DNA of 64,000 nucleotides from Algisphaera agarilytica (GTDB lineage Bacteria > Planctomycetota > Phycisphaerae > Phycisphaerales > Phycisphaeraceae): positions 3,106,836 to 3,170,835 of the forward strand of contig NZ_JACHGY010000001.1 in NCBI RefSeq assembly GCF_014207595.1, in the 5' to 3' direction. Positions 1 to 64,000 of the stretch are shown here, one piece after another. How positions within the stretch are numbered: the stretch's first letter is position 1; each line of letters begins with the position of its first letter. The notes below the pieces were generated by a model. The model was not told where the DNA came from. It saw only the letters and a list, made by a program, of their open reading frames with translations, and did not search any database. The translations under genes and the position numbers were made by a program.

Positions 1-624
1 CCGGGGAAGTGGGAGAAGCTTGAGGAGATCGCGCGTCGCTACAAGCTCGGGAAGTTCAGCGAGCCGATTTCGGATTTGGGAATTGGGGTTTCGCAGCAAG
101 ACAGCGACGCCCCGTCCGCCGCCACGCCATCGCTTGCGGCCCCAAATCCGAAATCCGAAATCCAAAATCCGAAATTCACCTTGGGCGGCTCCGGCGACAT
201 CTGGACCGCCCACGACATCTTCCGCATGCTCGAACAGACCGGCGTCGACTGGGTCAGCGTCGCCCGCGGCTGCATCGGCAACCCGTGGATCTTCACCCAG
301 GCCCGCGCGATCATGGCCAGTCAGGCCGCGGTCGCTCCGACCATCCACGAGCAACGCGACGTCCTGCTCGAACACTTCGACCTGTCCGTCCGCCTCCACG
401 GCGAGGGCCAGGCGTCGCGCATGATGCGCAAGTTCGGCATCAAGTTCAGCCGCCACCACCCGCAGGCCGACGCGATCAAGCAGTCGTTCATTAAGGTCAA
501 GTCCACCGACGATTGGCGCGCGGTCTTGGCCTACTACTACTCCCAGGACGGCCCGGGCGTCGAGGGGGATGCGGCCCTGCCTGAGGAAAGTAAAGCGTAT
601 GAATCATGTGAAGCCAACGTTTAG
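1..624 (+). CDS. dus: tRNA-dihydrouridine synthase, 5'-truncated by window edge
   Basis: C-terminal part of a Dus-family flavoenzyme that reduces uridine to dihydrouridine in tRNA D-loops; the start lies outside the window. The frame is open from base 1. The FMN-phosphate-binding segment GGSGDIW and the conserved ARGCIGNPWIF are followed by the helical C-terminal domain. Between the residues LGKFSEP and TLGGSGDIW, which should lie almost next to each other in this family, there are about 37 extra codons encoded by a dispersed repeat (bases 67-176). The frame is kept and no stop is introduced. The 3' end overlaps the start of the next gene by 26 nt. Family assignment is firm; the Dus subtype (A/B/C) is not resolved. 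Confidence 0.85.
   Translation, partial: PGKWEKLEEIARRYKLGKFSEPISDLGIGVSQQDSDAPSAATPSLAAPNPKSEIQNPKFTLGGSGDIWTAHDIFRMLEQTGVDWVSVARGCIGNPWIFTQARAIMASQAAVAPTIHEQRDVLLEHFDLSVRLHGEGQASRMMRKFGIKFSRHHPQADAIKQSFIKVKSTDDWRAVLAYYYSQDGPGVEGDAALPEESKAYESCEANV
67..176. repeat. Dispersed imperfect palindrome with CCGAAAT units, inside dus
   Basis: The left arm ATTTCGGATTTGGG is matched by an inverted right arm made of repeated CCGAAATC units, with about 50 bp of unrelated sequence between them. A second element of the same design lies at 22929-23037 between rpsF and ssb. Here it sits inside a coding frame and is translated. Confidence 0.75.
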
Positions 625-2218
625 CCAAGGCCTTCGATCACTCTTCGCCATTACATTATTGCTGTTGGTCGGGGGATTAGCGCGGGCCCAGGAACCTAGC
701 CAAACTGTTTTCGACCCTGCCGCTCTCGACACCGGCGAGATCACGGCAAGGCAGGTCGAGCTGGCCGCGAAGCAAGCGATGTTCGGCTTGGATATCTCCG
801 ACGCAAACCTCGAAAAACTCTGGCCGCTGAGTGGCCGATTGATCAATCAAACCTTTCCAAACACGCAGGCACAGCGATTAGAGATTCAACCCGGGGATGT
901 CATCACACACTTGGACGAGCATCCCGTTGTCTATAGCTCTGAATTCAATAGTCACCGTTCAGATCGCAAAAGACAGACCCTGCATATTGTTCGACAGGGA
1001 CGTGAGGCCCTTGAGTTTTCAGTGAAGCCGGGCCGGGTAGGGATCCGGATGATTTATTACGTACCTCAGGCGGCCTGGTACTTGCATTCGGGGCAACGCA
1101 GCCCGGACTGGGACAGTTATCTTTTGGCCGCCGTCTTCAAGCTGGAAAAACAACAGTTCCGATTTGTCGCCCCTCTGTTGAGTCGTGCCGCGGAAGCGGG
1201 GTATCAGCTCGATGCGTTTTCGGATGTCCTGTTATTCAATGCCTTGATGGGCCAGGGCCGTTGGGCGGAGGCGGGGCAGAATGTGAAGGCTCTATCTATC
1301 CGCAACGAAGCATTCCCCGCAGGCATCAACCCCTTCGATGGTTATATCGCGGCCCGTGCGGCGGGGGACTGGCAGTCCATGATCGACTGCCTGGCCTTAG
1401 GCGGGCGTGACAGTTTCACTTCGCTCGACAAGCCCGCCCAACATCGCTGGCTTGCGTCGCATGGCCTTGAGCGATTCCCCGAGGGCCCCACACCAGTCGA
1501 ACTAGCCGACGCCAATACCGCGCGGCACAACATCCAAAAAGACATGCAGCCATGGAGCGGCCCGGTGTTTGGGGAAGTCGAGATGGAGTTGATCAAGCCC
1601 ATATTGGCGGGGCGGCCGTTCGCGACCACCGCACGCCCCGGGCACTACAAACACGGGCTGGTGCACCGTGCCAATAGATTGCGTGACTTTGATCTCCAAG
1701 CGACCTTCTCCCTCCGGGCGAATGGCCAGCCGCATGCAGAGTGGCCAACCAACCTGGCGATCCATGTAGCGGATCTATCCGAGGCGCATGCGTGGGACGG
1801 CGATATCGAAAAATATTGGTCGGGCACAGACATCGTGCTGGGGATGGATCTACAGGTTGATAACTGGGCGGAGAATCAGCCGTCGTTGCTGACCGTCCGG
1901 AGCCAAGGTTTTTCCGGCAGATACGGCCGTGTTTCGCCATGGTTCACATGCGACGGCGTGACCCAACACACCCTCCGGCTCGTAAGGGTCGGGTCGTTCG
2001 GCCAGATCCAGCTCGACGGGCAAACCCTCTTGCTGACCCACCTCGACCCCGCCGCTACCGACCTAGGTATCCACATCCATAACGTCGGGTTCAGCCTGAC
2101 CTTCGATGAGCTCAGGATTGATGCCATTAATCACCACGAACTACCTAAGGGCCTAGTACACCGTGTTGAAAGCGGAGAGTCTTTGGTCTGGGCGGGCTCC
2201 CCGGCATCCCGTCCGTAA
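599..2218 (+). CDS. Secreted PDZ-like protein, paralogue A
   Basis: 539 aa of unknown function. ATG 599 is preferred over upstream starts because GAGGAAAG at 582-589 is a good ribosome binding site. An N-terminal signal peptide (hydrophobic stretch ending ARA before QEPSQ) predicts export. Residues about 85-140 resemble a PDZ domain (LEIQPGDVITHLDEHPV). A helical middle part looks TPR-like (VLLFNALMGQGRWAEAGQ), and the C-terminal 200 residues look like a concanavalin/LamG-type beta-sandwich (HTLRLVRVGSFGQIQLDG). The next gene has the same architecture and aligned landmarks, so the two arose by duplication. It overlaps dus by 26 nt. The domain names are my reading of pattern, not a database match. 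Confidence 0.7.
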   Translation: MNHVKPTFSQGLRSLFAITLLLLVGGLARAQEPSQTVFDPAALDTGEITARQVELAAKQAMFGLDISDANLEKLWPLSGRLINQTFPNTQAQRLEIQPGDVITHLDEHPVVYSSEFNSHRSDRKRQTLHIVRQGREALEFSVKPGRVGIRMIYYVPQAAWYLHSGQRSPDWDSYLLAAVFKLEKQQFRFVAPLLSRAAEAGYQLDAFSDVLLFNALMGQGRWAEAGQNVKALSIRNEAFPAGINPFDGYIAARAAGDWQSMIDCLALGGRDSFTSLDKPAQHRWLASHGLERFPEGPTPVELADANTARHNIQKDMQPWSGPVFGEVEMELIKPILAGRPFATTARPGHYKHGLVHRANRLRDFDLQATFSLRANGQPHAEWPTNLAIHVADLSEAHAWDGDIEKYWSGTDIVLGMDLQVDNWAENQPSLLTVRSQGFSGRYGRVSPWFTCDGVTQHTLRLVRVGSFGQIQLDGQTLLLTHLDPAATDLGIHIHNVGFSLTFDELRIDAINHHELPKGLVHRVESGESLVWAGSPASRP

Positions 2219-2308
2219 TCATCGGCAACCCACTTTGCCCCGTCTTATGTCGTTTTTTGGATATCATGGCGTTAATCATTTTTTGATAGACGGCACCATT
2301 TTCGAGGG

Positions 2309-3865
2309 ATGGCTTTGCAAAGCGCATATCACAAAGTCTGGTTCCGGGTTTGGCCTGTAACGTGCGTATTTTTGGCGGCATTCTTTTCGTTTGCTGTATT
2401 TGCAGATGAGCCGCTGTTTGAGGCCAAATTCAGCAAGCGGGAGTTGCTGATGGAACTCGAGAATTACCTCGGCCCGCCTTCCTTCCGCTTGATGGAAAGC
2501 TATGACAACACCGTGTTGGCGGTGCTTTACGACGATGAGACGCCTGCGCAAGGTTTACGTGTGACCTATGTCCGGGAGGGATCTACGGCTGAGAAATGGG
2601 GGGTCGAGAAGGATGAGGTGATTGTCTCGGTCGACGGCGAGCCGGTGACGCTGCACGACCGCAATACGGTCTTCCCTGACTTGGAACGTGAAAGTAATTT
2701 GCGCATCTGGAACTGCGACACCGGACGGCGTGAACTGAAGATCCCGGCGGGATCCTTGGGTGTGAAGGTGACACCCACGATCAATTACGTGATCTGGTAT
2801 TGGAAGCACGGCAACCGGAATCAGCGCTGGGACCGTGTGATGATCATGGGGATGTGCTGGGCGGAAGTTGGGGAGTGGGATTGGGCGGACACCGCGTTTG
2901 CTGCAGCGTTGAAGGCTGGGTACCCCAAAGACGAATTGATGTACGCGATGGCGTTTCACTCGCGGTACTACCACGGCGACTGGGCATTGGCGGGGAAAAT
3001 GCTTGAACGGGAAGAGTTCCGCGACCTGAGCAACGACGAGCCCTGGCAGCCCAAAGCGGGTTTGCGCTTGATGACTGCCCGGGCCGGTGGCCTCGGATTT
3101 GAAGCGGTCGATATCGTAAGAAGCCGACCCAACCTGTTCCGCGATCTGGATGTCGAATCATTTGTGTTCTGGCAGGCGTTGCACCGCGCCGCGGGCGACT
3201 TAGACCGCGATCCAGATGCCCCTGACCCGGCTACGATCGCGAGCACCCTTGAACGCCGCCCGCTCTTGCAGCAGTGTGAACCCGGCGAACGTTGGACCTT
3301 TGGAGGAATGTCTCAATCGCTGAATGACGAGGTCTGGCTCGGCGAGCCCTTTACCACCTCGCCTAAGCCGGGGTCCTACCGGCAAGCCTTCCTGTACAGC
3401 CCCGAGCCAATCGGTGATTTCGGCGTACGTATGGAACTGCAATGCCTACCCAACGGGAAGATGAATCCCAAGTTCTACAACGCGGTTAATCTCAATATCG
3501 TCAACTACGACGAGCCAGGGATGGACGGGAAGGACCACGGCTACTGGAAAGGCCGCTCCACGATTCTAGGGACCGGCATCCGCCATCACACCAATGACTA
3601 CTACTATCTCGATGTACGTGGCTATAGCCAGATCGGGCGATTAGGCCTTCCCGCACGCTGGCTAGGGTGGGGCTGGGACAAACGCCATGTCATTGAGTTC
3701 TACCGCGTCGGTAACCACGGGCAGATCCTGATTAACGGACGCACTTACTACAACTTACCGGTGGATGGGGAAGTTCAGAATTTGGCGCTCCACCTCCATA
3801 TTGTTGGAATCAAGACGAAGATTCATAGCCTGGAGTGGTTTGAGTTGGAACCTTCAGAAGATTGA
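2309..3865 (+). CDS. Secreted PDZ-like protein, paralogue B
   Basis: 518 aa of unknown function, 90 nt downstream of its paralogue. The N-terminus carries a signal peptide or anchor (hydrophobic VTCVFLAAFFSFAVFA before DEPLF). A PDZ-like segment follows (EGSTAEKWGVEKDEVIVSVDGEPV, split here as GSTAEKWGVEKDEV then IVSVDGEPV), then a helical repeat region (MCWAEVGEWDWADTAF) and a C-terminal sandwich-like domain (HVIEFYRVGNHGQILING). The landmark W-Y-x-K-H-G-N-R-N-x-x-W-D corresponds to W-Y-L-H-S-G-Q-R-S-x-D-W-D in paralogue A. The PDZ ligand pocket and tandem arrangement suggest a role in envelope protein handling, but this is a guess. Confidence 0.7.
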   Translation: MALQSAYHKVWFRVWPVTCVFLAAFFSFAVFADEPLFEAKFSKRELLMELENYLGPPSFRLMESYDNTVLAVLYDDETPAQGLRVTYVREGSTAEKWGVEKDEVIVSVDGEPVTLHDRNTVFPDLERESNLRIWNCDTGRRELKIPAGSLGVKVTPTINYVIWYWKHGNRNQRWDRVMIMGMCWAEVGEWDWADTAFAAALKAGYPKDELMYAMAFHSRYYHGDWALAGKMLEREEFRDLSNDEPWQPKAGLRLMTARAGGLGFEAVDIVRSRPNLFRDLDVESFVFWQALHRAAGDLDRDPDAPDPATIASTLERRPLLQQCEPGERWTFGGMSQSLNDEVWLGEPFTTSPKPGSYRQAFLYSPEPIGDFGVRMELQCLPNGKMNPKFYNAVNLNIVNYDEPGMDGKDHGYWKGRSTILGTGIRHHTNDYYYLDVRGYSQIGRLGLPARWLGWGWDKRHVIEFYRVGNHGQILINGRTYYNLPVDGEVQNLALHLHIVGIKTKIHSLEWFELEPSED

Positions 3866-3965
3866 GCTTGATTGCCGATTACGATTTTCATTATCGTCCG
3901 TGCCTGATGTTGCGCATCGATACCGGGTAGAGTAGAGATAGCTGATGCAACAGCGCTTTTGAACT

Positions 3966-4940
3966 ATGAAACTCATCGTCCTCGGCGACATCCATCTCTT
4001 CACCCTTGACGTCCACCCGCGCCGGCTGGTCAGCAAGCGGTTGTTCGCCCACACCAACCTGCTCATGAATCGTCGGCACCGGTTCAACCACGCGTTGCTG
4101 CCCGACCTGGTGGAACACGCCAAGTCGTTGTCGCCGGAGATGGTGCTGTTCTCGGGGGACGTGAGCACGTCTTCGTTGGAGCGCGAGTTCGAAGACCTGA
4201 TGGATGTCGTGGCCCCGCTGGTCGAGGCCGCGCCGGAGGGCGGGGTGTTGGTGCCGGGCAACCACGACCGCTACACGTTCAAGAGTCGGCGGGTCAAACG
4301 CATCGAGAAGATCCTCAACCAAGTCATGCCCGATGAGTTTCCCCACGTCCGCCAGCTCCGGCCCGGGTGGCGGTTGCTCGCGCTCGACTCGGCGATCCCG
4401 AACCGCATGTTCTCCCGCGGGGCGCTCGGCCGAGACCAGTTCGACGCGGCGGTGCACGCCATCCGTGAGGTGCCCGAAGACGAGGCGCTCGTCGTGCTGT
4501 GCCACTACCCCTGCAGCCTGCCGCCGCGCGTGCCCAGTGCCTGGTCGCACGACCTCCGAGAGGCCGAGGCGTTACGGCGTGAGCTGACCGCCTGCCGCGG
4601 CCGGGTGATCTACATCCACGGCCACATCCACAAGCCCTGGCACGCCCTGCCCAGCCCGCCGCCGCGTGACGGGGCCGACCCCGCCAAATCGTCGTTCAAT
4701 TACGGCCCCGCGTTCGAGTGCCTCAATGCGGGTTCTCCCTGCATGACCAGCGACAAGTACCCGCTGGGGCAGGGGTTCTGGGAGATCGACCTCCCCGACG
4801 ACCCCCGGGCCCCGCTCCAGACGAACCACCACGTGCCCATGCCCGTACAACCCGCAGAGATGGGCACAGCCGTAAACCCTTCCCCAACTTCCGCTTCGGC
4901 GGGGTCGCGGGTGCGGTGGATCGATAGCACTTCTCTATAA
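3966..4940 (+). CDS. Calcineurin-like metallophosphoesterase
   Basis: 324 aa. All dinuclear-metal motifs of the superfamily are visible in order: GDIH (residues 8-11), GDVS, GNHDR, a single H in LCHYP, and GHIHK. The protein begins directly with the first beta strand, so it is cytosolic. The class includes cAMP phosphodiesterase CpdA, LpxH and Mre11; nothing here decides the substrate. It is a lone gene between the PDZ pair and glmS. Its stop codon lies inside a perfect -10 box (TATAAT, 4936-4941) that probably serves glmS. The long reverse-strand frame across it is a codon-bias shadow. Confidence 0.8.
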   Translation: MKLIVLGDIHLFTLDVHPRRLVSKRLFAHTNLLMNRRHRFNHALLPDLVEHAKSLSPEMVLFSGDVSTSSLEREFEDLMDVVAPLVEAAPEGGVLVPGNHDRYTFKSRRVKRIEKILNQVMPDEFPHVRQLRPGWRLLALDSAIPNRMFSRGALGRDQFDAAVHAIREVPEDEALVVLCHYPCSLPPRVPSAWSHDLREAEALRRELTACRGRVIYIHGHIHKPWHALPSPPPRDGADPAKSSFNYGPAFECLNAGSPCMTSDKYPLGQGFWEIDLPDDPRAPLQTNHHVPMPVQPAEMGTAVNPSPTSASAGSRVRWIDSTSL

Positions 4941-4941
4941 T
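4936..4941 (+). promoter_or_regulatory. Candidate -10 box for glmS
   Basis: A perfect TATAAT overlapping the preceding stop codon. No convincing -35 lies 16-18 nt upstream. Transcription from here would give a leader of about 105 nt before glmS. Confidence 0.4.
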
Positions 4942-5051
4942 GGTGGCACACTTGGGCGGCGCGTCCGTCCCAGGCGTGCCCGGGGGAATCGTACAGGGAT
5001 TCGATCTCAAATCGCCCCCAGGGGCAGGCCATCGGGCCGAGGAATCAGCAC

Positions 5052-6995
<1,944 letters not shown>

Positions 6996-7000
6996 TTTCA

Positions 7001-7080
7001 CGTTTAGCGGGCGATCGCAGATCGCCGTTGGCCATCCCACATTTGCGTCTGAACGCGGATCTACGATCCGCGGCTAAACG
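7001..7080. repeat. 80-bp dispersed palindromic element after glmS
   Basis: The ends CGTTTAGC and GCTAAACG are inverted repeats, and inner arms (GATCGCAGATCGCC; CGGATCTACGATCCG) can form further hairpins. The first 28 bases recur exactly at 60748-60775. It lies 6 bp after the glmS stop and may also act as a transcription roadblock, although there is no T-run. Confidence 0.7.
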
Positions 7081-7162
7081 TTGAGGCAGGACACGCCGAT
7101 CCATCCCCCGCGTGTGATATCATGTCGTGTACGACTTCTTCACTCGATCAGGGACGATCCAC

Positions 7163-7759
7163 ATGCCGTTGAAATTGCTGCCGATGCTGCTTGTCGCGAT
7201 GCTCGCCACGGGCTGCTCTGTGTACACCAACATCCCGCCGGAGAACGGCGACTGGGCGTCGAACAACCCCAACACCAAGCCGGTGATCGAGGTCTCCGTC
7301 GCGTCGATCCAGAAGACGCTGGAGAACGAGCCGTTCAACAGCCCGTACTACGTGGCGCTGCCCCCACGCACGACGCCCGAGACCTACGCCATCGTGGTGA
7401 ACGCGTTGGGCGACGACGCGATCATCCCGACGAATGTGCCCGTGGTCGAGTTGGACGAGAAGGGCAAGCCGATCAAGAGCGAAACCGAGCTCGAGGTGAT
7501 CAACGAGCCGGCCGTCATCGGCGAGTTCCCCAGCGTCGAGGTCCGGGCGGTCTACATCCGCGGCGCTGACGCCAAGGTCGACGTGGTGCGTCCCAGCAAC
7601 AGCGGGCGTCGTCTGTCCACCGTGGACCTGGTGTGGGAGGCCGGCTTCGGCTGGTCGGCGGTGAGCATCCGGGCCTGGCGTGTCGACCCGGACAACCTGC
7701 CTCAGCCCGCGCTTCCGCCCTCGAAGCAGCCGCTGAAGTCTGAAACTGCTGCGGAATAA
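7163..7759 (+). CDS. Putative lipoprotein of unknown function
   Basis: 198 aa from ATG 7163; an upstream GTG at 7127 would add 12 residues before the hydrophobic core and is less likely. The lipobox L-A-T-G-C at residues 14-18 predicts lipidation and anchoring to a membrane. The mature part has no motif I recognise. It ends in a Pro/Lys-rich tail. It lies 42 nt before another secreted protein, so the two may form an operon. Confidence 0.65.
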   Translation: MPLKLLPMLLVAMLATGCSVYTNIPPENGDWASNNPNTKPVIEVSVASIQKTLENEPFNSPYYVALPPRTTPETYAIVVNALGDDAIIPTNVPVVELDEKGKPIKSETELEVINEPAVIGEFPSVEVRAVYIRGADAKVDVVRPSNSGRRLSTVDLVWEAGFGWSAVSIRAWRVDPDNLPQPALPPSKQPLKSETAAE

Positions 7760-7801
7760 TCCGAACCCTCTCACCGGGACCAGACGCGCCCACGGTCGCC
7801 C

Positions 7802-8917
7802 ATGCCCAAACACCCCGCCTGTTACTGCTTGTCTCTGACCCTGTCGCTGCTCGCGAGTGGATCGGCTGTCGCGCAGAACGCCTCGTCTCCCCGCGAGCTC
7901 ATCGACAACCTCATCGCGGAACGCGAAGCGGCCCCCAGCGAAGCGCCGACCAGTTCGCCGGCAATCGAAACCATCCCCAACCGCGTCGGCGTCCCCGCGT
8001 CGGCGGTCGACCTGGACGCGTCGGTCATAGGTGTGCTGCCCGGTGCGCCGCTGCCCAAGCTCCGTCGTGAGGGCGAGTTCATCATCGAACGCCCCGGCGA
8101 GCTGCTGTCGGTCGAAGACGGGACGTTCTGGGTATTCGCGTTTGATCCGGTGTCGGGGCAGCCGGACCTGCGGCCGATGATCGTTCAGAAATGCCAACGC
8201 CTCGCCTCGATGCAGGACACGATCGAACAGCGCCGCGGCGACGACCTGGGCTTCAGCCTCACCGGACAGGTCCACACCTACCGCGGCGTGAACTACCTGC
8301 TGCCCACCGGCATCGCGGGCACCCGCAAGCTGCCGCCCGGCACCCGCGTGGAGAACGAAGAGGCCGACGCCAAGCCCGCCGCCCCGATCGAAACCGAACT
8401 CGACGTGACCAGCCCCGAAGCCACGTTCGAGAGCGCCGGCGGCGACGGCGGCGCCCCCGACCCGATCGAGCTGATGGAATCGCTGCTGGACGAACGCGGC
8501 GAAGCCCCGACCCGCCCCGACACCAGCCCCGTGGCCTCGCCGGTCGACATTGAGCTCGACGAGGTGCTGCAGGGCATCAAGCCCAAGACCAAGGGCGAGG
8601 AAAAGCTGCTGCGTGAGGGCGTGTACCTGGTGAACCGCTCGGGCCGACTCATCCGCGGACTCGGCGGGTCGTTCGGCGGCGAGGCGTCGAACGTGATGTT
8701 CGCCTTTGAAGCCGACGGCAACGACCCCGAGTCGGCCGAGGCCCCGATGCTGATCATGCCCTGCAAGCTGCTGGAGCTGATGGAAGACCAGGTGGTCGAG
8801 CTCGGCGACGAAGTCGTCTTCGTCGTCTCCGGCCGGGTCTACACCTACCGCGGCGCCAACTACCTCATGCCCAGCACAATGCGGCTGGAGTACGACCTGG
8901 GCAATCTCAACCCCTGA
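7802..8917 (+). CDS. Secreted protein with two tandem copies of one domain
   Basis: 371 aa, with a signal peptide (ends GSAVAQ before NASS). Two copies of the same roughly 90-residue domain are visible. Each starts with a basic/Gly run into EGEFIIERPGELL or EGVYLVNRSGRLI, continues with a FAF strand, and ends in V(H/Y)TYRG(V/A)NYL(L/M)P. An acidic, Pro/Ala-rich linker of about 70 residues separates them. The duplicated VxTYRGxNYL ending is the best fingerprint. No catalytic residues stand out. I do not recognise the family; a structural or binding role at the cell surface is possible. Confidence 0.65.
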   Translation: MPKHPACYCLSLTLSLLASGSAVAQNASSPRELIDNLIAEREAAPSEAPTSSPAIETIPNRVGVPASAVDLDASVIGVLPGAPLPKLRREGEFIIERPGELLSVEDGTFWVFAFDPVSGQPDLRPMIVQKCQRLASMQDTIEQRRGDDLGFSLTGQVHTYRGVNYLLPTGIAGTRKLPPGTRVENEEADAKPAAPIETELDVTSPEATFESAGGDGGAPDPIELMESLLDERGEAPTRPDTSPVASPVDIELDEVLQGIKPKTKGEEKLLREGVYLVNRSGRLIRGLGGSFGGEASNVMFAFEADGNDPESAEAPMLIMPCKLLELMEDQVVELGDEVVFVVSGRVYTYRGANYLMPSTMRLEYDLGNLNP

Positions 8918-8940
8918 TTGTCCGGGCTGCGTTCGATAAA

Positions 8941-9056
8941 CCCCTCCCCCCTCGGGGGAGGTGGCCCGCAATGCGGGTCGGAGGGGGCACGCGAGTCCAC
9001 AATGCTTGTGGTCTCGCCATTACGCTCAGCACCCTCTCCCGCTGGCACAGGGAGCA
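8941..9056. repeat. Dispersed GC-rich repeat (CCCTCCCCC...GGGGGAGGTGGCCCG type)
   Basis: Bases 8941-8987 match 14989-15035 at about 40 of 47 positions, including GGGGGAGGTGGCCCGC and GCGGGTCGG. The following ACCCTCTCCC...GGGAGCAA part (9031-9057) resembles 15106-15135. It fills the gap between two convergent genes. Confidence 0.7.
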
Positions 9057-9063
9057 ATCCCAC

Positions 9064-10596
9064 TCAATCCGATCCGTCTTCCGGGTTCTCCGGCGCCGGC
9101 TCGGTGATCGCCAGGTGCACGCCCGACTCATCCGCGAGGTTGATCATGCGCTGCATCACTTCCGCAGCACTGGCGCGTTTGCGGGCCTTGCCCGGGCCAC
9201 GCTTGGCGAACGTGCCCACAGGCGTAGCGAACGTTTGCAGCAAGCGGTTGGTCAGCACCGAGTCGAACCGCGGCTTGGCCGCCGCGTCGTAGCTTTCCAC
9301 CGCGTCGATCAGCACGGGGTTGCCAAGCTCCAGCAACTCAAGCAGGTGGGTCGGCGTGTTGTCGGGCTTGCCCACGAGGTGACGCCGCGCCACCGACAAC
9401 ACCACGGGGAGGTGCCAGGTCACGAGCAAGCTGCGCACCCGCGCGGCCCGGGCGACGTCGGCCTCGAAATGGTTCAGGTCGCCGGCGCGGGCCGGGGCGT
9501 GGGCGAACTTTTCGCGGGTGACGATCGCACGGTGCTTGAGGAAGTTGTAGCGCAGAAACAGCGAACGCACCTTGTCGGGGCTGACCACGGGCTGGGTGTA
9601 GAGCGGGTGCATCGCCTCGGGCAGGCCGTCGAGCGGCACGGCCGAGAGTCGCGTGTGCTTGCTGGCTTTGACGGGTTCCAGGCTGGCACGCAGGTAAACG
9701 TCTGCCGCGTCTTCTCGCTCGAAGTTAGCGTTGGGGATGACCTCCAGCCGTAGACGCAGCGCCCGCGCCGCCCGGCGGTCCAGCACGACGCGGTGGATTG
9801 TCGCCCGGCTCCGCCGAAAACGCTCGGCCAACTTGCCCACGCCCACGCCCATCCGGTGCGCCCGCGAGATCAGCCGCTTCTGCCGTGCGGTCAACGGCCC
9901 GGTGCGGTCGGCAAACAGCTTGTCCTCGGGGTCGGCCTGCTGCTGGTCGTGTTTCTCGAGGATCAGTCGGATGGTCTCGAGCGCCCGGCCGGTACGTTTG
10001 GCGAGGTGTGCAGCAACTTGGTTGAACGTGGCGTCGGTCGTGGCCGAGAGCCGGCGGGCGCGGTCGATGATCCGCTGCCGCTGCTTGGGCGACAGTTGGC
10101 TAAATGTCGTGGCCTTGGCGACGCGTTTGGACTGCTTGGCCTGGAAGTGCTCGATCGCATCGGCGGTGAACCCGATCACCGGGCGGGCCCCCTTCATCGG
10201 CGTGATCCACCGCCAACGCAGCCCCGCTTTCCGCCACCGCGACAGCGTCTTGGTGCTCACATTGAGTCGCCCCGCCAAGGCGTCGGCCGTGACCGCGTCG
10301 CCGTCGGACGCAGGCAGGGGGGCGGACTTGCTCAGCCGGTCGATCAGCGTGCGCAGGTCCGGCAACACCGCTTCGCCCACGAGCAGCGAGTCGTCGCCGT
10401 AGTCCCGCCGAAACCCGGTGAGGCGGAACGCGATGAACTCGAAGGGATACGCCGCGTCGGGGTCGAGCTGGTCGTGCAACGCCTCGGCGTTGTGCAGCAT
10501 CGTCGCGCGGTGCATCTCGTCGAGCGCCAGCCACGTCGGGGCGACGTCGGCGATCGGCTTGCAGCGATAGGCGGGTGCGGTGCGTGCGATATCCAT
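9064..10596 (-). CDS. Atypical sigma-70-like protein with N-terminal helix-turn-helix segments
   Basis: 510 aa. Residues about 330-460 follow sigma-70 regions 1.2-2: LFLRYNFLKHRA, then WHLPVVLSVARRHL (compare NLRLVVSIAKRHV), LLELLELGNPVLIDAVESYD (compare ELVSDGNMSLMRAVEKFD) and FDSVLTNRLLQTFA. After this the protein ends within about 50 residues; no sigma region 3 or 4 follows. The N-terminal half instead holds HTH-like segments: ADALAGRLNVSTKTLSRWRK, and LTARQKRLISRAHRMGVG leading to KLAERFRRSRATIHRVV. Aromatic promoter-melting residues expected in region 2.3 appear degenerate. It could be a divergent sigma factor, a DNA-binding protein using a sigma-2 fold to touch polymerase, or an anti-sigma mimic. 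It lies 41 nt downstream of mqnA. Confidence 0.6.
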   Translation of the reverse strand: MDIARTAPAYRCKPIADVAPTWLALDEMHRATMLHNAEALHDQLDPDAAYPFEFIAFRLTGFRRDYGDDSLLVGEAVLPDLRTLIDRLSKSAPLPASDGDAVTADALAGRLNVSTKTLSRWRKAGLRWRWITPMKGARPVIGFTADAIEHFQAKQSKRVAKATTFSQLSPKQRQRIIDRARRLSATTDATFNQVAAHLAKRTGRALETIRLILEKHDQQQADPEDKLFADRTGPLTARQKRLISRAHRMGVGVGKLAERFRRSRATIHRVVLDRRAARALRLRLEVIPNANFEREDAADVYLRASLEPVKASKHTRLSAVPLDGLPEAMHPLYTQPVVSPDKVRSLFLRYNFLKHRAIVTREKFAHAPARAGDLNHFEADVARAARVRSLLVTWHLPVVLSVARRHLVGKPDNTPTHLLELLELGNPVLIDAVESYDAAAKPRFDSVLTNRLLQTFATPVGTFAKRGPGKARKRASAAEVMQRMINLADESGVHLAITEPAPENPEDGSD

Positions 10597-10603
10597 CCCA
10601 AAG

Positions 10604-10632
10604 TTAGCCCCGGGTCAATGACCCGGGGTGCC
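10604..10632. repeat. Short dispersed hairpin (TTAGCCCCGGG type)
   Basis: The arms CCCCGGGTC and GACCCGGGG surround AAT. Related hairpins, TTAGCC...GACCCC...TGCC at 14226-14254 and TTAGCCCCGGG at 63933-63998, share the TTAGCC start. It lies between mqnA and the sigma-like gene on the minus strand. Confidence 0.6.
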
Positions 10633-10637
10633 ACGGC

Positions 10638-11489
10638 TCACGACTCACTCGAAACGCGTTTCGTGTCCGACACATCCAATGATTCAATCAACCCCAATGA
10701 CTCCAGACGCCCGCGGAAATGCGCGATCGCGTCCAACTCCCGCTCGCCAACTTCAAACCGAAGAATGTTCCCGAGATACTCCGCCGCCATGTCCGCCGGC
10801 CAACCGTGCGTCGCCGCGTAGGTCTGCACAATCTCATCCAGCCGCCCGAGGTTCGCTTTGAGCGTCTCACTCAACACCGTCGGCAACTCGCCGAGCTCGC
10901 CGTCCGCTTTCGCCAGCCAAGTCGCAAACACGAACGGCCGATCTGTGAGGTCATGCCACGCCGCGCCCAAATCCAGCTGATATGGGTACACCGTCGCCGG
11001 CGGCGCGTTCGTCACCACCTTGTCGCCGATTAGCAGCATCGCCTCGGGCGGGTGCGCCGGGTCCACGGGCGTCTGCCCCGCGAGCTGGGCCCGCGTGTCG
11101 TAGTGCACCAGCTCGGGCGTCAGCCCGTAAAGATCATGCAGCAACACCCGCAGCAGCAACACGGACGTATGGCTGTCCGTGTCCGCGTGGATCTTCGTCA
11201 GTTTCTCCATCGGCACCCGGCTGAACAAACGCACCGTCAGCGTCGGCCCCTCACACGCGATCCCGCCCACCGGCACCAGCCGTGTCGCCTCGGGATGGAA
11301 AAAATGGTCCACCACCGAGCACAACGCCAGGTCGACTTCCCCGGACAAGAGCCGCCCGATCAGCCGCGACGGCACCTCCAGCTGCAGCTCGCCCGCCTCC
11401 GCCGGCAGCCCGTGAATAAGCGGCTTGGCGTTGAGGTACGACACGCAGCCGATGCGTTTCGAGTTGGGGGTCGATTCGGCGTCTACCAT
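10638..11489 (-). CDS. mqnA: Chorismate dehydratase (futalosine pathway)
   Basis: 283 aa. It converts chorismate to 3-(1-carboxyvinyl)oxybenzoate, the entry step of the futalosine route to menaquinone. The family start RIGCVSYLNAKPLIHGL and the periplasmic-binding-protein-like fold motifs are clear: VPSRLIGRLLSGEVDLALCS near residues 39-58, LIGDKV, and DLGAAWHDLTDRPFVFATW. The N-terminus carries about 10 extra residues. No other mqn gene is in the window. A perfect TATAAT 8 nt upstream of the ATG, with no Shine-Dalgarno sequence, suggests a leaderless message. Confidence 0.93.
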   Translation of the reverse strand: MVDAESTPNSKRIGCVSYLNAKPLIHGLPAEAGELQLEVPSRLIGRLLSGEVDLALCSVVDHFFHPEATRLVPVGGIACEGPTLTVRLFSRVPMEKLTKIHADTDSHTSVLLLRVLLHDLYGLTPELVHYDTRAQLAGQTPVDPAHPPEAMLLIGDKVVTNAPPATVYPYQLDLGAAWHDLTDRPFVFATWLAKADGELGELPTVLSETLKANLGRLDEIVQTYAATHGWPADMAAEYLGNILRFEVGERELDAIAHFRGRLESLGLIESLDVSDTKRVSSES

Positions 11490-11497
11490 AGCCTTGA

Positions 11498-11503
11498 ATT
11501 ATA
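11498..11503 (-). promoter_or_regulatory. -10 box for mqnA (likely leaderless)
   Basis: TATAAT on the minus strand, 8 nt upstream of the ATG. The sequence between has no purine-rich ribosome binding site. No good -35 is seen. Confidence 0.5.
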
Positions 11504-11602
11504 GTTGTGTCCCCGGCGTGTTGACGACATCCACGCGACAAGTCGCGGCGCTTCGATGTTTATTCACCCAATCACCAAATCGCCCCATCACCCAATCATT
11601 AC

Positions 11603-13006
11603 ATGACCCCTCCCGATTCCACCCCCGACGCCCCCGAAGCCATCACCGCCCAGGTCCTGGTCATCGACGACGAGCCCGACCACGCCGAGGTCATGGCCGA
11701 GGCGTTGCGCCGCCTCGGCCACGTCTGCACGCTCGTCCACTCCCTCGACGACGCCAAGGACGAACTCGCCCACGGCAACTTCGACCTCGTCGTCACCGAC
11801 CTCAAGATGGACGCCGAGGACGACGGCATGAACGTCCTTGCCGCCGCCCGCTCCACCCAGCCCAACGCCGAGACCGTCATGGTCACCGCCCACGGCGACG
11901 TCCCCACCGCCAAGGCCGCCATCAAGGGCGGCGCCTTCGACTTCATCGAAAAACCCCTCGACCTCGACGTCTTCCGCACGCTTTGTTCTAACGCGATCAA
12001 CACCGTCTTCCTCCGCGCCCAGAACGACGACCTCCGCGCCCGCCTCGACGACCAGTACGGCTTCGAGGGCATCATCGGCAACTCCCCGCCCATCCGTCAG
12101 CTCATCGCCACGATGAAGCAGATCGCCCCCAGCCCCATTCCCGTGCTCATCACCGGCGAATCCGGCACCGGCAAAGAACTCGTCGCCCAGGCCATCCACA
12201 ACAACTCCAAACGCGCCAAGCGCCAGTTCGCCCCGCTCAACTGCGCGGGCTTGTCGGAGTCCATCCTCGAAGACGAACTCTTCGGCCACGTCCGCGGCGC
12301 GTTCACCGGCGCCGAGAAAGACCGCCAGGGCCGATTCGAATACGCCAACCACGGCACGCTCTTCCTCGACGAAGTCGGCGACATGCCCAAGAGCATGCAG
12401 GCCAAGCTCCTCCGCGTCCTCCAGTCCGGCGAGGTCGTCCGCGTCGGTTCCAACGAGCCGCGCATCGTCGACGTCCGCCTCGTCAGCGCGACCAACCACG
12501 ACCTTGCCGAGCGGGTCAAAGAGGGCGAGTTCCGCGAGGACCTGTACTTCCGCATCAAGGGCGTCGAGCTCAAGCTGCCCGCCCTGCGCGAACGCCGGGA
12601 AGACATCCCGCTGCTGACCCGCCATTTTGTGTCACGCTACGCGAACGAGATGGAAAAGGAAGTCCCCGCGATCGCCGAGGACGTGCAGATGACCTTGATG
12701 CAGTACGACTGGCCCGGCAATGTCCGCCAGCTCATGAACGTCATCCAGAACATGGTCGTCATCGCCGACGGCGACACCCTCGAGCCCCGCCACCTCCCCC
12801 CGGAAGTGTCGCAAGCGACGGCCGGCGGCGAAGGCGACGCGTCCGCCCCGATCAACACCGGCGGCATGTCGCTCGACCAACTCGAAAAACAAGCCATCCG
12901 CGACACCCTCCGCACCACCGGCGGCAACCGCGAACAAGCCGCCAAAATGCTCGGCATCGGCGAACGCACGCTCTACCGGAAGCTCAAAGAGTACGGATTG
13001 AAGTGA
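11603..13006 (+). CDS. NtrC-family sigma-54-dependent response regulator
   Basis: 467 aa in the classical three-part layout. The receiver domain (residues 17-135) has the acidic pocket DDEPD, phospho-acceptor D in VVTDLKMD, T in MVTAHG and K in IEKPLD. The AAA+ domain has Walker A GESGTGKE, the sigma-54 contact loop GAFTGA near residue 232 and the R-finger region. The C-terminal Fis-type HTH reads NREQAAKMLGIGERTLYRKL. It activates sigma-54 promoters when phosphorylated. No histidine kinase is adjacent, so its signal is unknown. The 5' neighbour mqnA is divergent. Confidence 0.92.
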   Translation: MTPPDSTPDAPEAITAQVLVIDDEPDHAEVMAEALRRLGHVCTLVHSLDDAKDELAHGNFDLVVTDLKMDAEDDGMNVLAAARSTQPNAETVMVTAHGDVPTAKAAIKGGAFDFIEKPLDLDVFRTLCSNAINTVFLRAQNDDLRARLDDQYGFEGIIGNSPPIRQLIATMKQIAPSPIPVLITGESGTGKELVAQAIHNNSKRAKRQFAPLNCAGLSESILEDELFGHVRGAFTGAEKDRQGRFEYANHGTLFLDEVGDMPKSMQAKLLRVLQSGEVVRVGSNEPRIVDVRLVSATNHDLAERVKEGEFREDLYFRIKGVELKLPALRERREDIPLLTRHFVSRYANEMEKEVPAIAEDVQMTLMQYDWPGNVRQLMNVIQNMVVIADGDTLEPRHLPPEVSQATAGGEGDASAPINTGGMSLDQLEKQAIRDTLRTTGGNREQAAKMLGIGERTLYRKLKEYGLK

Positions 13007-13014
13007 GGTGATCT

Positions 13015-13707
13015 ATGCCGACATCACACCGACTATCGTTTCGCCCTGCTAAGAAACCAATCTCAGAATTAATCGATAAGTTTGGGGGGCAGCCGGTCTG
13101 GCTGGAACAGCCCGAGTGGCCACTTAGCCGTTCCACCGGGAAGCCGATGCAATTTATCGGGCAGTTCAGTTTGCAGCGAATCGAAGGCTACCAAGGCACA
13201 GCGCAATTCGCCTATCTCTTTATGAGTGATGATGGTGATGAATACATTGATGGGACTTGGGAGCCCGAGGGTGGCGAAAACTGCCTGTTGCTTCAGCCAG
13301 GGAATATTGCTTCGGTTACCACCAATCCAATTGAGAATGGGCCAGGTCTCTATGCCATGAAAAAGAAATTTGGCCGAAAGCGACTCTCGCCTGTTTCGTG
13401 TGAGTTCCACGTTGATCACACTTCGATATCCGAGCCCGAATTTCTGTCTCAAGATCAGTTATTGAAAATGGATGACGCCGACGGCGACCGATACGTCGAT
13501 GCGACATCTGGTAATAAGATTGGAGGGGTTCCGGGATTCTTGCAGAATGATGAGTTTCCTTCGGAGCCAGCCATAGACTGGCTCCTCGCGCTTCAGCTTG
13601 ATTCTGGCAGCGTCCCTTTTCATATCAATTTCGGGGATGCTGGCATCGGTTACGCTTTCGTGAAGGCCGATGGTTCAGACGCTCGTTTTCTTTGGCAGTG
13701 CTGCTAG
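13015..13707 (+). CDS. DUF1963 (YwqG-like) protein
   Basis: 230 aa. The start GGQPVWLEQPEWPLS is the typical GGxPxWxxxxxWP signature of DUF1963, followed by MQFIGQFSL and the C-terminal LQLDS...FGDAGIGYAFV block. The domain is common in stand-alone bacterial proteins of unknown function. ATG 13015 has GAGGTG at 13005-13010, overlapping the stop of the regulator gene, so it is probably cotranscribed. By eye its codon use is less GC-rich than its neighbours, compatible with transfer, but I did not compute this. It overlaps the ispF frame at its 3' end. Confidence 0.8.
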   Translation: MPTSHRLSFRPAKKPISELIDKFGGQPVWLEQPEWPLSRSTGKPMQFIGQFSLQRIEGYQGTAQFAYLFMSDDGDEYIDGTWEPEGGENCLLLQPGNIASVTTNPIENGPGLYAMKKKFGRKRLSPVSCEFHVDHTSISEPEFLSQDQLLKMDDADGDRYVDATSGNKIGGVPGFLQNDEFPSEPAIDWLLALQLDSGSVPFHINFGDAGIGYAFVKADGSDARFLWQCC

Positions 13708-14221
13708 ACACGCGTTCAGGAGAATTCCAATCAGTAGACATCCCCGAATCGGCCACGGCTTTGATCTGCACCGCCTTGAAGAAGGCTTGCCCCTTATCGT
13801 CGGTGGCGTTGAGCTGGAACACGACCGCGGGTGTGCTGCGCATTCGGATGGGGATGTGGTTTATCACGCGGTAACGGATGCGATCCTCGGGGCGCTCGGG
13901 CTGGACGACATCGGGCAGCTCTTTCCCGACAACGACCCGCAGTGGAAGGGCGCCGACTCGTCGGTGTTTGTCCGCGAAGCGGTGCTGCGGATGGACGGGG
14001 CGGGGTATGACATCGGCAATCTCGACATCACGGTCATCCTGCAGAAACCCAAGCTCAGCCCCCACAAAGCCGCGATGCACGCCAACCTCGCCGAGCTGTT
14101 GCATTGCGAGGCGTCGCGCATCAACCTCAAGGGCAAGACCCACGAGAAGGTGGATGCCCTGGGTGAAAACCGTGCGATCGCGTGTCACGTCGTGGTGTTG
14201 CTCGTCCCCACCGAATCCTAA
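13670..14221 (+). CDS. ispF: 2-C-methyl-D-erythritol 2,4-cyclodiphosphate synthase
   Basis: Fifth enzyme of the MEP isoprenoid pathway. RIGHGFDLHRL carries the metal ligands D and H, and AAHSDGDVVYHAVTDAILGA the third His; LFPDNDPQWKGADS and GYDIGNLDITVILQKPKL are conserved. The body matches IspF of about 157 residues, but the only in-frame ATG (13670) adds about 26 non-conserved residues and overlaps the upstream gene by 38 nt. A Shine-Dalgarno AGGAG (13718-13722) precedes an in-frame ATC at 13730, which would give the expected N-terminus. The true start is therefore uncertain. Confidence 0.93.
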   Translation: MVQTLVFFGSAARHAFRRIPISRHPRIGHGFDLHRLEEGLPLIVGGVELEHDRGCAAHSDGDVVYHAVTDAILGALGLDDIGQLFPDNDPQWKGADSSVFVREAVLRMDGAGYDIGNLDITVILQKPKLSPHKAAMHANLAELLHCEASRINLKGKTHEKVDALGENRAIACHVVVLLVPTES

Positions 14222-14225
14222 AACT

Positions 14226-14254
14226 TTAGCCGGGGGGCAATGACCCCATGTGCC
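14226..14254. repeat. Short dispersed hairpin (TTAGCC...TGCC)
   Basis: Relative of the elements at 10604-10632 and 63933-63998; the arms GGGG and CCCC flank CAATGA. It lies just after ispF. The rest of the ~195-bp gap shows nothing further that I can name. Confidence 0.5.
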
Positions 14255-14416
14255 GCGGCTGGAACGTCCATTGTTGTGCGCACAAGATGATGCGTGCGAT
14301 GCAGGAAGTGACGCGGCTGGAAAAAACTTTTTCGCCTTGTTTTTGTGGTGGTTTGACACGCTGGGGCCGTGAAACGAACCGGGGGTGCGCACCGGGGATT
14401 CGCCGCGCCCCCAGGT

Positions 14417-16039
14417 ATGGGCGACAACACTTTTACATCCGATCAACACGTAGGGTGGGCATTGCCCACCGGGGCCATTTCTGAGAACGCGGCGGTGGAC
14501 GGTGCCCACCCTACGGATCCGCGGGAGGCGGAGCTGTTGGAGGTCATGCTTGGCGGGGTGGAGGACGTGGCGAACACGGCCAAGCGATTGGGGATGTCGC
14601 CGGCGCAGATCGCCAAGTGGGCGGGGTCGCTGGAAACGCGGCGGGCGGTGGCGGGGGTGCGGGTGTTGGCGGAGCTGCAGGCGCAGCTGGCGCTGTCGCG
14701 GCTGCGGGTGTATGCGGTGAATCGGTTGGGGAAGTTGGCGCTCGACGATGAGGTGCCGGTGGAGACGGGGCGGAAGGCGGCGCAGGCGTTGTTGTGCGTG
14801 GACATGGATCGCGTGGCGGGGCGGGTGCCGGACGCGGGGGATGCGGAGGAGTTTGGGGTGGAGCAGGAGTTGGCGTCGCTGCGGGCGGCGTTGTTTGGGG
14901 AGCCGGAAGAAGAGGGTGGAGGTGAGCGACCTGCGGGGGGTGATCACGATCCCGATGACGACGGGCCGGGTGGCGGTGGTGGTTCGGACCCCTCCCCCGC
15001 CGGGGGAGGTGGCCCGCGCAGCGGGTCGGTGGGGGAAGGTGGTGTTGGAGTTGGCGGGGGCGTGGATCAGTCGCCGAAGTTGACGAGTGATCCGAGTGCC
15101 CTCACCCCAACCCTCTCCCGGGGGGAGAGGGAGCAAGACCGATCTGAGGCTGCCCCCCAATGTGAGAGGGGGCCAAGGCAGGAAGGCACTGGCTCAGCAC
15201 GGCCGGGCGGGGATGCCGATGGCGGTGGTGTGGTCGGGGATGTCGGTGACGGCGACGGCCCCGGCGCCGACGATGCAGTGTTGGCCGAGGGTGACGCCGG
15301 GCAGGATCTTGGCGCCGACGCCGACGAGGGTGCGTTCGTGGACGGTGACGCGGCCGGCGAGGGCGGCTTTGGGGGCGAGGTGGACCGCGGGGCCGACGGT
15401 GCAGTGGTGCTCGACCACGGCACCGGAGTTGATGATGACCGCGTCGCCGAGGGTGGCGTGGGTGTTGACCACCGCGAGGGGGCCGACGTAGACGCTTTCG
15501 CCGAGGGTCGCGCCGGGGCTGATCACGGCCGAGGGGTGGATGACGTTGGTGAACGTTCGGCCCTCGGCGCGGAGGCGTTTGAGGATGGCCAGCCGGGTGG
15601 CGTTGTCGCCGATGGCGACGATGAACTGGGCGTCGGCCAGGCGGGGGTCGTCCGGGGCGAGGAGGTTGGGGATCGACGGGTCGTCGTCGAGGTGGCCCAG
15701 GACCTGTCGGCCCGCGACCTGGGCGGTGTCGGCGACGACCGTGCCGTGGTCGCCGGCACCGACAATGACGAGCGGCGGGGTGGGATTGGCGGACTGGATC
15801 ATGATCGGCGGGTCAGCTTGAGGGCGGGGCAGCGGGTGGATCGGGGGCGGGCTCGGCGGCACCGCGGGAGGCGTCTTTCGGCGGGGCGAAACGCTCGGCC
15901 AGGTTCGCGTCCCACGCCTTGTCGGTCGGAAGCAGCGGCGTGTCGTGGAACTCGCTCTGGCAACGGTAGCAGACCAGATAACGCTTGGCGTACAGGTAGA
16001 TCAGCAGGTCGAGGCCCAGCACGACCGCGAGCACGATGA
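14417..16039 (+). CDS. HTH-like ORF with repeat-derived ends; 3' limit unreliable
   Basis: Only the centre of this frame looks like a real protein: residues from REAELLEVMLGGVEDVANTA through LGMSPAQIAKWAGSLETRRA look like a helix-turn-helix, followed by helical LALSRLRVYAVNRLGKLA and MDRVAGRVPDAG, to about base 14920. It recalls small phage-terminase/HTH proteins, but no phage context exists. The start region encodes a dispersed repeat (14449-14515) and the end runs through two more (14989-15035, 15100-15137). It then continues antisense to the convergent acyltransferase gene, which is surely not coding. A GTG at 14922 opens a second overlapping frame to 15083. A frameshift or a repeat-disrupted gene is likely. 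Confidence 0.35.
   Translation: MGDNTFTSDQHVGWALPTGAISENAAVDGAHPTDPREAELLEVMLGGVEDVANTAKRLGMSPAQIAKWAGSLETRRAVAGVRVLAELQAQLALSRLRVYAVNRLGKLALDDEVPVETGRKAAQALLCVDMDRVAGRVPDAGDAEEFGVEQELASLRAALFGEPEEEGGGERPAGGDHDPDDDGPGGGGGSDPSPAGGGGPRSGSVGEGGVGVGGGVDQSPKLTSDPSALTPTLSRGEREQDRSEAAPQCERGPRQEGTGSARPGGDADGGGVVGDVGDGDGPGADDAVLAEGDAGQDLGADADEGAFVDGDAAGEGGFGGEVDRGADGAVVLDHGTGVDDDRVAEGGVGVDHREGADVDAFAEGRAGADHGRGVDDVGERSALGAEAFEDGQPGGVVADGDDELGVGQAGVVRGEEVGDRRVVVEVAQDLSARDLGGVGDDRAVVAGTDNDERRGGIGGLDHDRRVSLRAGQRVDRGRARRHRGRRLSAGRNARPGSRPTPCRSEAAACRGTRSGNGSRPDNAWRTGRSAGRGPARPRAR
14449..14515. repeat. Dispersed inverted repeat (GTAGGGTGGGC type)
   Basis: GTAGGGTGGGCATTGCCCACC at the left end (two short arms) is answered by GGTGCCCACCCTAC at the right end, with a ~35-bp spacer. 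It lies in the 5' part of the HTH-like ORF and is translated there as WALPTG...GAHPT. Confidence 0.7.
14989..15137. repeat. Two dispersed GC-rich repeats in tandem
   Basis: 14989-15035 matches 8941-8987. 15100-15137 (CCCTCACCCCAACCCTCTCCC then GGGGGGAGAGGG) is an inverted-repeat element related to 9031-9057. Together they make up the low-complexity 3' part of the HTH-like ORF. Confidence 0.65.
15194..15802 (-). CDS. NeuD/PglD-type sugar O- or N-acyltransferase
   Basis: 202 aa. The N-terminal Rossmann-like nucleotide-sugar domain (LVIVGAGDHGTVVADTA) is followed by a left-handed beta-helix of hexapeptide repeats (VIHPSAVISPGATLG, IINSGAVVEHHCTVG, TVHERTLVGVGAKILPG). It closes with VGAGAVAVTDIPDHTTAIG, as in PglD and NeuD, which use acetyl-CoA to acylate UDP-amino sugars or sialic acid. 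The catalytic His of the family corresponds to H in VVEHHCTVG. ATG 15802 is preferred because it lies 10 nt after the upstream stop. Likely role: surface glycan decoration. Confidence 0.88.
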   Translation of the reverse strand: MIQSANPTPPLVIVGAGDHGTVVADTAQVAGRQVLGHLDDDPSIPNLLAPDDPRLADAQFIVAIGDNATRLAILKRLRAEGRTFTNVIHPSAVISPGATLGESVYVGPLAVVNTHATLGDAVIINSGAVVEHHCTVGPAVHLAPKAALAGRVTVHERTLVGVGAKILPGVTLGQHCIVGAGAVAVTDIPDHTTAIGIPARPC

Positions 16040-16328
16040 GTGCGGGGGTCGAGAGCCCGAAGCCGTAGAAGACCATGGCGATCACCGCGGCGGCAACGAT
16101 CAGGGCGAACACGGTGAGCTGCGGCACGTTTTTCTTGAGGTAGAACTCCGGGCACCCGCACACTGGGCAGTGGCGGAGGTTGCCCTTGTCGTCGAGGGCT
16201 TTGTCCCAGTCCAGCGAGATCGCCGGGCCGCGGCCGTCGGTGGCTTTGACGACGGTGGGCGGGTTGGCGGGGTCGACGTGGACCGTCAGCCGGGGGTTGC
16301 CCTGGTTGTCTTTGATGTCTATCCGCAC
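15813..16328 (-). CDS. Membrane protein with a split zinc ribbon
   Basis: 171 aa from GTG 16328. The N-terminal ~50 residues form a beta-rich cytosolic segment. A CPVCGCPEFY pair, two adjacent hydrophobic helices (VFALIVAAAVIAMVFYGFGL; LIVLAVVLGLDLLIYLYA) and a second pair CYRCQSEFHDT follow. The two CxxC pairs on either side of a transmembrane hairpin would face the same side and could bind one zinc. The C-terminus is Pro/Ala-rich and disordered. Function unknown. It precedes the acyltransferase gene by 10 nt. Confidence 0.7.
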   Translation of the reverse strand: MRIDIKDNQGNPRLTVHVDPANPPTVVKATDGRGPAISLDWDKALDDKGNLRHCPVCGCPEFYLKKNVPQLTVFALIVAAAVIAMVFYGFGLSTPALIVLAVVLGLDLLIYLYAKRYLVCYRCQSEFHDTPLLPTDKAWDANLAERFAPPKDASRGAAEPAPDPPAAPPSS

Positions 16329-16380
16329 GTCGGGGTCTCAGCGGTAGAAGAAAACGCGATCGGTTCGATAGGATGATCGG

Positions 16381-17205
16381 ATGGAACAAGACATGTACGA
16401 CAATGATAGTCCGATTCGCCTGACCCGCCAGCAGTCGCGAGCGGTGGATCGATACGCGATCGAGGAACTCGGGATCCCGGGCGTGGTGCTGATGGAGAAC
16501 GCGGGGATCAACGCGGCGGGAGCGGTGTTCGATCTGCTGCGGGACGCGTTTGAGTTTGAGGTGGACGAGGAGAACGCGCGGATCGCCATCGTGTGTGGCG
16601 GCGGGAACAACGGCGGGGACGGGTATGTGGTGGCGCGGCAGCTGAAGTGTTGGGGGATGTCGCCGGTGGTATACGCGGTGAAGCCAGTGGGGGAGCTGAC
16701 GGGCGATGCGAAGGTGATGGCGGACGCGTGGGTTAGTGTGGGCGGGTCGGTGGTGGAGGCGTCGGAGGAGGCCGCGGTCGAGCGGGTTTCTGGAGAGTGG
16801 CAAGTGGCTCACGTGGTGGTGGATGCGCTGCTGGGCACGGGGTACGGCGTTGAGAAGGGCGGCCTGCGGGGCGCGACGGCCGCGGCGGTGCGGGCGATGG
16901 CGGGGTTGGTGGAGGAGGATTCGGACGGCGGGGCGGAGTTCCGTGGGCGGATCGTGTCGCTGGATGTGCCCTCGGGGATGGACGCGGACACCGGCGAGGT
17001 GGCGGGTGGTACGGGTGGAGGAGCTTCCGGGGGAGCGGTGCGGGCAGACCAGACCATCACGTTCGTGGCCGAGAAGGTGGGATTTGGGGTGGCGGGAGCC
17101 GAAAAGTGGCTCGGTCGGGTGGTGACGGCGGATATCGGGCTGCCGTGGGATGTGGTCGAGGCGGCCTTGGCGGGGCTGGAGGGCGGCCCGGGAGGTGGGG
17201 CTTGA
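16381..17205 (+). CDS. nnrE: NAD(P)H-hydrate epimerase
   Basis: 274 aa, YjeF N-terminal domain only. It epimerises R- and S-NAD(P)HX, damaged forms of NAD(P)H. Visible: VDRYAIEELGIPGVVLMENA, the nucleotide-binding CGGGNNGGDGYVVARQL, VDALLGTGYG and the K+-site region VSLDVPSGMDADTGE. The partner dehydratase domain (NnrD), fused in many bacteria, is absent here. It is divergent from the zinc-ribbon gene. TAGGAT ends 6 nt before the ATG and could be a -10 box, an AGGA ribosome site, or both. Confidence 0.9.
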   Translation: MEQDMYDNDSPIRLTRQQSRAVDRYAIEELGIPGVVLMENAGINAAGAVFDLLRDAFEFEVDEENARIAIVCGGGNNGGDGYVVARQLKCWGMSPVVYAVKPVGELTGDAKVMADAWVSVGGSVVEASEEAAVERVSGEWQVAHVVVDALLGTGYGVEKGGLRGATAAAVRAMAGLVEEDSDGGAEFRGRIVSLDVPSGMDADTGEVAGGTGGGASGGAVRADQTITFVAEKVGFGVAGAEKWLGRVVTADIGLPWDVVEAALAGLEGGPGGGA

Positions 17206-17230
17206 CCCAGAGCAGCGGATTTGGCACACT
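17202..17230 (+). promoter_or_regulatory. Candidate promoter for the small basic protein gene
   Basis: TTGACC, 17 nt, CACACT. The -35 is strong and the -10 is weak. It overlaps the end of nnrE and would give a ~50-nt leader. Confidence 0.4.
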
Positions 17231-17286
17231 ATGCGGCTCGACACCGCCCAGCGACCTTTCGCGGGGCCTATCCCGGAACACCGACC

Positions 17287-17619
17287 ATGAGCGCCATCAA
17301 CGAACTCGCCACCGGCACCAAGATCAACGTCAAGATCGTCAAGCAGCCCACCTCGGCCGCCGCGTCCAAGACGCTGGTCCGTCTCCTGAGCAAAGACCCC
17401 GCCGTGATCGCCGAGAACAAGCGTCACGCCAAGATCCGCAATAAGTCGCAGTGGATGTCCACTCGTGGCGGCCGTTGGCGTATCTGGGAATCGCGTCTGG
17501 CCAAGCAGCACCCGGTCAAGGGTGCCCTGGGCGAAGAAGGCACCATCGTGGCCAGCTACGACGTGCTCAAGGACCTGCCCAGCGTCGAGCGCTTCGTCGA
17601 AGTGACCGCGGTCAACTAA
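17287..17619 (+). CDS. Small basic conserved-looking protein, function unknown
   Basis: 110 aa from ATG 17287. Lys/Arg-rich, without signal peptide or membrane segment. The pattern INVKIVKQPTSAAASKTL, then KDPAVIAENKR and STRGGRWRIWESRLAK, ends in a compact beta-like part (GTIVASYDVLKDLPSVERFV). It resembles a small nucleic-acid-binding protein in composition. I considered ribosomal protein bL28 but the sequence does not fit. It has its own promoter candidate and a strong intrinsic terminator, so it is a monocistronic and probably well-expressed gene. Confidence 0.7.
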   Translation: MSAINELATGTKINVKIVKQPTSAAASKTLVRLLSKDPAVIAENKRHAKIRNKSQWMSTRGGRWRIWESRLAKQHPVKGALGEEGTIVASYDVLKDLPSVERFVEVTAVN

Positions 17620-17681
17620 AACAGAACACACACGTTCAGGGGCCAGCCCACCGGCTGGAGACGAACGAAAGTAGTGCGATC

Positions 17682-17723
17682 GCCGAGGTACCCCGGAGGA
17701 GGGATACCTCGGCGGTTGTTTTA
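17682..17723 (+). terminator. Intrinsic terminator after the small basic protein gene
   Basis: The 9-bp stem GCCGAGGTA/TACCTCGGC is followed after GG by TTGTTTT. Confidence 0.8.
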
Positions 17724-17757
17724 TGGGTGGCTGGGCAAACCCCGCGATCAACACCCC

Positions 17758-17786
17758 TGCACATCCGCACGCAGACTGGCTAGGAT
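17758..17786 (+). promoter_or_regulatory. Candidate promoter for lipA (possibly leaderless)
   Basis: TGCACA, 17 nt, TAGGAT, then 6 nt to the GTG start. The AGGA within the -10 could alternatively serve as a ribosome site. Confidence 0.4.
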
Positions 17787-17792
17787 AGAAGC

Positions 17793-19058
17793 GTGAATAT
17801 CTCACTCTCCAACATGGTGCTGGACAACCAGACCCACGCCTCGGTCCCCGGCAGCGGCGGCAAAGCCTCGGGCGACGGTTCCGGGGGCGGCATCGAGTTC
17901 ATCCGCAAGAAGAAGCCCGACTGGCTCCGCGCCCCGCTCCCCGGCGGGCCCGGCTACGGCGAGACCCGAAGCCTCGTCGACAAATACCAGCTCCACACCG
18001 TCTGCGAATCCGCCAAGTGCCCCAACCTCGGCGAGTGCTGGGCCCGCGGCACCGCGACGATGATGATCCTCGGCGACGTCTGCACCCGAGCCTGCGGCTT
18101 CTGCAACATCAAGACCGGCCGGCCCCCGGAGTACGACCTCGACGAGCCGCGCCGCGTCGGCGAAGCGGCGGCACTGATGCGCCTCAAGCACATCGTCATC
18201 ACCAGTGTGAACCGCGACGAGCTGCCGGATGGCGGGGCGGAGATCTGGGCGGAGACCATCCGCGAGATCCGTCGACACTCGCCCGGCACACAGATCGAGG
18301 TGCTCATCCCCGACTTCTGCGGCGACTGGGATGCGCTGCAGATCGTGCTGGACGAACGGCCCGAGATCCTGAATCACAACATGGAATCGGTGAAGCGGCT
18401 GTATAAGGTTGTCCGGCCGCAAGCGATTTACGAACGCTCGATCGAGCTGCTCCGCCGGGCGAAGGCCCAGGGCCTGACCGTCAAGACCGGCATCATGGTC
18501 GGCATCGGCGAACGCGAAGAAGAGATCGAAGAACTCATCCGCGACGTCACCGAAGGCACCCGCGTCACGGGCGTCGCTTCGGACAACCCCGCGACGAACA
18601 TCGACCCGTTCGCCGTCCCCGACCCGAACCGCAACCTACCCGAAGGCACCACGCTCGAGCGCACCGTGACCGGCGAGCTCAAGCCCGCCCTCGGTGAGAA
18701 GCTCCGCCGCGGCGGGTACCTCGTGCAGCAGACGACCAACCCGTATTGGAAGCATGACACGCCCGCTAAGCCGCAAGCGGCTTTTGCCGAAGCGCGTGCC
18801 GCCGAGGTTGGGTATCCCCACGCGACCTACCCCGGCGTCCACGAGACGTGCGACATCCTCACCATCGGCCAGTACCTCCAGCCGACGCGGAACCACCTGC
18901 CCATCTCCCGCTGGGTCACGCCCGCCGAGTTTGTCGAGTACAAACGCCTCGCCGAGGAGATCGGCTTCCGCCACTGCGAGTCCGGCCCGCTGGTGCGTTC
19001 GTCGTATCACGCCGATGAGCAGGTCCTGCAGATGGAAGACGTGGCTGGCCGATCTTGA
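17793..19058 (+). CDS. lipA: Lipoyl synthase with a large internal insertion
   Basis: 421 aa, against about 290-330 in the family. It inserts two sulfurs into octanoyl groups on lipoyl-carrier proteins by radical SAM chemistry. The auxiliary cluster [12 protein letters not shown] (residues ~70-81), the radical [11 protein letters not shown] (~97-104) and the C-terminal RSSYH are intact. Between [14 protein letters not shown] and [18 protein letters not shown], normally about 10 residues apart, there are roughly 95 extra residues (bases ~18551-18848). The insert is in frame and includes a copy of the GCTAAGCCGCAAGCGGCTT repeat. GTG 17793 is the chosen start; the first ~30 residues are non-conserved. 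The enzyme is probably active, because all cluster ligands remain. Confidence 0.93.
18765..18783. repeat. GCTAAGCCGCAAGCGGCTT repeat half inside lipA
   Basis: Identical to the right arm of the palindromes at 24301-24319 and 28334-28352; no inverted partner arm is present here. It is translated as AKPQAAF within the lipA insertion. Confidence 0.75.
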
Positions 19059-19120
19059 TCGTGACGATCGACCCGGTGGGGGATACGCGTTTTTCATTCA
19101 TCTGATTGCACGGAAGCAAG

Positions 19121-20701
19121 ATGGCTCTGAATCGCCTCAAGTTGTTGGTTCTGAACAAGAAGTACGTCGGGCTGTTGCTTGGCGTGGCGATGTTTTTGGC
19201 ATTCACGGGCGGCGGGGCGGCGGCGGACGAGTCGTTGGCCGCGTCGTTGAACACGGCCCTGAGCCAGCCGTCCAAGAACAAGTCCAAGGTCTCGGCGGTG
19301 GTGGTGGATGTGCATACGGGCGACACGCTGTACGCCAACCGTTATGCGAACGATGGGTTCATCCCCGCGAGCAACATGAAGCTCGTGACCTCGGCGGTGG
19401 CGCTGCACACCTACGGGCCCGAAGCGAAGTTCACGACGACGCTCGCGGTGGCGGGCGACGACCTCTTGGTCATTGGCACGGGCGACCCGGCGTTTGGCGA
19501 TGCGAAGTTGGCCGAGCGCGACGGGCGGACGCCGATGTCGGTGCTCGACGACTGGGCGATGGCCTTGCGGAACGCGGGGATCGTGAAGATCAAGGGCGAC
19601 CTGGTCGTGATCGACACCGTATTCGACGACAAACTCGTGCACCCGACCTGGAGCAGCAACAACCGGCTGCAGTGGTACGGCGCTCCTGTTGCGGGGGTGA
19701 GCTTCAACAGCAATTGCGTGGACTTCACGTTCGTGCCGACCTCGGCGGGGAAGTCGGCGACGATCCTGACCGTGCCGGCCGAGGGCGGCTTTGTCGTGCA
19801 GGGCAGCGTGAAGACCGTCGGCAAGGACGGCAAGCATAACCCTGTGCTCGGTAAACGCCCCGCGCCCGAGAAGGGCATGAGCGTGTACACCGTGCGGGGC
19901 AACCTCAAGCAGAGGTCGGGCCCGCACCCCAAGCCCGTCGACGACCCGCGGCTCTTCCTCGGCGAAGTGCTCAAGGCCCACTTCGCCCGCCACGGCATCG
20001 AGATCGCGGGCCACGTCCGCCTCGAAGAGCGTGTGACCTCGGAGATGGCGCAGCGGTCCCGCGTGATCGCGACCCACCAGACAGCGCTGCCCGACATACT
20101 CGGCCGGGTGAACACCGACAGCCAGAACATGATGGCCGAGGCGCTCGCCAAGCTGAACGGCTGGGCGTACGAACTGCGGCAGGGCAACCTCCGCGACCGC
20201 GGCACGTGGATCGGCGGGCACGCGGCGGCGATCGCGTTTCTCAAGAGCCAGGGCATCGACACGGTCTCGGTCGTCTCGGCCGACGGCTCGGGGCTCTCGC
20301 GCGACAACCGCGTCAGTGCCGCGGTGTTGGCCCGGCTGCTCGAAACCATGCTGCGCGACCACGAACACAGTGAGTACTACCTCGACAGCCTCGCGGTCAG
20401 CGGCGTGCGCGGGTCGTTCCGCAAGCGGCTGAAGAGCCTGACGGGGCGGGTGTTTGCGAAGACCGGCACGATCAACGGCGTGAGCTCGTTGTCGGGCTAC
20501 GTCTTCGCGGACAACGGCCGGATCGCGGCGTTCTCCATCCTCCACAACGGCCCGGCGGGTGGCTTCCGCCAACAACAGGACCGGGCGGTGCAGGCGATCT
20601 CGGATTGGCTCAACGATCAACCCGGCGTGGCGATCGAGGACCCGGACGTGGTCGAGGCGATGCGGCACGTGGGGCTGCTTGCTGAGCCCGTGGCTCAATG
20701 A
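19121..20701 (+). CDS. dacB: D-alanyl-D-alanine carboxypeptidase/endopeptidase (PBP4 family)
   Basis: 526 aa from ATG 19121 (GGAAGCAAG just upstream). After a signal anchor, the three active-site motifs of serine peptidase family S13 are visible: SNMK (SxxK, residue ~84), SQN in NTDSQNMMAEAL (SxN) and KTG (~447). Between the first two lies the ~180-residue insert domain typical of PBP4. It trims or cleaves peptidoglycan cross-links in the periplasm. Its presence supports a peptidoglycan wall. The stop overlaps the next ATG by 4 nt (ATGA), so translation is coupled to the sulfotransferase. Confidence 0.93.
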   Translation: MALNRLKLLVLNKKYVGLLLGVAMFLAFTGGGAAADESLAASLNTALSQPSKNKSKVSAVVVDVHTGDTLYANRYANDGFIPASNMKLVTSAVALHTYGPEAKFTTTLAVAGDDLLVIGTGDPAFGDAKLAERDGRTPMSVLDDWAMALRNAGIVKIKGDLVVIDTVFDDKLVHPTWSSNNRLQWYGAPVAGVSFNSNCVDFTFVPTSAGKSATILTVPAEGGFVVQGSVKTVGKDGKHNPVLGKRPAPEKGMSVYTVRGNLKQRSGPHPKPVDDPRLFLGEVLKAHFARHGIEIAGHVRLEERVTSEMAQRSRVIATHQTALPDILGRVNTDSQNMMAEALAKLNGWAYELRQGNLRDRGTWIGGHAAAIAFLKSQGIDTVSVVSADGSGLSRDNRVSAAVLARLLETMLRDHEHSEYYLDSLAVSGVRGSFRKRLKSLTGRVFAKTGTINGVSSLSGYVFADNGRIAAFSILHNGPAGGFRQQQDRAVQAISDWLNDQPGVAIEDPDVVEAMRHVGLLAEPVAQ

Positions 20702-21705
20702 ATCACGATTCGATTGGCATCAGGCGGCCGATCGGACGATACAGAACACAGATGAACGCTTCTGAGACGACAGCCCAATCCGGTGATGCGGTGTCCGAAT
20801 CCGCGCCTGCCCATCGCAAGCCCGATTTTCTCGGACTCGGCGGGATGCGGTGTGGGTCGACGACGCTGTGGGAGATGCTGCGGGTGCAGCCGGATGTGTT
20901 TTTACCCGAGCAGAAAGAGCTGCATTACTTCGATAACAAGGACGGGCTGTGGGATCGGGGCGTCGGGGCGTACCTGGATTACTTCGACGGCGCGAAGGCG
21001 GATCAGGTCTGCGGCGAGATCACGCCGGAGTATCTGTCGGTGGATTTCTGCACGCAGCGGATGAAGGACCTCGTGCCGGACGCCCGGCTGCTGGTGGTGC
21101 TGCGTGACCCGGTGTCGCGGGCATGGTCGCACTACCGGATGAGCGTGGGCTGGGGGGCGGAGACGCTGCCTTACGAGAAGGCGCTGCGGATGGAAGACCA
21201 GCGGCTTGTTGCGGCGGGGCGGGGGCCCGAGGGCATCGAAGCGAACGTGTCGTTTTCGTATCTGGAGCGTGGCCGGTACGTCGAGCATTTGGTACGGCTG
21301 GAGCAGGCGTTTAGCCGGGAGCAGTTGTTGGTGCTGATGCTGCCGGATTTTCGGAGTGATCGGCCGGGCGTGATGCGTCGGGTGCGTGAACACCTGGGGT
21401 TGCCCGCCGAGCCGCCGGGCGGTGAGTTGCAGCGTCCGCCGGAGACGACCAACGCGCTGGGCCCGATGTGCAAGAACCTGAAACTGAACCGCACGATCCA
21501 ACGGCTGTATCCCGCGGCCCGGGGCGGGGACACGGTGCTGCACAAGGCGACCCGGAAGGGGCTGGACGCGGTGAAGCGGATGAACACGCTGTCCGAAAAC
21601 CCCAAGCCCAGCGAGGCGGCGAACGCCTGGCTGCGGGAGTACTACGCCCCGTTCGACGCGGAACTGGAGCAGTGGTTGGGGCACCCGGTGCCTTGGCGGG
21701 CGTAG
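20698..21705 (+). CDS. PAPS-dependent sulfotransferase
   Basis: 335 aa. It transfers sulfate from 3'-phosphoadenylyl sulfate to an unknown acceptor. The 5'-phosphosulfate loop is FLGLGGMRCGSTTLW (residues ~44-58), and the 3'-phosphate motif is VVLRDPVSRAWSHYRMS (~133-149). Start at 20698 overlaps dacB by 4 nt; an in-frame ATG at 20752 would remove 18 non-conserved residues. Coupling to a periplasmic peptidoglycan enzyme hints at a cell-envelope glycan substrate, though this is inference. The gene ends 4 nt before a 69-bp palindromic repeat. Confidence 0.88.
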   Translation: MNHDSIGIRRPIGRYRTQMNASETTAQSGDAVSESAPAHRKPDFLGLGGMRCGSTTLWEMLRVQPDVFLPEQKELHYFDNKDGLWDRGVGAYLDYFDGAKADQVCGEITPEYLSVDFCTQRMKDLVPDARLLVVLRDPVSRAWSHYRMSVGWGAETLPYEKALRMEDQRLVAAGRGPEGIEANVSFSYLERGRYVEHLVRLEQAFSREQLLVLMLPDFRSDRPGVMRRVREHLGLPAEPPGGELQRPPETTNALGPMCKNLKLNRTIQRLYPAARGGDTVLHKATRKGLDAVKRMNTLSENPKPSEAANAWLREYYAPFDAELEQWLGHPVPWRA

Positions 21706-21708
21706 TGC

Positions 21709-21777
21709 GTAGGTCAGGCATGCTTGCCTGACACGAAGTTTCTATTTGCCGGTGTCAGGCAGGCATGCCTGACCTAC
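21709..21777. repeat. 69-bp palindromic dispersed element (GTAGGTCAGGCATGC)
   Basis: The inverted ends GTAGGTCAGGCATGC/GCATGCCTGACCTAC and inner CCTGACAC/GTGTCAGG surround a short AT-rich loop. A second element of equal length lies at 62208-62276 with the same arms and a different loop. Confidence 0.85.
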
Positions 21778-21802
21778 GGAAAAAGTTTTTTGATCGTTGT
21801 CC

Positions 21803-22288
21803 TCAGCCGCGGCCTTGCAACCGATCGAGCTCACGCTTGAGCCGGGCGTTTTCGTTGCGGAGGTCTTCGAGCTCTGCAGACGACGCCGGGGACGCGGGCT
21901 CGGCTTGGGGTTCGGTGGCCGGTTCGGGAGAAGGGGGCAGGTGCTGGATGAGCGGGGCGAGGTCCTGGGGAGCGTGGATGACATCGTCTTCCCACGCGGC
22001 TTTGGGGTGGGCGACGCGGTCTTCGGTCCAGTACACGCCGGACCACATGCTGGTCTTGCAGGTGGCAAAGTGTTGATCGCCCTGGGCGTCGTAGTAGACG
22101 ACTTCGTAGATGCGTTCGTTCTGGCTGCCGAACCAGCCCCGGCCGAACGGCGACCAATTGATGCTGATCACCCGGCCGCCCTGGCCGCGGATGTAATTCT
22201 CGATGCGCTGCCGATCCAGCGACCCGGCAAACAGGCGGAAGACCAGCGCGATCCCGGCGACACCGACGAAGAGCAAGAGAACAGGCAT
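21803..22288 (-). CDS. Membrane-anchored protein with C-terminal coiled coil
   Basis: 161 aa. One N-terminal transmembrane helix (VLLLFVGVAGIALVFRLFAG) is followed by a ~70-residue beta-rich domain (GGRVISINWSPFGRGWFG, YEVVYYDAQGDQHFATCKTS). A Pro/Glu-rich linker then leads to a heptad-like coiled coil (ELEDLRNENARLKRELDRL). Function unknown. CATAAT lies 6 nt upstream of the ATG with no ribosome site between, so the message may be leaderless. Confidence 0.7.
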   Translation of the reverse strand: MPVLLLFVGVAGIALVFRLFAGSLDRQRIENYIRGQGGRVISINWSPFGRGWFGSQNERIYEVVYYDAQGDQHFATCKTSMWSGVYWTEDRVAHPKAAWEDDVIHAPQDLAPLIQHLPPSPEPATEPQAEPASPASSAELEDLRNENARLKRELDRLQGRG

Positions 22289-22294
22289 GGGGCC

Positions 22295-22300
22295 ATTATG
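22295..22300 (-). promoter_or_regulatory. -10-like box 6 nt before a start codon
   Basis: CATAAT on the minus strand (5 of 6 matches), followed by GGCCCC and ATG. Confidence 0.4.
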
Positions 22301-22392
22301 CGGCCTAATCCGCCGAGGGGATGCGTGGGGTCGCAGAATGATTCTCAGATTTGAGAGGGCCCGGCCCGGCTGACGGGGCCTGAACGCGGGTT

Positions 22393-22421
22393 TTGCATGA
22401 AAACCCCGATTCGGCTATTCT
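22393..22421 (+). promoter_or_regulatory. Promoter of the rpsF-ssb-rplI cluster
   Basis: TTGCAT, 17 nt, TATTCT. It predicts a leader of about 95 nt rich in G/C before the GTG of rpsF. Ribosomal S6 is known to regulate its own leader in other bacteria; I could not confirm that motif here. Confidence 0.55.
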
Positions 22422-22523
22422 TTTCCGTTCGCCGTGAGCCGCCAGCGGGTGGCCAGGCCCCCTAACCCCCACCGGAAGCGGGTGTCCCGACAGGGCCCCG
22501 CAACCCCATACCGGAGAGTCGCT

Positions 22524-22922
22524 GTGGCTGACAACACCCCCAAACTGTACGAAGGCATGTTCCTGATGAGCCAAGCCTCGGTCTCGGCCGGCCTTGGCAA
22601 CGCCCTGGACATCGTCCGCGGCATGCTCGATCGTGCCGACGCCGAAGTCCTGACCCTGGCCAAGTGGGAAGAGCGCAAGCTCGCCTACCCCATCAACGGC
22701 CACAAGCGCGGCACCTTCCTGCTGACGCTGTTCAAGGTCGCCCCCACCCAGATCGCCAACATCGAGCGTGACTGCAACCTGTCGGAAGACGTCGTCCGCG
22801 TGATGATGACCCGCGCCGACCACATGGGCGAAACCGAAATCGCCGAAGCGCTCAAGGCCGCGGAAGCCGCGGGTGATGCCGCGAACCTCGAAGAGGCTGA
22901 AGCCGCTTCGGCCGAAGCGTAA
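22524..22922 (+). CDS. rpsF: 30S ribosomal protein bS6
   Basis: 132 aa from GTG 22524, placed by the ribosome site CCGGAGAG (22511-22518) and by the family start LYEGMFL. Conserved ALDIVRGMLDRADAEVL, KWEERKLAYPINGHKRGTFLL and the final VVRVMMTRADH are visible. The C-terminal ~30 residues form an Ala/Glu-rich acidic tail. bS6 binds 16S rRNA with bS18. The usual neighbour rpsR is absent; ssb follows after a repeat. Confidence 0.95.
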   Translation: MADNTPKLYEGMFLMSQASVSAGLGNALDIVRGMLDRADAEVLTLAKWEERKLAYPINGHKRGTFLLTLFKVAPTQIANIERDCNLSEDVVRVMMTRADHMGETEIAEALKAAEAAGDAANLEEAEAASAEA

Positions 22923-22928
22923 AGTTAT

Positions 22929-23037
22929 ATTTCGGATTGGGGATTTCGGATTTCGGAAACGCAGCGATCGATTGCTGTTGACCCCCGAATCTGAATTGCC
23001 AAGTCAATCCGAAATCCCAAATCCTCAATCCGAAATC
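22929..23037. repeat. Dispersed imperfect palindrome with CCGAAAT units, rpsF-ssb gap
   Basis: The left arm ATTTCGGATTGGGGATTTCGG faces right-arm units AATCCGAAATCCC and TCAATCCGAAAT. Same family as 67-176. It fills almost the whole intergenic space and could form a long mRNA hairpin. Confidence 0.75.
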
Positions 23038-23044
23038 AACCTCC

Positions 23045-23545
23045 ATGGCCAGCTACAACCGCGTCATCCTGATGGGCAACCTCACCCGCGACCCCGAGGT
23101 GCGCTACCTGCCCAACAACACGGCGGTGGTGGACCTGGGCCTGGCGGTCAACGACCGCTACCAGGACAAGCAGTCCGGCGAGTGGGTCGATCGGCCAAAC
23201 TTCATCGACTGCACCGCGTTCGGCAAGAGCGCCGAGTCGATCGGCAAGTTCTTCACCAAGGGTCGCCCGATCCTGGTCGAAGGCAAGCTGCGGTTCGAGC
23301 AGTGGGAAGACCGCCAGTCGGGCCAGAAGCGTTCGAAGCTGAAGGTGGTCATCGACCAGTGGAACTTCTGCGACAGCCGCGGAGGCGGCGAAGGCGGAGG
23401 CGGCGGTGGTTACGGCGGCGGCCAACAGGGCGGCGGCCGGAGCTACGGCAACCAGGGCGGCGGCCAGCAAGGCGGCGGCAACTACGGCGGCGGCGGTGGA
23501 GCCCCCCAGCACCAGCCGATCGAGGAAGACGACATCCCGTTCTGA
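23045..23545 (+). CDS. ssb: Single-stranded DNA-binding protein
   Basis: 166 aa. The OB-fold domain (NRVILMGNLTRDPEVRYLPN; NFIDCTAFGKSAESIGKFFTKG) fills residues 1-110. A Gly/Gln/Asn-rich linker follows, and the acidic tip EEDDIPF recruits repair and replication proteins. Length and layout are typical. It sits between two ribosomal protein genes, the common rpsF-ssb neighbourhood. Confidence 0.96.
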   Translation: MASYNRVILMGNLTRDPEVRYLPNNTAVVDLGLAVNDRYQDKQSGEWVDRPNFIDCTAFGKSAESIGKFFTKGRPILVEGKLRFEQWEDRQSGQKRSKLKVVIDQWNFCDSRGGGEGGGGGGYGGGQQGGGRSYGNQGGGQQGGGNYGGGGGAPQHQPIEEDDIPF

Positions 23546-23686
23546 TCCGCGGATCAGCGATGGGGCGTGTAACTGAATTTGACATTTTTTCGTTGGTGTA
23601 GCGCCGCGACACTGGAATGATCGCGGGCCGACGCCTAACTTTCCCTCCAAGCCTCATGAATGAAGAGGCCAGAAAGGACAGCTCAG

Positions 23687-24256
23687 ATGAAAACCATTGA
23701 ACTCCTGCTCCTCGAAACCGTGGACAACCTCGGCATCGTGGGCGACGTCGTGAAGGTGAAGCCCGGCTTCGCCCGCAACTACCTCCTGCCCCACGGCATC
23801 GCGGTGCCCCCGACCCCCGAGATGGTCGAAGAACTCGCCGCCAAGCGTGCCGAAGAAGCCGCCCGCCTCGCCAAGCTGGCTGAAGAGCAAAAAGCCATGG
23901 TCGAGAAGCTCGAAGGCTTCGAGCTGACCGTCGAACGCTCGGCCAACGAGAACGGCCTGCTCTACGGCGGCGTCTCGCAGCACGAGATCGCCCTTGCCCT
24001 GCAAGCCGAAGGCTTCGCCATCGACGACCGCCACGTCCGCATCGGCGACCAGATCAAGCGTCTGGACGCGTACGACATTCCGATCGTGCTCAACAAGGAA
24101 CTGAAGACCGAGATCAAGCTCTGGGTCGTCAGCGATGACCCGTCGGTCCAAGCGGTTGAAGAAGACGAGCCCGCCGAAGAGCAAGCCGAGGGTGGCGAAG
24201 AAGCCGTTGCCGAAGGTGAAGAGTCGGCCGAGGCAGTTACCGCCGACGCGGAATAA
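23687..24256 (+). CDS. rplI: 50S ribosomal protein bL9
   Basis: 189 aa, longer than the usual ~150. Start at ATG 23687 after AGAAAGGA. The N-terminal rRNA-binding domain contains VDNLGIVGDVVKVKPGFARNYL and PHGIAV, then the connecting helix and the C-terminal domain (GLLYGGVSQHEIALAL). A ~40-residue acidic Glu/Ala tail is added at the C-terminus. The gene is followed by a strong palindromic terminator. Confidence 0.95.
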   Translation: MKTIELLLLETVDNLGIVGDVVKVKPGFARNYLLPHGIAVPPTPEMVEELAAKRAEEAARLAKLAEEQKAMVEKLEGFELTVERSANENGLLYGGVSQHEIALALQAEGFAIDDRHVRIGDQIKRLDAYDIPIVLNKELKTEIKLWVVSDDPSVQAVEEDEPAEEQAEGGEEAVAEGEESAEAVTADAE

Positions 24257-24274
24257 ATCTGTGATTGATTAGTC

Positions 24275-24323
24275 AGCCGCTTGCGGCTTAGCGTTCAAGT
24301 GCTAAGCCGCAAGCGGCTTTTTT
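24275..24323 (+). terminator. Repeat-derived intrinsic terminator after rplI
   Basis: A perfect 18-bp inverted repeat (AGCCGCTTGCGGCTTAGC / GCTAAGCCGCAAGCGGCT) with an 8-nt loop is followed by six T. The same palindrome, without T-run, occurs at 28300-28352, and one arm occurs inside lipA. A dispersed repeat seems to have become a terminator. Confidence 0.85.
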
Positions 24324-24342
24324 GTGCGCGGACGCGGGACAT

Positions 24343-25635
24343 TCAAAACGCAAACACGAGGTTGAGGCTGCCCTGGTGGGCTTCATACCCGGCGTTGCCG
24401 AAGCTGGGGCGGTAGGAGGCGCGGACGCGTGAGTCGCGGTAGATGCGGACGCCGACGCCGACCTCGGGGCTGATCCAGTAGTCGACCGCGGCGTCGTTGA
24501 GGAACGTGAAGTAGCTGATGCCGCCGTCGATGAAGACGTTGCCGCCGGGCTGGTCGATGAAGACCGTGGCGACGAGGCCGGTGCTGAAGATGGACTGGCT
24601 GAGCTCGGTCTCGAACTCGAAGTCGTCGTAGATCGAATCGATGCCTTCGTAGGCGACGATCTGGCTGCCCCAGTTCACCGACACACGGTCGCCCAGCCCC
24701 AGGTGCACGTTCGCCGCGACCCCGCCGCCGACGAAGGAGCCGCCCGCCGCGGCGTCGAGCGAGCCGCCGCTGCCGCCGGAGAAGAACGGCGTGAGTTGCA
24801 GGCCGAAGCTGGTCTGCGTGCCGACCTCTTCGTCGCCGCCAACCTGGGTGACGGGCACGAGTTTCATCGGCACGGCGAAGTGGCCCACGGCGTGGCCGAT
24901 GTCGGTGCCCTCGACATTCAGGTATTGGAACGACCCGCCCGCGGCGAAGCCCAGCCACTTGTTGACGAACGCTCCCCCGGCGACATCGACACCGCCCACG
25001 AAGCCGTCGAACGGTCCCGCCGAGACGCCGCCCGCGCTCGGGGTGACCTCGAACCAGGCGATCGTGCGGGTCGGCCCTTTTCGCTTGGGGCTGTCTGGCG
25101 AGGTTTGGAAGCGGCCGGGGTTGGCCCACTCCGGGCCGGACACGCCCAGGCCGTAGAGGTCGAAGAGGTGGCGGGCCCCGATCGCGGTGGTGCTGAACGG
25201 GTTGCCGTCGAGCACGGCAGCGACGGACTGCTCGCGGATCTGTTCGAGGAAGTCGGCGTAGACCTCCGCGCCGTCGTCCTGGATGAAGTCTTCGATCTGG
25301 TCGGCGAGGTTGTTGGCGTCGGTCCCGGCGAAGACCCGCGCGAAGCCGAGGCCCGGGAACTCGAGCGTGGCGGACGTGCCCGCGGCGTTGACCGTGATAC
25401 GCACCGCGTCGGCGACCCCGGCGTAGTTGAGCGTGGAGACGACCGCCGAGCCGCTTAGGCTACTGAACGCGCCGGTCGTCTCGATCGCGTCTTCGTAGAG
25501 GTCTAGCACGCTGTCGCCCGTCGCGGTGACGGTGCCGCTGCCCACGGCGGTGATGGAAAACAAGTCGTCGGCGGAGGCCGAGCCGATAGCACAAGACGCA
25601 GCAGCGGCGAAGACGGCGGGGCGGAAGAACTTCAT
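24343..25635 (-). CDS. Exported beta-barrel outer-membrane-like protein
   Basis: 430 aa from ATG 25635. The signal peptide ends SASA before DDLFS. The C-terminal half alternates Gly/aromatic strands (GGGVAANVHLGLG, FSTGLVATVFI, VFIDGGISYFTFL, VGVGVRIYRDSRVRASYRP) and ends in the aromatic LVFAF expected for BAM-inserted outer-membrane proteins. The N-terminal 170 residues form a separate soluble-looking domain. Function unknown. Confidence 0.7.
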   Translation of the reverse strand: MKFFRPAVFAAAASCAIGSASADDLFSITAVGSGTVTATGDSVLDLYEDAIETTGAFSSLSGSAVVSTLNYAGVADAVRITVNAAGTSATLEFPGLGFARVFAGTDANNLADQIEDFIQDDGAEVYADFLEQIREQSVAAVLDGNPFSTTAIGARHLFDLYGLGVSGPEWANPGRFQTSPDSPKRKGPTRTIAWFEVTPSAGGVSAGPFDGFVGGVDVAGGAFVNKWLGFAAGGSFQYLNVEGTDIGHAVGHFAVPMKLVPVTQVGGDEEVGTQTSFGLQLTPFFSGGSGGSLDAAAGGSFVGGGVAANVHLGLGDRVSVNWGSQIVAYEGIDSIYDDFEFETELSQSIFSTGLVATVFIDQPGGNVFIDGGISYFTFLNDAAVDYWISPEVGVGVRIYRDSRVRASYRPSFGNAGYEAHQGSLNLVFAF

Positions 25636-25795
25636 GTTGGATCCCTGATACGTGGTGATACCGGCAGGCTCAGCGTACTCACTGCCTGAGGGATGCGTCA
25701 ATGCCTTGCGGGGCAGAGCGTGTTGCAGAAATGTGGTATCGGGACCAGGGCTGCGTAGCAGCCCGGCTGATGGTGAATGAGAGATCGTAGAGGGG

Positions 25796-28129
25796 TTACG
25801 CCGTGGCTTTGGCGTTGCCGTAGTCGGACTTCTTGCCGTCGGGGTACTTGATGCGGGTGTGGTACACAGCGCACAGTGTCTTGGTCACGGCGGCCTCGAC
25901 CTTGGCCAGGTCGCGGAGGGTGAGGTTGCACTCGTCGAACTGGCCGTCCATCAGGCGTTTGTTGGCCATGGCGTGGACGAGCTGTTCGAGACGCGGGGCG
26001 GTGGGCTCGTCCATGGCGCGGGCGGCGCCTTCGATGCCGTCGCAGAGCAGCATGATGGCGGCTTCTTTGGACTGCGGTTTGGGGCCGGGGTAGCGGAACT
26101 CGAACTCGCTGGGGGCGGGCTTGTCTTCGGCTTCTTTCTGCTTCTTGGCGGCGTGGTAGAAGTATTCGACCAGCGTCGTGCCGTGGTGCGACTCGATGAA
26201 GTGGCGGACGGGCTGCGGGAGGTTGTACTCGCGGGCCATCTCGACGCCGTCTTTGACGTGGCCGACGATGATCAGCAGCGACATCGCGGGGGAGAGCTTG
26301 TTGTGCTTGTTGGGCCCGCCGCCCTGGTTCTCGATGAAGTACTGGGGCTTGTTGATCTTCCCGATGTCGTGGTACATCGACCCGACACGGCACAGCAGGC
26401 CGTCGGCGCCGATGGCCTCGGCGGCGGCTTCGGTCATGTCGGCGATGCGGAGCGAGTGCTGGTACGTACCGGCCGATTCCTGGGCGAGGCGTTGCAGCAG
26501 CGGGTGGCTGGCGTCGTTGAGTTCTTTCAGCGTCATCGCGGTGGTGACGTGGAAGAGTTTTTCTATGGTGGGCAGGATGCCTTGCACCAGCAGCCCGACG
26601 ACGAACCCAGCGAGCAGGGTGTAGACCACGTCCGAGCCGAGCAGCCCCCACTGGGCCGACACTTCGATGTCCAGCAGCGGGACGTTCCACATCGACGGCA
26701 GGTCGAAGCTGCGTTCGGCCAACCCGCCGACGGCGGTGGCGAGCCCCATGGACAAGCCCGACCACAGGCCGACGCTGACCAGCTTGGATCGGCTACGCAC
26801 CTCGCTGAGCTGGGCGACGGCGACACTGACGCCGACCATCATCACGATGGCCGCGGTCATGGGCAGGCGGAGGCTGATCACGATCAGCGTCGTGAGCATC
26901 AGACCCATCGCCAGAGCGAAGCGCTGGTCGTACACGATGGCGAAGACGATCGCGCCCAGTAGCGTCGAGAACGTGACCGCACCGATGGCGATCTGCGGCC
27001 AGATGCCCACGAGCAGCACGGCGATGCCCTGGCAAAGCAGCAGCATCGTGGTCAGCGCCAATCCACGCATCGGGTTGCGGCGGATCTTGGTGTGATAGGC
27101 GAAGACGTAGGCCCACACGCCGGTGCCCAGGATCGCCATCAGCCCCGCTGCGCCCAGCCAGGTCATCCACCAGCGGGCCAGCGGTTTCTGAGCTTCAAAC
27201 GCGTCCTGCTCGGCGTGGATGAGCAGCAGCTCGTCGTTGGTCAGCCGGACGCCCGAGTTCACCAAAACGTCGTCGGGCTGGTAGGTCGCTTTTTCGATCT
27301 CGGCCGACTCGAAAGCGGCCTTCTTGCGTTCTGCCGTGAGGTCTTCGTTGAGGTAGTACGTCGGGGCGAGGTGCCGTTGGATGGTCGCGAGCACGGTGTC
27401 GCGGAGCTCGGGCTGGAAGTCGATGATGACTTCAGAAACGAGTCGGCGCTGGATCAGGTCCTCATTATCGATCGGGATCAGCACCCGCTCGGTATAGAGG
27501 TCTTCGGCTTCGGTGCCCTCATAGGGCTTGGGGTGGACGGCGTGGACCTGCCCGAGAGAATCGACCACATCCTGATATTGCTGGGGATCGAGAATGGGTT
27601 TGTTGAACAGCCGCTGTAGCATGCTTTCGGTGCGCTCGGTCCAGCGTTTGGGGGTGAGCCCATCAGGATCGGTGCCGTTGGCATATCGGCTGAGCAGCTC
27701 ATATCCGCTTGGTGTAAGGCGGGTGCTCTCGGCGTAGTCGGGGGTGAGCTCTTCGTAGGGCGTCTCGGGGATACTCAGGAGCCCCAACACTTGTTCTTGG
27801 ATATTGGTGTAGAGATCCTTGTTGTGGATGAACACCGGCGGGACGTCGCGCTGGGCGTAGTCGCGGTTGCGGTCGGTGGCCTCGGTGTCGATCGCCTCGA
27901 ACGAGACGCGGGCGACCACGGGCTCGGAGACAAGCTGGTTGAGGTAGTAGGCGGGGCGGTTGTGGGCCGTCACCGCGATGGCGGCCCCGATCAGCGACAG
28001 GCAGAGCACGTACAGCGCCGCCCAGGCGACCTCGCGCTGGCGCACGATCTCCAGCCAACGCGGCGTGGGGCGTGGCACGGCACGACGGACGTCGCGGCGG
28101 CGGGCGTTGCTGCTTTTGCCATGGGGCAT
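25796..28129 (-). CDS. pgpH: Cyclic-di-AMP phosphodiesterase, 7TM-HD (PgpH) family
   Basis: 777 aa. The layout is that of PgpH: a first transmembrane helix (residues ~36-54), a large extracytoplasmic 7TMR-HDED domain (~55-320), a bundle of seven helices (~325-520) and a cytosolic HD domain. The metal motif lies in MYHDIGKINKPQYF near residue 588, with upstream HSLRIADM and downstream SHHGT. Proteins of this family hydrolyse c-di-AMP. It follows phoH on the same strand, as in many Firmicutes; ybeY, usually next, is not present here. Confidence 0.88.
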   Translation of the reverse strand: MPHGKSSNARRRDVRRAVPRPTPRWLEIVRQREVAWAALYVLCLSLIGAAIAVTAHNRPAYYLNQLVSEPVVARVSFEAIDTEATDRNRDYAQRDVPPVFIHNKDLYTNIQEQVLGLLSIPETPYEELTPDYAESTRLTPSGYELLSRYANGTDPDGLTPKRWTERTESMLQRLFNKPILDPQQYQDVVDSLGQVHAVHPKPYEGTEAEDLYTERVLIPIDNEDLIQRRLVSEVIIDFQPELRDTVLATIQRHLAPTYYLNEDLTAERKKAAFESAEIEKATYQPDDVLVNSGVRLTNDELLLIHAEQDAFEAQKPLARWWMTWLGAAGLMAILGTGVWAYVFAYHTKIRRNPMRGLALTTMLLLCQGIAVLLVGIWPQIAIGAVTFSTLLGAIVFAIVYDQRFALAMGLMLTTLIVISLRLPMTAAIVMMVGVSVAVAQLSEVRSRSKLVSVGLWSGLSMGLATAVGGLAERSFDLPSMWNVPLLDIEVSAQWGLLGSDVVYTLLAGFVVGLLVQGILPTIEKLFHVTTAMTLKELNDASHPLLQRLAQESAGTYQHSLRIADMTEAAAEAIGADGLLCRVGSMYHDIGKINKPQYFIENQGGGPNKHNKLSPAMSLLIIVGHVKDGVEMAREYNLPQPVRHFIESHHGTTLVEYFYHAAKKQKEAEDKPAPSEFEFRYPGPKPQSKEAAIMLLCDGIEGAARAMDEPTAPRLEQLVHAMANKRLMDGQFDECNLTLRDLAKVEAAVTKTLCAVYHTRIKYPDGKKSDYGNAKATA

Positions 28130-28299
28130 ACGAGTCGGTCCTTGACGGGTCGGAGTGGGGCAGGCCCTTGCTATGGATCGGTCGATTCGCGTGAACGCTT
28201 GCCGACTCAGATTTTATCGCCCCCTCCGCGGGATGCCAGAGTTGTTATACCGGCCTTGGGGAATGAAATCGGTGGGTTTGTAACGGTTAGGGAAGATTG

Positions 28300-28352
28300 A
28301 GCCGCTTGCGGCTTAGCCCGAGAAGGCCGGGCCGCTAAGCCGCAAGCGGCTT
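28300..28352. repeat. Palindromic repeat between phoH and pgpH
   Basis: AGCCGCTTGCGGCTTAGC and GCTAAGCCGCAAGCGGCTT flank 16 bp. Same family as 24275-24319. No T-run follows on the minus strand, so readthrough from phoH to pgpH remains possible. The rest of the 238-bp gap shows no other feature. Confidence 0.8.
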
Positions 28353-28367
28353 CAAAGGAGTTCGGGG

Positions 28368-29333
28368 CTAGTCCTTCACGTTTTCGTACGCCTCGACGAT
28401 CCGCTGGACCAGGCTGTGGCGGACGATGTCCTTGCCGTCGAGGGTGCAGAAGGCCACGCCCTTGATGCGTTTGAGTCGGTGGGCGGCGTCGATGAGGCCC
28501 GAGTCGCGGGGGTCGTCCAGGTCGATCTGCGACGCGTCGCCGGTGACAACCATCTTGCCGCCGTGGCCCAAGCGGGTGAGGAACATCATCATCTGGCTGC
28601 GGGTCGTGTTCTGGGCCTCGTCGAGGATGATCAAGGCGTCGTTGAGCGTCCGGCCGCGCATGAAGGCGAGTGGAACGATCTCGATCAGGTCGTGGGCCAT
28701 GAAACGCTCGATGTGTTCGAACTCCATCATGTCGTGCAGCGCATCGAGTAGCGGGCGGAGGTACGGGTTGACCTTGTCCTGCATCGTGCCGGGCAGAAAG
28801 CCGAGTTTCTCCCCGGCTTCGACGGCTGGGCGGACCAGCACGAGCTTGCGCACCTGACCCGACTTGAGCATCGACACCGCAGCGGCCACGGCGAGGTACG
28901 TCTTGCCCGTGCCCGCCGGGCCGATGCAGAACGTCAGGTCGTGGTGGTGCAGCGCTTCGAGGTAGGCCATCTGCCCGGGCGTCTTGGCGCGGATGCGCTT
29001 GCCGGGGAGGTAGACCTCCATGGTGTCGGGCGTGGAGGGCGGGACGTTGACCGTGGGCCCGGCGGGCGAGGGGTTGGTTAGCGCCGCGGTCGAGACGGTT
29101 TCGAGCAGTTGCTCCCGGCTCATGGGTTTGTTTGCCCGGGCGGCTTCCTGCAAACGCTCAAGCACCACGGCCGCCTGGCCCACGGCCCGCGTTTCACCGG
29201 TGAGGCGCAGCGAGCCGTTGCGCGCGGTGAGGCTGACGCCGAGCGCTTCTCGGATGATCTTGAGGTTGCGTTCAGCCGGGCCGGTGATGGCCATGCGCTG
29301 ATCTTGGTCGGGCAGTTGGATGGTCATTTCCAC
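28368..29333 (-). CDS. phoH: PhoH-like ATPase (PhoH/YbeZ family)
   Basis: 321 aa. Walker A is GPAGTGKTYLAV (residues ~138-149), with VLVRPAVEAGEKLGFLPG, Walker B LIILDEAQNTT (~226-236) and MVVTGDASQIDL. A KH-like N-terminal segment precedes the ATPase. YbeZ proteins associate with the rRNA-processing nuclease YbeY. Gene order phoH-pgpH is conserved with other phyla. Confidence 0.92.
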   Translation of the reverse strand: MEMTIQLPDQDQRMAITGPAERNLKIIREALGVSLTARNGSLRLTGETRAVGQAAVVLERLQEAARANKPMSREQLLETVSTAALTNPSPAGPTVNVPPSTPDTMEVYLPGKRIRAKTPGQMAYLEALHHHDLTFCIGPAGTGKTYLAVAAAVSMLKSGQVRKLVLVRPAVEAGEKLGFLPGTMQDKVNPYLRPLLDALHDMMEFEHIERFMAHDLIEIVPLAFMRGRTLNDALIILDEAQNTTRSQMMMFLTRLGHGGKMVVTGDASQIDLDDPRDSGLIDAAHRLKRIKGVAFCTLDGKDIVRHSLVQRIVEAYENVKD

Positions 29334-29414
29334 GGGGGGAATCTTTCGTCAAACAAGTAGACGTCGGGCAACGCGGTGGTGCGTCGCCCGGCGTGGGGTA
29401 GTCGGAAGATGAGG

Positions 29415-30926
29415 TTAGTCGAGCGAGATGCCCCAGACCTCGGCGAGTTCCTCGCGGGTGGTCGGAACGATGCGGAGGCCCTGCGGGGTGACGCGCTCGA
29501 TGAGTTTACGGTCGGCGTCGTAGACGCTGCGGACGGGGCTGAGGCTGCTGTTGGGCCGGTCGAGCACGACCAGGGTGCCGTCGTCCTGGGGCAGGACTTC
29601 AACAGTACGCAGCCCGGGCTTGCCCGCCTCGGCGTGGTAGGCCGAGAAGCAGTACACGGCCGGCTCGGCGGGCAGCATGCCCCCGAGCGCCCACACCTGC
29701 AGTTGAGACAGGTAGCTGCGGTCGGGCGCGACCCACTGCTGGTTCTCATCGACCTTTCCCCGGATATTGTTCGAAGTCTGCTTGCCGGTGAAACGCTCGT
29801 GGGATTCGATCTGTTGGACCGCCTGGGAACTCGGCGGGGTTTCGGTGATCACGGTCACCACGTTGACGCTACGCGGGACCATGTTGCCGTGGATGTCGCG
29901 GCGGGTGACTTTTTGGGTGCCGCGGATGCCGATCTGCACCCACGTCAGCGCTTGGCTGGCGGAGCGGTTGGCCAGCCCGGCTTTTTTCTTAACCGGGCGA
30001 AGGGTGGTCTTGGTTTCCCAGAACTCGCGCTGGTTGTCGTCGTGGGCGTAGTACACCGAGCGGGAGTCGAGCGCTTGGGTTTCGTTGAGGTGGTCGCGTC
30101 GATCGATGACCGCCAGGGTGCCCGGGGCTTCCTGTTGGAACCGTTTGAGGTCTGCGGGCTCACGGCTGGATCGGACATGCACGTGCCCGACGTCTTTGCC
30201 TTTTTGGATCACGCGGTACCACTGGTCTTGCGGGAGGGCCTTGGCCCAGTCCTCGGGCCGGGTGCTTTGGAGCCAGGTGTTGGCTCGCTCGACCAGTTCC
30301 TCGCGGGCCGCATCAAGTTCGCTGCCCAACGGGATGTGCAGGGAGTCCAGCACGGCTTCGAAGGCGTCCTGGCCGATCTGCTGGTTCTCTCGCGTGGCGG
30401 TGAGTTTGATGATCGCCGCGGCGTGGGGTTCGAGCATGACGATGGCTTGGCCGTAGAACCAAGACACCTGATCTTCTTTTTTGATGTTGAGCCAGTCGGG
30501 CTTGTCCTGCTGATCGAGCTCGAAGTACATGCGGACCGCGGGGCGGTCGGCGATGCGTTCGGGCACCGGGGGCTTGTCGCTAGGGTTGCCCTCGGCGTCG
30601 AGCAACCGTGGGGTGGCCTGTGCGAAACCCATCTGCACCATGGCGCTGGAGGTCATGGTTTCGAGGTCGACCGGTTGTTCGGTGCGGACGATCTCGAAGG
30701 AGACCGAGAAACCCCGTGGGTCGATCCAGGTCACCGCCTTGCCTTCGACCTGAGCGGTGGCCGGGGGCGGGGTCAACGAGACGCCGTAGCCCATCTCCGA
30801 CCAGCGGAGGGCGTCCTGGCTATGAGATGGGGTGGCCAGCCACGAGAGCGCGAACAGGACCACCGCGGAGGCCAGCACCCGAGTTGTCGGCGTGGGAAAG
30901 AAACTATGGTTTGGGCGAAAAGACAT
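29415..30926 (-). CDS. Exported protein of unknown function
   Basis: 503 aa. A signal peptide ends near SHSQ before DALRW. The mature protein is beta-rich with no motif that I recognise. Landmarks are SWFYGQAIVML, DQWYRVIQKGKDVGHVHVRS and WVQIGIRGTQKVTRRD. I chose the second ATG (30926) because the first (30935) lies inside a TACAAT box. The box is 7 nt before 30926, as in other apparent leaderless starts of this window. The two are in frame and differ by 3 residues. Confidence 0.65.
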   Translation of the reverse strand: MSFRPNHSFFPTPTTRVLASAVVLFALSWLATPSHSQDALRWSEMGYGVSLTPPPATAQVEGKAVTWIDPRGFSVSFEIVRTEQPVDLETMTSSAMVQMGFAQATPRLLDAEGNPSDKPPVPERIADRPAVRMYFELDQQDKPDWLNIKKEDQVSWFYGQAIVMLEPHAAAIIKLTATRENQQIGQDAFEAVLDSLHIPLGSELDAAREELVERANTWLQSTRPEDWAKALPQDQWYRVIQKGKDVGHVHVRSSREPADLKRFQQEAPGTLAVIDRRDHLNETQALDSRSVYYAHDDNQREFWETKTTLRPVKKKAGLANRSASQALTWVQIGIRGTQKVTRRDIHGNMVPRSVNVVTVITETPPSSQAVQQIESHERFTGKQTSNNIRGKVDENQQWVAPDRSYLSQLQVWALGGMLPAEPAVYCFSAYHAEAGKPGLRTVEVLPQDDGTLVVLDRPNSSLSPVRSVYDADRKLIERVTPQGLRIVPTTREELAEVWGISLD

Positions 30927-30933
30927 AAGCGAC

Positions 30934-30939
30934 ATTGTA
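30934..30939 (-). promoter_or_regulatory. -10-like box 7 nt before a start codon
   Basis: TACAAT on the minus strand overlapping an upstream in-frame ATG. No ribosome site lies between the box and ATG 30926. Confidence 0.4.
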
Positions 30940-31009
30940 GCCTGCCCCGCCCCGCAACCGTGCCTGGTTGGCGTCGCTCAAGCGGGCGGCGCGGCGACCT
31001 TTGAGGCGG

Positions 31010-31660
31010 TCAAGAACCCGATTCGTACGCGAACCCGTTGAGCAGCCGCCGGAGCTGGTCCATGTGAAGCAGTTCCAGGTCGCGGTGCCAGTGCTCGGCG
31101 GCGACCTGATCGGTGAGCTGAAACACCCAGAAGTTCTGCTCGTCAGGCGAGAGCATGCGGACCGCGTGCAGCTGCGGCGGCGTCTGGCCCAGAGCGAGCC
31201 GTTGGGTCGAGAAGATCACGTCCGTGGAGTCGCCCATCTCGGTATCGCTCCGATCGTAGCGGTACCAAGGCGAATCGGGTTGCAGGATGGGTCGGCTGCC
31301 CGCGACCAGCTGCGGCACAACCATGTTGCCCAGCACGATCCCGGGATCGGCCTGCTGCGTCGAGGCAAACCGAATAACACGCAACCGCTGCGAAGGATAA
31401 GACTGGTTGGTAAACGTCCACTGCAACACGGGGTTGTCTTCCTGGGCAACCGTCGATTCCAGCTCCCACGCCGCGGGCAGCGTGAGCGTCGCCCCGGCGA
31501 CCGACACCGTCGGGGCCATCGGCACCGTCGGCGGAGTCAGCGGCGCCCCGGTCATGGCCCACGCCAGCGCCAACGACCCGCCCAGCAGCGACAGCATCAC
31601 CGCAGCGATGACGGCGGAGCGTAAAACCGGCGACGGGATGATCGAGTCTTTGGGCGGCAT
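31010..31660 (-). CDS. Membrane-anchored exported protein of unknown function
   Basis: 216 aa from ATG 31660. One N-terminal transmembrane helix (SAVIAAVMLSLLGGSLALAW) is followed by an extracytoplasmic domain of about 165 residues (TLTLPAAWELESTVAQED, RVIRFASTQQADPGIVLG, NFWVFQLTDQVAAEHWHRDL). The fold looks like a PsbP/Mog1-type sandwich, but this is a weak impression. It is followed at 75 nt by the larger exported gene on the same strand; the two may act together. Confidence 0.65.
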   Translation of the reverse strand: MPPKDSIIPSPVLRSAVIAAVMLSLLGGSLALAWAMTGAPLTPPTVPMAPTVSVAGATLTLPAAWELESTVAQEDNPVLQWTFTNQSYPSQRLRVIRFASTQQADPGIVLGNMVVPQLVAGSRPILQPDSPWYRYDRSDTEMGDSTDVIFSTQRLALGQTPPQLHAVRMLSPDEQNFWVFQLTDQVAAEHWHRDLELLHMDQLRRLLNGFAYESGS

Positions 31661-31693
31661 CACTTCATCGTATCGGCCCGGTGTCCGCGCAAC

Positions 31694-31727
31694 AAAAAAC
31701 GCCGACGCCCATGCAGGCGTCGGCGTT
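31694..31727 (-). terminator. Intrinsic terminator of the polysaccharide export gene
   Basis: On the minus strand a 12-bp stem AACGCCGACGCC/GGCGTCGGCGTT with a 6-nt loop is followed by a T-run of six. Confidence 0.85.
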
Positions 31728-31784
31728 GACCCTCTCCGTCGTGGCAGGCCGATTAAGCCAACCACGCCCGAGGTATGTCCCCGG

Positions 31785-32867
31785 TCATGGCCCCCAGAAC
31801 CGCACGCCTTCCGGCGATGCGTCTTCTCCCGCTCCGCCCCGTTGGACGTCGGCCGTGGTGTACACGGTCGGCGTGGTGTGCGGCGATGGTTCTTCCTGGG
31901 CCGAGGTATGAATCAAGTGAGTACGTGGGTAAAACACCACTTGTGATCGACTACGCTCGAGCTCGGCCTGGCGCTCTTTCTCTTCCCAGGCAGCTAACCA
32001 AGCAGCGTCGGCCTCGCGGGTTTCCTGGAGCTGATGAGCCAGCTCGGCCAGGGCTTCACGCAACGCGACGAGCTCCTCGAGCGTTTGCGCATCGGTGCGA
32101 TGGATGTTTTCGACCACGGCCGGTTCGGGCTCGGGCAGCTCGACGCTGCTCATCACCGCGACTTCACGAGGCGCGGGTTCGGGCTGCGGGGCCGATTGTG
32201 GTGTTCCGCCGAACAGCTGCTGGAAGGTCAGCCCGATGGAGCCGAGTGCGGTGGGGGGGACGAATACGATGTCGCCCTCCGCGAGCACGACGTCGAGCGT
32301 GGTGTCGCCACCGCGCACCATCGCGTCGAGGTCCACGGTCATCTGGCGGCGGAACTCGCCGTCCGGGCTGGGCCGCAGCACCTGAACGTTGCGCACATCC
32401 GCCCGCAGGTTTGGCTTCGCGGCGGCGACGACTTCCAACACGCTATTCGTGCCGTGGTACGCCTGCCCGCCGGTGGATTCGACCTGCCCGAAAACGAAGA
32501 CTTTCTGGCTGGCGAAGGTCTGGACGCGGACCGCGAGGCTGTGGATGCCGTCGGTGGTCTGCGCGATCTCGTTGAGCGTCTCGGTGATTTCGGTGGTGGT
32601 TTGCCCGGCCGCCTGGACGATGCCGAAGCCCTTGAGCCGCAGCTTGCCGTCCGGGCCGAGCGTTTGGACGATCTCTTCCACGCCGCGATCGGACATGACC
32701 GTCACGACGAGTTCGTCGGGCACGCCCACGGTGTAGTCCTGGCCGACGACGGTGGGACGCGGCTCCTGGACAAACGCGGAGAAATCGGTGTGTTGCGTCG
32801 GCTGGCATCCCAGCATCCACAACACCCCAACCACGAGGCCACAGACTGTATAAGCACGGCTCGACAT
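31785..32867 (-). CDS. Polysaccharide export (Wza-like) lipoprotein
   Basis: 360 aa from ATG 32867. A lipobox W-M-L-G-C near residue 21 predicts an outer-membrane lipoprotein. A poly_export domain (YTVGVPDELVVTVMSDRG, LGPDGKLRLKGFGIV) and an SLBB-type beta-grasp domain (KVFVFGQVESTGGQAYHG) follow, ending at AEGDIVFVPPT. The last 130 residues contain a coiled coil (LEELVALREALAELAHQL) not found in classical Wza. No capsule polymerase, Wzc kinase or glycosyltransferase lies nearby, so it is an orphan export component. Confidence 0.85.
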   Translation of the reverse strand: MSSRAYTVCGLVVGVLWMLGCQPTQHTDFSAFVQEPRPTVVGQDYTVGVPDELVVTVMSDRGVEEIVQTLGPDGKLRLKGFGIVQAAGQTTTEITETLNEIAQTTDGIHSLAVRVQTFASQKVFVFGQVESTGGQAYHGTNSVLEVVAAAKPNLRADVRNVQVLRPSPDGEFRRQMTVDLDAMVRGGDTTLDVVLAEGDIVFVPPTALGSIGLTFQQLFGGTPQSAPQPEPAPREVAVMSSVELPEPEPAVVENIHRTDAQTLEELVALREALAELAHQLQETREADAAWLAAWEEKERQAELERSRSQVVFYPRTHLIHTSAQEEPSPHTTPTVYTTADVQRGGAGEDASPEGVRFWGP

Positions 32868-33029
32868 ATATCGTTTACATCGACCCAACCCCGACCCCAC
32901 TTAACCCGCCTGGGCCGGTCCTGCGGATTAGGAAATGCTCGGGAGAAGCATGCTGCACCGGCAGAAGCGTCTGATAAAAGTGGGTCTTCTGGAGGGTGGT
33001 GCTGATCCACCGGATCGCCTCGCGGTTGA

Positions 33030-33035
33030 TACAAT
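33030..33035 (+). promoter_or_regulatory. -10 box for tRNA-Arg
   Basis: TACAAT, 12 nt before the tRNA 5' end. No clear -35. Confidence 0.35.
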
Positions 33036-33047
33036 GCTCCGCCTCGC

Positions 33048-33121
33048 GGGTCTGTAGCTCAATTGGATAGAGCACCGGTCTTCGGAACCGACGGTTGGAG
33101 GTTCGAATCCTCCCAGGCCCA
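33048..33121 (+). tRNA. tRNA-Arg (anticodon UCG)
   Basis: A full cloverleaf can be drawn: acceptor GGGTCTG/CAGGCCC (one T-G pair), D stem GCTC/GAGC, anticodon loop CTTCGGA with anticodon TCG (reads CGA and likely other CGN), T arm GGAGG-TTCGAAT-CCTCC. The first anticodon-stem pair (C27-A43) is mismatched. CCA is not encoded. Confidence 0.93.
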
Positions 33122-33158
33122 TTGCCATTCCGGGCCCAACTTGCATGAACGATTGACG

Positions 33159-33947
33159 CTAGTCAGCGTCGGGGGGTGCCTTAGCTTCGGCGGATTCCGC
33201 GGGGATTTTGTTCTGTTCATACAACTCAAACAGGATCCGGTCGGCTCTATCGACGCGGATAAGGCCTTCGCGTGGTGCATTGAGGTCGACGATCACATGC
33301 AGCAGGATGCCAATGGCGATCGTGAAGGCGAGTTTGTGGAGCAGTAGGGGGTTGCCTCGCTTGGTCATGGCGTAGCCTGCGACCAGAGCGACCAACAAAG
33401 ACAAGCCAATCAATGTGCCCAGGACCATGGGGGGCAGGCCGACATCGCCGCGGGTGCGTCGCAAGGTGGTCAGGTCGGACCATTCGTTGAGCGGTGCCAA
33501 AATAAACACAGTGAGAGCGGGCTGATCGGTGCGCTTCACCGCTGCCACCGCGTTGTCCCAGGCTTCCTGCTGCAGGCTCAACGCTTCGCTCTCGATCGCG
33601 ACCAGATGTTCTTGGATCGGCCCCTGTACAGGGCGGTCGATTAATCCGATCCACTCACGCATAGGCGCACGCACGGCTTCACGGTCTTCTTCGGGCAGGA
33701 TGTCGAGGCGGTCCCAGGCTGTGCCAAACGCATTCGCGTGGTGAACGATCAGTTCGCGGCGCTCGTCGAAACGCTGGGCAGACGTTGTAAACGTGAAAGC
33801 GATGATCAGGCCAAACACGGCAAAGACGACCCCGGAGGCCGGTGGCGCATCTGATGAGGAAGCATTGCGGGCTAACCATCCCCCGAGTTCGAGCAGCGCA
33901 TACAGGCCGATGATGAACAGGAGGTTGGTCAGAAGGAGATTGGGCAT
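33159..33947 (-). CDS. DUF4239 (bestrophin-like) membrane protein
   Basis: 262 aa. Two N-terminal hydrophobic segments (LLLTNLLFIIGLYALLE; GVVFAVFGLIIAFTFTT) and two C-terminal ones (VLGTLIGLSLLVALVAGYAM; LAFTIAIGILLHVIVDL) flank a soluble helical region. The family signature RFDERRELIVHHANAFGTAW is plain. DUF4239 proteins are remote relatives of bestrophin channels, with no firmly known role. The gene is convergent with the tRNA. Confidence 0.75.
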   Translation of the reverse strand: MPNLLLTNLLFIIGLYALLELGGWLARNASSSDAPPASGVVFAVFGLIIAFTFTTSAQRFDERRELIVHHANAFGTAWDRLDILPEEDREAVRAPMREWIGLIDRPVQGPIQEHLVAIESEALSLQQEAWDNAVAAVKRTDQPALTVFILAPLNEWSDLTTLRRTRGDVGLPPMVLGTLIGLSLLVALVAGYAMTKRGNPLLLHKLAFTIAIGILLHVIVDLNAPREGLIRVDRADRILFELYEQNKIPAESAEAKAPPDAD

Positions 33948-34113
33948 TTCAAACTTCTCTTCAGAAATTCAAATGGCTAAGACCTCAACAGAGCATGGAA
34001 AAGAAGACGAGCTCCGATGTGACAGCTCTGATGCTAATGGATCGACGCGCCACCGGCTAGGTTTATGAACGGTTCCGTTATCAATCCACGGGCGAAAGCC
34101 GGGCGTGGCTAGG

Positions 34114-35001
34114 TCAGCTTCCCCATTGCGCGGAAAGCCCGCCGTAGGCGTCGGTGCGCCGGTCCCGGAAGAAGAGGTTCCATTCCCGCCGGGATTTTTC
34201 GACCTGGGACAAGTCGAGTTCGGCGGTGAGGATTTCGGGTTGGTCGGTCGACGCCTGGGCGATGACACGGCCCATGGGGTCGGCGATGAAGCTGCTGCCC
34301 CAGAAGGTGTTGACGCCCTCGGTGCCGATGCGGTTGGGCACGGCGACAAAGACGCCGTTGGCGATGGCGTGGGAGCGCTGGATGGTTTTCCAGGCGTCGA
34401 GCTGCGCGGCGTGGTCTTCCGCGGAGTCCTCGGCGTGCCAGCCGATGGCGGTCGGGTAGAGCAGGACCTGGGCCCCCTGCATCGCGGTGAGCCGGGCGGC
34501 TTCGGGGAACCACTGGTCCCAGCAAACGAGCATGCCGACCTCGCCGAGCGTCTGGTCGTCCGAGGCTGTGAGCGGGTGTGACCGGAAGCCGAGGTCGCCG
34601 GGGGTGAAGTAGTACTTCTCGAGGTAGCTCGGGTCGTCGGGGATGTGCATCTTGCGATACTTGCCTGCGATCTGACCGGCCGGGTCGAGCAGGACCGACG
34701 TGTTGTGGTACAGCCCCGGGGCGCGGCGTTCGAACAACGACGCGGAGATCCAGACACCAAGCTCCTTGGCGAGGTCGGCCAGGTGCTGCGTGGTCGGGCC
34801 GGGGATCGGCTCGGCGAGATCGAAGGCGGCGGGGTCTTCCTCGACGCAGAAGTACAGGCTCTTGAACAACTCCTGCGTGACAATCAGCTTAGCGCCCCGC
34901 GACGCGGCGTCGCGGATCATGTCGGTGGCGACGGCGAGGTTCTTCGCCGGATCGTCGACACAAGCGTGTTGGAGCAGGGCCAGGCGGAGTGGGGCAGACA
35001 T
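34114..35001 (-). CDS. aguB: N-carbamoylputrescine amidase-type carbon-nitrogen hydrolase
   Basis: 295 aa. The nitrilase-fold catalytic triad is visible: Glu in VTQELF (~42), Lys in GKYRKMHIPDD (~121) and Cys in MLVCWDQWFPE (~157). The strongly conserved block YLEKYYFTPGDLGF is characteristic of AguB, which releases putrescine, CO2 and NH3 from N-carbamoylputrescine in the agmatine route. The partner agmatine deiminase (aguA) is not in this window. TATTCT 6 nt before the ATG marks a probable leaderless start. Confidence 0.87.
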   Translation of the reverse strand: MSAPLRLALLQHACVDDPAKNLAVATDMIRDAASRGAKLIVTQELFKSLYFCVEEDPAAFDLAEPIPGPTTQHLADLAKELGVWISASLFERRAPGLYHNTSVLLDPAGQIAGKYRKMHIPDDPSYLEKYYFTPGDLGFRSHPLTASDDQTLGEVGMLVCWDQWFPEAARLTAMQGAQVLLYPTAIGWHAEDSAEDHAAQLDAWKTIQRSHAIANGVFVAVPNRIGTEGVNTFWGSSFIADPMGRVIAQASTDQPEILTAELDLSQVEKSRREWNLFFRDRRTDAYGGLSAQWGS

Positions 35002-35007
35002 CCCGAC

Positions 35008-35013
35008 AGAATA
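35008..35013 (-). promoter_or_regulatory. -10 box for aguB (likely leaderless)
   Basis: TATTCT on the minus strand, then GTCGGG and ATG. No other ribosome site is visible. Confidence 0.45.
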
Positions 35014-35095
35014 GACGGAATCCGTTTGCATGTCCTTGATTCGCCGAAGGACTGCGCTAGTGTTCATTATCAAGCTCGGCATTCGGGAAACAGTC

Positions 35096-35992
35096 ATGCT
35101 GCGGACCCTGACATCTCGGATTCTTGCTCTTCTGACGGCTGCCTTGCTGGTGGAATCGGCGTCCGCTCAACTGCTTTCGCTCACCGCGGTTCGTGACGGC
35201 CGGGTCGAAGCGGAGTTGATTGCGGAGCACACCGCGGTGGTTCCGGGTGAGACGGCCCGGGTGGGGCTGCGTCTGAAGATGGACGAAGGGTGGCACACCT
35301 ATTGGAAGAACCCCGGAGATTCGGGGATGGCGACTTCGATCGAGTGGCAACTGCCCGAGGGGGTGACGGCGGAAGACATCGACTGGCCCGCCCCGCACTA
35401 TTACGAGGTCGGGGGCCTGGCGAGCTACGGCTACGAGGGCGAGATCGTCTTGCCGGTTGTCATCCACGTGCCAGCAGATTTCAAGGGCGAGCGTGTTCGG
35501 TTGCGTGCGTCGGCGGATTGGCTGGTTTGTAAAGAAGCGTGCGAGCCAGGCGCGGCGAATCTGTTTTTGAATCTGCTGATTACCGAGGCGGGCGGGGCAG
35601 AAATAAACACCCAAGCCAAGCAGTTGTTTGCGTGGGCGGATTCCCGGACGGGTATGGCCGTGATTTCTGAAGACGGTGAAGCCGAGGTTACCGCAACGGG
35701 AGACACTTACCGGTTGAGGTTGCCTTCGCCGGAGTTTCAGGGATTTGCCGCGCAAGGCGGGGATGTGCGCTTCTTTCCCGAGGACCCGAAACCGATCGCG
35801 ATGTCCGCGACGCAGGTGGTCGAGTTCAGCCGTGACGAAGAATTAACGCTTTTGCTGGAAAGAAATCCGACCGCGGCAGAACCCGTCGACAGGTTGGCGG
35901 GCGTGCTGGCTTGGCACAACCCAGAAGACATGAACGACACACGGTTTTTCCGAGTTGATTTACCGGTGCGCAACGTTGCGCAGAGCCAATAA
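35096..35992 (+). CDS. Periplasmic DsbD-alpha-like (thiol-disulfide interchange N-domain) protein
   Basis: 298 aa. A signal peptide ends SASA before QLLSL. The domain of the DsbD/ScsB N-terminus follows: EGWHTYWKNPGDSGM, IDWPAPHYYEVGGLASYGYEG and the redox-active pair in WLVCKEACEPG. Classical DsbD continues into an eight-helix membrane domain and a thioredoxin domain; here the protein stops after the periplasmic domain. The thioredoxin-like gene follows 28 nt downstream, so the two probably form a periplasmic relay. The electron-donating membrane part must be elsewhere or replaced. Confidence 0.8.
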   Translation: MLRTLTSRILALLTAALLVESASAQLLSLTAVRDGRVEAELIAEHTAVVPGETARVGLRLKMDEGWHTYWKNPGDSGMATSIEWQLPEGVTAEDIDWPAPHYYEVGGLASYGYEGEIVLPVVIHVPADFKGERVRLRASADWLVCKEACEPGAANLFLNLLITEAGGAEINTQAKQLFAWADSRTGMAVISEDGEAEVTATGDTYRLRLPSPEFQGFAAQGGDVRFFPEDPKPIAMSATQVVEFSRDEELTLLLERNPTAAEPVDRLAGVLAWHNPEDMNDTRFFRVDLPVRNVAQSQ

Positions 35993-36019
35993 ACGAACAC
36001 TACTTTCAGGAGCAAGACT

Positions 36020-36652
36020 ATGAAACCCATCGCATGGTTCGGATTGACAGGGATCGTCGCGGCACTGGCCATCATGATGATGCCCGTGGCGTCGGTGGCT
36101 GCAAAGGGCGGCGTGGCCACGGGCGAGCAGGCCCCGGCGTTTACGCTGACCGACTCCAACGGCGTTGAACACTCGCTCGAAGATTTTGCGGGCAAGACCG
36201 TGGTGCTCGAGTGGACCAACCAGCAGTGCCCGTTTGTTAAAAAGTTCTACGGCCAAGGCCACATGCAGGCTTGGCAGGAAGCCTACACCACCCAAGACGA
36301 CGTGATCTGGCTGACGATCTGCTCCTCGGCCCCCGGTAAGCAAGGCCACCTGACCGCCGAGGGCTGGAACACTGAGGTCGCCGAAAAGGGCATCAACTCG
36401 ACCGCCGTTCTGCTCGACGAAGACGGCACGGTCGGCAAGGCCTACGCCGCCAAGACCACCCCGCACATTTACGTCATCGATGGCGAGGGCGTGCTCCGCT
36501 ACCAGGGCGCGATCGACAGCGTCCGGTCCACCCGAACCAGCGACATCGATGGAGCAACGAACTACCTGGCCGACGCGGTGGATGCGTTGCTGGCCGGCAG
36601 CGAAGTGGCGGAACACACCACCCAGCCCTATGGCTGCGGCGTGAAGTATTAA
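36020..36652 (+). CDS. Periplasmic redoxin/AhpC-TSA-family protein
   Basis: 210 aa, with CAGGAGCAAG as ribosome site. An N-terminal signal peptide (ends SVAA) precedes the thioredoxin fold: APAFTLTDSNGVEHSL, the active-site region WTNQQCPFVKKFYG with a single catalytic Cys, and the cis-Pro region KTTPHIYVID. The C-terminus YGCGVKY carries a second Cys and is a hallmark of this redoxin subgroup. It likely reduces peroxides or shuttles thiols, with the upstream DsbD-alpha-like protein as partner. Confidence 0.85.
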   Translation: MKPIAWFGLTGIVAALAIMMMPVASVAAKGGVATGEQAPAFTLTDSNGVEHSLEDFAGKTVVLEWTNQQCPFVKKFYGQGHMQAWQEAYTTQDDVIWLTICSSAPGKQGHLTAEGWNTEVAEKGINSTAVLLDEDGTVGKAYAAKTTPHIYVIDGEGVLRYQGAIDSVRSTRTSDIDGATNYLADAVDALLAGSEVAEHTTQPYGCGVKY

Positions 36653-36675
36653 GCATCCTTGACCTGAACTCCTAA

Positions 36676-36742
36676 CCCACGCTCATGCTCCGGTGTCCGC
36701 CCTTAACGGGGTTGAGATGCCTGGGGCGTGGGCGGTTTTTTT
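36676..36742 (+). terminator. Intrinsic terminator after the redoxin gene
   Basis: CCCACGC/GCGTGGG stem with a long internal loop, then CGG and seven T. It overlaps the 3' end of the convergent pabB. Confidence 0.55.
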
Positions 36743-38103
36743 AGCGCTTGTAGCATCGCCTGGGCTTTGTGAAGCGTTTCGTCGTATTCCTCGGCGGGGT
36801 CGGAGTCGGCGACGATGCCGCCGCCCACCGAGAAGTGCAAACGCTTCGCTTCGCGGTCGATGAGCAGGGTGCGGATGGCGATGTTGAGCCGGGCGGTGGG
36901 GCGGTCCTGTTTCTGCTGGGCGTAGCCGATCGCGCCGCAGTAGGGGCCGCGGGCGACGGGTTCGAGTTCATCGATGATCTGCATCGCCCGGACCTTGGGG
37001 GCGCCGGTGATCGATCCGCCGGGGAAGGTCGCGCGGAGCAGGTGGCGGAGCGATCGGCTCTCGTGGAGTTGTCCGGTGACGGTGGCGACGCCGTGGTGGA
37101 CGGTGGGGTGAGACTCGACGGTGCGCGGCTGGGTGACGCGGACGCTGCCGTAGTCGCAGACCCGGCCGAGGTCGTTGCGCAGCAGGTCGATGATCATGTT
37201 GAGCTCGGCGGTGTCTTTCTCGGCGTCGCGCAGCTCGTTGGGGTCGACGTCGGCGGGGCGGGTGCCCTTGATCGGCCGGGTGGTGACGCGGCCATCGTCG
37301 TCGAGTTGGAGGAACAGCTCCGGCGAGGTCGAGCAGGCCACGCGACGCGGCGGATGGCCGTCGGGTTCGAGCAGTTCGAGGTACGCGCCGTACCACGCCG
37401 GTGACGCCTGAGCGAGTTGCAGGAACACGCCACGCGTCGAGCCCTCGAACTCGGCGGTGAACCGCTGGGCGAGGTTGACCTGGAACACATCCCCCGCGGC
37501 GATGTATTCGAGACCGCGCTGCACCGCGGCTTCGTGATCTGCCCGGGCAAGGTCGGGCCGGGGCTGCGAAGACTCGAACGCGAGGGCGTCGGGTGCGATC
37601 GATGAGGACGAGAGGTCCGGCAGCGACTCGGGGTTGGGCCCGACGGCCTGCCAGGTCTCGTCGCTGTGGTCGTAGACCAAAAAGTTCGGGCAGCGCTGGA
37701 ACTGCATATCCGGCCAACCGTGGTCTGCGGCGGCGTTGTGGGGCAGGGCTTCGATGGCGTGGGCCAGTTCGTAGCCCAGATGGCCGACGTAGAGCGAGGC
37801 GTCCCGGGTCAGGGCGGCGTCCAGATCGCCAAACGGATCGTGTTTCAGCGGGGCGGGTTGAGATGGGCCTTCGCCGATCCAGGCGCTCTGCCGGTCGCGG
37901 TGGACCATGGCCCCAACGGGCTCGGCGAGAAGGGAGTACCGCGACCATTGCGCGTCGAACCGCCCGGAGTGGAGCATCACCACGGGCCGCTGAGCGGGCC
38001 AGCGACGCAGCGCTTCGAGGGGGTTGAAGGAATAGGGCAGCGGTCGGCCGTGCGGGAACATCCGGGGATGATAAGCCCCGCGGCGTTGCGCGGTGTGGTT
38101 CAT
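36703..38103 (-). CDS. pabB: Aminodeoxychorismate synthase component I
   Basis: 466 aa from ATG 38103; a second Met at 38061 is also possible, and neither has a clear ribosome site. It makes 4-amino-4-deoxychorismate for folate. The chorismate-binding core is intact: AAGDVFQVNLAQRF, TRPIKGTRPAD, AELNMIIDLLRNDLGRVC, SITGAPKVRAMQIIDELE and GGGIVADSDPAEEYDETLHKA. The signature PIKGT (Lys in place of the Ala found in anthranilate synthase) favours PabB over TrpE. The amidotransferase PabA is not nearby. Confidence 0.92.
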   Translation of the reverse strand: MNHTAQRRGAYHPRMFPHGRPLPYSFNPLEALRRWPAQRPVVMLHSGRFDAQWSRYSLLAEPVGAMVHRDRQSAWIGEGPSQPAPLKHDPFGDLDAALTRDASLYVGHLGYELAHAIEALPHNAAADHGWPDMQFQRCPNFLVYDHSDETWQAVGPNPESLPDLSSSSIAPDALAFESSQPRPDLARADHEAAVQRGLEYIAAGDVFQVNLAQRFTAEFEGSTRGVFLQLAQASPAWYGAYLELLEPDGHPPRRVACSTSPELFLQLDDDGRVTTRPIKGTRPADVDPNELRDAEKDTAELNMIIDLLRNDLGRVCDYGSVRVTQPRTVESHPTVHHGVATVTGQLHESRSLRHLLRATFPGGSITGAPKVRAMQIIDELEPVARGPYCGAIGYAQQKQDRPTARLNIAIRTLLIDREAKRLHFSVGGGIVADSDPAEEYDETLHKAQAMLQALKKPPTPQASQPR

Positions 38104-38556
38104 CTGAAAAGTGGTGGTGGAGTTCCGGTGGGAAGGCCGTGGGCCGGAACGAGGCGGGCTCACCGCGTGTCCGACGGGCGGAGACGCTATCAATGGGATA
38201 TGTGGATGTAGGACTTTCTCCAAACCGCCCCGTGTTCGCGCGTCGGCAGGTTCGCACGGTGAGCCAACCTCGATTGTCAAAGAGCACCCTGCCGGCGACG
38301 CGCGTCAATGACGCCACGACAGGCCGTCCGGCCCGGAAAACCCGAAATCCCCTCGCTCTCACCCTGCTGCGACACACTCGGAAGAATACGGCTAGAACTA
38401 CGCCGTTCCGTGTTGCATTGACGCCTGACCCAAACCGTGCGTCGCGAACAGTAGCTTAACCAAAGCCCCCGGCAGAAGCCAGAATAAACCATCTAAAATA
38501 GGGTTTTTGCGCGTTTCGATCCGGTGGTTGATCGTAAAGCGTGCGGCAGGTTTGTC
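38104..38556. other. Gene-free stretch between pabB and the ABC ATPase gene
   Basis: 453 bp between the pabB start and the stop of the ABC ATPase gene. I see no conserved ORF, RNA gene, clear terminator or repeat copy. It is the place where the missing ABC permease partner might be expected, but no hydrophobic frame is present. The 3' third is AT-richer than its surroundings. Confidence 0.5.
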
Positions 38557-39591
38557 TTAGGAAGATGGGGTTTGAGTCAGCCGCAGGTACGCGTCTTCCA
38601 GCGTCGGCTGACCCACCGAAATCCGCCGGACGCCGCCGGGCAGTTGCTCGGCGATCCGAGCCACGATCGCGGGGCCGTCTTCGTGTTCGAAGCGGATGGT
38701 GTCCTGGATGACGGCCGGTTCTTTGCCCGGGGCCCAGGGGCCGAATGCCGCATCGATCTGGTCGCGGATGGTTCCGAGCTGGTCGGGGTGCAGCGGCTCG
38801 ACGCTGATGACATGAGAGCCGAGCGAGGCCTTGAGTTCCCCGGGCGTGGAGACCGTGAGCACCTGGCCGGAAGCGAGGACGGCCAGGCGGTCGGCGTGCT
38901 CGGCCTCGTCCATGAGGTGGGTGGTCCAGGCGATAGTCAGGTCGTGGCGCTGGCGTAGGTCCGCGAGGTGGTCCCACAGCTCGCGTCGGGCCGCGGGGTC
39001 GAGCCCGGTGGCGGGTTCATCCATGAGCAGCAGGCGGGGGCGGTGCAGCAGGGCCTTGGCGATCTCGAGCTTGCGTTTCATGCCGCCGGAGAAGGTCTCG
39101 ACGGCGTCGTGCATGCGGGGGGTGAGGTCGAAGCGGGCCAGGGCTTCGTCGATGCGTGGGGTGGATTCGAGGCGGGGCAGGCCGTGGAGCCGGGCCTGGC
39201 AGTCGAGGTTTTCGCGGGCGGTGAGCTTGATGTCGAGGCTGGGCGATTGGAAGACAACACCGAGCATGCGGCGGGCCGCGGCGGGGTTGGCCAGCACGTC
39301 CTGCCCGAAGAGTTGCACCGCGCCGGGTTGTGTGGCGCTGGGCTGAAGGAGCGTGGCGAGGATGCGGAAGGTGGTGGTCTTGCCGCCGCCGTTGGGACCC
39401 AGCAGGGCAAACGCCTCGCCGGGTTGGATCGACAGCGAGAGGTCGCTGACCGCGTCGCGTGAGGCTTTGGGGTATCGGTGGGTCAGGCCCGTGAGTTGCA
39501 CCGCGGGCGTAGCTTGGGGCTCGGCGGATGCGGCCGGTGGGGCGTTGACGTCGAGATCGGGGGCGGCGGTGGCGATGGGGATCGATTCCAA
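38557..39591 (-). CDS. ABC transporter ATP-binding protein without adjacent permease
   Basis: 344 aa. Walker A GPNGGGKTTTF, Q-loop FQSPSLDIKL, signature FSGGMKRKLEIAKALLHRP, Walker B LLLMDEPATGLDP and H-switch WTTHLMDEAEHADRL are all present. The C-terminal extension is like that of ABC-2-type exporters (DrrA/CcmA class). It follows ctaB by 10 nt, a frequent arrangement in oxidase assembly operons. No permease gene follows. Role in heme or oxidase biogenesis is only inferred from context. Confidence 0.9.
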   Translation of the reverse strand: MESIPIATAAPDLDVNAPPAASAEPQATPAVQLTGLTHRYPKASRDAVSDLSLSIQPGEAFALLGPNGGGKTTTFRILATLLQPSATQPGAVQLFGQDVLANPAAARRMLGVVFQSPSLDIKLTARENLDCQARLHGLPRLESTPRIDEALARFDLTPRMHDAVETFSGGMKRKLEIAKALLHRPRLLLMDEPATGLDPAARRELWDHLADLRQRHDLTIAWTTHLMDEAEHADRLAVLASGQVLTVSTPGELKASLGSHVISVEPLHPDQLGTIRDQIDAAFGPWAPGKEPAVIQDTIRFEHEDGPAIVARIAEQLPGGVRRISVGQPTLEDAYLRLTQTPSS

Positions 39592-39601
39592 GGGAGACGG
39601 G

Positions 39602-40561
39602 TCAGCGGGCGTCGATCATGATGACCGCGAGCACGACCGGCAGGTAGATCAACGAAGCGAAAAACACCCGGCGGGCCGAGGTCAGTCCGGGACGCATCGC
39701 CCACTGGATCGACAGCCCCAGGAACACCAGCCCGGACAGCAGCGCGACGCTGAATGAGATCCATCCCGCGAAGCCGAGAAACGTCGGAGCCAAACCGGCC
39801 GGCAGCAGCACCAGGCAGGTCAGGATCGAGTTGCGGAACGATGACCGACCCGAGGGGTCACGCACTGCGTGCATCGCCAGGTCGGCCGCGGCGTAGTCCT
39901 TGCGGTACATGTAGCCGATCGCCAGGAAGTGGGGCACCTGCCACAACGCCATGATCAGGAAGATGATCCACGCAGCGGCGGCGTCCGGGGTGAAGAGGCT
40001 GCCGGTGACCGCGGCGTAGCCGATGACCGGTGGCAACGCCCCGGGCACCGCGCCGACGTACAGCGAGATCGGCGAGACGCGTTTGAGCGGGGTGTAGATC
40101 AGTGCGTAGCTGAGGATCGTGAACGCGGCGACGCCCGAAGCCAGCGGCGTGCCGAACATGCACAGCATCGCCTGCCCGGCCAGCATGAGGCTGGTGCCCA
40201 ACGCCAACGCCTCGCCCATGGGCAGACGCTTGGCGGCGAGGGGCCGTTTGGCGGTGCGGGGCATCATCGCGTCGGTGCGGTGTTCGTAGGCCTGGTTGTA
40301 GACGCTGGCGGCCATGCATGAGAGTGCGGTGCCTCCGAGCGTGCCGATGAGCATCAGCCAGGTCCACGAGTGCCCGCTGCGGACTGCGAGGGCGAAGCCG
40401 ATCGCCGTGGTGATGACCACCATGCGGGTGATGCTGGGCTTGACCAGGGTTTTGTAGTCGGCCCAGCGGTCACGCAGCGTGTAGGCCCGGGGCGCAGCGG
40501 CGTCGGTCGTCGTGGATGACGGCAGCGAGGCGGCGGGTTCGGGCGGGGGGACGGAGCTCAC
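39602..40561 (-). CDS. ctaB: Protoheme IX farnesyltransferase (heme O synthase)
   Basis: 319 aa from GTG 40561, which overlaps the ctaA stop (GTGA); longer upstream extensions lie inside ctaA. It adds a farnesyl tail to heme B. The polyprenyl-diphosphate site is visible as NQAYEHRTDAMMPRTAKRPL (N-x3-E-x2-D-x2-M-x-R-T-x2-R-P), with the second motif YMYRKDYAAADLAM, and the multiple membrane helices. Organised as ctaA-ctaB-ATPase, the cluster supports an aa3-type, heme A-containing oxidase. Confidence 0.95.
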   Translation of the reverse strand: MSSVPPPEPAASLPSSTTTDAAAPRAYTLRDRWADYKTLVKPSITRMVVITTAIGFALAVRSGHSWTWLMLIGTLGGTALSCMAASVYNQAYEHRTDAMMPRTAKRPLAAKRLPMGEALALGTSLMLAGQAMLCMFGTPLASGVAAFTILSYALIYTPLKRVSPISLYVGAVPGALPPVIGYAAVTGSLFTPDAAAAWIIFLIMALWQVPHFLAIGYMYRKDYAAADLAMHAVRDPSGRSSFRNSILTCLVLLPAGLAPTFLGFAGWISFSVALLSGLVFLGLSIQWAMRPGLTSARRVFFASLIYLPVVLAVIMIDAR

Positions 40562-41808
40562 GCGTGGACGGTCTGGGGCTGTGGGTCTTGGGCGGGTGAG
40601 GGCGCTTGGTCTCGCGTCAGCGCCGGATCGGCGTCGAGATTCGGCGAAGACTTGCGGAAGATCTCGGTGGTGGCGTCGCCCGCGGCGACCGGGATATTGG
40701 CCGGTCGGCTGGAGGCGGGGGGCACCAGGTGCAGCCGGACAGTCATCCACGTCGCGGTGGCGAAGAGGATCGCGCCCACGGATTGGTGTGACGTGGCCAG
40801 TGTGTAGTGCTCGCCGGAGAGCACGGTCATCACGCCCAACCCGACCTGCAGCAACAGGAAAATGGCAAACAGCGTGGCGGGCAGCAGCACAGCCATCTGT
40901 CCGGGGTAGCTGCGCCAGACCCAGGCGGCGAAGCCGATACCGATGATGAACAGAGCGTAGGCCCCGAGTCGGTGGGTGAAGTGCAGGTGGACCTGCCAGG
41001 TTTCGTAGGTTCCCGGCAGCACCTCGCCGGTCTCGGCATCGACACGCAGGGGCGCGAAGCGCTCGGCCCGCTCGTCGTCGGGCACGGCCGCGACCGCGGC
41101 ATCGATGTCGGGTTGGCTCATCGGCGGCATGACTTGGCCGTAGTGGAACGGCCAGTCCGGGATCGCCAGGGCCGACTGGCTGTGACGCACCGCCGAGCCC
41201 AGCATGAGTTGAACCAGGAGCCCGGCCAACAGCAGCAGCGGGGCGATCCGCAGCGTGCGCCGGTGGCGTTCTTCATCGCTGTCGGTCGGTCGGCTCATCC
41301 AGAACCGGCTCACCGCCGTGGCCATCAGCACCGTGAGGCAGAAGAAGATCTGCCCCGTGACGCCGTGGATCCCCGCGAGGAAGATCGAGACCTCATCGAC
41401 CCGGAGGATGCCCATGATGCCCTGCAGGATCACGAAGGCCAGCAGGCCCCAGGCCAGGCCCTTGACCCACCGGCGGCGGCGTTGGGTGAACATCACCGCG
41501 ACGAGCACCGCGATGGTCAGGCTGCCCACGACGTAGCCCTTGAGCCGGTGCGAGTGCTCTAGGCGGGTGCCCTCGTCGTACCACCACGTTTCGAGCGGGG
41601 CGATCAGGGACCACACGCCGAAGGTCGTGAACCCGTCGGGCACGGCCATCCCGGCGTCTTTGCTGGTCACGTGGCCGCCGATCGCAATCAACACAAAGGT
41701 TGCTGCAACAAGGAGTAACGCCAGGACGTGGACCCATCGGCGATAGGGCGGGTACAGCGGCTGCTCGGGCGCCGTCGCCGGATCAGGATTCGGAGCTGTG
41801 GTGTTCAT
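40558..41808 (-). CDS. ctaA: Heme A synthase
   Basis: 416 aa, eight predicted helices. It oxidises heme O to heme A. The four conserved heme-ligand His regions are visible: EHSHRLKGY, GIHGVTGQ, HLHFTHRLGAY and TSHQSVGA. A ~70-residue loop (DAAVAAVPDDERAERFAPLR) lies between the two halves and is longer than usual. The C-terminal ~50 residues are polar and disordered. Overlaps ctaB by 4 nt. A TATACT box is 8 nt before the ATG, without ribosome site. Confidence 0.94.
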   Translation of the reverse strand: MNTTAPNPDPATAPEQPLYPPYRRWVHVLALLLVAATFVLIAIGGHVTSKDAGMAVPDGFTTFGVWSLIAPLETWWYDEGTRLEHSHRLKGYVVGSLTIAVLVAVMFTQRRRRWVKGLAWGLLAFVILQGIMGILRVDEVSIFLAGIHGVTGQIFFCLTVLMATAVSRFWMSRPTDSDEERHRRTLRIAPLLLLAGLLVQLMLGSAVRHSQSALAIPDWPFHYGQVMPPMSQPDIDAAVAAVPDDERAERFAPLRVDAETGEVLPGTYETWQVHLHFTHRLGAYALFIIGIGFAAWVWRSYPGQMAVLLPATLFAIFLLLQVGLGVMTVLSGEHYTLATSHQSVGAILFATATWMTVRLHLVPPASSRPANIPVAAGDATTEIFRKSSPNLDADPALTRDQAPSPAQDPQPQTVHA

Positions 41809-41816
41809 GCGGCATC

Positions 41817-41822
41817 AGTATA
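41817..41822 (-). promoter_or_regulatory. -10 box for ctaA (likely leaderless)
   Basis: TATACT on the minus strand, 8 nt before the ATG. Confidence 0.45.
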
Positions 41823-41932
41823 GGGAGGCCGCGGCACAAAGCGAGGCGAGTTTGAAGAGGACTTTTTCGGGCGAAATCGGGGCGATGAGTCGGCTGCGAC
41901 GCGGGAGCTAGCTCCGATCATCCGGCCCTGCC

Positions 41933-41961
41933 TTGTGGCATGAACATGGCCGATTCATAAT
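41933..41961 (+). promoter_or_regulatory. Candidate promoter for the GH88 gene
   Basis: TTGTGG, 17 nt, CATAAT. It gives a ~90-nt leader before the TTG start with its GGGAGG ribosome site. Confidence 0.4.
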
Positions 41962-42054
41962 GATGAAAAGTCTTCGGTGCCCGGCGGTTTGCAGATCGCG
42001 GTGCCGGTGCATGTCGCAAGTATCGATCGAGATGCTTTCTGGGAGGTCGTTGGA

Positions 42055-43392
42055 TTGAATAACCCACTTCGAATCACGTCAGCTGTTTTAATTGGTGCTT
42101 TGTCCTTAGGTGCAACCGCCCAAGGGATCGACGTCGATGCGGTGTTTACCACGATCGACCAGCGCGTGACCGCCATGGCTGCTGAAGCCACCGCCGCCTC
42201 GGCGGGCAGTTCCACGATGTACCCCAACTCGTACATCGCGGGTGATTCTGGTTGGACCCACCGCGAAGTCGGCGGATGGACCACCGGTTTCTACCCCGGC
42301 ATCTTGTGGAAGATGTACGAGCAGACCGGCAAGAGTGAATACAAAACACAGGCCGAGTCGTGGACCATGGCGCTCATCGGGCTCGAGTCCGACGACGCGG
42401 TGACGCAGACCTACCTTGATGCGTTCAACTTCCGCCCGTCCGATCACGACATCGGCTTCGTCTTCAACACCGCGTTCGGCAACGCGTACCGGATCACCGG
42501 CGAAGAGCGTTACAAAGCGGTCCTCAACGAAGCCGCCGAGCGCCTCGACAACCGATTCGACCCGAGCTACCAGGCGATCAAGTCCTGGGACTGGGGCACG
42601 TGGAACGAGGTGGTGATCATCGACAATATGATCAACCTCGAATTGTTGTGGGACGTCGCGGCGGAGGGCGGGCCGTCGAGCTACGCCGACCACGCACTGG
42701 CCCACGCCCAGACCACGGCCGAGTACCACGTCCGCAACGACGGCACGACCTATCACACCGTCGAGTTCGGCTTCCCCACGCCCCAGGCGGGCACCTACCA
42801 GGGCTACGAAGACGAATCGACCTGGGCCCGCGGGCAGGCTTGGGGGATCTACGGCTTCACGATGGCCTACCGCGAAGCGATCTCGGCTTCGGTCAGTACG
42901 TCGGAGGCCGACGCCTTACTCGACATCGCCACCGATTTGGCGGATTACTTCCTCGCCAACCTGCCCGATGACAACGTGCCGTTCTGGGATTTTGAGCTCT
43001 TTCTCGGCGACCCCGATCTGTTTGATAAGGACACCTCCGCCGCGGCCATCACCGCCTCGGCCCTGATCGAGTTGTCGCAGCTGGTCGACGACCCCGACGA
43101 AGAGCAGCGGTACTTCGAAGCCGCTGAAGACATCCTCGAAGCGTTGCTTTCGGCGACGTATTTCGCCGCCGACGCCACCGGCGAATCGCGTCTGCTGCTG
43201 CACGGCGTCGGCGCCCACCCCGACGCGGTCGCCAACGGACAATACGACGACGAGACGCTGATCTACGGCGAGTACTACCTGATCGAAGCGCTGCAGCGTT
43301 ACCAGGCGGTGCCCGAACCCGCGGGTTTGCTGACGCTCGGGCTGGTCGTTCCCGTGCTGATGCGTCGGCGTGTCGCGCCAACTTCACTCTAG
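42055..43392 (+). CDS. GH88-type unsaturated glucuronyl hydrolase with PEP-CTERM signal
   Basis: 445 aa from TTG 42055 (ribosome site GGGAGG at 42041-42046). A signal peptide (ITSAVLIGALSLGATAQG) predicts export. The alpha/alpha-barrel of GH88/105 is recognised from WTTGFYPGILW, RPSDHDIGFVF (first catalytic Asp region), IIDNMINLELLW (second Asp region) and RGQAWGIYGF. Such enzymes clip the 4,5-unsaturated uronic acid left by polysaccharide lyases. The C-terminus VPEPAGLLTLGLVVPVLMRRR is a PEP-CTERM sorting signal (VPEP, helix, Arg cluster). That implies processing by an exosortase encoded elsewhere. Confidence 0.85.
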   Translation: MNNPLRITSAVLIGALSLGATAQGIDVDAVFTTIDQRVTAMAAEATAASAGSSTMYPNSYIAGDSGWTHREVGGWTTGFYPGILWKMYEQTGKSEYKTQAESWTMALIGLESDDAVTQTYLDAFNFRPSDHDIGFVFNTAFGNAYRITGEERYKAVLNEAAERLDNRFDPSYQAIKSWDWGTWNEVVIIDNMINLELLWDVAAEGGPSSYADHALAHAQTTAEYHVRNDGTTYHTVEFGFPTPQAGTYQGYEDESTWARGQAWGIYGFTMAYREAISASVSTSEADALLDIATDLADYFLANLPDDNVPFWDFELFLGDPDLFDKDTSAAAITASALIELSQLVDDPDEEQRYFEAAEDILEALLSATYFAADATGESRLLLHGVGAHPDAVANGQYDDETLIYGEYYLIEALQRYQAVPEPAGLLTLGLVVPVLMRRRVAPTSL

Positions 43393-43417
43393 ACACCAAG
43401 ACCCCGATCGATATACT
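43390..43417 (+). promoter_or_regulatory. Promoter of the cimA leader
   Basis: TAGACA (5 of 6), 16 nt, TATACT (5 of 6). The expected transcription start falls at about 43424, on the ATG of the leader peptide, so the leader would be translated from a leaderless message. Confidence 0.55.
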
Positions 43418-43423
43418 CACCGC

Positions 43424-43486
43424 ATGAGCTTTGCCGCCCCACAGTCCGAGATTACGATTTCGATTATCGAGGACAACCTCCGGTAG
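43424..43486 (+). CDS. Isoleucine-rich attenuator leader peptide for cimA
   Basis: 20 codons encoding MSFAAPQSEITISIIEDNLR. Ile occupies four of six consecutive positions (ATT-ACG-ATT-TCG-ATT-ATC, 43451-43468). There is no ribosome site; the ATG lies 6 nt after a TATACT box. The stop codon (43484-43486) sits inside the 5' arm of a predicted antiterminator that pairs with the first arm of the terminator at 43522. This is the design of classical amino-acid leader peptides such as ilvL and leuL. Too short for routine gene finders; existence is inferred from structure. Confidence 0.65.
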   Translation: MSFAAPQSEITISIIEDNLR

Positions 43487-43545
43487 GGCGGCTGATCGTG
43501 CATCCACATGAATCGAACCGACCCTGCCGATGGCAGGGTTTTTTT
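43481..43545 (+). promoter_or_regulatory. Transcription attenuator upstream of cimA
   Basis: Terminator: CCCTGCC (43522-43528), loop GAT, GGCAGGG (43532-43538), then seven T. Antiterminator: CGGTAGGG (43481-43488) can pair with CCCTGCCG (43522-43529), 8 bp including one U-G. A ribosome at the leader stop would cover CGGTAGGG and let the terminator form; one stalled at the Ile codons would leave it free to pair and allow readthrough into cimA. Confidence 0.65.
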
Positions 43546-43603
43546 ATGCCCCGAATCCGTATCTGATACCCTGTTCGCCCCTCGCCGCCCCTTGGAAACC
43601 CCC

Positions 43604-45241
<1,638 letters not shown>

Positions 45242-45294
45242 ACGCCATCAGAAAGTAAGCGGGGTTTGAGTTGTGGGGTGCCTCGATCCCGGGC

Positions 45295-45660
45295 TTACGC
45301 GGCCACCCAAGCGCGGGGGCTGTAGTCCGGGCTGGCCTGGGCCATGAGTTGGCTCAGGCGTTTCTGGTCGGCCTCGGCGAGATCGACGAACTCCACGCCG
45401 ATCTCGTGGCGACGCAGCCCCATGGGCTGGATGCGGATCACCCGGGCTTGCAGTTGCAGCGGTTCGGGGCGGGTATCCACCTGGAGGGTGATCATCTGCC
45501 CGACCTCAACCGGCCGATCGCCTTTGCGGAAGATGCAGGCACCCGACACCGAGATATCCAGCACCTGTCCCAAGGGACTGTCGAAGTTGTGCAACTTCTG
45601 ACGCCGGTGTCGGCGTTGCTTGCTGGAGCGTTGGGCTGGTTCGGGTGTGCGGTCCATCAA
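45295..45660 (-). CDS. PilZ-domain protein
   Basis: 121 aa. The c-di-GMP-binding signature is complete: RxxxR in QRRHRRQKLHN (residues ~16-26) and the D-x-S-x-x-G motif DISVSGACIF (~35-44). One compact domain without fused effector. It likely binds cyclic di-GMP and signals by protein contact. Convergent with cimA; upstream is tRNA-Arg on the same strand. No diguanylate cyclase in the window. Confidence 0.85.
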   Translation of the reverse strand: MMDRTPEPAQRSSKQRRHRRQKLHNFDSPLGQVLDISVSGACIFRKGDRPVEVGQMITLQVDTRPEPLQLQARVIRIQPMGLRRHEIGVEFVDLAEADQKRLSQLMAQASPDYSPRAWVAA

Positions 45661-45845
45661 TCAGGCCCCCAATCGGGAGTGCGGTGATCACAACACCTTC
45701 TTATCGACCGGAATTCATTGGGGATTACAGCGAATCCGTAAACTCAGGCCAAAGCCTGAACTGCGGAGGCGGTTGATTCCTCGGATCGCTTGGTTATCGG
45801 AGGTGGGCCGGAAGGGTTGCCCGGGTGGGGGCAAGAAGGGGGGAA

Positions 45846-45919
45846 TGAACTCGGCAGGGCTCGAACCTGCAACCTGCGGCTCCGTAAACCGCTGCTCTAT
45901 CCAATTGAGCTACGAGTCC
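45846..45919 (-). tRNA. tRNA-Arg (anticodon ACG)
   Basis: Acceptor GGACTCG/CGAGTTC (one G-T pair), D stem GCTC/GAGC, anticodon stem GCGGT/GCCGC with loop TTACGGA (anticodon ACG, read as ICG), T arm GCAGG-TTCGAGC-CCTGC. CCA is not encoded. With the UCG tRNA at 33048 it covers the CGN Arg box. Confidence 0.93.
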
Positions 45920-45979
45920 AGTTTGGACGCCGCCAGGCACCTGGGTGTTTGGCGGGGGATCGAGAAGGATAACACCCGG

Positions 45980-46879
45980 ATGCCGACATTTCAACCGCGT
46001 ACAATACCCGTGGTGACGCAGCTGCTTTCTCAATCCGAACCCGCCGAGGCGTGGCCCGACGACCCCCGGGTGGACCGGCTGCTGGAGGTATTCCGTCAAC
46101 GCCAGGGGCTAACGGTGATGACCGCTTTCAGCGGGGGCATCGACTCGACCCTCGTGGCGGCGGCGGCCCGCCGGGTGCTCGGCCGTGACGCGGCCCCCGC
46201 GGCGGTGGGCGATTCTCGGTCGCTGCCTCGGCGTGAACTGCAGGAAGTCCGCCAGCTCGCCGAGCAGCTCGACCTGAAACTCCTCGAGGTCCAGCCCGGC
46301 GAACAGCTCGACCCCGACTATCAGAAAAACGCGGGCGATCGCTGCTACTTCTGCAAGACCCACCTCTACAACACGCTCCAGCAGACCGCACGCACGCTGG
46401 GGATCACCGCCATCGCCAACGGCACGAACCTCGACGACCAGGGCGACCACCGCCCGGGGCTGAAGGCCGCGGACGAGGCGGACGTGATCTCGCCGCTGGT
46501 CGAAGCAAAGCTGAACAAACAGGACGTGCGCGACGTGGCCCGGCTCCTGGGCCTGCCCAACTGGGACAAGCCCGCCGCGGCCTGCCTGGCCAGCCGATTG
46601 CCCTACGGCACGCCGGTGACCGCCGAGCGGTTGGAGCAGGTCGAGCAAGCGGAGAACACCCTGGCCGACCTGGGCTTCACGGGGTTCCGGGTACGGCACC
46701 ACGAAGAAGTCGCCCGCCTCGAGATCCCGCTCGACCAGTTCGCCCGGCTGTCCGAGTCCGGCATGCGGGAGCGCGTCGTCGACGGGCTCAAGGCGGCGGG
46801 TTACACCTATATCAGCCTCGACCTCGAGGGGTTCCGCAGCGGCAGCGGCAACGTGACGCTGACCGTGGGCGAATCCTGA
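45980..46879 (+). CDS. larE: LarE-type ATP-dependent sacrificial sulfur transferase
   Basis: 299 aa from ATG 45980. PP-loop ATP pyrophosphatase: VMTAFSGGIDSTLVA (~47-61). GDRCYFCKTHLYN holds a CxxC pair and WDKPAAACLASRLPYG the equivalent of the sulfur-donating Cys region in LarE. LarE sulfurates the pyridinium-dithiocarboxylate precursor of the nickel-pincer cofactor of lactate racemase. Having three such Cys suggests the cluster-binding (catalytic) rather than the sacrificial form. larB and larC are not in the window. GATAAC lies 6 nt before the ATG. Confidence 0.87.
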   Translation: MPTFQPRTIPVVTQLLSQSEPAEAWPDDPRVDRLLEVFRQRQGLTVMTAFSGGIDSTLVAAAARRVLGRDAAPAAVGDSRSLPRRELQEVRQLAEQLDLKLLEVQPGEQLDPDYQKNAGDRCYFCKTHLYNTLQQTARTLGITAIANGTNLDDQGDHRPGLKAADEADVISPLVEAKLNKQDVRDVARLLGLPNWDKPAAACLASRLPYGTPVTAERLEQVEQAENTLADLGFTGFRVRHHEEVARLEIPLDQFARLSESGMRERVVDGLKAAGYTYISLDLEGFRSGSGNVTLTVGES

Positions 46880-46963
46880 GGCGGGTTACGCGAAAAACCC
46901 ATTGAACGCTTCCCCGGTTGGGCCTAGCATTGCATCTTCCATGGTTCCTGCGAGCAACCTGTT

Positions 46964-47500
46964 TTGAAAAACAAATGCGACAAATGCAATCGCCCGGCGA
47001 CCCACCACTCGGTGGAGATCAGCAAGGAAGGCGAAAAGGTGGCGATCAACCTCTGCGACGCCTGTGCCGCCGAGGAGGGCCTGACCATGAAGTCGGCCCA
47101 CGCGCCCATCAACGAGCTGCTGACCAACTTCGTCAAGCTCCACTCCGGGGGCGCGTCCGGCGAGGGTGAATCGGGCAAGTCCGGGGAGGGCGGTTCGCCC
47201 AAAGACACCGCGTGTGAAAACTGCGGGACCACGTTCGCCGACTTCCGGGAGAACAGCCTGCTGGGCTGCCCCATGTGCTACAAGACCTTCGAGCAGCCGC
47301 TGAGCCCGCTGCTCGAACGCGCCCACGAAGGCGGCACCCACCACATCGGCAAGGTCCCCCGGCGCGCGGGTGTCGGCGAGCAGCGCCAGATGGCGATGCA
47401 GCGGCTCCGGCGTCAGCTCGACGACGCGGTGATGGCGGAAGACTACGAACTCGCGGCACGGCTGCGTGACGACATCCAGCAGATGGAAGGGGAACGCTGA
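46964..47500 (+). CDS. mcsA: McsA-like zinc and UVR-domain protein
   Basis: 178 aa from TTG 46964. Four CxxC pairs: CDKC, CDAC, CENC and CPMC. These form two zinc-finger modules as in McsA of Bacillus. The C-terminal UVR motif reads RLRRQLDDAVMAEDYELAARLRDDI. McsA activates the arginine kinase McsB, encoded 3 nt downstream; the pair marks proteins for ClpCP in Firmicutes. The central Gly/Ser-rich linker is longer than in Bacillus. ctsR and clpC, the usual partners, are absent here. Confidence 0.88.
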   Translation: MKNKCDKCNRPATHHSVEISKEGEKVAINLCDACAAEEGLTMKSAHAPINELLTNFVKLHSGGASGEGESGKSGEGGSPKDTACENCGTTFADFRENSLLGCPMCYKTFEQPLSPLLERAHEGGTHHIGKVPRRAGVGEQRQMAMQRLRRQLDDAVMAEDYELAARLRDDIQQMEGER

Positions 47501-47503
47501 GCC

Positions 47504-48565
47504 ATGACGCTCCGCAACATCACCGAGCACGCTGGGGAATGGTTACGCGGCGCGGGTCCGCAGTCGGATGTCGTGATCTCCAGCCGTATCCGTCTGGCAC
47601 GCAACCTCGCGGGCTTCCCCTTCGTCGGCCACGCCAACCGGCGGCAGCGCTACGAGATTCTTGAGGCCTGCCGGTCGCACATCACCAACAAGCGACTGGG
47701 TGACAACATCATCTGGGTCCAGCTCGCCGACGCGATGCCCACCGACCGCCAGCTCCTGGTTGAACGCCACCTCATCTCACGTCAGCACGGCTCGTCCAAA
47801 AACGAGATCCCGCGCGGCGTCGCGGTCGGCGGCGACGAGACCTTCGCCATCATGGTCAACGAGGAAGACCACCTGCGCATCCAAGTGTTGCGTAGCGGCA
47901 TGCAGCTGACCGAGGCCTTCGAGCAGATCAATCGCATCGACGACATCCTCGAAGAACGTCTGGAGTACGCCTACTCCCGCCGGTTCGGTTACCTCGCCGC
48001 CTGCCCGACCAACGTCGGCACCGGCATCCGCGTCAGCGTCATGATGCACCTGCCCGCGCTCAAGCTCACGGGTGAGATCGACAAGGTCAAGCGTGCCGCC
48101 CGCGACATGCACCTCGCGGTCCGCGGCCTCTTCGGCGAAGGTAGCGAAGCCCAGGGCGACCTCTACCAGGTCTCCAACCAGACCACGCTCGGCAAGACCG
48201 AGCAGGAAATCCTGGCCGACTTCGAACACACCGTCGTCCCGCAGATTATCGCCTACGAACAGCAGGCCCGGCAGGCGTTGCTGCGTCAACGCGAAGACCA
48301 GCTCGACGACAAGATATGGCGAGCCTGGGCGCTACTCACCCACGCCCGGGTCATCGGCACCGAAGAAGTCCTGCAACTGCTCAGCCACGTGCGCCTCGGC
48401 GTCAACCTCGGCCGCCTCGACACCGTCGATATCCGCACGATCAATGAACTCTTCCTGCTCACTCAGCCCGCCCACTTGCAGAGAATCACCGGCAGCGAAA
48501 TGGACCCCGCGACCCGGCGCGTGGCCCGGGCACGGCTGATTCGTCAGCGGCTAGGAGTTCGCTAG
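47504..48565 (+). CDS. mcsB: Protein-arginine kinase
   Basis: 353 aa. Guanidino-kinase fold: nucleotide-contacting SSRIRLARN (~27-35), catalytic loop IMVNEEDHLRIQ (~122-133), CPTNVGTGIRVSVMMHLP (~167-184) and phosphate-binding GEGSEAQGDLYQVSNQ (~207-222). The C-terminal phosphoarginine-binding domain is present, ending RRVARARLIRQRLGVR. ATG follows the mcsA stop by 3 nt, so translation is coupled. Together with mcsA it indicates protein-arginine phosphorylation outside the Firmicutes. Confidence 0.95.
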   Translation: MTLRNITEHAGEWLRGAGPQSDVVISSRIRLARNLAGFPFVGHANRRQRYEILEACRSHITNKRLGDNIIWVQLADAMPTDRQLLVERHLISRQHGSSKNEIPRGVAVGGDETFAIMVNEEDHLRIQVLRSGMQLTEAFEQINRIDDILEERLEYAYSRRFGYLAACPTNVGTGIRVSVMMHLPALKLTGEIDKVKRAARDMHLAVRGLFGEGSEAQGDLYQVSNQTTLGKTEQEILADFEHTVVPQIIAYEQQARQALLRQREDQLDDKIWRAWALLTHARVIGTEEVLQLLSHVRLGVNLGRLDTVDIRTINELFLLTQPAHLQRITGSEMDPATRRVARARLIRQRLGVR

Positions 48566-49407
48566 TACTGCCAGAGCCAACCGGTGGATGCTCCGTACTG
48601 GCCGATGCCTTCGACTTGGTATCGATCGTCAAGCCAAACTAGGGTTACAAACTGCCCCCGTTTTCGTCGACGGTCGCTATCCAAAAGATAAACCTCTGGT
48701 TCTTTGAGAGAACCCTCGATTTTCCAGACCGGTCGGTTGGGTTCGACCTTTTCGCCGGGCATAACAATCTCGAGCTTCCGATCGCCGTGCCCGCTGTGAG
48801 TGGTGGTGCTTGGCATCTGGGGTGAGGTACGCATCAAATCGATGAGTGCAATCAGTCTGTCGTGGGGGAAATTATCGACCGGGGTGATGGGTAGCGTGTT
48901 TAGGTCAACGGATTCGAGCCCTGAAGTAGGCGTTGAAGAGTCTGCTGGTTTAACCCACAGGTAAGGATGCACCTGGCTTGGCATGGGTTCTTCGAATTTG
49001 GCCATCACGACAGACAGTTCTTCATCCACCGCCTCGGTCCGCATGACCACGAACTCGCCCCCGTACATTCGCCCTTCGATTGGCTCGGGCGGCATGTAGA
49101 CCTCGGCGTAGTAGCGTGTGAGGTCATGTTTCGAGTTTGCGCGTAGGTAAATGAACCAAACGTCTTGATCGTTAAGCCCGTAATCTTGGATGCGTTGCTC
49201 GATCAGCTTGAGCGTCTTGTCTGACACGCTGCCGCCGTATCGGTTGGGCGAGTCGATGATATGGGCGTGTTCGATCGAGAACTCGGTCGGCACCTCTGCG
49301 TTGATGGTTGATCGCTGGCAGCCAAACAGTCCTACCAAAAACAGGGCAAATGAAAAGGCCGCCAGGCGCCCGAGCTTGAGCGTGTGTTTCGGAAGTGGTT
49401 TGTTCAT
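48562..49407 (-). CDS. Putative lipoprotein of unknown function
   Basis: 281 aa from ATG 49407, which has AAGGGG close upstream. The lipobox L-F-G-C at about residue 25 predicts lipidation. Mature domain without recognised motif; landmarks are WFIYLRANSKHDLTRYYAEV and GGEFVVMRTEAVDEELSVV. By eye less GC-rich than its neighbours. The 3' end overlaps mcsB by 4 nt in convergent orientation. Confidence 0.65.
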   Translation of the reverse strand: MNKPLPKHTLKLGRLAAFSFALFLVGLFGCQRSTINAEVPTEFSIEHAHIIDSPNRYGGSVSDKTLKLIEQRIQDYGLNDQDVWFIYLRANSKHDLTRYYAEVYMPPEPIEGRMYGGEFVVMRTEAVDEELSVVMAKFEEPMPSQVHPYLWVKPADSSTPTSGLESVDLNTLPITPVDNFPHDRLIALIDLMRTSPQMPSTTTHSGHGDRKLEIVMPGEKVEPNRPVWKIEGSLKEPEVYLLDSDRRRKRGQFVTLVWLDDRYQVEGIGQYGASTGWLWQY

Positions 49408-49448
49408 ACCCCTTAGTTTAGTGGTGGGGTTGCCGGAGCAAAGTGAAT

Positions 49449-50531
49449 TTACAAGAGGTCGATGGCGGTGAGTTGCGGTTTGGCGAGGGGGAGATCGTCG
49501 AGCTTGCTCAGGGGCCGCCACTCGCCGCGTTTGGCATGTAGGCGTCCCGATTTCACTTCGCATCGGGTGAGCGCGAACTGAATGGTGCGGTGGGTGGTTT
49601 GGTGGGTGAACGATGAAACGGGTTCGGGTTCGCTGATGCTCAGGCCGAATTGGTTCTTAATGGTCTCGGTTGCGGCGGAGACGTCACTGTCTTCCAGCGT
49701 GGGCATCTGCCACATGTTGGACCACAGGCCCTTGGCGGGGCGCTGCTCGAAGAGGTACTTTCCGTTGCGGTGGATCGCCAGGATGGTGTGCGTCACGGCG
49801 ACGGGTTTCTTCTTCGGCGTCTTCACCGGCAACTCGGCGACACGGCCCGCGGCGTGGGCAGCGCACGAATCGTGCAGCGGGCAGTAGAGGCACTTGGTCG
49901 ATTTGGGGGTGCAGACTGTCGCGCCCAGTTCCATCACGCCCTGGTTGAAGTCGCGGGGGGCGTCGGAGGCCTGGACCAGTTCGTCGGCGAGCTGCCAGAG
50001 CTGTTTCAGCGTGGCGGGCTTGTCGATCGCCTCTTCGAGCAGGAAGTAGCGGGCGAAGACCCGGGCGACGTTGCCGTCCACGATCGGGGCGGGGGTGTTG
50101 TGGGCCACCGACGCCACGGCCCCGGCGGTGTACCGGCCGACCCCCGGAAGTTTCAAGAGCTGCTCGGCGGTCTTGGGGACTTGGCCGTCGAACCCATCAA
50201 CGATCATCCGGGCCGCGGCGTGGAGGTTCCGGGCCCGCCGGTAGTAGCCCAGGCCCTGCCAGAGCGTGAGCACGCGCTGCTCATCCGCCTCGGCCAGGTC
50301 GTCGACCGTGGGGAACGCCTCGACGAACCGCTCGAAGTACGGCACGACCGTCGCGATCTGGGTCTGCTGGGCCATCGCCTCGCTGACCAGCACATGGTAG
50401 GGGTTGGGCTTGATCTCCCAGCGCCCCCCTCGTTTGCGCGGCCGAAAGGGCAGCTCCCGCTGGTTCTGGCGGTACCAATCGAGCAACGCAGCGATGGGGA
50501 AATCAGCGGAGTTCGGGGCACGTTTGGGCAC
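49449..50531 (-). CDS. mutY: A/G-specific adenine glycosylase
   Basis: 360 aa from GTG 50531. It removes A opposite 8-oxoG. Catalytic Glu in VSEAMAQQTQ (~50), helix-hairpin-helix LPGVGRYTAGAVASVA, catalytic Asp in IVDGNVARVFARYF, and the [4Fe-4S] loop C-x6-C-x2-C-x5-C (CTPKSTKCLYCPLHDSC). The C-terminal NUDIX-like domain recognising 8-oxoG is present (LEDSDVSAATETI, LPLAKPQLTAIDLL). TATGAT 6 nt before the GTG and no ribosome site suggest a leaderless message. Confidence 0.94.
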   Translation of the reverse strand: MPKRAPNSADFPIAALLDWYRQNQRELPFRPRKRGGRWEIKPNPYHVLVSEAMAQQTQIATVVPYFERFVEAFPTVDDLAEADEQRVLTLWQGLGYYRRARNLHAAARMIVDGFDGQVPKTAEQLLKLPGVGRYTAGAVASVAHNTPAPIVDGNVARVFARYFLLEEAIDKPATLKQLWQLADELVQASDAPRDFNQGVMELGATVCTPKSTKCLYCPLHDSCAAHAAGRVAELPVKTPKKKPVAVTHTILAIHRNGKYLFEQRPAKGLWSNMWQMPTLEDSDVSAATETIKNQFGLSISEPEPVSSFTHQTTHRTIQFALTRCEVKSGRLHAKRGEWRPLSKLDDLPLAKPQLTAIDLL

Positions 50532-50537
50532 GGGCGG

Positions 50538-50543
50538 ATCATA
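50538..50543 (-). promoter_or_regulatory. -10 box for mutY (likely leaderless)
   Basis: TATGAT on the minus strand, then CCGCCC and GTG. Confidence 0.45.
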
Positions 50544-50660
50544 GCGGGACGGCGAGGAAGAATCTCATGGTGCCTCGCAGCGCGCGCCGATAGATTTTTC
50601 GAAAGATTATCGGTACTCTTGCCGGTTGCTAATTCGACGTAAACACTTGGAGCACCACGG

Positions 50661-51038
50661 ATGGTCAGCCAACGCCAGAGCCTTCTCCCCAGTCGCGATT
50701 CGATCACCCATAAGTTTCAGATCATGGGCCACGAGGGCTACCTCACCATCGGTCTGTTCGAAAACGGCCAGCCGGGCGAGGTCTTTGTGAAGATGTCCAA
50801 AGAGGGCTCGACCCTCTCGGGGCTGATGCAGGCGTTCTGTCGTGCGTTTTCGCTGGCCCTGCAATACGGCCTGCCTCTGGAAGAGGCGGTCCGCCGGTTC
50901 AAGGACATGCGTTTTGAGCCCATGGGCACCACCGGTAACCCCGACATCCCCGAAGCCAAGAGCATCATCGATTACGTCGCCCGTTACCTCGAGAGCCAGT
51001 TCTCCGAGTCGGATGTGCGGGCCGGGATGCGTTGCTAG
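50661..51038 (+). CDS. Stand-alone TSCPD-domain protein (NrdJ C-terminal homologue)
   Basis: 125 aa. The sequence follows the C-terminal TSCPD domain of adenosylcobalamin-dependent ribonucleotide reductase NrdJ: SITHKFQIMGHEGYLTIGL, GEVFVKMSKEGSTLSGLM, LALQYGLPLEEAVRRF and GTTGNPDIPEAKSIIDYVARYL. In most bacteria this domain is fused to the catalytic chain. A split version (NrdJa/NrdJb) exists in Pseudomonas. No catalytic subunit is nearby, and the protein ends GMRC with a terminal Cys. It could complete a split reductase or act as a regulatory subunit. Confidence 0.8.
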   Translation: MVSQRQSLLPSRDSITHKFQIMGHEGYLTIGLFENGQPGEVFVKMSKEGSTLSGLMQAFCRAFSLALQYGLPLEEAVRRFKDMRFEPMGTTGNPDIPEAKSIIDYVARYLESQFSESDVRAGMRC

Positions 51039-51060
51039 GCGCTGAGCCACATTTGTGAGT

Positions 51061-51098
51061 AAACGGTTTGACCCTCACCCGGGGGTCGGATACCGTTT
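51061..51098 (+). promoter_or_regulatory. Two-tier hairpin between the TSCPD gene and purF
   Basis: Outer stem AAACGGT/ACCGTTT and inner stem GACCC/GGGTC. T-rich sequence follows (TTTTGCTTTG), so it could be a weak terminator of the upstream gene, or part of the purF leader. Confidence 0.45.
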
Positions 51099-51158
51099 TG
51101 CTTTGCACGGCGGAGCCGCTGTGACACGCCCAGCTACCCCCAGGCGAGAACCTAACGC

Positions 51159-52658
51159 ATGTGCGGGATTGTCGGACTCGTCGCTCAAACTACAGTTAAC
51201 CAAAGGCTTTACGACGCCCTGACCGTGCTGCAACACCGCGGACAGGACGCCGCGGGTATCGCCACCGACGACGGCGGCTACCTGCGTCTGCGTAAGGACA
51301 ACGGTCTGGTCCGGGACGTCTTCCGCACCAAGCACATGCGCAAGCTCATGGGCACCATGGGCATCGGGCACTGCCGCTACCCCACCGCGGGTTGTGCGAG
51401 CTCGGCCGAGGCCCAGCCGTTCTACGTCAACGCGCCTTACGGCATCACGCTGGCCCACAATGGCAACCTGACCAACTCCGATCAGCTCACCAAGGAGGTC
51501 TACCAGACCGACCTCCGCCACGTGAACACCACCAGCGACAGCGAGGTGCTGCTGAACGTGTTTGCCCACGAGCTGCACGTGACCGCTGACCCCGAGCCGA
51601 CGCCCGAGGGCGTGTTCCGGGCGGTGTCCGAAGTGCATCGACGCTGCCGCGGGGCCTACGCCGCCGTGGCGATGATCAACGGCCACGGCATCGTCGCCTT
51701 CCGCGACCCCAAGGGCATCCGCCCGCTGATCTACGGCCAACGCCACACGCTCCAGGGCGTCGAAACCATGTTCGCCAGCGAATCGGTCGCGCTCGACTCG
51801 CTGGGTTATGAAGTCGTCCGCGACGTGGCCCCCGGTGAAGCGATCTACGTCGACCGGAACGGCAACGTCCACGAGCAGCAGTGTGCCGAGGCTCCCACGC
51901 TGTCGCCGTGTATTTTCGAGCACGTTTACCTGGCCCGTCCGGATTCGTTTGTGGACGGCATCAGCGTCTACAAGGCACGCCTCCGCATGGGCGAGAAGCT
52001 CGCGGAGAAGGTGATGCGGCTGCAGCCGGATCACGACATCGATGTGGTGATGCCCATCCCCGACTCGGGGCGGACCTCGGCGCTGTCGATGGCGGTCGAG
52101 CTCGGCGTGAAGTACCGCGAGGGGTTCATCAAGAACCGCTACATCGGCCGAACCTTCATCATGCCCGGCCAGACCGAGCGGCGCAAGAGCGTGCGTAAGA
52201 AACTCAACCCCATCGACCTGGAGTTCCGCGGCAAGGTGGTCTGTCTGGTCGACGACTCGATCGTGCGCGGCACCACGTGCAGCCAGATCATCGAGATGGC
52301 CCGGCAGTGCGGCGCAAAGAAGGTGTACTACTGCTCCGCGGCGCCGCCGGTGCGTCACCCCAACGTCTACGGCATCGACATGCCCGCGGCTCAGGAACTG
52401 ATCGCCCACGACCGCTCGGTCGATGAGGTCGCCGCAGAGATCGGCGCGGATTGGTTGATCTACCAGGACCTCGACGACCTGATCGAATGCGCCCAGGAAG
52501 GCAATCCGCAGATCGAAGAGTTCGAGTGCTCGGTGTTCGACGGACGCTACATCACCGGCGACATCGATGCGGGCTACCTCTCCGACCTCGAGCAAGCGCG
52601 CAACGACCTCGCCAAGGCGGAACGCGAATCCAAGAAAGCCGCCGAAGCCGAGGTCTGA
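51159..52658 (+). CDS. purF: Amidophosphoribosyltransferase
   Basis: 499 aa. First step of purine synthesis: PRPP and glutamine to 5-phosphoribosylamine. The catalytic N-terminal Cys is MCGIVGLV, with no propeptide. [12 protein letters not shown] and HCRYPTAG follow in the glutaminase domain. The phosphoribosyltransferase half has [14 protein letters not shown] and the PRPP loop [14 protein letters not shown]. Cysteines in the C-terminal part ([16 protein letters not shown]) could be Fe-S ligands, as in the Bacillus type. Not in a pur operon here. Confidence 0.96.
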
Positions 52659-52698
52659 TCTTCGGTTCGGTGCGACCCCGGCAACTTAATCATGCGAC

Positions 52699-54846
52699 TC
52701 AGGGCGAAACCAACGCTTTGCCCCAGGCGGTGTCCAGCTGCTTGAGCAGCTTGTCGTCCTCGGCCTCGATGAAGAAGGTCAGGTCGTTGAGTGACCAGAC
52801 CCCCAGGTTGTCGCGTTGCAGGCGGTGGGTTTGGCCGTCGTCGGTGGCGAGTTCCCAGAATCGGATGGGCGGCTGGCGTTGTTCGGGCAGCCGGGCGGGG
52901 ATGATCCGCTTGGCCGAGAGGCCCGCGAGGGTGTTCAGCAAGGCGGCGCACTGCGCTTGGTTGTCGAAGCGATTGCCTTGTGCGTCGACAAAGACGCCTT
53001 GCGGGTTGCGGCTGATGGTCGCGGCGGGGGGGAGGTTCGGCGAGTCTGGATTGGATTCGATGCCGAGGGTCACACGCGTGATCTGATCGGGGCGGTAGGG
53101 CAGGACGAGTTTCTGCCGGTACTCCTCGCCAAAGAGCGGGGCGATGACTTCGGGCAGGCGGAACACGCCCGGCAGGTCGGTGCGTTGCCCGAGTTGTTGA
53201 TCGACGTTGACGACGTACGCGGGCTTGCCTTGTCCCAGGGACAGGCGAGCGGTGGGGCCTCGCGGCAACTCGGGCAGTGCGGTCCACGACCGGACCCTCG
53301 GCGACGCGACCCAATCGCCAAGCTCTTTGAAGCGGTCGGCGTGCCATTGGTCGGTGAAGTCGTCGTTCTGGGGGAGCCACCCTTGCTGTGGGTCGAGAGC
53401 GAAGTTGAACGCCTCGCCGTCGTCGCGGGTCAGGCGTAGTTCCTCGATCGGCCCTACATCCGGCAGGTTGCGGTCACGCAGCGTCACCACCGGGGCCAGC
53501 AGGGGGGCGACCTGCTCGCTGGGGACCAGCGCCGCGACGGTCTCGCTTTCGCGCACCGCGAGCAGCACGTCTTCCCGCCCGTCGCGGTCGGCGTACAGCC
53601 GGACGTATTCGGAACGCCCGCCGGTTAAACGCAGCTCGATCAGCGCGATCGGGGCCTGGGCCTCACGCGGTGCCCGGACGTGGCCCGTCGGCTCCACGCG
53701 GGTCAGGGTCGTGAGCCAGCGGGAGGCCCGTTGGATATCGGGGTCGTAGCCGGTTTCGGGTTCGACAAACGCGAGCCCCTGACCGTCGGGGCTCTGATTG
53801 ATCTCGACGGTGTCGCGGCCGACCCGGTTGACTAGCTGCCCGCGGATCGTGCCCGGCGAAGCGGTGACGACACGCGGGTCGCGGAGCAGGTCGGCGGTGA
53901 TGCGAGGCAGCTCGTTGATCGGGTCGGCGGGCAGGACGAAGACCACCGGCGAAGCCTCATCGGTGTCGGACCAGGTCGCGTAAACCGAGGTGCCCCCGAG
54001 GTCGGCGTCCTGCCCGAGGCGGAGGGTCTGGCGTGCACCGGTGGCGTCGGCGGTGGTGAGCGTGGCGCGGGGTTCGGCGAGGCCGTACTGGGTCAAGGCG
54101 TCCGGGGCGTCGCTGACGTAGCTCAGGGGCTTGAGGTGCTGGGCCATCATGGCCAGACGCGTCACCAACTCGTCGTCGGCGCGTTCGCCGCCGTCGGGGG
54201 CAAGCGACCAGCCGTCTTCGGCCCGCGTGAGGTTCAGGTCCTGCGGGCCGCCGGTCAGGGTGATGCGGTTGACGCGGTTGGCGTCGAGCGTCGGGAGCGT
54301 TTGGGGGCGCCACGATTTCGGGTCGGCGTTGAGGACGGCGTTGTGCAGCGTGGGGTCAACGAGATAGACCCGCTCGTCGCCATTCAATTGCAGGTAGGCC
54401 GAGCCCGCGACGCTGTAGGTCCCGAGCAGGAGTTGGTGGGTTCCGGTGTCGCTGAGGTAGGTGACCGTGGCGCGGGGCGGCTCCAGGCCCAGGGTGCTGA
54501 GCGCTTCGCCCGGGGCGATCGTGGCGGACTCGTCGTCGTAGGAAAAAACTTTGCGTGGCACCAGCGAGAGCCCGGCGTTGACCAGGGTCTCGACGGTTTC
54601 GCCGGTCACAGGGAACCGGACCGGCTGGGTCTGCCACCACTGGCCTTCCTGGTTTTCCAGGGTCAGCGTCTGGTCTTGCTGCTGGATGGTGATGGATTGG
54701 AACTCACGGCCGGTGACCAGCGTGTCGGGCAGCGATTCCTGGGGCGAAGCGCCCCGGGGACCGGCCGAGCTCATCCACAGATAAGCCCCGGCGATCGCCG
54801 CCAGCAAGACCAACATCACCAGTGTGGTTTTGAAATTCACGTGCAC
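52699..54846 (-). CDS. DUF4340 protein of an ABC/GldG-type system
   Basis: 715 aa. One N-terminal transmembrane helix (TTLVMLVLLAAIAGAYLWM) anchors a large periplasmic region made of two or more beta-rich DUF4340-like repeats (SITIQQQDQTLTLENQEGQW; RITLTGGPQDLNLTRAEDGW; ELRLTRDDGEAFNFALDP; TRVTLGIESNP). Each begins with a strand followed by G-W. DUF4340 genes commonly sit with GldF/GldG-type ABC transporter genes, as here. It is the last gene of the operon, 56 nt after the GldG-like gene. Substrate unknown. Confidence 0.8.
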   Translation of the reverse strand: MHVNFKTTLVMLVLLAAIAGAYLWMSSAGPRGASPQESLPDTLVTGREFQSITIQQQDQTLTLENQEGQWWQTQPVRFPVTGETVETLVNAGLSLVPRKVFSYDDESATIAPGEALSTLGLEPPRATVTYLSDTGTHQLLLGTYSVAGSAYLQLNGDERVYLVDPTLHNAVLNADPKSWRPQTLPTLDANRVNRITLTGGPQDLNLTRAEDGWSLAPDGGERADDELVTRLAMMAQHLKPLSYVSDAPDALTQYGLAEPRATLTTADATGARQTLRLGQDADLGGTSVYATWSDTDEASPVVFVLPADPINELPRITADLLRDPRVVTASPGTIRGQLVNRVGRDTVEINQSPDGQGLAFVEPETGYDPDIQRASRWLTTLTRVEPTGHVRAPREAQAPIALIELRLTGGRSEYVRLYADRDGREDVLLAVRESETVAALVPSEQVAPLLAPVVTLRDRNLPDVGPIEELRLTRDDGEAFNFALDPQQGWLPQNDDFTDQWHADRFKELGDWVASPRVRSWTALPELPRGPTARLSLGQGKPAYVVNVDQQLGQRTDLPGVFRLPEVIAPLFGEEYRQKLVLPYRPDQITRVTLGIESNPDSPNLPPAATISRNPQGVFVDAQGNRFDNQAQCAALLNTLAGLSAKRIIPARLPEQRQPPIRFWELATDDGQTHRLQRDNLGVWSLNDLTFFIEAEDDKLLKQLDTAWGKALVSP

Positions 54847-54902
54847 CCGTTTCCGGCCGAGTCGTTTCGGCAGGCGACTAGCTTAGCGATTTGTTACCCC
54901 AC

Positions 54903-56939
54903 TCACCCACGACGCCGAACGAACCACACCCCGACCCCCGCCAGCAGCGTCAGCCCCGGCAGGCCCGCCAGCAGCACCAGGCGGTAGGCCAGCTGTTGCC
55001 CGTCGCTGAGGGCATCGATCCGGCGGATGTCCTGGCTGCGCGGCGTTGCGGCGATGGCTTCGTCGAGCCCGGCCAGCCAGTAGGTGCTGTTCATGAACAG
55101 CTCGCTGTTGCCCAGGCGTCGCCCGGCTTGCTGGTCGGACAACCAGTGACGCTCGGTGAAGACCATCAGGCGTCCGGCCGTCGCGTCGCCTTGCTCGGAA
55201 GTGGCCGAGGCGGTTGCCGCGACGACGGGGCGTTGCACTTCGCGTTCGGCGTCAAACGCGGACTCGGCGATCTCCTGGGGCGTGGTCAATCCCGTGGCGG
55301 ACCAGATCTTGGGCTGGGTCAGCTCGATGAGCGATTGGGTCACGATGTTGGGGCGCGGCTCGAAGTTGATCGGCGTGGGCGCGATGAGTTGGACTTCGCG
55401 TCCGGCCAGGGCGCCGCCGAGCGGTGATTCGCTGGGCCAGTCGCGCACCGGCCAAGCGGCCTGGCTGCGTGGTCGGCCGTCGGGCCCCAGGCCTTCGTGA
55501 AGCAGCAACTCATGCATCTGCGGCGACAGGCCCCAGGCACCCGCCAACTCGATCAGGGGATCGGTGGGGCGGAACTGAGCCTCGGGGTCGTAGCTGAAGC
55601 ACAGCAGGACGCCGTCGCCCGCGGCGAGGCGTTTCTTGAGCACGCTGGCCACCAACTCGCGGTCGGCCTGGGTGGTCCGTTCCAGCGACAACGTCGGCAC
55701 GATCCACACGGCTTGCTGCCCCTCGGCGGGCGAGGGCGGCGGGGCGACTGCGGCCTGTTCGGGGTTGCGCGGATCGTTGCTTCCGCCGATGGCCCACTCG
55801 GTGAGCACAAAGTCGGCGGTGGCGAGTCGGCTGGTGACGTGGGTGTATCCGCCACGCGGGTGCGTGACGCTGACCGGGGTGTCACGCACAAACACGACCA
55901 GCGGCGGCTGGGTGATCTGCATGGCGACGAGCGTGCCGGTCAGGCGGTCCTCGCCGATAAACGCCGCGGGGGTGTCGGCGGTGGGGGCGGTGAACATCTC
56001 GGCGACGGGCACGACGCGTTCGCGTTCTGGGCCGAGGATGACCACAACTTCGCCCTGTCTCAGCGACGCCTGCATGCGGTCGTAGCGGGTGGGCGTGGGC
56101 GGAGCGGTCAGTGTCTGGACGGCGTCGCGGAGCGGCTCGCGTGCCGCCTCGATCATCGCGTCCATCCGAAGCAGCGTGTCGCGCGCGGCCAGCGGGGCGT
56201 TGCGGTCCTTGGCGCGGCGGGCAAACTCCCGGGCGAACGGCGTGAGCACCTCGCTGTCGGCCTTCTGCAACGCATTGAGCAGGTCGGCGCGGGCGTTGGA
56301 CCACGGCGGCATCGGATCGTTCAGCGCACCGCTCAACGACGCCCCCGCATTGGCGTAGGTCGATTGCACCTCACCGAGCTTGTTGGACAGGAGCTGGAAT
56401 TCCTGACGGAGCTGGGTGTCTTCCCACGAATCGTCGGCCACGATCGTGTCGATCTTGCCCTTCATCTCGGCCACATCGTTGGACAAGCGGTCGAGGTGCT
56501 CCAGGCCCGTGGTCACCGCCGCTTCGAGCGGGGCGGTTTCGTCGGCGAAGTGTTCTTCGAGTTGGCGGTAAAAGTTTTCCAGGCGGGCCAGGTCGCGGTC
56601 GGGGTGGATCAGTTCGATGTCCAGCCAGTTGCTCGCGTCGGCGTACTCTTCGAGCAGGTCCGCGACGTCCTGGCCGTTCTTGTCGTCCACCCGGAGGACC
56701 GCGGTAAGCGTGATCTGGTCATCCAGCTCGCTCAGCAGCTTCTGGGTCTGCGGCGCGAGGGTATAGGCCCGCGTGGCGGTGAGGTCGTAGCGCAGCCACG
56801 ACTTCGCGCCCGCAGGCAGTTGCCGGACTTGCCAATCCACCAAGGCGTTGACCACCACGACCAACGCGACGGCGACCAGGATGGCGATCGCGACGTTCAG
56901 GCCGTACTTCGCTCGGCGGGTGTTTTGGTTGCCGCTCAT
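54903..56939 (-). CDS. GldG-like ABC auxiliary protein
   Basis: 678 aa. Start ATG 56939 overlaps the permease stop (ATGA). An N-terminal helix (VAIAILVAVALVVVVNALVD) and the motif RYDLTATRAYTLAPQTQKLL open the ABC-type uncharacterised/GldG domain (LRVDDKNGQDVADLLEEYA). A coiled-coil-like middle follows (residues ~130-260) and a C-terminal helix with RRRG (LVLLAGLPGLTLLAGVGVWFV). GldG belongs to the gliding ABC system of Bacteroidetes, but these modules are widespread and do not by themselves mean gliding. Confidence 0.82.
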   Translation of the reverse strand: MSGNQNTRRAKYGLNVAIAILVAVALVVVVNALVDWQVRQLPAGAKSWLRYDLTATRAYTLAPQTQKLLSELDDQITLTAVLRVDDKNGQDVADLLEEYADASNWLDIELIHPDRDLARLENFYRQLEEHFADETAPLEAAVTTGLEHLDRLSNDVAEMKGKIDTIVADDSWEDTQLRQEFQLLSNKLGEVQSTYANAGASLSGALNDPMPPWSNARADLLNALQKADSEVLTPFAREFARRAKDRNAPLAARDTLLRMDAMIEAAREPLRDAVQTLTAPPTPTRYDRMQASLRQGEVVVILGPERERVVPVAEMFTAPTADTPAAFIGEDRLTGTLVAMQITQPPLVVFVRDTPVSVTHPRGGYTHVTSRLATADFVLTEWAIGGSNDPRNPEQAAVAPPPSPAEGQQAVWIVPTLSLERTTQADRELVASVLKKRLAAGDGVLLCFSYDPEAQFRPTDPLIELAGAWGLSPQMHELLLHEGLGPDGRPRSQAAWPVRDWPSESPLGGALAGREVQLIAPTPINFEPRPNIVTQSLIELTQPKIWSATGLTTPQEIAESAFDAEREVQRPVVAATASATSEQGDATAGRLMVFTERHWLSDQQAGRRLGNSELFMNSTYWLAGLDEAIAATPRSQDIRRIDALSDGQQLAYRLVLLAGLPGLTLLAGVGVWFVRRRG

Positions 56940-57655
56940 CGCCATCGTCGACTCTCCAAGAGTTTGATGGCGAGGAAGAGGAACAACGCCGTCATCGAGG
57001 CGAAGTACACGAAGTTGCGCAGGTCGATCAGGCCCTTGTTGAAGTCTTCGAACTGGCGGTTGACGTTGGCGTAGAACATCGCCGAGCGGACGCTCGGCGG
57101 GATGAACCCTGCGGTGGGCAGGAAGAACAGCAGGAACGTCAGGCAGCAGATCACCAGCACCGTGATGAGGAAAGCGATGATCTGGTTCTCCGTCGCCGCC
57201 GAGGCGAACACGCCGATCGCGAGGTACAGGCAGCCCACCAATAGCAGCCCCAGCAGCCCCGTGAAGATCGGCCCGAGGTCCGGGTCGGCCGCAAGTTCGA
57301 GCACGATGATCTGCACGACCAACGGCGACAACAGCACGGCGAAAAACAGCATCGCCGCAAGCCATTTGCCCAGGACGATCTGGACATCGTTGATCGGGCT
57401 GGTCATGAGTCGTTCGATGGTGCCGCGGGAGAGCTCTTCGCTAACCAGCCGCATCGAGATGGCGGGGGCGAGGAAGATCAGCAGCCAGACGACGCCGGAG
57501 TAGGTCACGCGCATCGTCGCGTGGTTGCCCGGGGCGAAGCCGATGTAGAACACCAGTGATGAGCCGAGCGCGAAGATCGCCAGGACCACGTAGCCGATGG
57601 GCGAGTAGAACAGGCTGGCCAACTCGCGACGCATGAGGGTGAGCGTGGCTTTCAT
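56936..57655 (-). CDS. ABC-2-type permease (GldF-like)
   Basis: 239 aa, six hydrophobic segments. The start LTLMRRELASLFYSPIGYVVL and the motif MRLVSEELSRGTIERLMTSPI are typical of the GldF/NosY type. It forms the membrane part for the ATPase encoded upstream. Overlaps by 4 nt with both neighbours (ATGA), so three proteins are translationally coupled. Confidence 0.9.
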   Translation of the reverse strand: MKATLTLMRRELASLFYSPIGYVVLAIFALGSSLVFYIGFAPGNHATMRVTYSGVVWLLIFLAPAISMRLVSEELSRGTIERLMTSPINDVQIVLGKWLAAMLFFAVLLSPLVVQIIVLELAADPDLGPIFTGLLGLLLVGCLYLAIGVFASAATENQIIAFLITVLVICCLTFLLFFLPTAGFIPPSVRSAMFYANVNRQFEDFNKGLIDLRNFVYFASMTALFLFLAIKLLESRRWR

Positions 57656-58647
57656 GCCGCGGAACCTCCCGCCGCGTCGGCGTTGCGGGGTTCGGCGGGG
57701 CGTGAGGTGTCGGTCACCCGCACAAAGAATTCTTCGAGCGTCCCGGCTTCACGGCGGATCTCCCGCACCAGCAATTGCTGGGCGGCGAGCGCCTCAGCAA
57801 CCGCGACGCGGACGTCCTTGCGGCCGTGCGGAACGACCCAGGCGTTGCACCAGCCGTCCTGCCCGGGATCGGTCGCCACTTCGACGGTGTCGACGTGCTC
57901 CAGCCCGGACAAGGCCTGCTTGATCGCGTCAGCCGTGCCGCGGACCTCCACGTGTACCGGCGCGCGGTCGTCCTCGGCGTGGCTTCGTTCACGCAGTTCG
58001 TCGACGGTGCCATCCGCCACGATCTTGCCCTGGGCGATGATCACCACGCGGTCGGCGACACGCTGCACCTCCGGCAGGATGTGGCTCGACAGCAAGACCG
58101 TATGCTCGCCCGCCAAGTCGCGGATGAGCTGTCGGACTTGACTGATCTGGTTGGGGTCGAGGCCGGAGGTCGGTTCGTCGAGCACCAACACCGGCGGGTC
58201 GTGCAGCAGCGCCGCGGCGAGGCCGACACGTTGTTTGTTGCCTTTGGACAACCGTCCGATGGTCCGGCGACGCAGGTGACTCAGCCCGCAGCGTTCGGCG
58301 ACGTGGCCGATGCGGTCCCGCCGCTGGTTGCGTGGCATGTTGTGCAGCTTGCCCGCGAAGTGCAGGTATTCCTCGACGCGCATCTCCGGGTACAGCGGGT
58401 TGGACTCGGGTAGGTACCCGAGCTTCCGGCGGGCGTCGGCGGCGTGGGTGAGCACATCATGCCCATCGAGCGTGGCTCGGCCCGAAGTGGGCGGGAGGTA
58501 GCCCGTGAGCATGCGGATGGTGGTGGACTTGCCCGCGCCGTTGGGCCCCAGGAACCCCACGATCTGGCCGGGCTCAAGCTCGAGCGACAAAGCGTCGACC
58601 GCGAGCGTGGGGCCGTACCACTTGGTGAGATTTTCAGCCTTAACCAT
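57652..58647 (-). CDS. ABC transporter ATPase (GldA-like)
   Basis: 331 aa. Walker A GPNGAGKSTTIRML, Q-loop LPESNPLYPEM, signature LSKGNKQRVGLAAALLHDP, Walker B VLVLDEPTSGLDP and H-switch SSHILPEVQ. The signature reads LSKGN rather than LSGGQ, usual for this GldA/NosF group. The C-terminal ~110 residues are an accessory domain. First gene of the four-gene operon on the minus strand. Confidence 0.92.
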   Translation of the reverse strand: MVKAENLTKWYGPTLAVDALSLELEPGQIVGFLGPNGAGKSTTIRMLTGYLPPTSGRATLDGHDVLTHAADARRKLGYLPESNPLYPEMRVEEYLHFAGKLHNMPRNQRRDRIGHVAERCGLSHLRRRTIGRLSKGNKQRVGLAAALLHDPPVLVLDEPTSGLDPNQISQVRQLIRDLAGEHTVLLSSHILPEVQRVADRVVIIAQGKIVADGTVDELRERSHAEDDRAPVHVEVRGTADAIKQALSGLEHVDTVEVATDPGQDGWCNAWVVPHGRKDVRVAVAEALAAQQLLVREIRREAGTLEEFFVRVTDTSRPAEPRNADAAGGSAA

Positions 58648-58714
58648 GAGAGATTTGGGAATAGGATCGGCTTGCGCGGGATCGGGGATTGTCGTCGATT
58701 ACCCAACAATTTTC

Positions 58715-58763
58715 AAGGCAATCGCCTGCGCGGCGAGCGGCAGTGGCTCTGCCCCTGCACCCC
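58715..58763. repeat. Dispersed GC-rich repeat, copy 1 (3' of recQ)
   Basis: Core AATCGCCTGCGCGGCGAGCG, then GCAG...CTGC and CACCCC. Copies at 60672-60718 (same orientation) and 60795-60843 (inverted). It lies 12 bp from the recQ stop. Confidence 0.85.
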
Positions 58764-58775
58764 GATCGGCAAGAT

Positions 58776-60623
58776 CTATTGGGCGCTATCCACGTGTTGC
58801 TGGATGGCTTCCAGGAACTGGGGGCCGTAGCGGCTGAGTTTAGTTTGCCCCACGCCGTTGATGCGGAGGAAGGCTTCGTCCGTGGTGGGCAGCGACTGGG
58901 CCATCTGGCGGAGCGCCGCGTCGCCGAACACGACGTAGGGGGGCACGCCCTGTTGGCGGGCGAGTTCGCGGCGTAGTTCGCGGAGCGTGGTGAACAACGA
59001 TTCGTCGATCGGCAGGTCGGGATCGATGCCGGTGCTCGCCGCGGTACGGGCCCGGCGCTCGGACGACGGCTTGGCCACACGGCTTTGAGCAAGCTCGATC
59101 CTCACCTCCCCCTTGAGCACGTCTTTGCTCGCCGCGGTGAGGTACGCGGTGCGGTATTCGTCGTCGCTGAGGGCGAGGTGGCCGTGGTGGATGAGGTGTT
59201 CGACGAGTTGTCGCCAGTAGCCCGCGGGCTGGTGCTTGCCCAGGCCGTGGACGCTGAGCTCGTGGTGGCCGCGGCTGGTGACGCGCTCGGCCTCGCTGCC
59301 GCGCAGCACGTTGATCACGTGGCTGGTGCCGAAGCGCTGCCCCGTGCGGGCGACGGCGGAGAGCAGCTTCTGGGCGTCTTCCGTGGCGTCGACGACCTGC
59401 GGCGGCTTGAGGCAGTTGTCGCAGTGGCCACAGGCCCCAGGGCGATCCTCGCCGAAATGCTGGAGCAGGGCGGCGGTGCGGCAGCCGGTGGTGTGGCAGT
59501 ATTTGACGACCTGTTCGAGCTGCTGCCGAGCGTGGTCTTGCTCGGCCTGGGTTTCCTTCTGATTGATGAAAAACTCGATCTTCGCGCGGTCGCCGCCAGA
59601 GTAGAACAGGATGCAGTCGGCGGGCAGCCCGTCGCGACCCGCCCGGCCGGTCTCCTGGTAATACCCTTCGATGTGCCGCGGCAGGTCGGCGTGGAACACA
59701 AAACGCACGTCCGGCTTGTCCACGCCCATCCCGAACGCGATCGTTGCACACACCACCCGCGCATCACCAAAGATAAACGCGTGTTGGTTTGCCTCCCGCA
59801 CGTCGGCTTCCAGCCCGGCGTGGTAGGGCAACGCCGCGATGCCAGACGCCTTGAGCTTGTCCGCGATCTCCTCGCAGCGCTTGCGCGACTGGCAGTACAC
59901 AATCCCCTCGGCCAGCGGGTTCTCGTGCAGGTAGTCGAGGATCTGCGGCACGACTTTCTGCTTCGGCCGGATCTCGTAGTACAGGTTGGTCCGCTCAAAC
60001 CCGCCCTGGTGCTGCGCGGGATCGCGCAGGGCGAGTTCACGCACGATGTCTTGGGCGACGCGGGGCGTGGCGGTCGCGGTGAGTGCGATAACGGGCGTGT
60101 CGGCAAAGCGGCCGTCGTACCCGGTGCGCAGCTCGCCGAGCATGCGGTACTCGGGGCGGAAGTCGTGGCCCCATTCGCTGATGCAGTGCGCTTCGTCGAT
60201 GGCGAACCGCGAGACGTTCAGTCGGGCGAGTAACGCGCGGCCCGGCGCGGCCATTAGCCGTTCGGGAGCCATGTACACCAGCCGGTACTTCCCCGCGAGG
60301 GCGTCTTGTTCGCGTTGGTAGAGCTCGTCGAGGTCGAGGGTCGAGTTGAGGAACGTTGCGGGGATGCCGTTGGCGGTGAGCAGGTCGACCTGGTTCTGCA
60401 TGAGCGCGATCAATGGCGAGACGACCACGGTCGTGCCGGTTTCGTCCGCCAGGGCGGGGAGCTGGTAGCACAGGCTCTTGCCCCCGCCGGTGGGCAGAAT
60501 GACGAACACGTCCCGGCCCGCCACGGCGTCGTCGATGATCGCCCGCTGCAACGGCCGGAATTCGTCGTGTCCGAAGTGCTGCTTGAGCAGGTGGCTGAGA
60601 TGGTCCGCGTCCGCAACGGTCAT
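58776..60623 (-). CDS. recQ: ATP-dependent DNA helicase RecQ
   Basis: 615 aa, full RecQ layout. Helicase motifs: LPTGGGKSLCYQLPAL (I), DEAHCISEWGHDFRPEY (II and aromatic loop), LTATATPRV (III), VCATIAFGMGVDKPDVR (V), YYQETGRAGRDG (VI). Zinc-binding domain: CHTTGCRT then CGHCDNC. RQC winged helix (~400-500) and C-terminal HRDC domain (LRELRRELARQQGVPPYVVF). Resolves recombination intermediates. The gene is bracketed by copies of one repeat in direct orientation. TAGGCT lies 6 nt before the ATG. Confidence 0.95.
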   Translation of the reverse strand: MTVADADHLSHLLKQHFGHDEFRPLQRAIIDDAVAGRDVFVILPTGGGKSLCYQLPALADETGTTVVVSPLIALMQNQVDLLTANGIPATFLNSTLDLDELYQREQDALAGKYRLVYMAPERLMAAPGRALLARLNVSRFAIDEAHCISEWGHDFRPEYRMLGELRTGYDGRFADTPVIALTATATPRVAQDIVRELALRDPAQHQGGFERTNLYYEIRPKQKVVPQILDYLHENPLAEGIVYCQSRKRCEEIADKLKASGIAALPYHAGLEADVREANQHAFIFGDARVVCATIAFGMGVDKPDVRFVFHADLPRHIEGYYQETGRAGRDGLPADCILFYSGGDRAKIEFFINQKETQAEQDHARQQLEQVVKYCHTTGCRTAALLQHFGEDRPGACGHCDNCLKPPQVVDATEDAQKLLSAVARTGQRFGTSHVINVLRGSEAERVTSRGHHELSVHGLGKHQPAGYWRQLVEHLIHHGHLALSDDEYRTAYLTAASKDVLKGEVRIELAQSRVAKPSSERRARTAASTGIDPDLPIDESLFTTLRELRRELARQQGVPPYVVFGDAALRQMAQSLPTTDEAFLRINGVGQTKLSRYGPQFLEAIQQHVDSAQ

Positions 60624-60671
60624 GCCCCAAGCCTAGCAGATCAAAAAGTTGAGGATGCAGATTTTGGGAAC

Positions 60672-60718
60672 CAATCGCCTGCGCGGCGAGCGGCAGGGGG
60701 CCTTGCCCCCTGCACCCC
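60672..60718. repeat. Dispersed GC-rich repeat, copy 2 (5' of recQ)
   Basis: Same orientation as copy 1. CAGGGGG/CCCCCTG gives a perfect inner stem. Confidence 0.85.
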
Positions 60719-60747
60719 CAAAGGCAACCGGATTTGAGTCTTGCGTT

Positions 60748-60775
60748 CGTTTAGCGGGCGATCGCAGATCGCCGT
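60748..60775. repeat. 28-bp copy of the post-glmS element
   Basis: Identical to 7001-7028 (begins CGTTTAGCGGGCGATCGCAG). The right half of the 80-bp element is missing. Confidence 0.85.
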
Positions 60776-60794
60776 GTCACGGGTGTCGGTCTCC

Positions 60795-60843
60795 GGGGTG
60801 CAGGGGCAGAGCCCCTGCCGCTCGCCGCGCAGGCGATTGCCTT
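60795..60843. repeat. Dispersed GC-rich repeat, copy 3 (inverted)
   Basis: Reverse complement of copies 1 and 2; closest to copy 1, differing in the inner stem. Confidence 0.85.
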
Positions 60844-60967
60844 AAAAAACACGGATACCAACCTTATCCATTTGCTCCGATCTAATCTGAAAGCTATTTT
60901 GTTTCGTTCCAGCCGCATCGGTAACGCGGCGAACCCATCAGTACCCTTTCGCTTGGCCTGCCTGCCT

Positions 60968-61432
60968 ATGCTCCTCACCGACATCCTTCAGCCCGATTGT
61001 GTCATGGTCCCGCTCGTCGCCGACGACAAGCAGTCTGCGATCTTCCAGTTGGCCGACCTCCTGGTTGAGAAGACCGACATCGAAGACGCCCAGGCCCTCA
61101 AGGACGCGATCTGGCAACGCGAGACCGTCCGCACCACCGGCATCGGAGGTGGCGTCGCGGTGCCCCACGGCAAGACCGAGGGCGTCCCCAGCCTGCACAT
61201 GGCCATCGGCCGGACCGCCCAGCCGTTGGAGTTCGGCGCGATCGACCGCAACCCGGTTGAACTCATCATCCTGCTCGCCTCCCCGCCGGACCAGACCGGG
61301 CCGCACATCGAGGCGTTGTCACGCATCAGCCGGATGCTCATCGACGCCGATGCCCGCGACAAGATGAAGTCGCTTGAGACCCCCGAAGAGGTCTACGCGA
61401 TGATCAAAGAAGTCGAATCTTCGGTGGCCTGA
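60968..61432 (+). CDS. PTS EIIA (PtsN/fructose-type) domain protein
   Basis: 154 aa from ATG 60968; earlier in-frame starts lie in non-conserved sequence. The fructose/nitrogen EIIA domain is clear: LTDILQPDCVMVPLVADDK, the phosphorylated His in GGVAVPHGKTEGV (~67) and LIILLASPPDQTGPHIEALS. A single domain as in PtsN suggests a regulatory rather than transport role. No EI, HPr or EIIBC is nearby. The next gene follows after 50 nt. Confidence 0.87.
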   Translation: MLLTDILQPDCVMVPLVADDKQSAIFQLADLLVEKTDIEDAQALKDAIWQRETVRTTGIGGGVAVPHGKTEGVPSLHMAIGRTAQPLEFGAIDRNPVELIILLASPPDQTGPHIEALSRISRMLIDADARDKMKSLETPEEVYAMIKEVESSVA

Positions 61433-61482
61433 GTCGGCCGCCATCACACCCGTTTCGTCCATCTATCTCACCGGGAGTCGTC

Positions 61483-62199
61483 ATGTCTGATGCCGCTGTG
61501 CCGCGCCGTTTCACGCTGGATAGTTTCGTCGAGGCCACGGTGGAGCGTGAGCTCCGCGAGGGCCTGTTCGAGCTCGAGTCCGAACGCATCCTCGACATCA
61601 ACCTCGACGGCGAGGTCTGGATCAAGACCGGCGCGATGATCGCCTACACCGGCGCGGTCAAGTTCGTGCGTGAGAAACTGCTCGACCAGGGCATCGGCAA
61701 CCTGCTCAAGAAAGCCGTCACCGGCGACGGGGCCCGTCTCACCAAAGCCACCGGCCAGGGCTCGGTCTTCTGCGCCGACATCGGCAAGAAGATCACCATC
61801 CTCCAGCTCCAGGGCGAATCCATCTTCGTCAACGGCAACGACCTGCTCGCCTTCGAAACGTCGCTGCAGTACGACATCAAGATGATGAAAAAGGTCGGCG
61901 CGATGCTCGCGGGCGGCCTGTTCAACGTCCGCCTCGAAGGCCACGGCCTCGTCGCAGTGACCAGCCACTACGATCCGCTTACCCTGCCGGTCGTCCCCGG
62001 CCAGCCCATCACCACCGACCCCAACGCCACGGTCATGTGGTCCGGCACCCTGTCGCCCAGCCTCAAGACCGACCTCCAACTCAAAACCTTCCTCGGCCGC
62101 GGCAGCGGCGAGTCGGTCCAAATGCAGTTCGAGGGCGACGGGTTTGTCGTGGTCCAGCCGTTCGAGGAAGTGATCCTGCAGGCGGGGACGGCGAGTTAG
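61483..62199 (+). CDS. AIM24-family protein
   Basis: 238 aa. A beta-rich TRAP-like fold of the AIM24 family: FELESERILDINLDGEVWIKTGAMIAY (read as SERILDINLDGEVWIKTGAM), LTKATGQGSVFCADIGKKI and VMWSGTLSPSLKTDLQLK. Bacterial members are uncharacterised; the fold is shared with tryptophan-RNA-binding attenuation protein. Ribosome site CCGGGAG upstream of ATG 61483. It may be cotranscribed with the PTS IIA gene. Confidence 0.82.
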   Translation: MSDAAVPRRFTLDSFVEATVERELREGLFELESERILDINLDGEVWIKTGAMIAYTGAVKFVREKLLDQGIGNLLKKAVTGDGARLTKATGQGSVFCADIGKKITILQLQGESIFVNGNDLLAFETSLQYDIKMMKKVGAMLAGGLFNVRLEGHGLVAVTSHYDPLTLPVVPGQPITTDPNATVMWSGTLSPSLKTDLQLKTFLGRGSGESVQMQFEGDGFVVVQPFEEVILQAGTAS

Positions 62200-62207
62200 T
62201 GGCTTTG

Positions 62208-62276
62208 GTAGGTCAGGCATGCCTGCCTGACGCTATCTTATATGAGCTTCGCGTCAGGCAAGCATGCCTGACCTAC
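62208..62276. repeat. 69-bp palindromic dispersed element, second copy
   Basis: Same length and arms as 21709-21777. On the minus strand its first bases supply the last codons and the stop of the small membrane protein gene. Confidence 0.85.
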
Positions 62277-62541
62277 GGCTTGGGTTGGAGAGTTTCTTTC
62301 TGTCCAACTTTCCACTTATCCTCCAGGCAAGCAATACCGCCAAAACGATTTGAGCTAGCCACAGGGCGAGGTTTAAGAAAGGCACATACCAAGGAATATC
62401 TTCCTCGGACACCGTCTCAAGTTCCGCTCCCCAGGGCCCAAAACCGAAACAAAAGACGACCGATACCAGTAGGTTCAGGGCGATCAAGATCGGGATGGAC
62501 AGCAATACTGTCCAAAAATATCTTTTGATGATCGGCTTCAT
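62254..62541 (-). CDS. Small membrane protein with repeat-derived C-terminus
   Basis: 95 aa. Two transmembrane helices (FWTVLLSIPILIALNLLVSVVF; PFLNLALWLAQIVLAVLLAW, about 21 residues each) with a short acidic loop (ELETVSEEDIPWY) between. No recognised family. The last eight residues (SRRSGMLA) and the stop are encoded by the palindromic repeat, so the original C-terminus was probably changed by its insertion. By eye AT-richer than neighbours. It ends before pth on the same strand? No: it lies downstream of pth, 15 nt after its stop, and may be the last gene of rplY-pth. Confidence 0.6.
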   Translation of the reverse strand: MKPIIKRYFWTVLLSIPILIALNLLVSVVFCFGFGPWGAELETVSEEDIPWYVPFLNLALWLAQIVLAVLLAWRISGKLDRKKLSNPSRRSGMLA

Positions 62542-62556
62542 GGGAGTATCAGCAGC

Positions 62557-63117
62557 TTAACCGCCGTTGAACTTTGTCATCGCCAACTCGATCCCGTCTT
62601 CGAGCCAGGACTCGATGCAGTCGCACGCTTTGCCGAGAGTGAAGTTCATCTCGTCGAGTTGTTCGCCGGTGAAACGGCCGAGGACGAAGTCGACTTGCGG
62701 GGCGCGGGTGCGGGGGCCGATGCCCAGGCGGAGGCGGGGGTAGTCGCGGGTACCCAGGGCGCGTTCGAGGTCTTTGAGGCCGTTGTGCCCGCCGGGCGAG
62801 CCGGAGGCGCGGAGGCGGATCTGGCCGACGTCGAGGGCGATCTCGTCGACGAGGATGAGGATGTCTTCGGGCTCGAGTTTGTAGAACGCCGCGGCCTCAC
62901 CCACGGCCAGGCCCGAGCGGTTCATGTACGTGGTCGGCTGCATCAGCATGACTTTGTGCATGTTGATGCGGCCCTCGAGGACGCCCGCGTGGAACTTGTG
63001 TTTGGCGCCCATCAGGCCGTGGCGGTTGGCGAGTTTTTCGATGGCCATGAACCCGGCGTTGTGACGCGTCTTGGCGTATTCGGGGCCGGGGTTGCCGAGG
63101 CCGACGATGAGTTTCAT
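62557..63117 (-). CDS. pth: Peptidyl-tRNA hydrolase
   Basis: 186 aa from ATG 63117; the family start KLIVGLGNPGPEYAKTRHN fixes it. Catalytic His in RHNAGFMAI (~20), Asn in MQPTTYMNRSG (~68), Asp-containing LILVDEIALD (~93) and SGGHNGL-like SPGGHNGLKDL (~108-118). It frees tRNA from prematurely released peptides. Downstream of rplY, the common pairing, though a terminator lies between. Confidence 0.96.
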   Translation of the reverse strand: MKLIVGLGNPGPEYAKTRHNAGFMAIEKLANRHGLMGAKHKFHAGVLEGRINMHKVMLMQPTTYMNRSGLAVGEAAAFYKLEPEDILILVDEIALDVGQIRLRASGSPGGHNGLKDLERALGTRDYPRLRLGIGPRTRAPQVDFVLGRFTGEQLDEMNFTLGKACDCIESWLEDGIELAMTKFNGG

Positions 63118-63120
63118 GAG

Positions 63121-63153
63121 TTGGGAGTTGGGGGTTAGGAGTTGGGGGTTAGG
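63121..63153. repeat. Short tandem repeat (GGGAGTTGGGGGTTAGGAG type) before pth
   Basis: Two and a half units of AGTTGGGGGTTAGG. It occupies the place of the ribosome binding site just 3 nt before the pth ATG, so no conventional Shine-Dalgarno is left. Confidence 0.65.
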
Positions 63154-63211
63154 AAAACGCGTTATGTGTTCTCCGCGAGCACTAGGCAAGGTAGCAGAAC
63201 TTTGGCGCATG

Positions 63212-63243
63212 AAAAAACCCCGAGCCTTGTAGGGCCCGGGGTT
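63212..63243 (-). terminator. Intrinsic terminator after rplY
   Basis: On the minus strand, stem CCCCGGGCC/GGCTCGGGG (one G-T pair) with loop CTACAA, then T6. Confidence 0.85.
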
Positions 63244-63258
63244 GATTCGTTGAGTGGA

Positions 63259-63897
63259 TTACTCGGCGGCTTCGTCGGCCTTGGCGCCGATGACTTCGGG
63301 TTCGCCGTCGCCCGCTTCGGCGTCGCCTTCGTCGTCGGCGACGGCCTTCTGGATCACGATCTGAGCCAGGAGGATGTTGGCTTCCATCGACAGGCTGACG
63401 CCCGCGGGGAGCTTGAGGTCCTCGGCGTGGATCGAGTCTTCCAGGCCCAGCTCGCTGATGTCGCAGACCAGCTCGTCGGGGATCGCGTTGGCCTTGCAGC
63501 TCACGGTGACGGCGGTGTGCGGGGTGCTGAGCATGGCACCGGCTTCGTTGAGCGCGGCGGGCTCGCCCTTGAACACGACTTCGAGCTCGAGCTCGACTTC
63601 TTCGTTCAGGTCAACGCGGGCCAGGTCGACGTGGACGGGGGTGGTGTCGAGGTAGTCGTACTGCACGTCCTTGATCAGGCAGGGCTCGGCCTTGCCGTCG
63701 ACCTGGACTTCGATCACGTGGGCACCGCTGACGAGCACGTCGTGCAGAGCGCGGGCGTCGACCGACACGTGGAGCGGGTCTTGCTTGTGGCCGTAGATCA
63801 CGGCGGGGAGTTGGCCTTGCTCGCGGAGACGGATGGAGTAGCGCGAGCCGAGCTTGGTGCGGGTTTGAGCTTCGAGGGTGGGGGTTTCGTGGGACAT
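63259..63897 (-). CDS. rplY: 50S ribosomal protein bL25 (CTC form)
   Basis: 212 aa. It binds 5S rRNA. N-terminal L25 domain (LREQGQLPAVIYGHKQDPLHV), then the beta-domain of the general stress protein Ctc (IKDVQYDYLDTTPVHVDLARVD; split here as IKDVQYDYLDTT and PVHVDLARVD). ISELGLEDSIHAEDLKLPAG is the family ending. The last ~30 residues form an acidic tail. Ribosome site AGAAGGAAAAG. A typical rplY-pth order. Confidence 0.95.
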   Translation of the reverse strand: MSHETPTLEAQTRTKLGSRYSIRLREQGQLPAVIYGHKQDPLHVSVDARALHDVLVSGAHVIEVQVDGKAEPCLIKDVQYDYLDTTPVHVDLARVDLNEEVELELEVVFKGEPAALNEAGAMLSTPHTAVTVSCKANAIPDELVCDISELGLEDSIHAEDLKLPAGVSLSMEANILLAQIVIQKAVADDEGDAEAGDGEPEVIGAKADEAAE

Positions 63898-63932
63898 AGT
63901 CTTTTCCTTCTAGTAGTTGTGATTTTGATCTG

Positions 63933-63998
63933 TTAGCCCCGGGCTTTGCCCGGGGGCGGAGTTTCGTGGGAGAGGCCCCGGTCAAAGCCCGGGGCTAA
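63933..63998. repeat. Inverted repeat (TTAGCCCCGGGCTTTG type) upstream of rplY
   Basis: TTAGCCCCGGGCTTTGCCC at the left and CAAAGCCCGGGGCTAA at the right form long inverted arms. Family shared with 10604-10632. It runs almost to the window edge and separates rplY from whatever lies upstream. Confidence 0.7.
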
Positions 63999-64000
63999 TG

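Follow-up and report, generated by a model that had tools for sequence, protein, structure and literature searches.

The cimA leader region of Algisphaera agarilytica

The cimA gene of Algisphaera agarilytica lies in a 64-kb stretch of contig NZ_JACHGY010000001.1, which is called the window here. Its upstream region is made up as follows (window coordinates):

41977-43392, + strand, GH88-family gene (PF07470, 42 bits), on the same strand as cimA
43390-43417, + strand, sigma-70-like promoter TAGACA-16-TATACT (-35 box TAGACA 43390-43395, -10 box TATACT 43412-43417)
43424-43486, + strand, leader ORF of 20 codons, MSFAAPQSEITISIIEDNLR and stop, probably leaderless (direct reading and ORF scan)
43451-43468, + strand, control codons Ile 10, 12, 14 and 15, ATT ATT ATT ATC (direct reading)
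43481-43488, + strand, antiterminator 5' arm CGGTAGGG with the stop codon inside, pairing with 43522-43529
43489-43520, + strand, upper part of the antiterminator hairpin, CGG.TGATCGTG ... CATG.ATCG..CCG in the window (fold)
43522-43529, + strand, shared arm CCCTGCCG, i.e., the antiterminator 3' arm, of which bases 43522-43528 also lie within the terminator 5' arm
43521-43545, + strand, intrinsic terminator, stem 43521-43528/43532-43539, T7 43539-43545
43604-45241, + strand, cimA, (R)-citramalate synthase, the putatively regulated gene (TIGR00977, 603 bits against a cutoff of 450; HMGL-like and LeuA_dimer domains)

Citramalate synthase opens the pyruvate route to isoleucine, and cimA is assigned to the start of this route because of its TIGR00977 match and LeuA_dimer domain. 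The initial annotation had placed promoter, leader ORF, arm, terminator and cimA at these same positions and had read them as an isoleucine-responsive attenuator; direct reading together with scanners reproduced all of the coordinates, including the four isoleucines in codons 10-15 of the leader. The arm at the stop codon is complementary over 8 bp to the first arm of the terminator, with one G-U pair, and the terminator has the 7-bp stem and T7 described, to which an A-T closing pair can be added, with the start of cimA 58 nt beyond the T-run. A second in-frame ATG upstream of the cimA start, at 43508, could lead gene callers astray; it overlaps with the terminator region.

A scan of 1 kb gave no sigma-70-like site other than this promoter (1 found against 0.1 expected); 6 nt separate its -10 box from the leader ATG. 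A single terminator-like site was found in the same 1 kb, which on its own is not significant because 0.7 such sites are expected per kb. The fold of the leader RNA beats all but one of 200 shuffles (z -3.96). The protein of the upstream GH88-family gene had no NCBIfam match at E 0.001, and its tail may be a sorting signal.

Distribution among relatives

We searched 61 genomes (the organism's own and 60 relatives), found cimA in 39 of them and read the upstream DNA of all 39. Twenty-nine of these 39 genomes of the order have the full element before cimA, a mini-ORF with Ile codons and then a terminator (24/33 in the window's family, 5/5 in a second family and 0/1 in a third). All 29 leaders have 15-25 codons with 2-6 isoleucines, the start having been chosen by hand in eight (L004, L016, L020, L022, L023, L026, L030 and L031). 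The element is absent from L002, L010, L025, L027, L028, L029, L033, L035, L038 and L039, where L028 was scored as absent on account of the 403 nt between its hairpin and cimA and L038 has only 313 nt of contig before the DTTLRDG motif. Absence from close relatives, which the initial annotation had named among the results that would refute an attenuator, does occur in the sole genome of the same genus with cimA (L002, genome G002), whose ileS is also without an Ile leader. In a tree of cimA (30 of the loci and one outgroup) the pattern of presence needs six changes (5-6 on bootstrapping, at least 4 forced by well-supported branches), and the absences are not clustered (500/500 shuffles as low); the tree gives no direction of change. 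As two families carry the element and the absences are scattered, we infer an ancestral element which was lost several times, and the tree allows, without proving, such a loss in G002. Upstream of cimA at L029 (G034) the -10 box, the ATG and CCGGTAGGCAGG are kept while the Ile codons and the terminator are gone; this looks like a decaying attenuator copy.

Conservation and covariation of the two helices

Alignment of the 29 sequences (A1) showed that 98.7% of cells in the terminator stem are paired, as against 38-63% when the pairing is slid, and that four of its eight pairs have two-sided changes. For the antiterminator helix the corresponding figures are 85.4% against 28-48% and three of nine pairs. 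A further alignment (A3), from which L006, L019, L022, L032 and L037 were left out, supplied none of the counts. Against shuffled alignments the covariation score of the antiterminator was reached by 0/500 and its percentage paired by 2/500; two measures did not stand out, the number of two-sided pairs being reached by 57/500 and the pair types by 125/500. The slid control and the individual cases weigh more here because the shuffles ignore relatedness. In L008 and L012 the terminator stem is CCCTACC/GGTAGGG instead of CCCTGCC/GGCAGGG, by which the G-U of the antiterminator becomes A-U; in L019 and L022, whose stop codon is placed further upstream, GGCAGGG takes the place of GGTAGGG in the arm; in L032 the arms are GGGGCTGG/CCAGCCCC. 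The pairs of the terminator thus covary, and the antiterminator arm remains complementary where the sequences differ. Over the 29 sequences the whole antiterminator hairpin has a mean z of -3.09 ± 0.20 (SEM), with 0.10 in the worst case (L037). The segment between the arms forms an upper stem whose sequence differs among the relatives, and this inner stem has a mean z of -1.16 ± 0.15 (SEM; -1.05 in the window). The alignment proposed with the initial annotation, in which Ile run, stop-overlapping arm, terminator and compensating changes were to be compared, thus gave the expected picture in 29 of 39 genomes.

The hairpin could also be a mere terminator of the GH88-family gene, with the mini-ORF there by chance; that gene has the same orientation, with 128 nt between its end and the hairpin, and the expectation of 0.7 terminator-like sites per kb makes a hairpin of this kind unsurprising. 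Among the element-bearing relatives, however, the upstream gene is on the opposite strand in eight of 29 (same strand in 4, unclear in 17, by a crude longest-open-frame measure), so that in those eight there is no upstream gene to terminate, and leader, Ile codons and stop-codon arm are conserved along with the hairpin. We give this explanation almost no credence.

Geometry and folding

The longest complement to the 5' arm of the terminator is centred at most 12 nt from the leader stop codon in 28/29 elements, and the distance from the last Ile codon to the stop is 12-24 nt (median 18) in all 29. Compared with shuffles the antiterminator duplex has a median z of -3.17, and 25/29 are below -1.5; the four cimA elements above this value are L005, L018, L036 and L037. 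Folding was modelled after removal of the RNA that a ribosome would cover. With the ribosome at the last Ile codon and arm 4 not yet made, the antiterminator forms in 28/29; at full length, with the ribosome in the same place, it forms in 18/29 and the terminator in 10/29. With the ribosome at the stop codon the terminator forms in 29/29. In the model, these states with a ribosome fit an antiterminator that excludes the terminator, is released when a ribosome stalls at the Ile codons and is masked when one stands at the stop codon. The full-length RNA free of ribosomes favours the terminator in 15/29 and the antiterminator in 13/29, so that neither outcome prevails. Pairing of a protecting 1:2 hairpin, which would give termination when the leader is not translated, is weak (mean z -1.34 ± 0.20 SEM, 29 elements). 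The leaders also prefer an Ile codon which cimA itself mostly avoids, ATT making up 80/140 of the Ile codons in the leaders against 44/446 in the cimA coding sequences of 19 of these genomes.

Start of the leader

A -10 box with at least 4/6 matches ends 6-10 nt before the leader start in 24/29 elements, as against 3% of ATGs in 2.0 Mb of the genome, and one with at least 5/6 matches is found 5-10 nt upstream in 22/29 (background about 0.4% of ATGs in the same 2.0 Mb). No -10 box was found at 5-10 nt from the chosen start in L016, L018, L020, L030 and L037. A Shine-Dalgarno-like word is present in 3/5 of the leaders lacking the box and in 1/24 of the others; 10-12% of all ATGs have one. Because their start falls 6-10 nt after a -10 box, most leaders (24/29) look leaderless, so that the comparison agrees with the leaderless start proposed in the initial annotation. 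As a correction to it, the arrangement is not unique, leaderless leaders of attenuators being known in Corynebacterium and Streptomyces according to the available excerpts of PMC11857589 and PMC8079986.

Evidence of coding from codon changes is thin: the L008 and L012 leaders differ in four codons, three of them synonymously. Ten Gimesia-like leaders, found by a pattern that demands a run of four Ile, were compared in pairs over 15 codons; the 87 synonymous and 119 non-synonymous differences between them do not decide the matter. Their Ile run is ATT four times in 10/10.

Genome scans and other leaders in the same genome

The leader scan covered 2.0 of the 4.17 Mb of the genome and 272 terminator-like hairpins, and called mini-ORFs with an amino-acid bias score of at least 1.5 and a -10-like box. 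It returned nine hits, only one of which has a 5/6 box 5-11 nt upstream, a leader with 12 Thr before thrS; no clear leader besides this one was found in the 2.0 Mb scanned. The weak matches (Lys, Gly, Leu, Met) scored at most 4.9, had no 5/6 -10 box at a distance of 5-11 nt and were taken as noise. Within the 64-kb window the cimA leader is the single match (score 2.8). The same scan gave no hits when run on the reversed sequence (138 hairpins); since reversal and complementation yield one and the same pair of strands, these two controls are counted as one. The first scan had been stricter on bias (cut-off 4.0) and did not require a -10 box; it missed the cimA leader and returned five ORFs in 2.0 Mb, four without a -10 box. 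By amino-acid bias alone the cimA leader is unexceptional; what is exceptional is the combination of features together with their conservation. A plasmid search gave one 86-base match only.

A covariance model (R1) built from the element recognised, in the window's genome, cimA at 74.6 bits (part of the model) and a second site at 68.2 bits (outside the model), which lies before ileS; a leader before thrS scored 30 bits. These two leaders are:

G000:C1:2089023-2089142 (L077 = G000:C1:2087500-2097000, match at 1524-1643), ileS leader MANALRPDPRIIIGIPNLR (ileS by TIGR00392, 840 bits)
G000:C1:1662555-1662677 (L078 = G000:C1:1655000-1664500), minus strand, thrS leader MLVTTTTTTTTTTTTRPPAIG, 12 consecutive Thr and a terminator (thrS by TIGR00418, 630 bits)

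The cimA and ileS leaders of this genome have in common the Ile codons, the ending NLR-stop and the arms. In the set of 61 genomes ileS is found in 60, and 12 of 30 upstreams read have a leader with three or more Ile together with a terminator; the same-genus ileS upstream has no Ile leader. With thrS, present in 55/61 genomes, 30 loci were fetched, four of which could not be anchored and two more of which had less than 230 nt upstream; Thr leaders were found in 9 of the 26 anchored upstreams and hold 7-14 Thr and a terminator. The antiterminator of the genome's own thrS leader is not significant against shuffles (z -0.03). Since Ile codons precede ileS and a Thr run precedes thrS in one and the same genome, the amino acid of the leader matches the gene.

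This correspondence bears on two other explanations. According to the first, the leader RNA would bind a ligand or tRNA, as a riboswitch or T-box does, and the ORF would have no role of its own. The long antiterminator hairpin would be compatible with this, and ileS and thrS are moreover T-box targets in Firmicutes. A translational T-box at ileS of several Actinobacteria, described in the excerpt of PMC1262725, points the same way. A scan of the 64-kb window at the Rfam gathering score, however, gave two tRNAs and no T-box or other Rfam element, conservation tracks the reading frame, and the amino acid switches with the gene (Ile for cimA and ileS, Thr for thrS) as the arms change, so we consider this explanation to have a very slight probability. 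According to the other, the leader would act through arrest by the nascent peptide or through what happens at the stop codon, and not through stalling at the Ile codons on starvation; with the stop codon inside the arm the rate of release there would also matter. Against this, the leader peptides are alike in little but Ile density and size, and the similarly laid-out thrS leaders are Thr runs. We hold this explanation to be very improbable.

Leaders elsewhere in the phylum

In 392 genomes of the phylum R1 gave, under stricter filters, 13 matches above 60 bits in nine genomes, all of them in the order's two element-bearing families. Phylum-wide matches of about 30 bits or less, many of which are terminators alone, were counted as evidence only after inspection by eye. 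Leaders whose arms differ in sequence were found upstream of leuA (Leu codons), upstream of a cimA-valS pair (Ile and Val codons) and, in other families, upstream of cimA. Matches to cimA are present in 165/392 genomes, and 30 loci, 24 of them from another family (f32), were examined. Ile leaders with other arms precede 23 of these 30, a count made with a loose detector (at least 3 Ile, up to 40 codons, without negative control or shuffles) and in which many cases are close relatives and not independent; in 21 of the 23 the segment that best complements the terminator arm has its centre at most 12 nt from the stop codon. Two of the seven loci missed by the detector (G377 and G257) have leaders with imperfect stems by eye. 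In the Gimesia-like loci the stop codon lies within the arm TGACTTGAGG, and this arm pairs with the CCTCAGGT side of the stem. The label of the one locus titled Gemmataceae (L269) is doubtful, as its closest matches (69%) are members of family f32, and nothing rests on it.

At L084, L088 and L093, in another family, a mixed Ile/Val leader precedes cimA and then a valS-like gene, the leader matching both (valS identity was confirmed by NCBIfam for L084 only). Leu-rich leaders with terminators precede leuA in other planctomycetes (L082, L086, L089 and L094), where the antiterminators are not significant. Thirty-six of 38 such other leaders were scored, the detector having found no terminator in two; their arm duplexes have a median z of -1.77, with 21/36 below -1.5, and average -15.6 kcal/mol, whereas exchanging arms from one gene group to another gives -11.0 kcal/mol. 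None of four thrS leaders of the window's family and four leuA leaders is below z -1.5. In a separate survey of 80 loci the same loose detector was positive in 17, some of them (L313, L317) probably by chance.

Outside the planctomycetes, Ile-rich mini-ORFs precede cimA in L311 and L313 (Syntrophus-titled and Desulfobacteraceae MAGs), both with a strong hairpin, CCGTTATCAGG or CCGCTATCAGG with CCTGGTAGCGG. The stop-codon segment CCTGAT of L311 pairs with ATCAGG; no such pairing was found in L313.

Discussion

The attenuator interpretation put forward in the initial annotation is supported by these comparisons, and we consider it very probable that the cimA leader is a ribosome-mediated transcription attenuator sensing charged tRNA-Ile. 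By analogy, a result on the attenuator-like ilvB leader of Streptomyces coelicolor speaks against it: there, replacement of the candidate codons left regulation unaffected (PMC1262725, excerpt). From the anatomy, its conservation and the compensating changes, all of which were observed, we infer translation of the leader, its start site and a response to isoleucine. Transcription would start at, or a few bases from, the leader ATG, where ribosomes would begin without the aid of a Shine-Dalgarno site. As long as isoleucine suffices, the ribosome would reach the stop codon and cover CGGTAGGG, upon which CCCTGCC would pair with GGCAGGG and transcription would end at the T-run. With isoleucine short, the ribosome would stall at Ile codons 10-15 with its 3' edge just before CGGTAGGG, which would then be free to form the long antiterminator hairpin with CCCTGCCG, and cimA would be transcribed.

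Ribosome-mediated attenuation is a textbook mechanism. The enterobacterial ilv, thr and leu leaders, which have a ribosome-binding site and a four-region RNA, are alike in that stalling at the control codons frees the antiterminator arm and a ribosome at the stop codon allows the terminator; in the planctomycete cimA element, by contrast, region 1 is weak and the leaders appear for the most part to be leaderless. The ilvBNC attenuator of Corynebacterium glutamicum, as far as the excerpt of PMC11857589 goes, likewise controls branched-chain synthesis through a short leader peptide with branched-chain codons, has its transcript start one nucleotide from the leader start codon, and comprises a terminator, an antiterminator and a third hairpin. 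It belongs to another phylum and another gene, and its leader MTIIRLVVVTARRLP has mixed Ile/Val/Leu codons, whereas the planctomycete leader is Ile-dominated and its antiterminator arm is built on the stop codon. Leaderless leader ORFs are described before leuS, leuA, trpE, trpS, ilvBHC and thrS of Streptomyces lividans, including a Thr leader before thrS; the latter has two Thr and no clear terminator, unlike the 7-14 Thr and terminator in planctomycetes, and the available part of that report names neither a cimA nor an ileS leader (PMC8079986). The uORF attenuator motif at cysS of Rhodobacterales is similar in that a small ORF which carries control codons in tandem lies upstream of a gene for an aminoacyl-tRNA synthetase, and differs in its Cys codons and its alphaproteobacterial hosts (PMC8632094, excerpt). 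As of 2010 leader-peptide systems were said to be demonstrated in no groups other than Proteobacteria and Actinobacteria, apart from a single new case in bacilli (PMC2965389, excerpt), and leader-like ORFs of Actinobacteria do not always prove to be attenuators (PMC1262725, excerpt). Among the matches listed in the open-access literature, titles and the beginnings of abstracts mentioned no attenuator in Planctomycetes or before cimA. The mechanism is known, and it is the phylum and the target genes cimA and ileS that appear to be new.

Taking the other leaders together, we lean towards the view that Planctomycetota use a phylum-wide set of attenuators, with Ile leaders for cimA and ileS, Ile/Val for cimA-valS, Thr for thrS and Leu for leuA, the stop codon lying in or beside the antiterminator arm for cimA and most ileS. 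The cimA attenuator and its ileS counterpart would add one phylum and two target genes (cimA and ileS) to leader-peptide attenuation, and Planctomycetota would have a readable set of probably leaderless ORFs; one planctomycete genome has been placed among those with few Shine-Dalgarno genes (PMC5397173, excerpt). The attenuator would also point to a way in which isoleucine synthesis by the citramalate route may be controlled, with elements that are short and can be tested in reporters. Spatially separate transcription and translation in Gemmata is a claim cited in the excerpts of PMC6212462 and PMC5394234, while the data reported here come from planctomycetes other than Gemmata. Because the switch works only with a ribosome following the polymerase, a phylum-wide set would, if true, be genomic evidence for transcription-translation coupling in a group where such separation has been claimed, and a working attenuator would make coupling in Planctomycetota directly testable.
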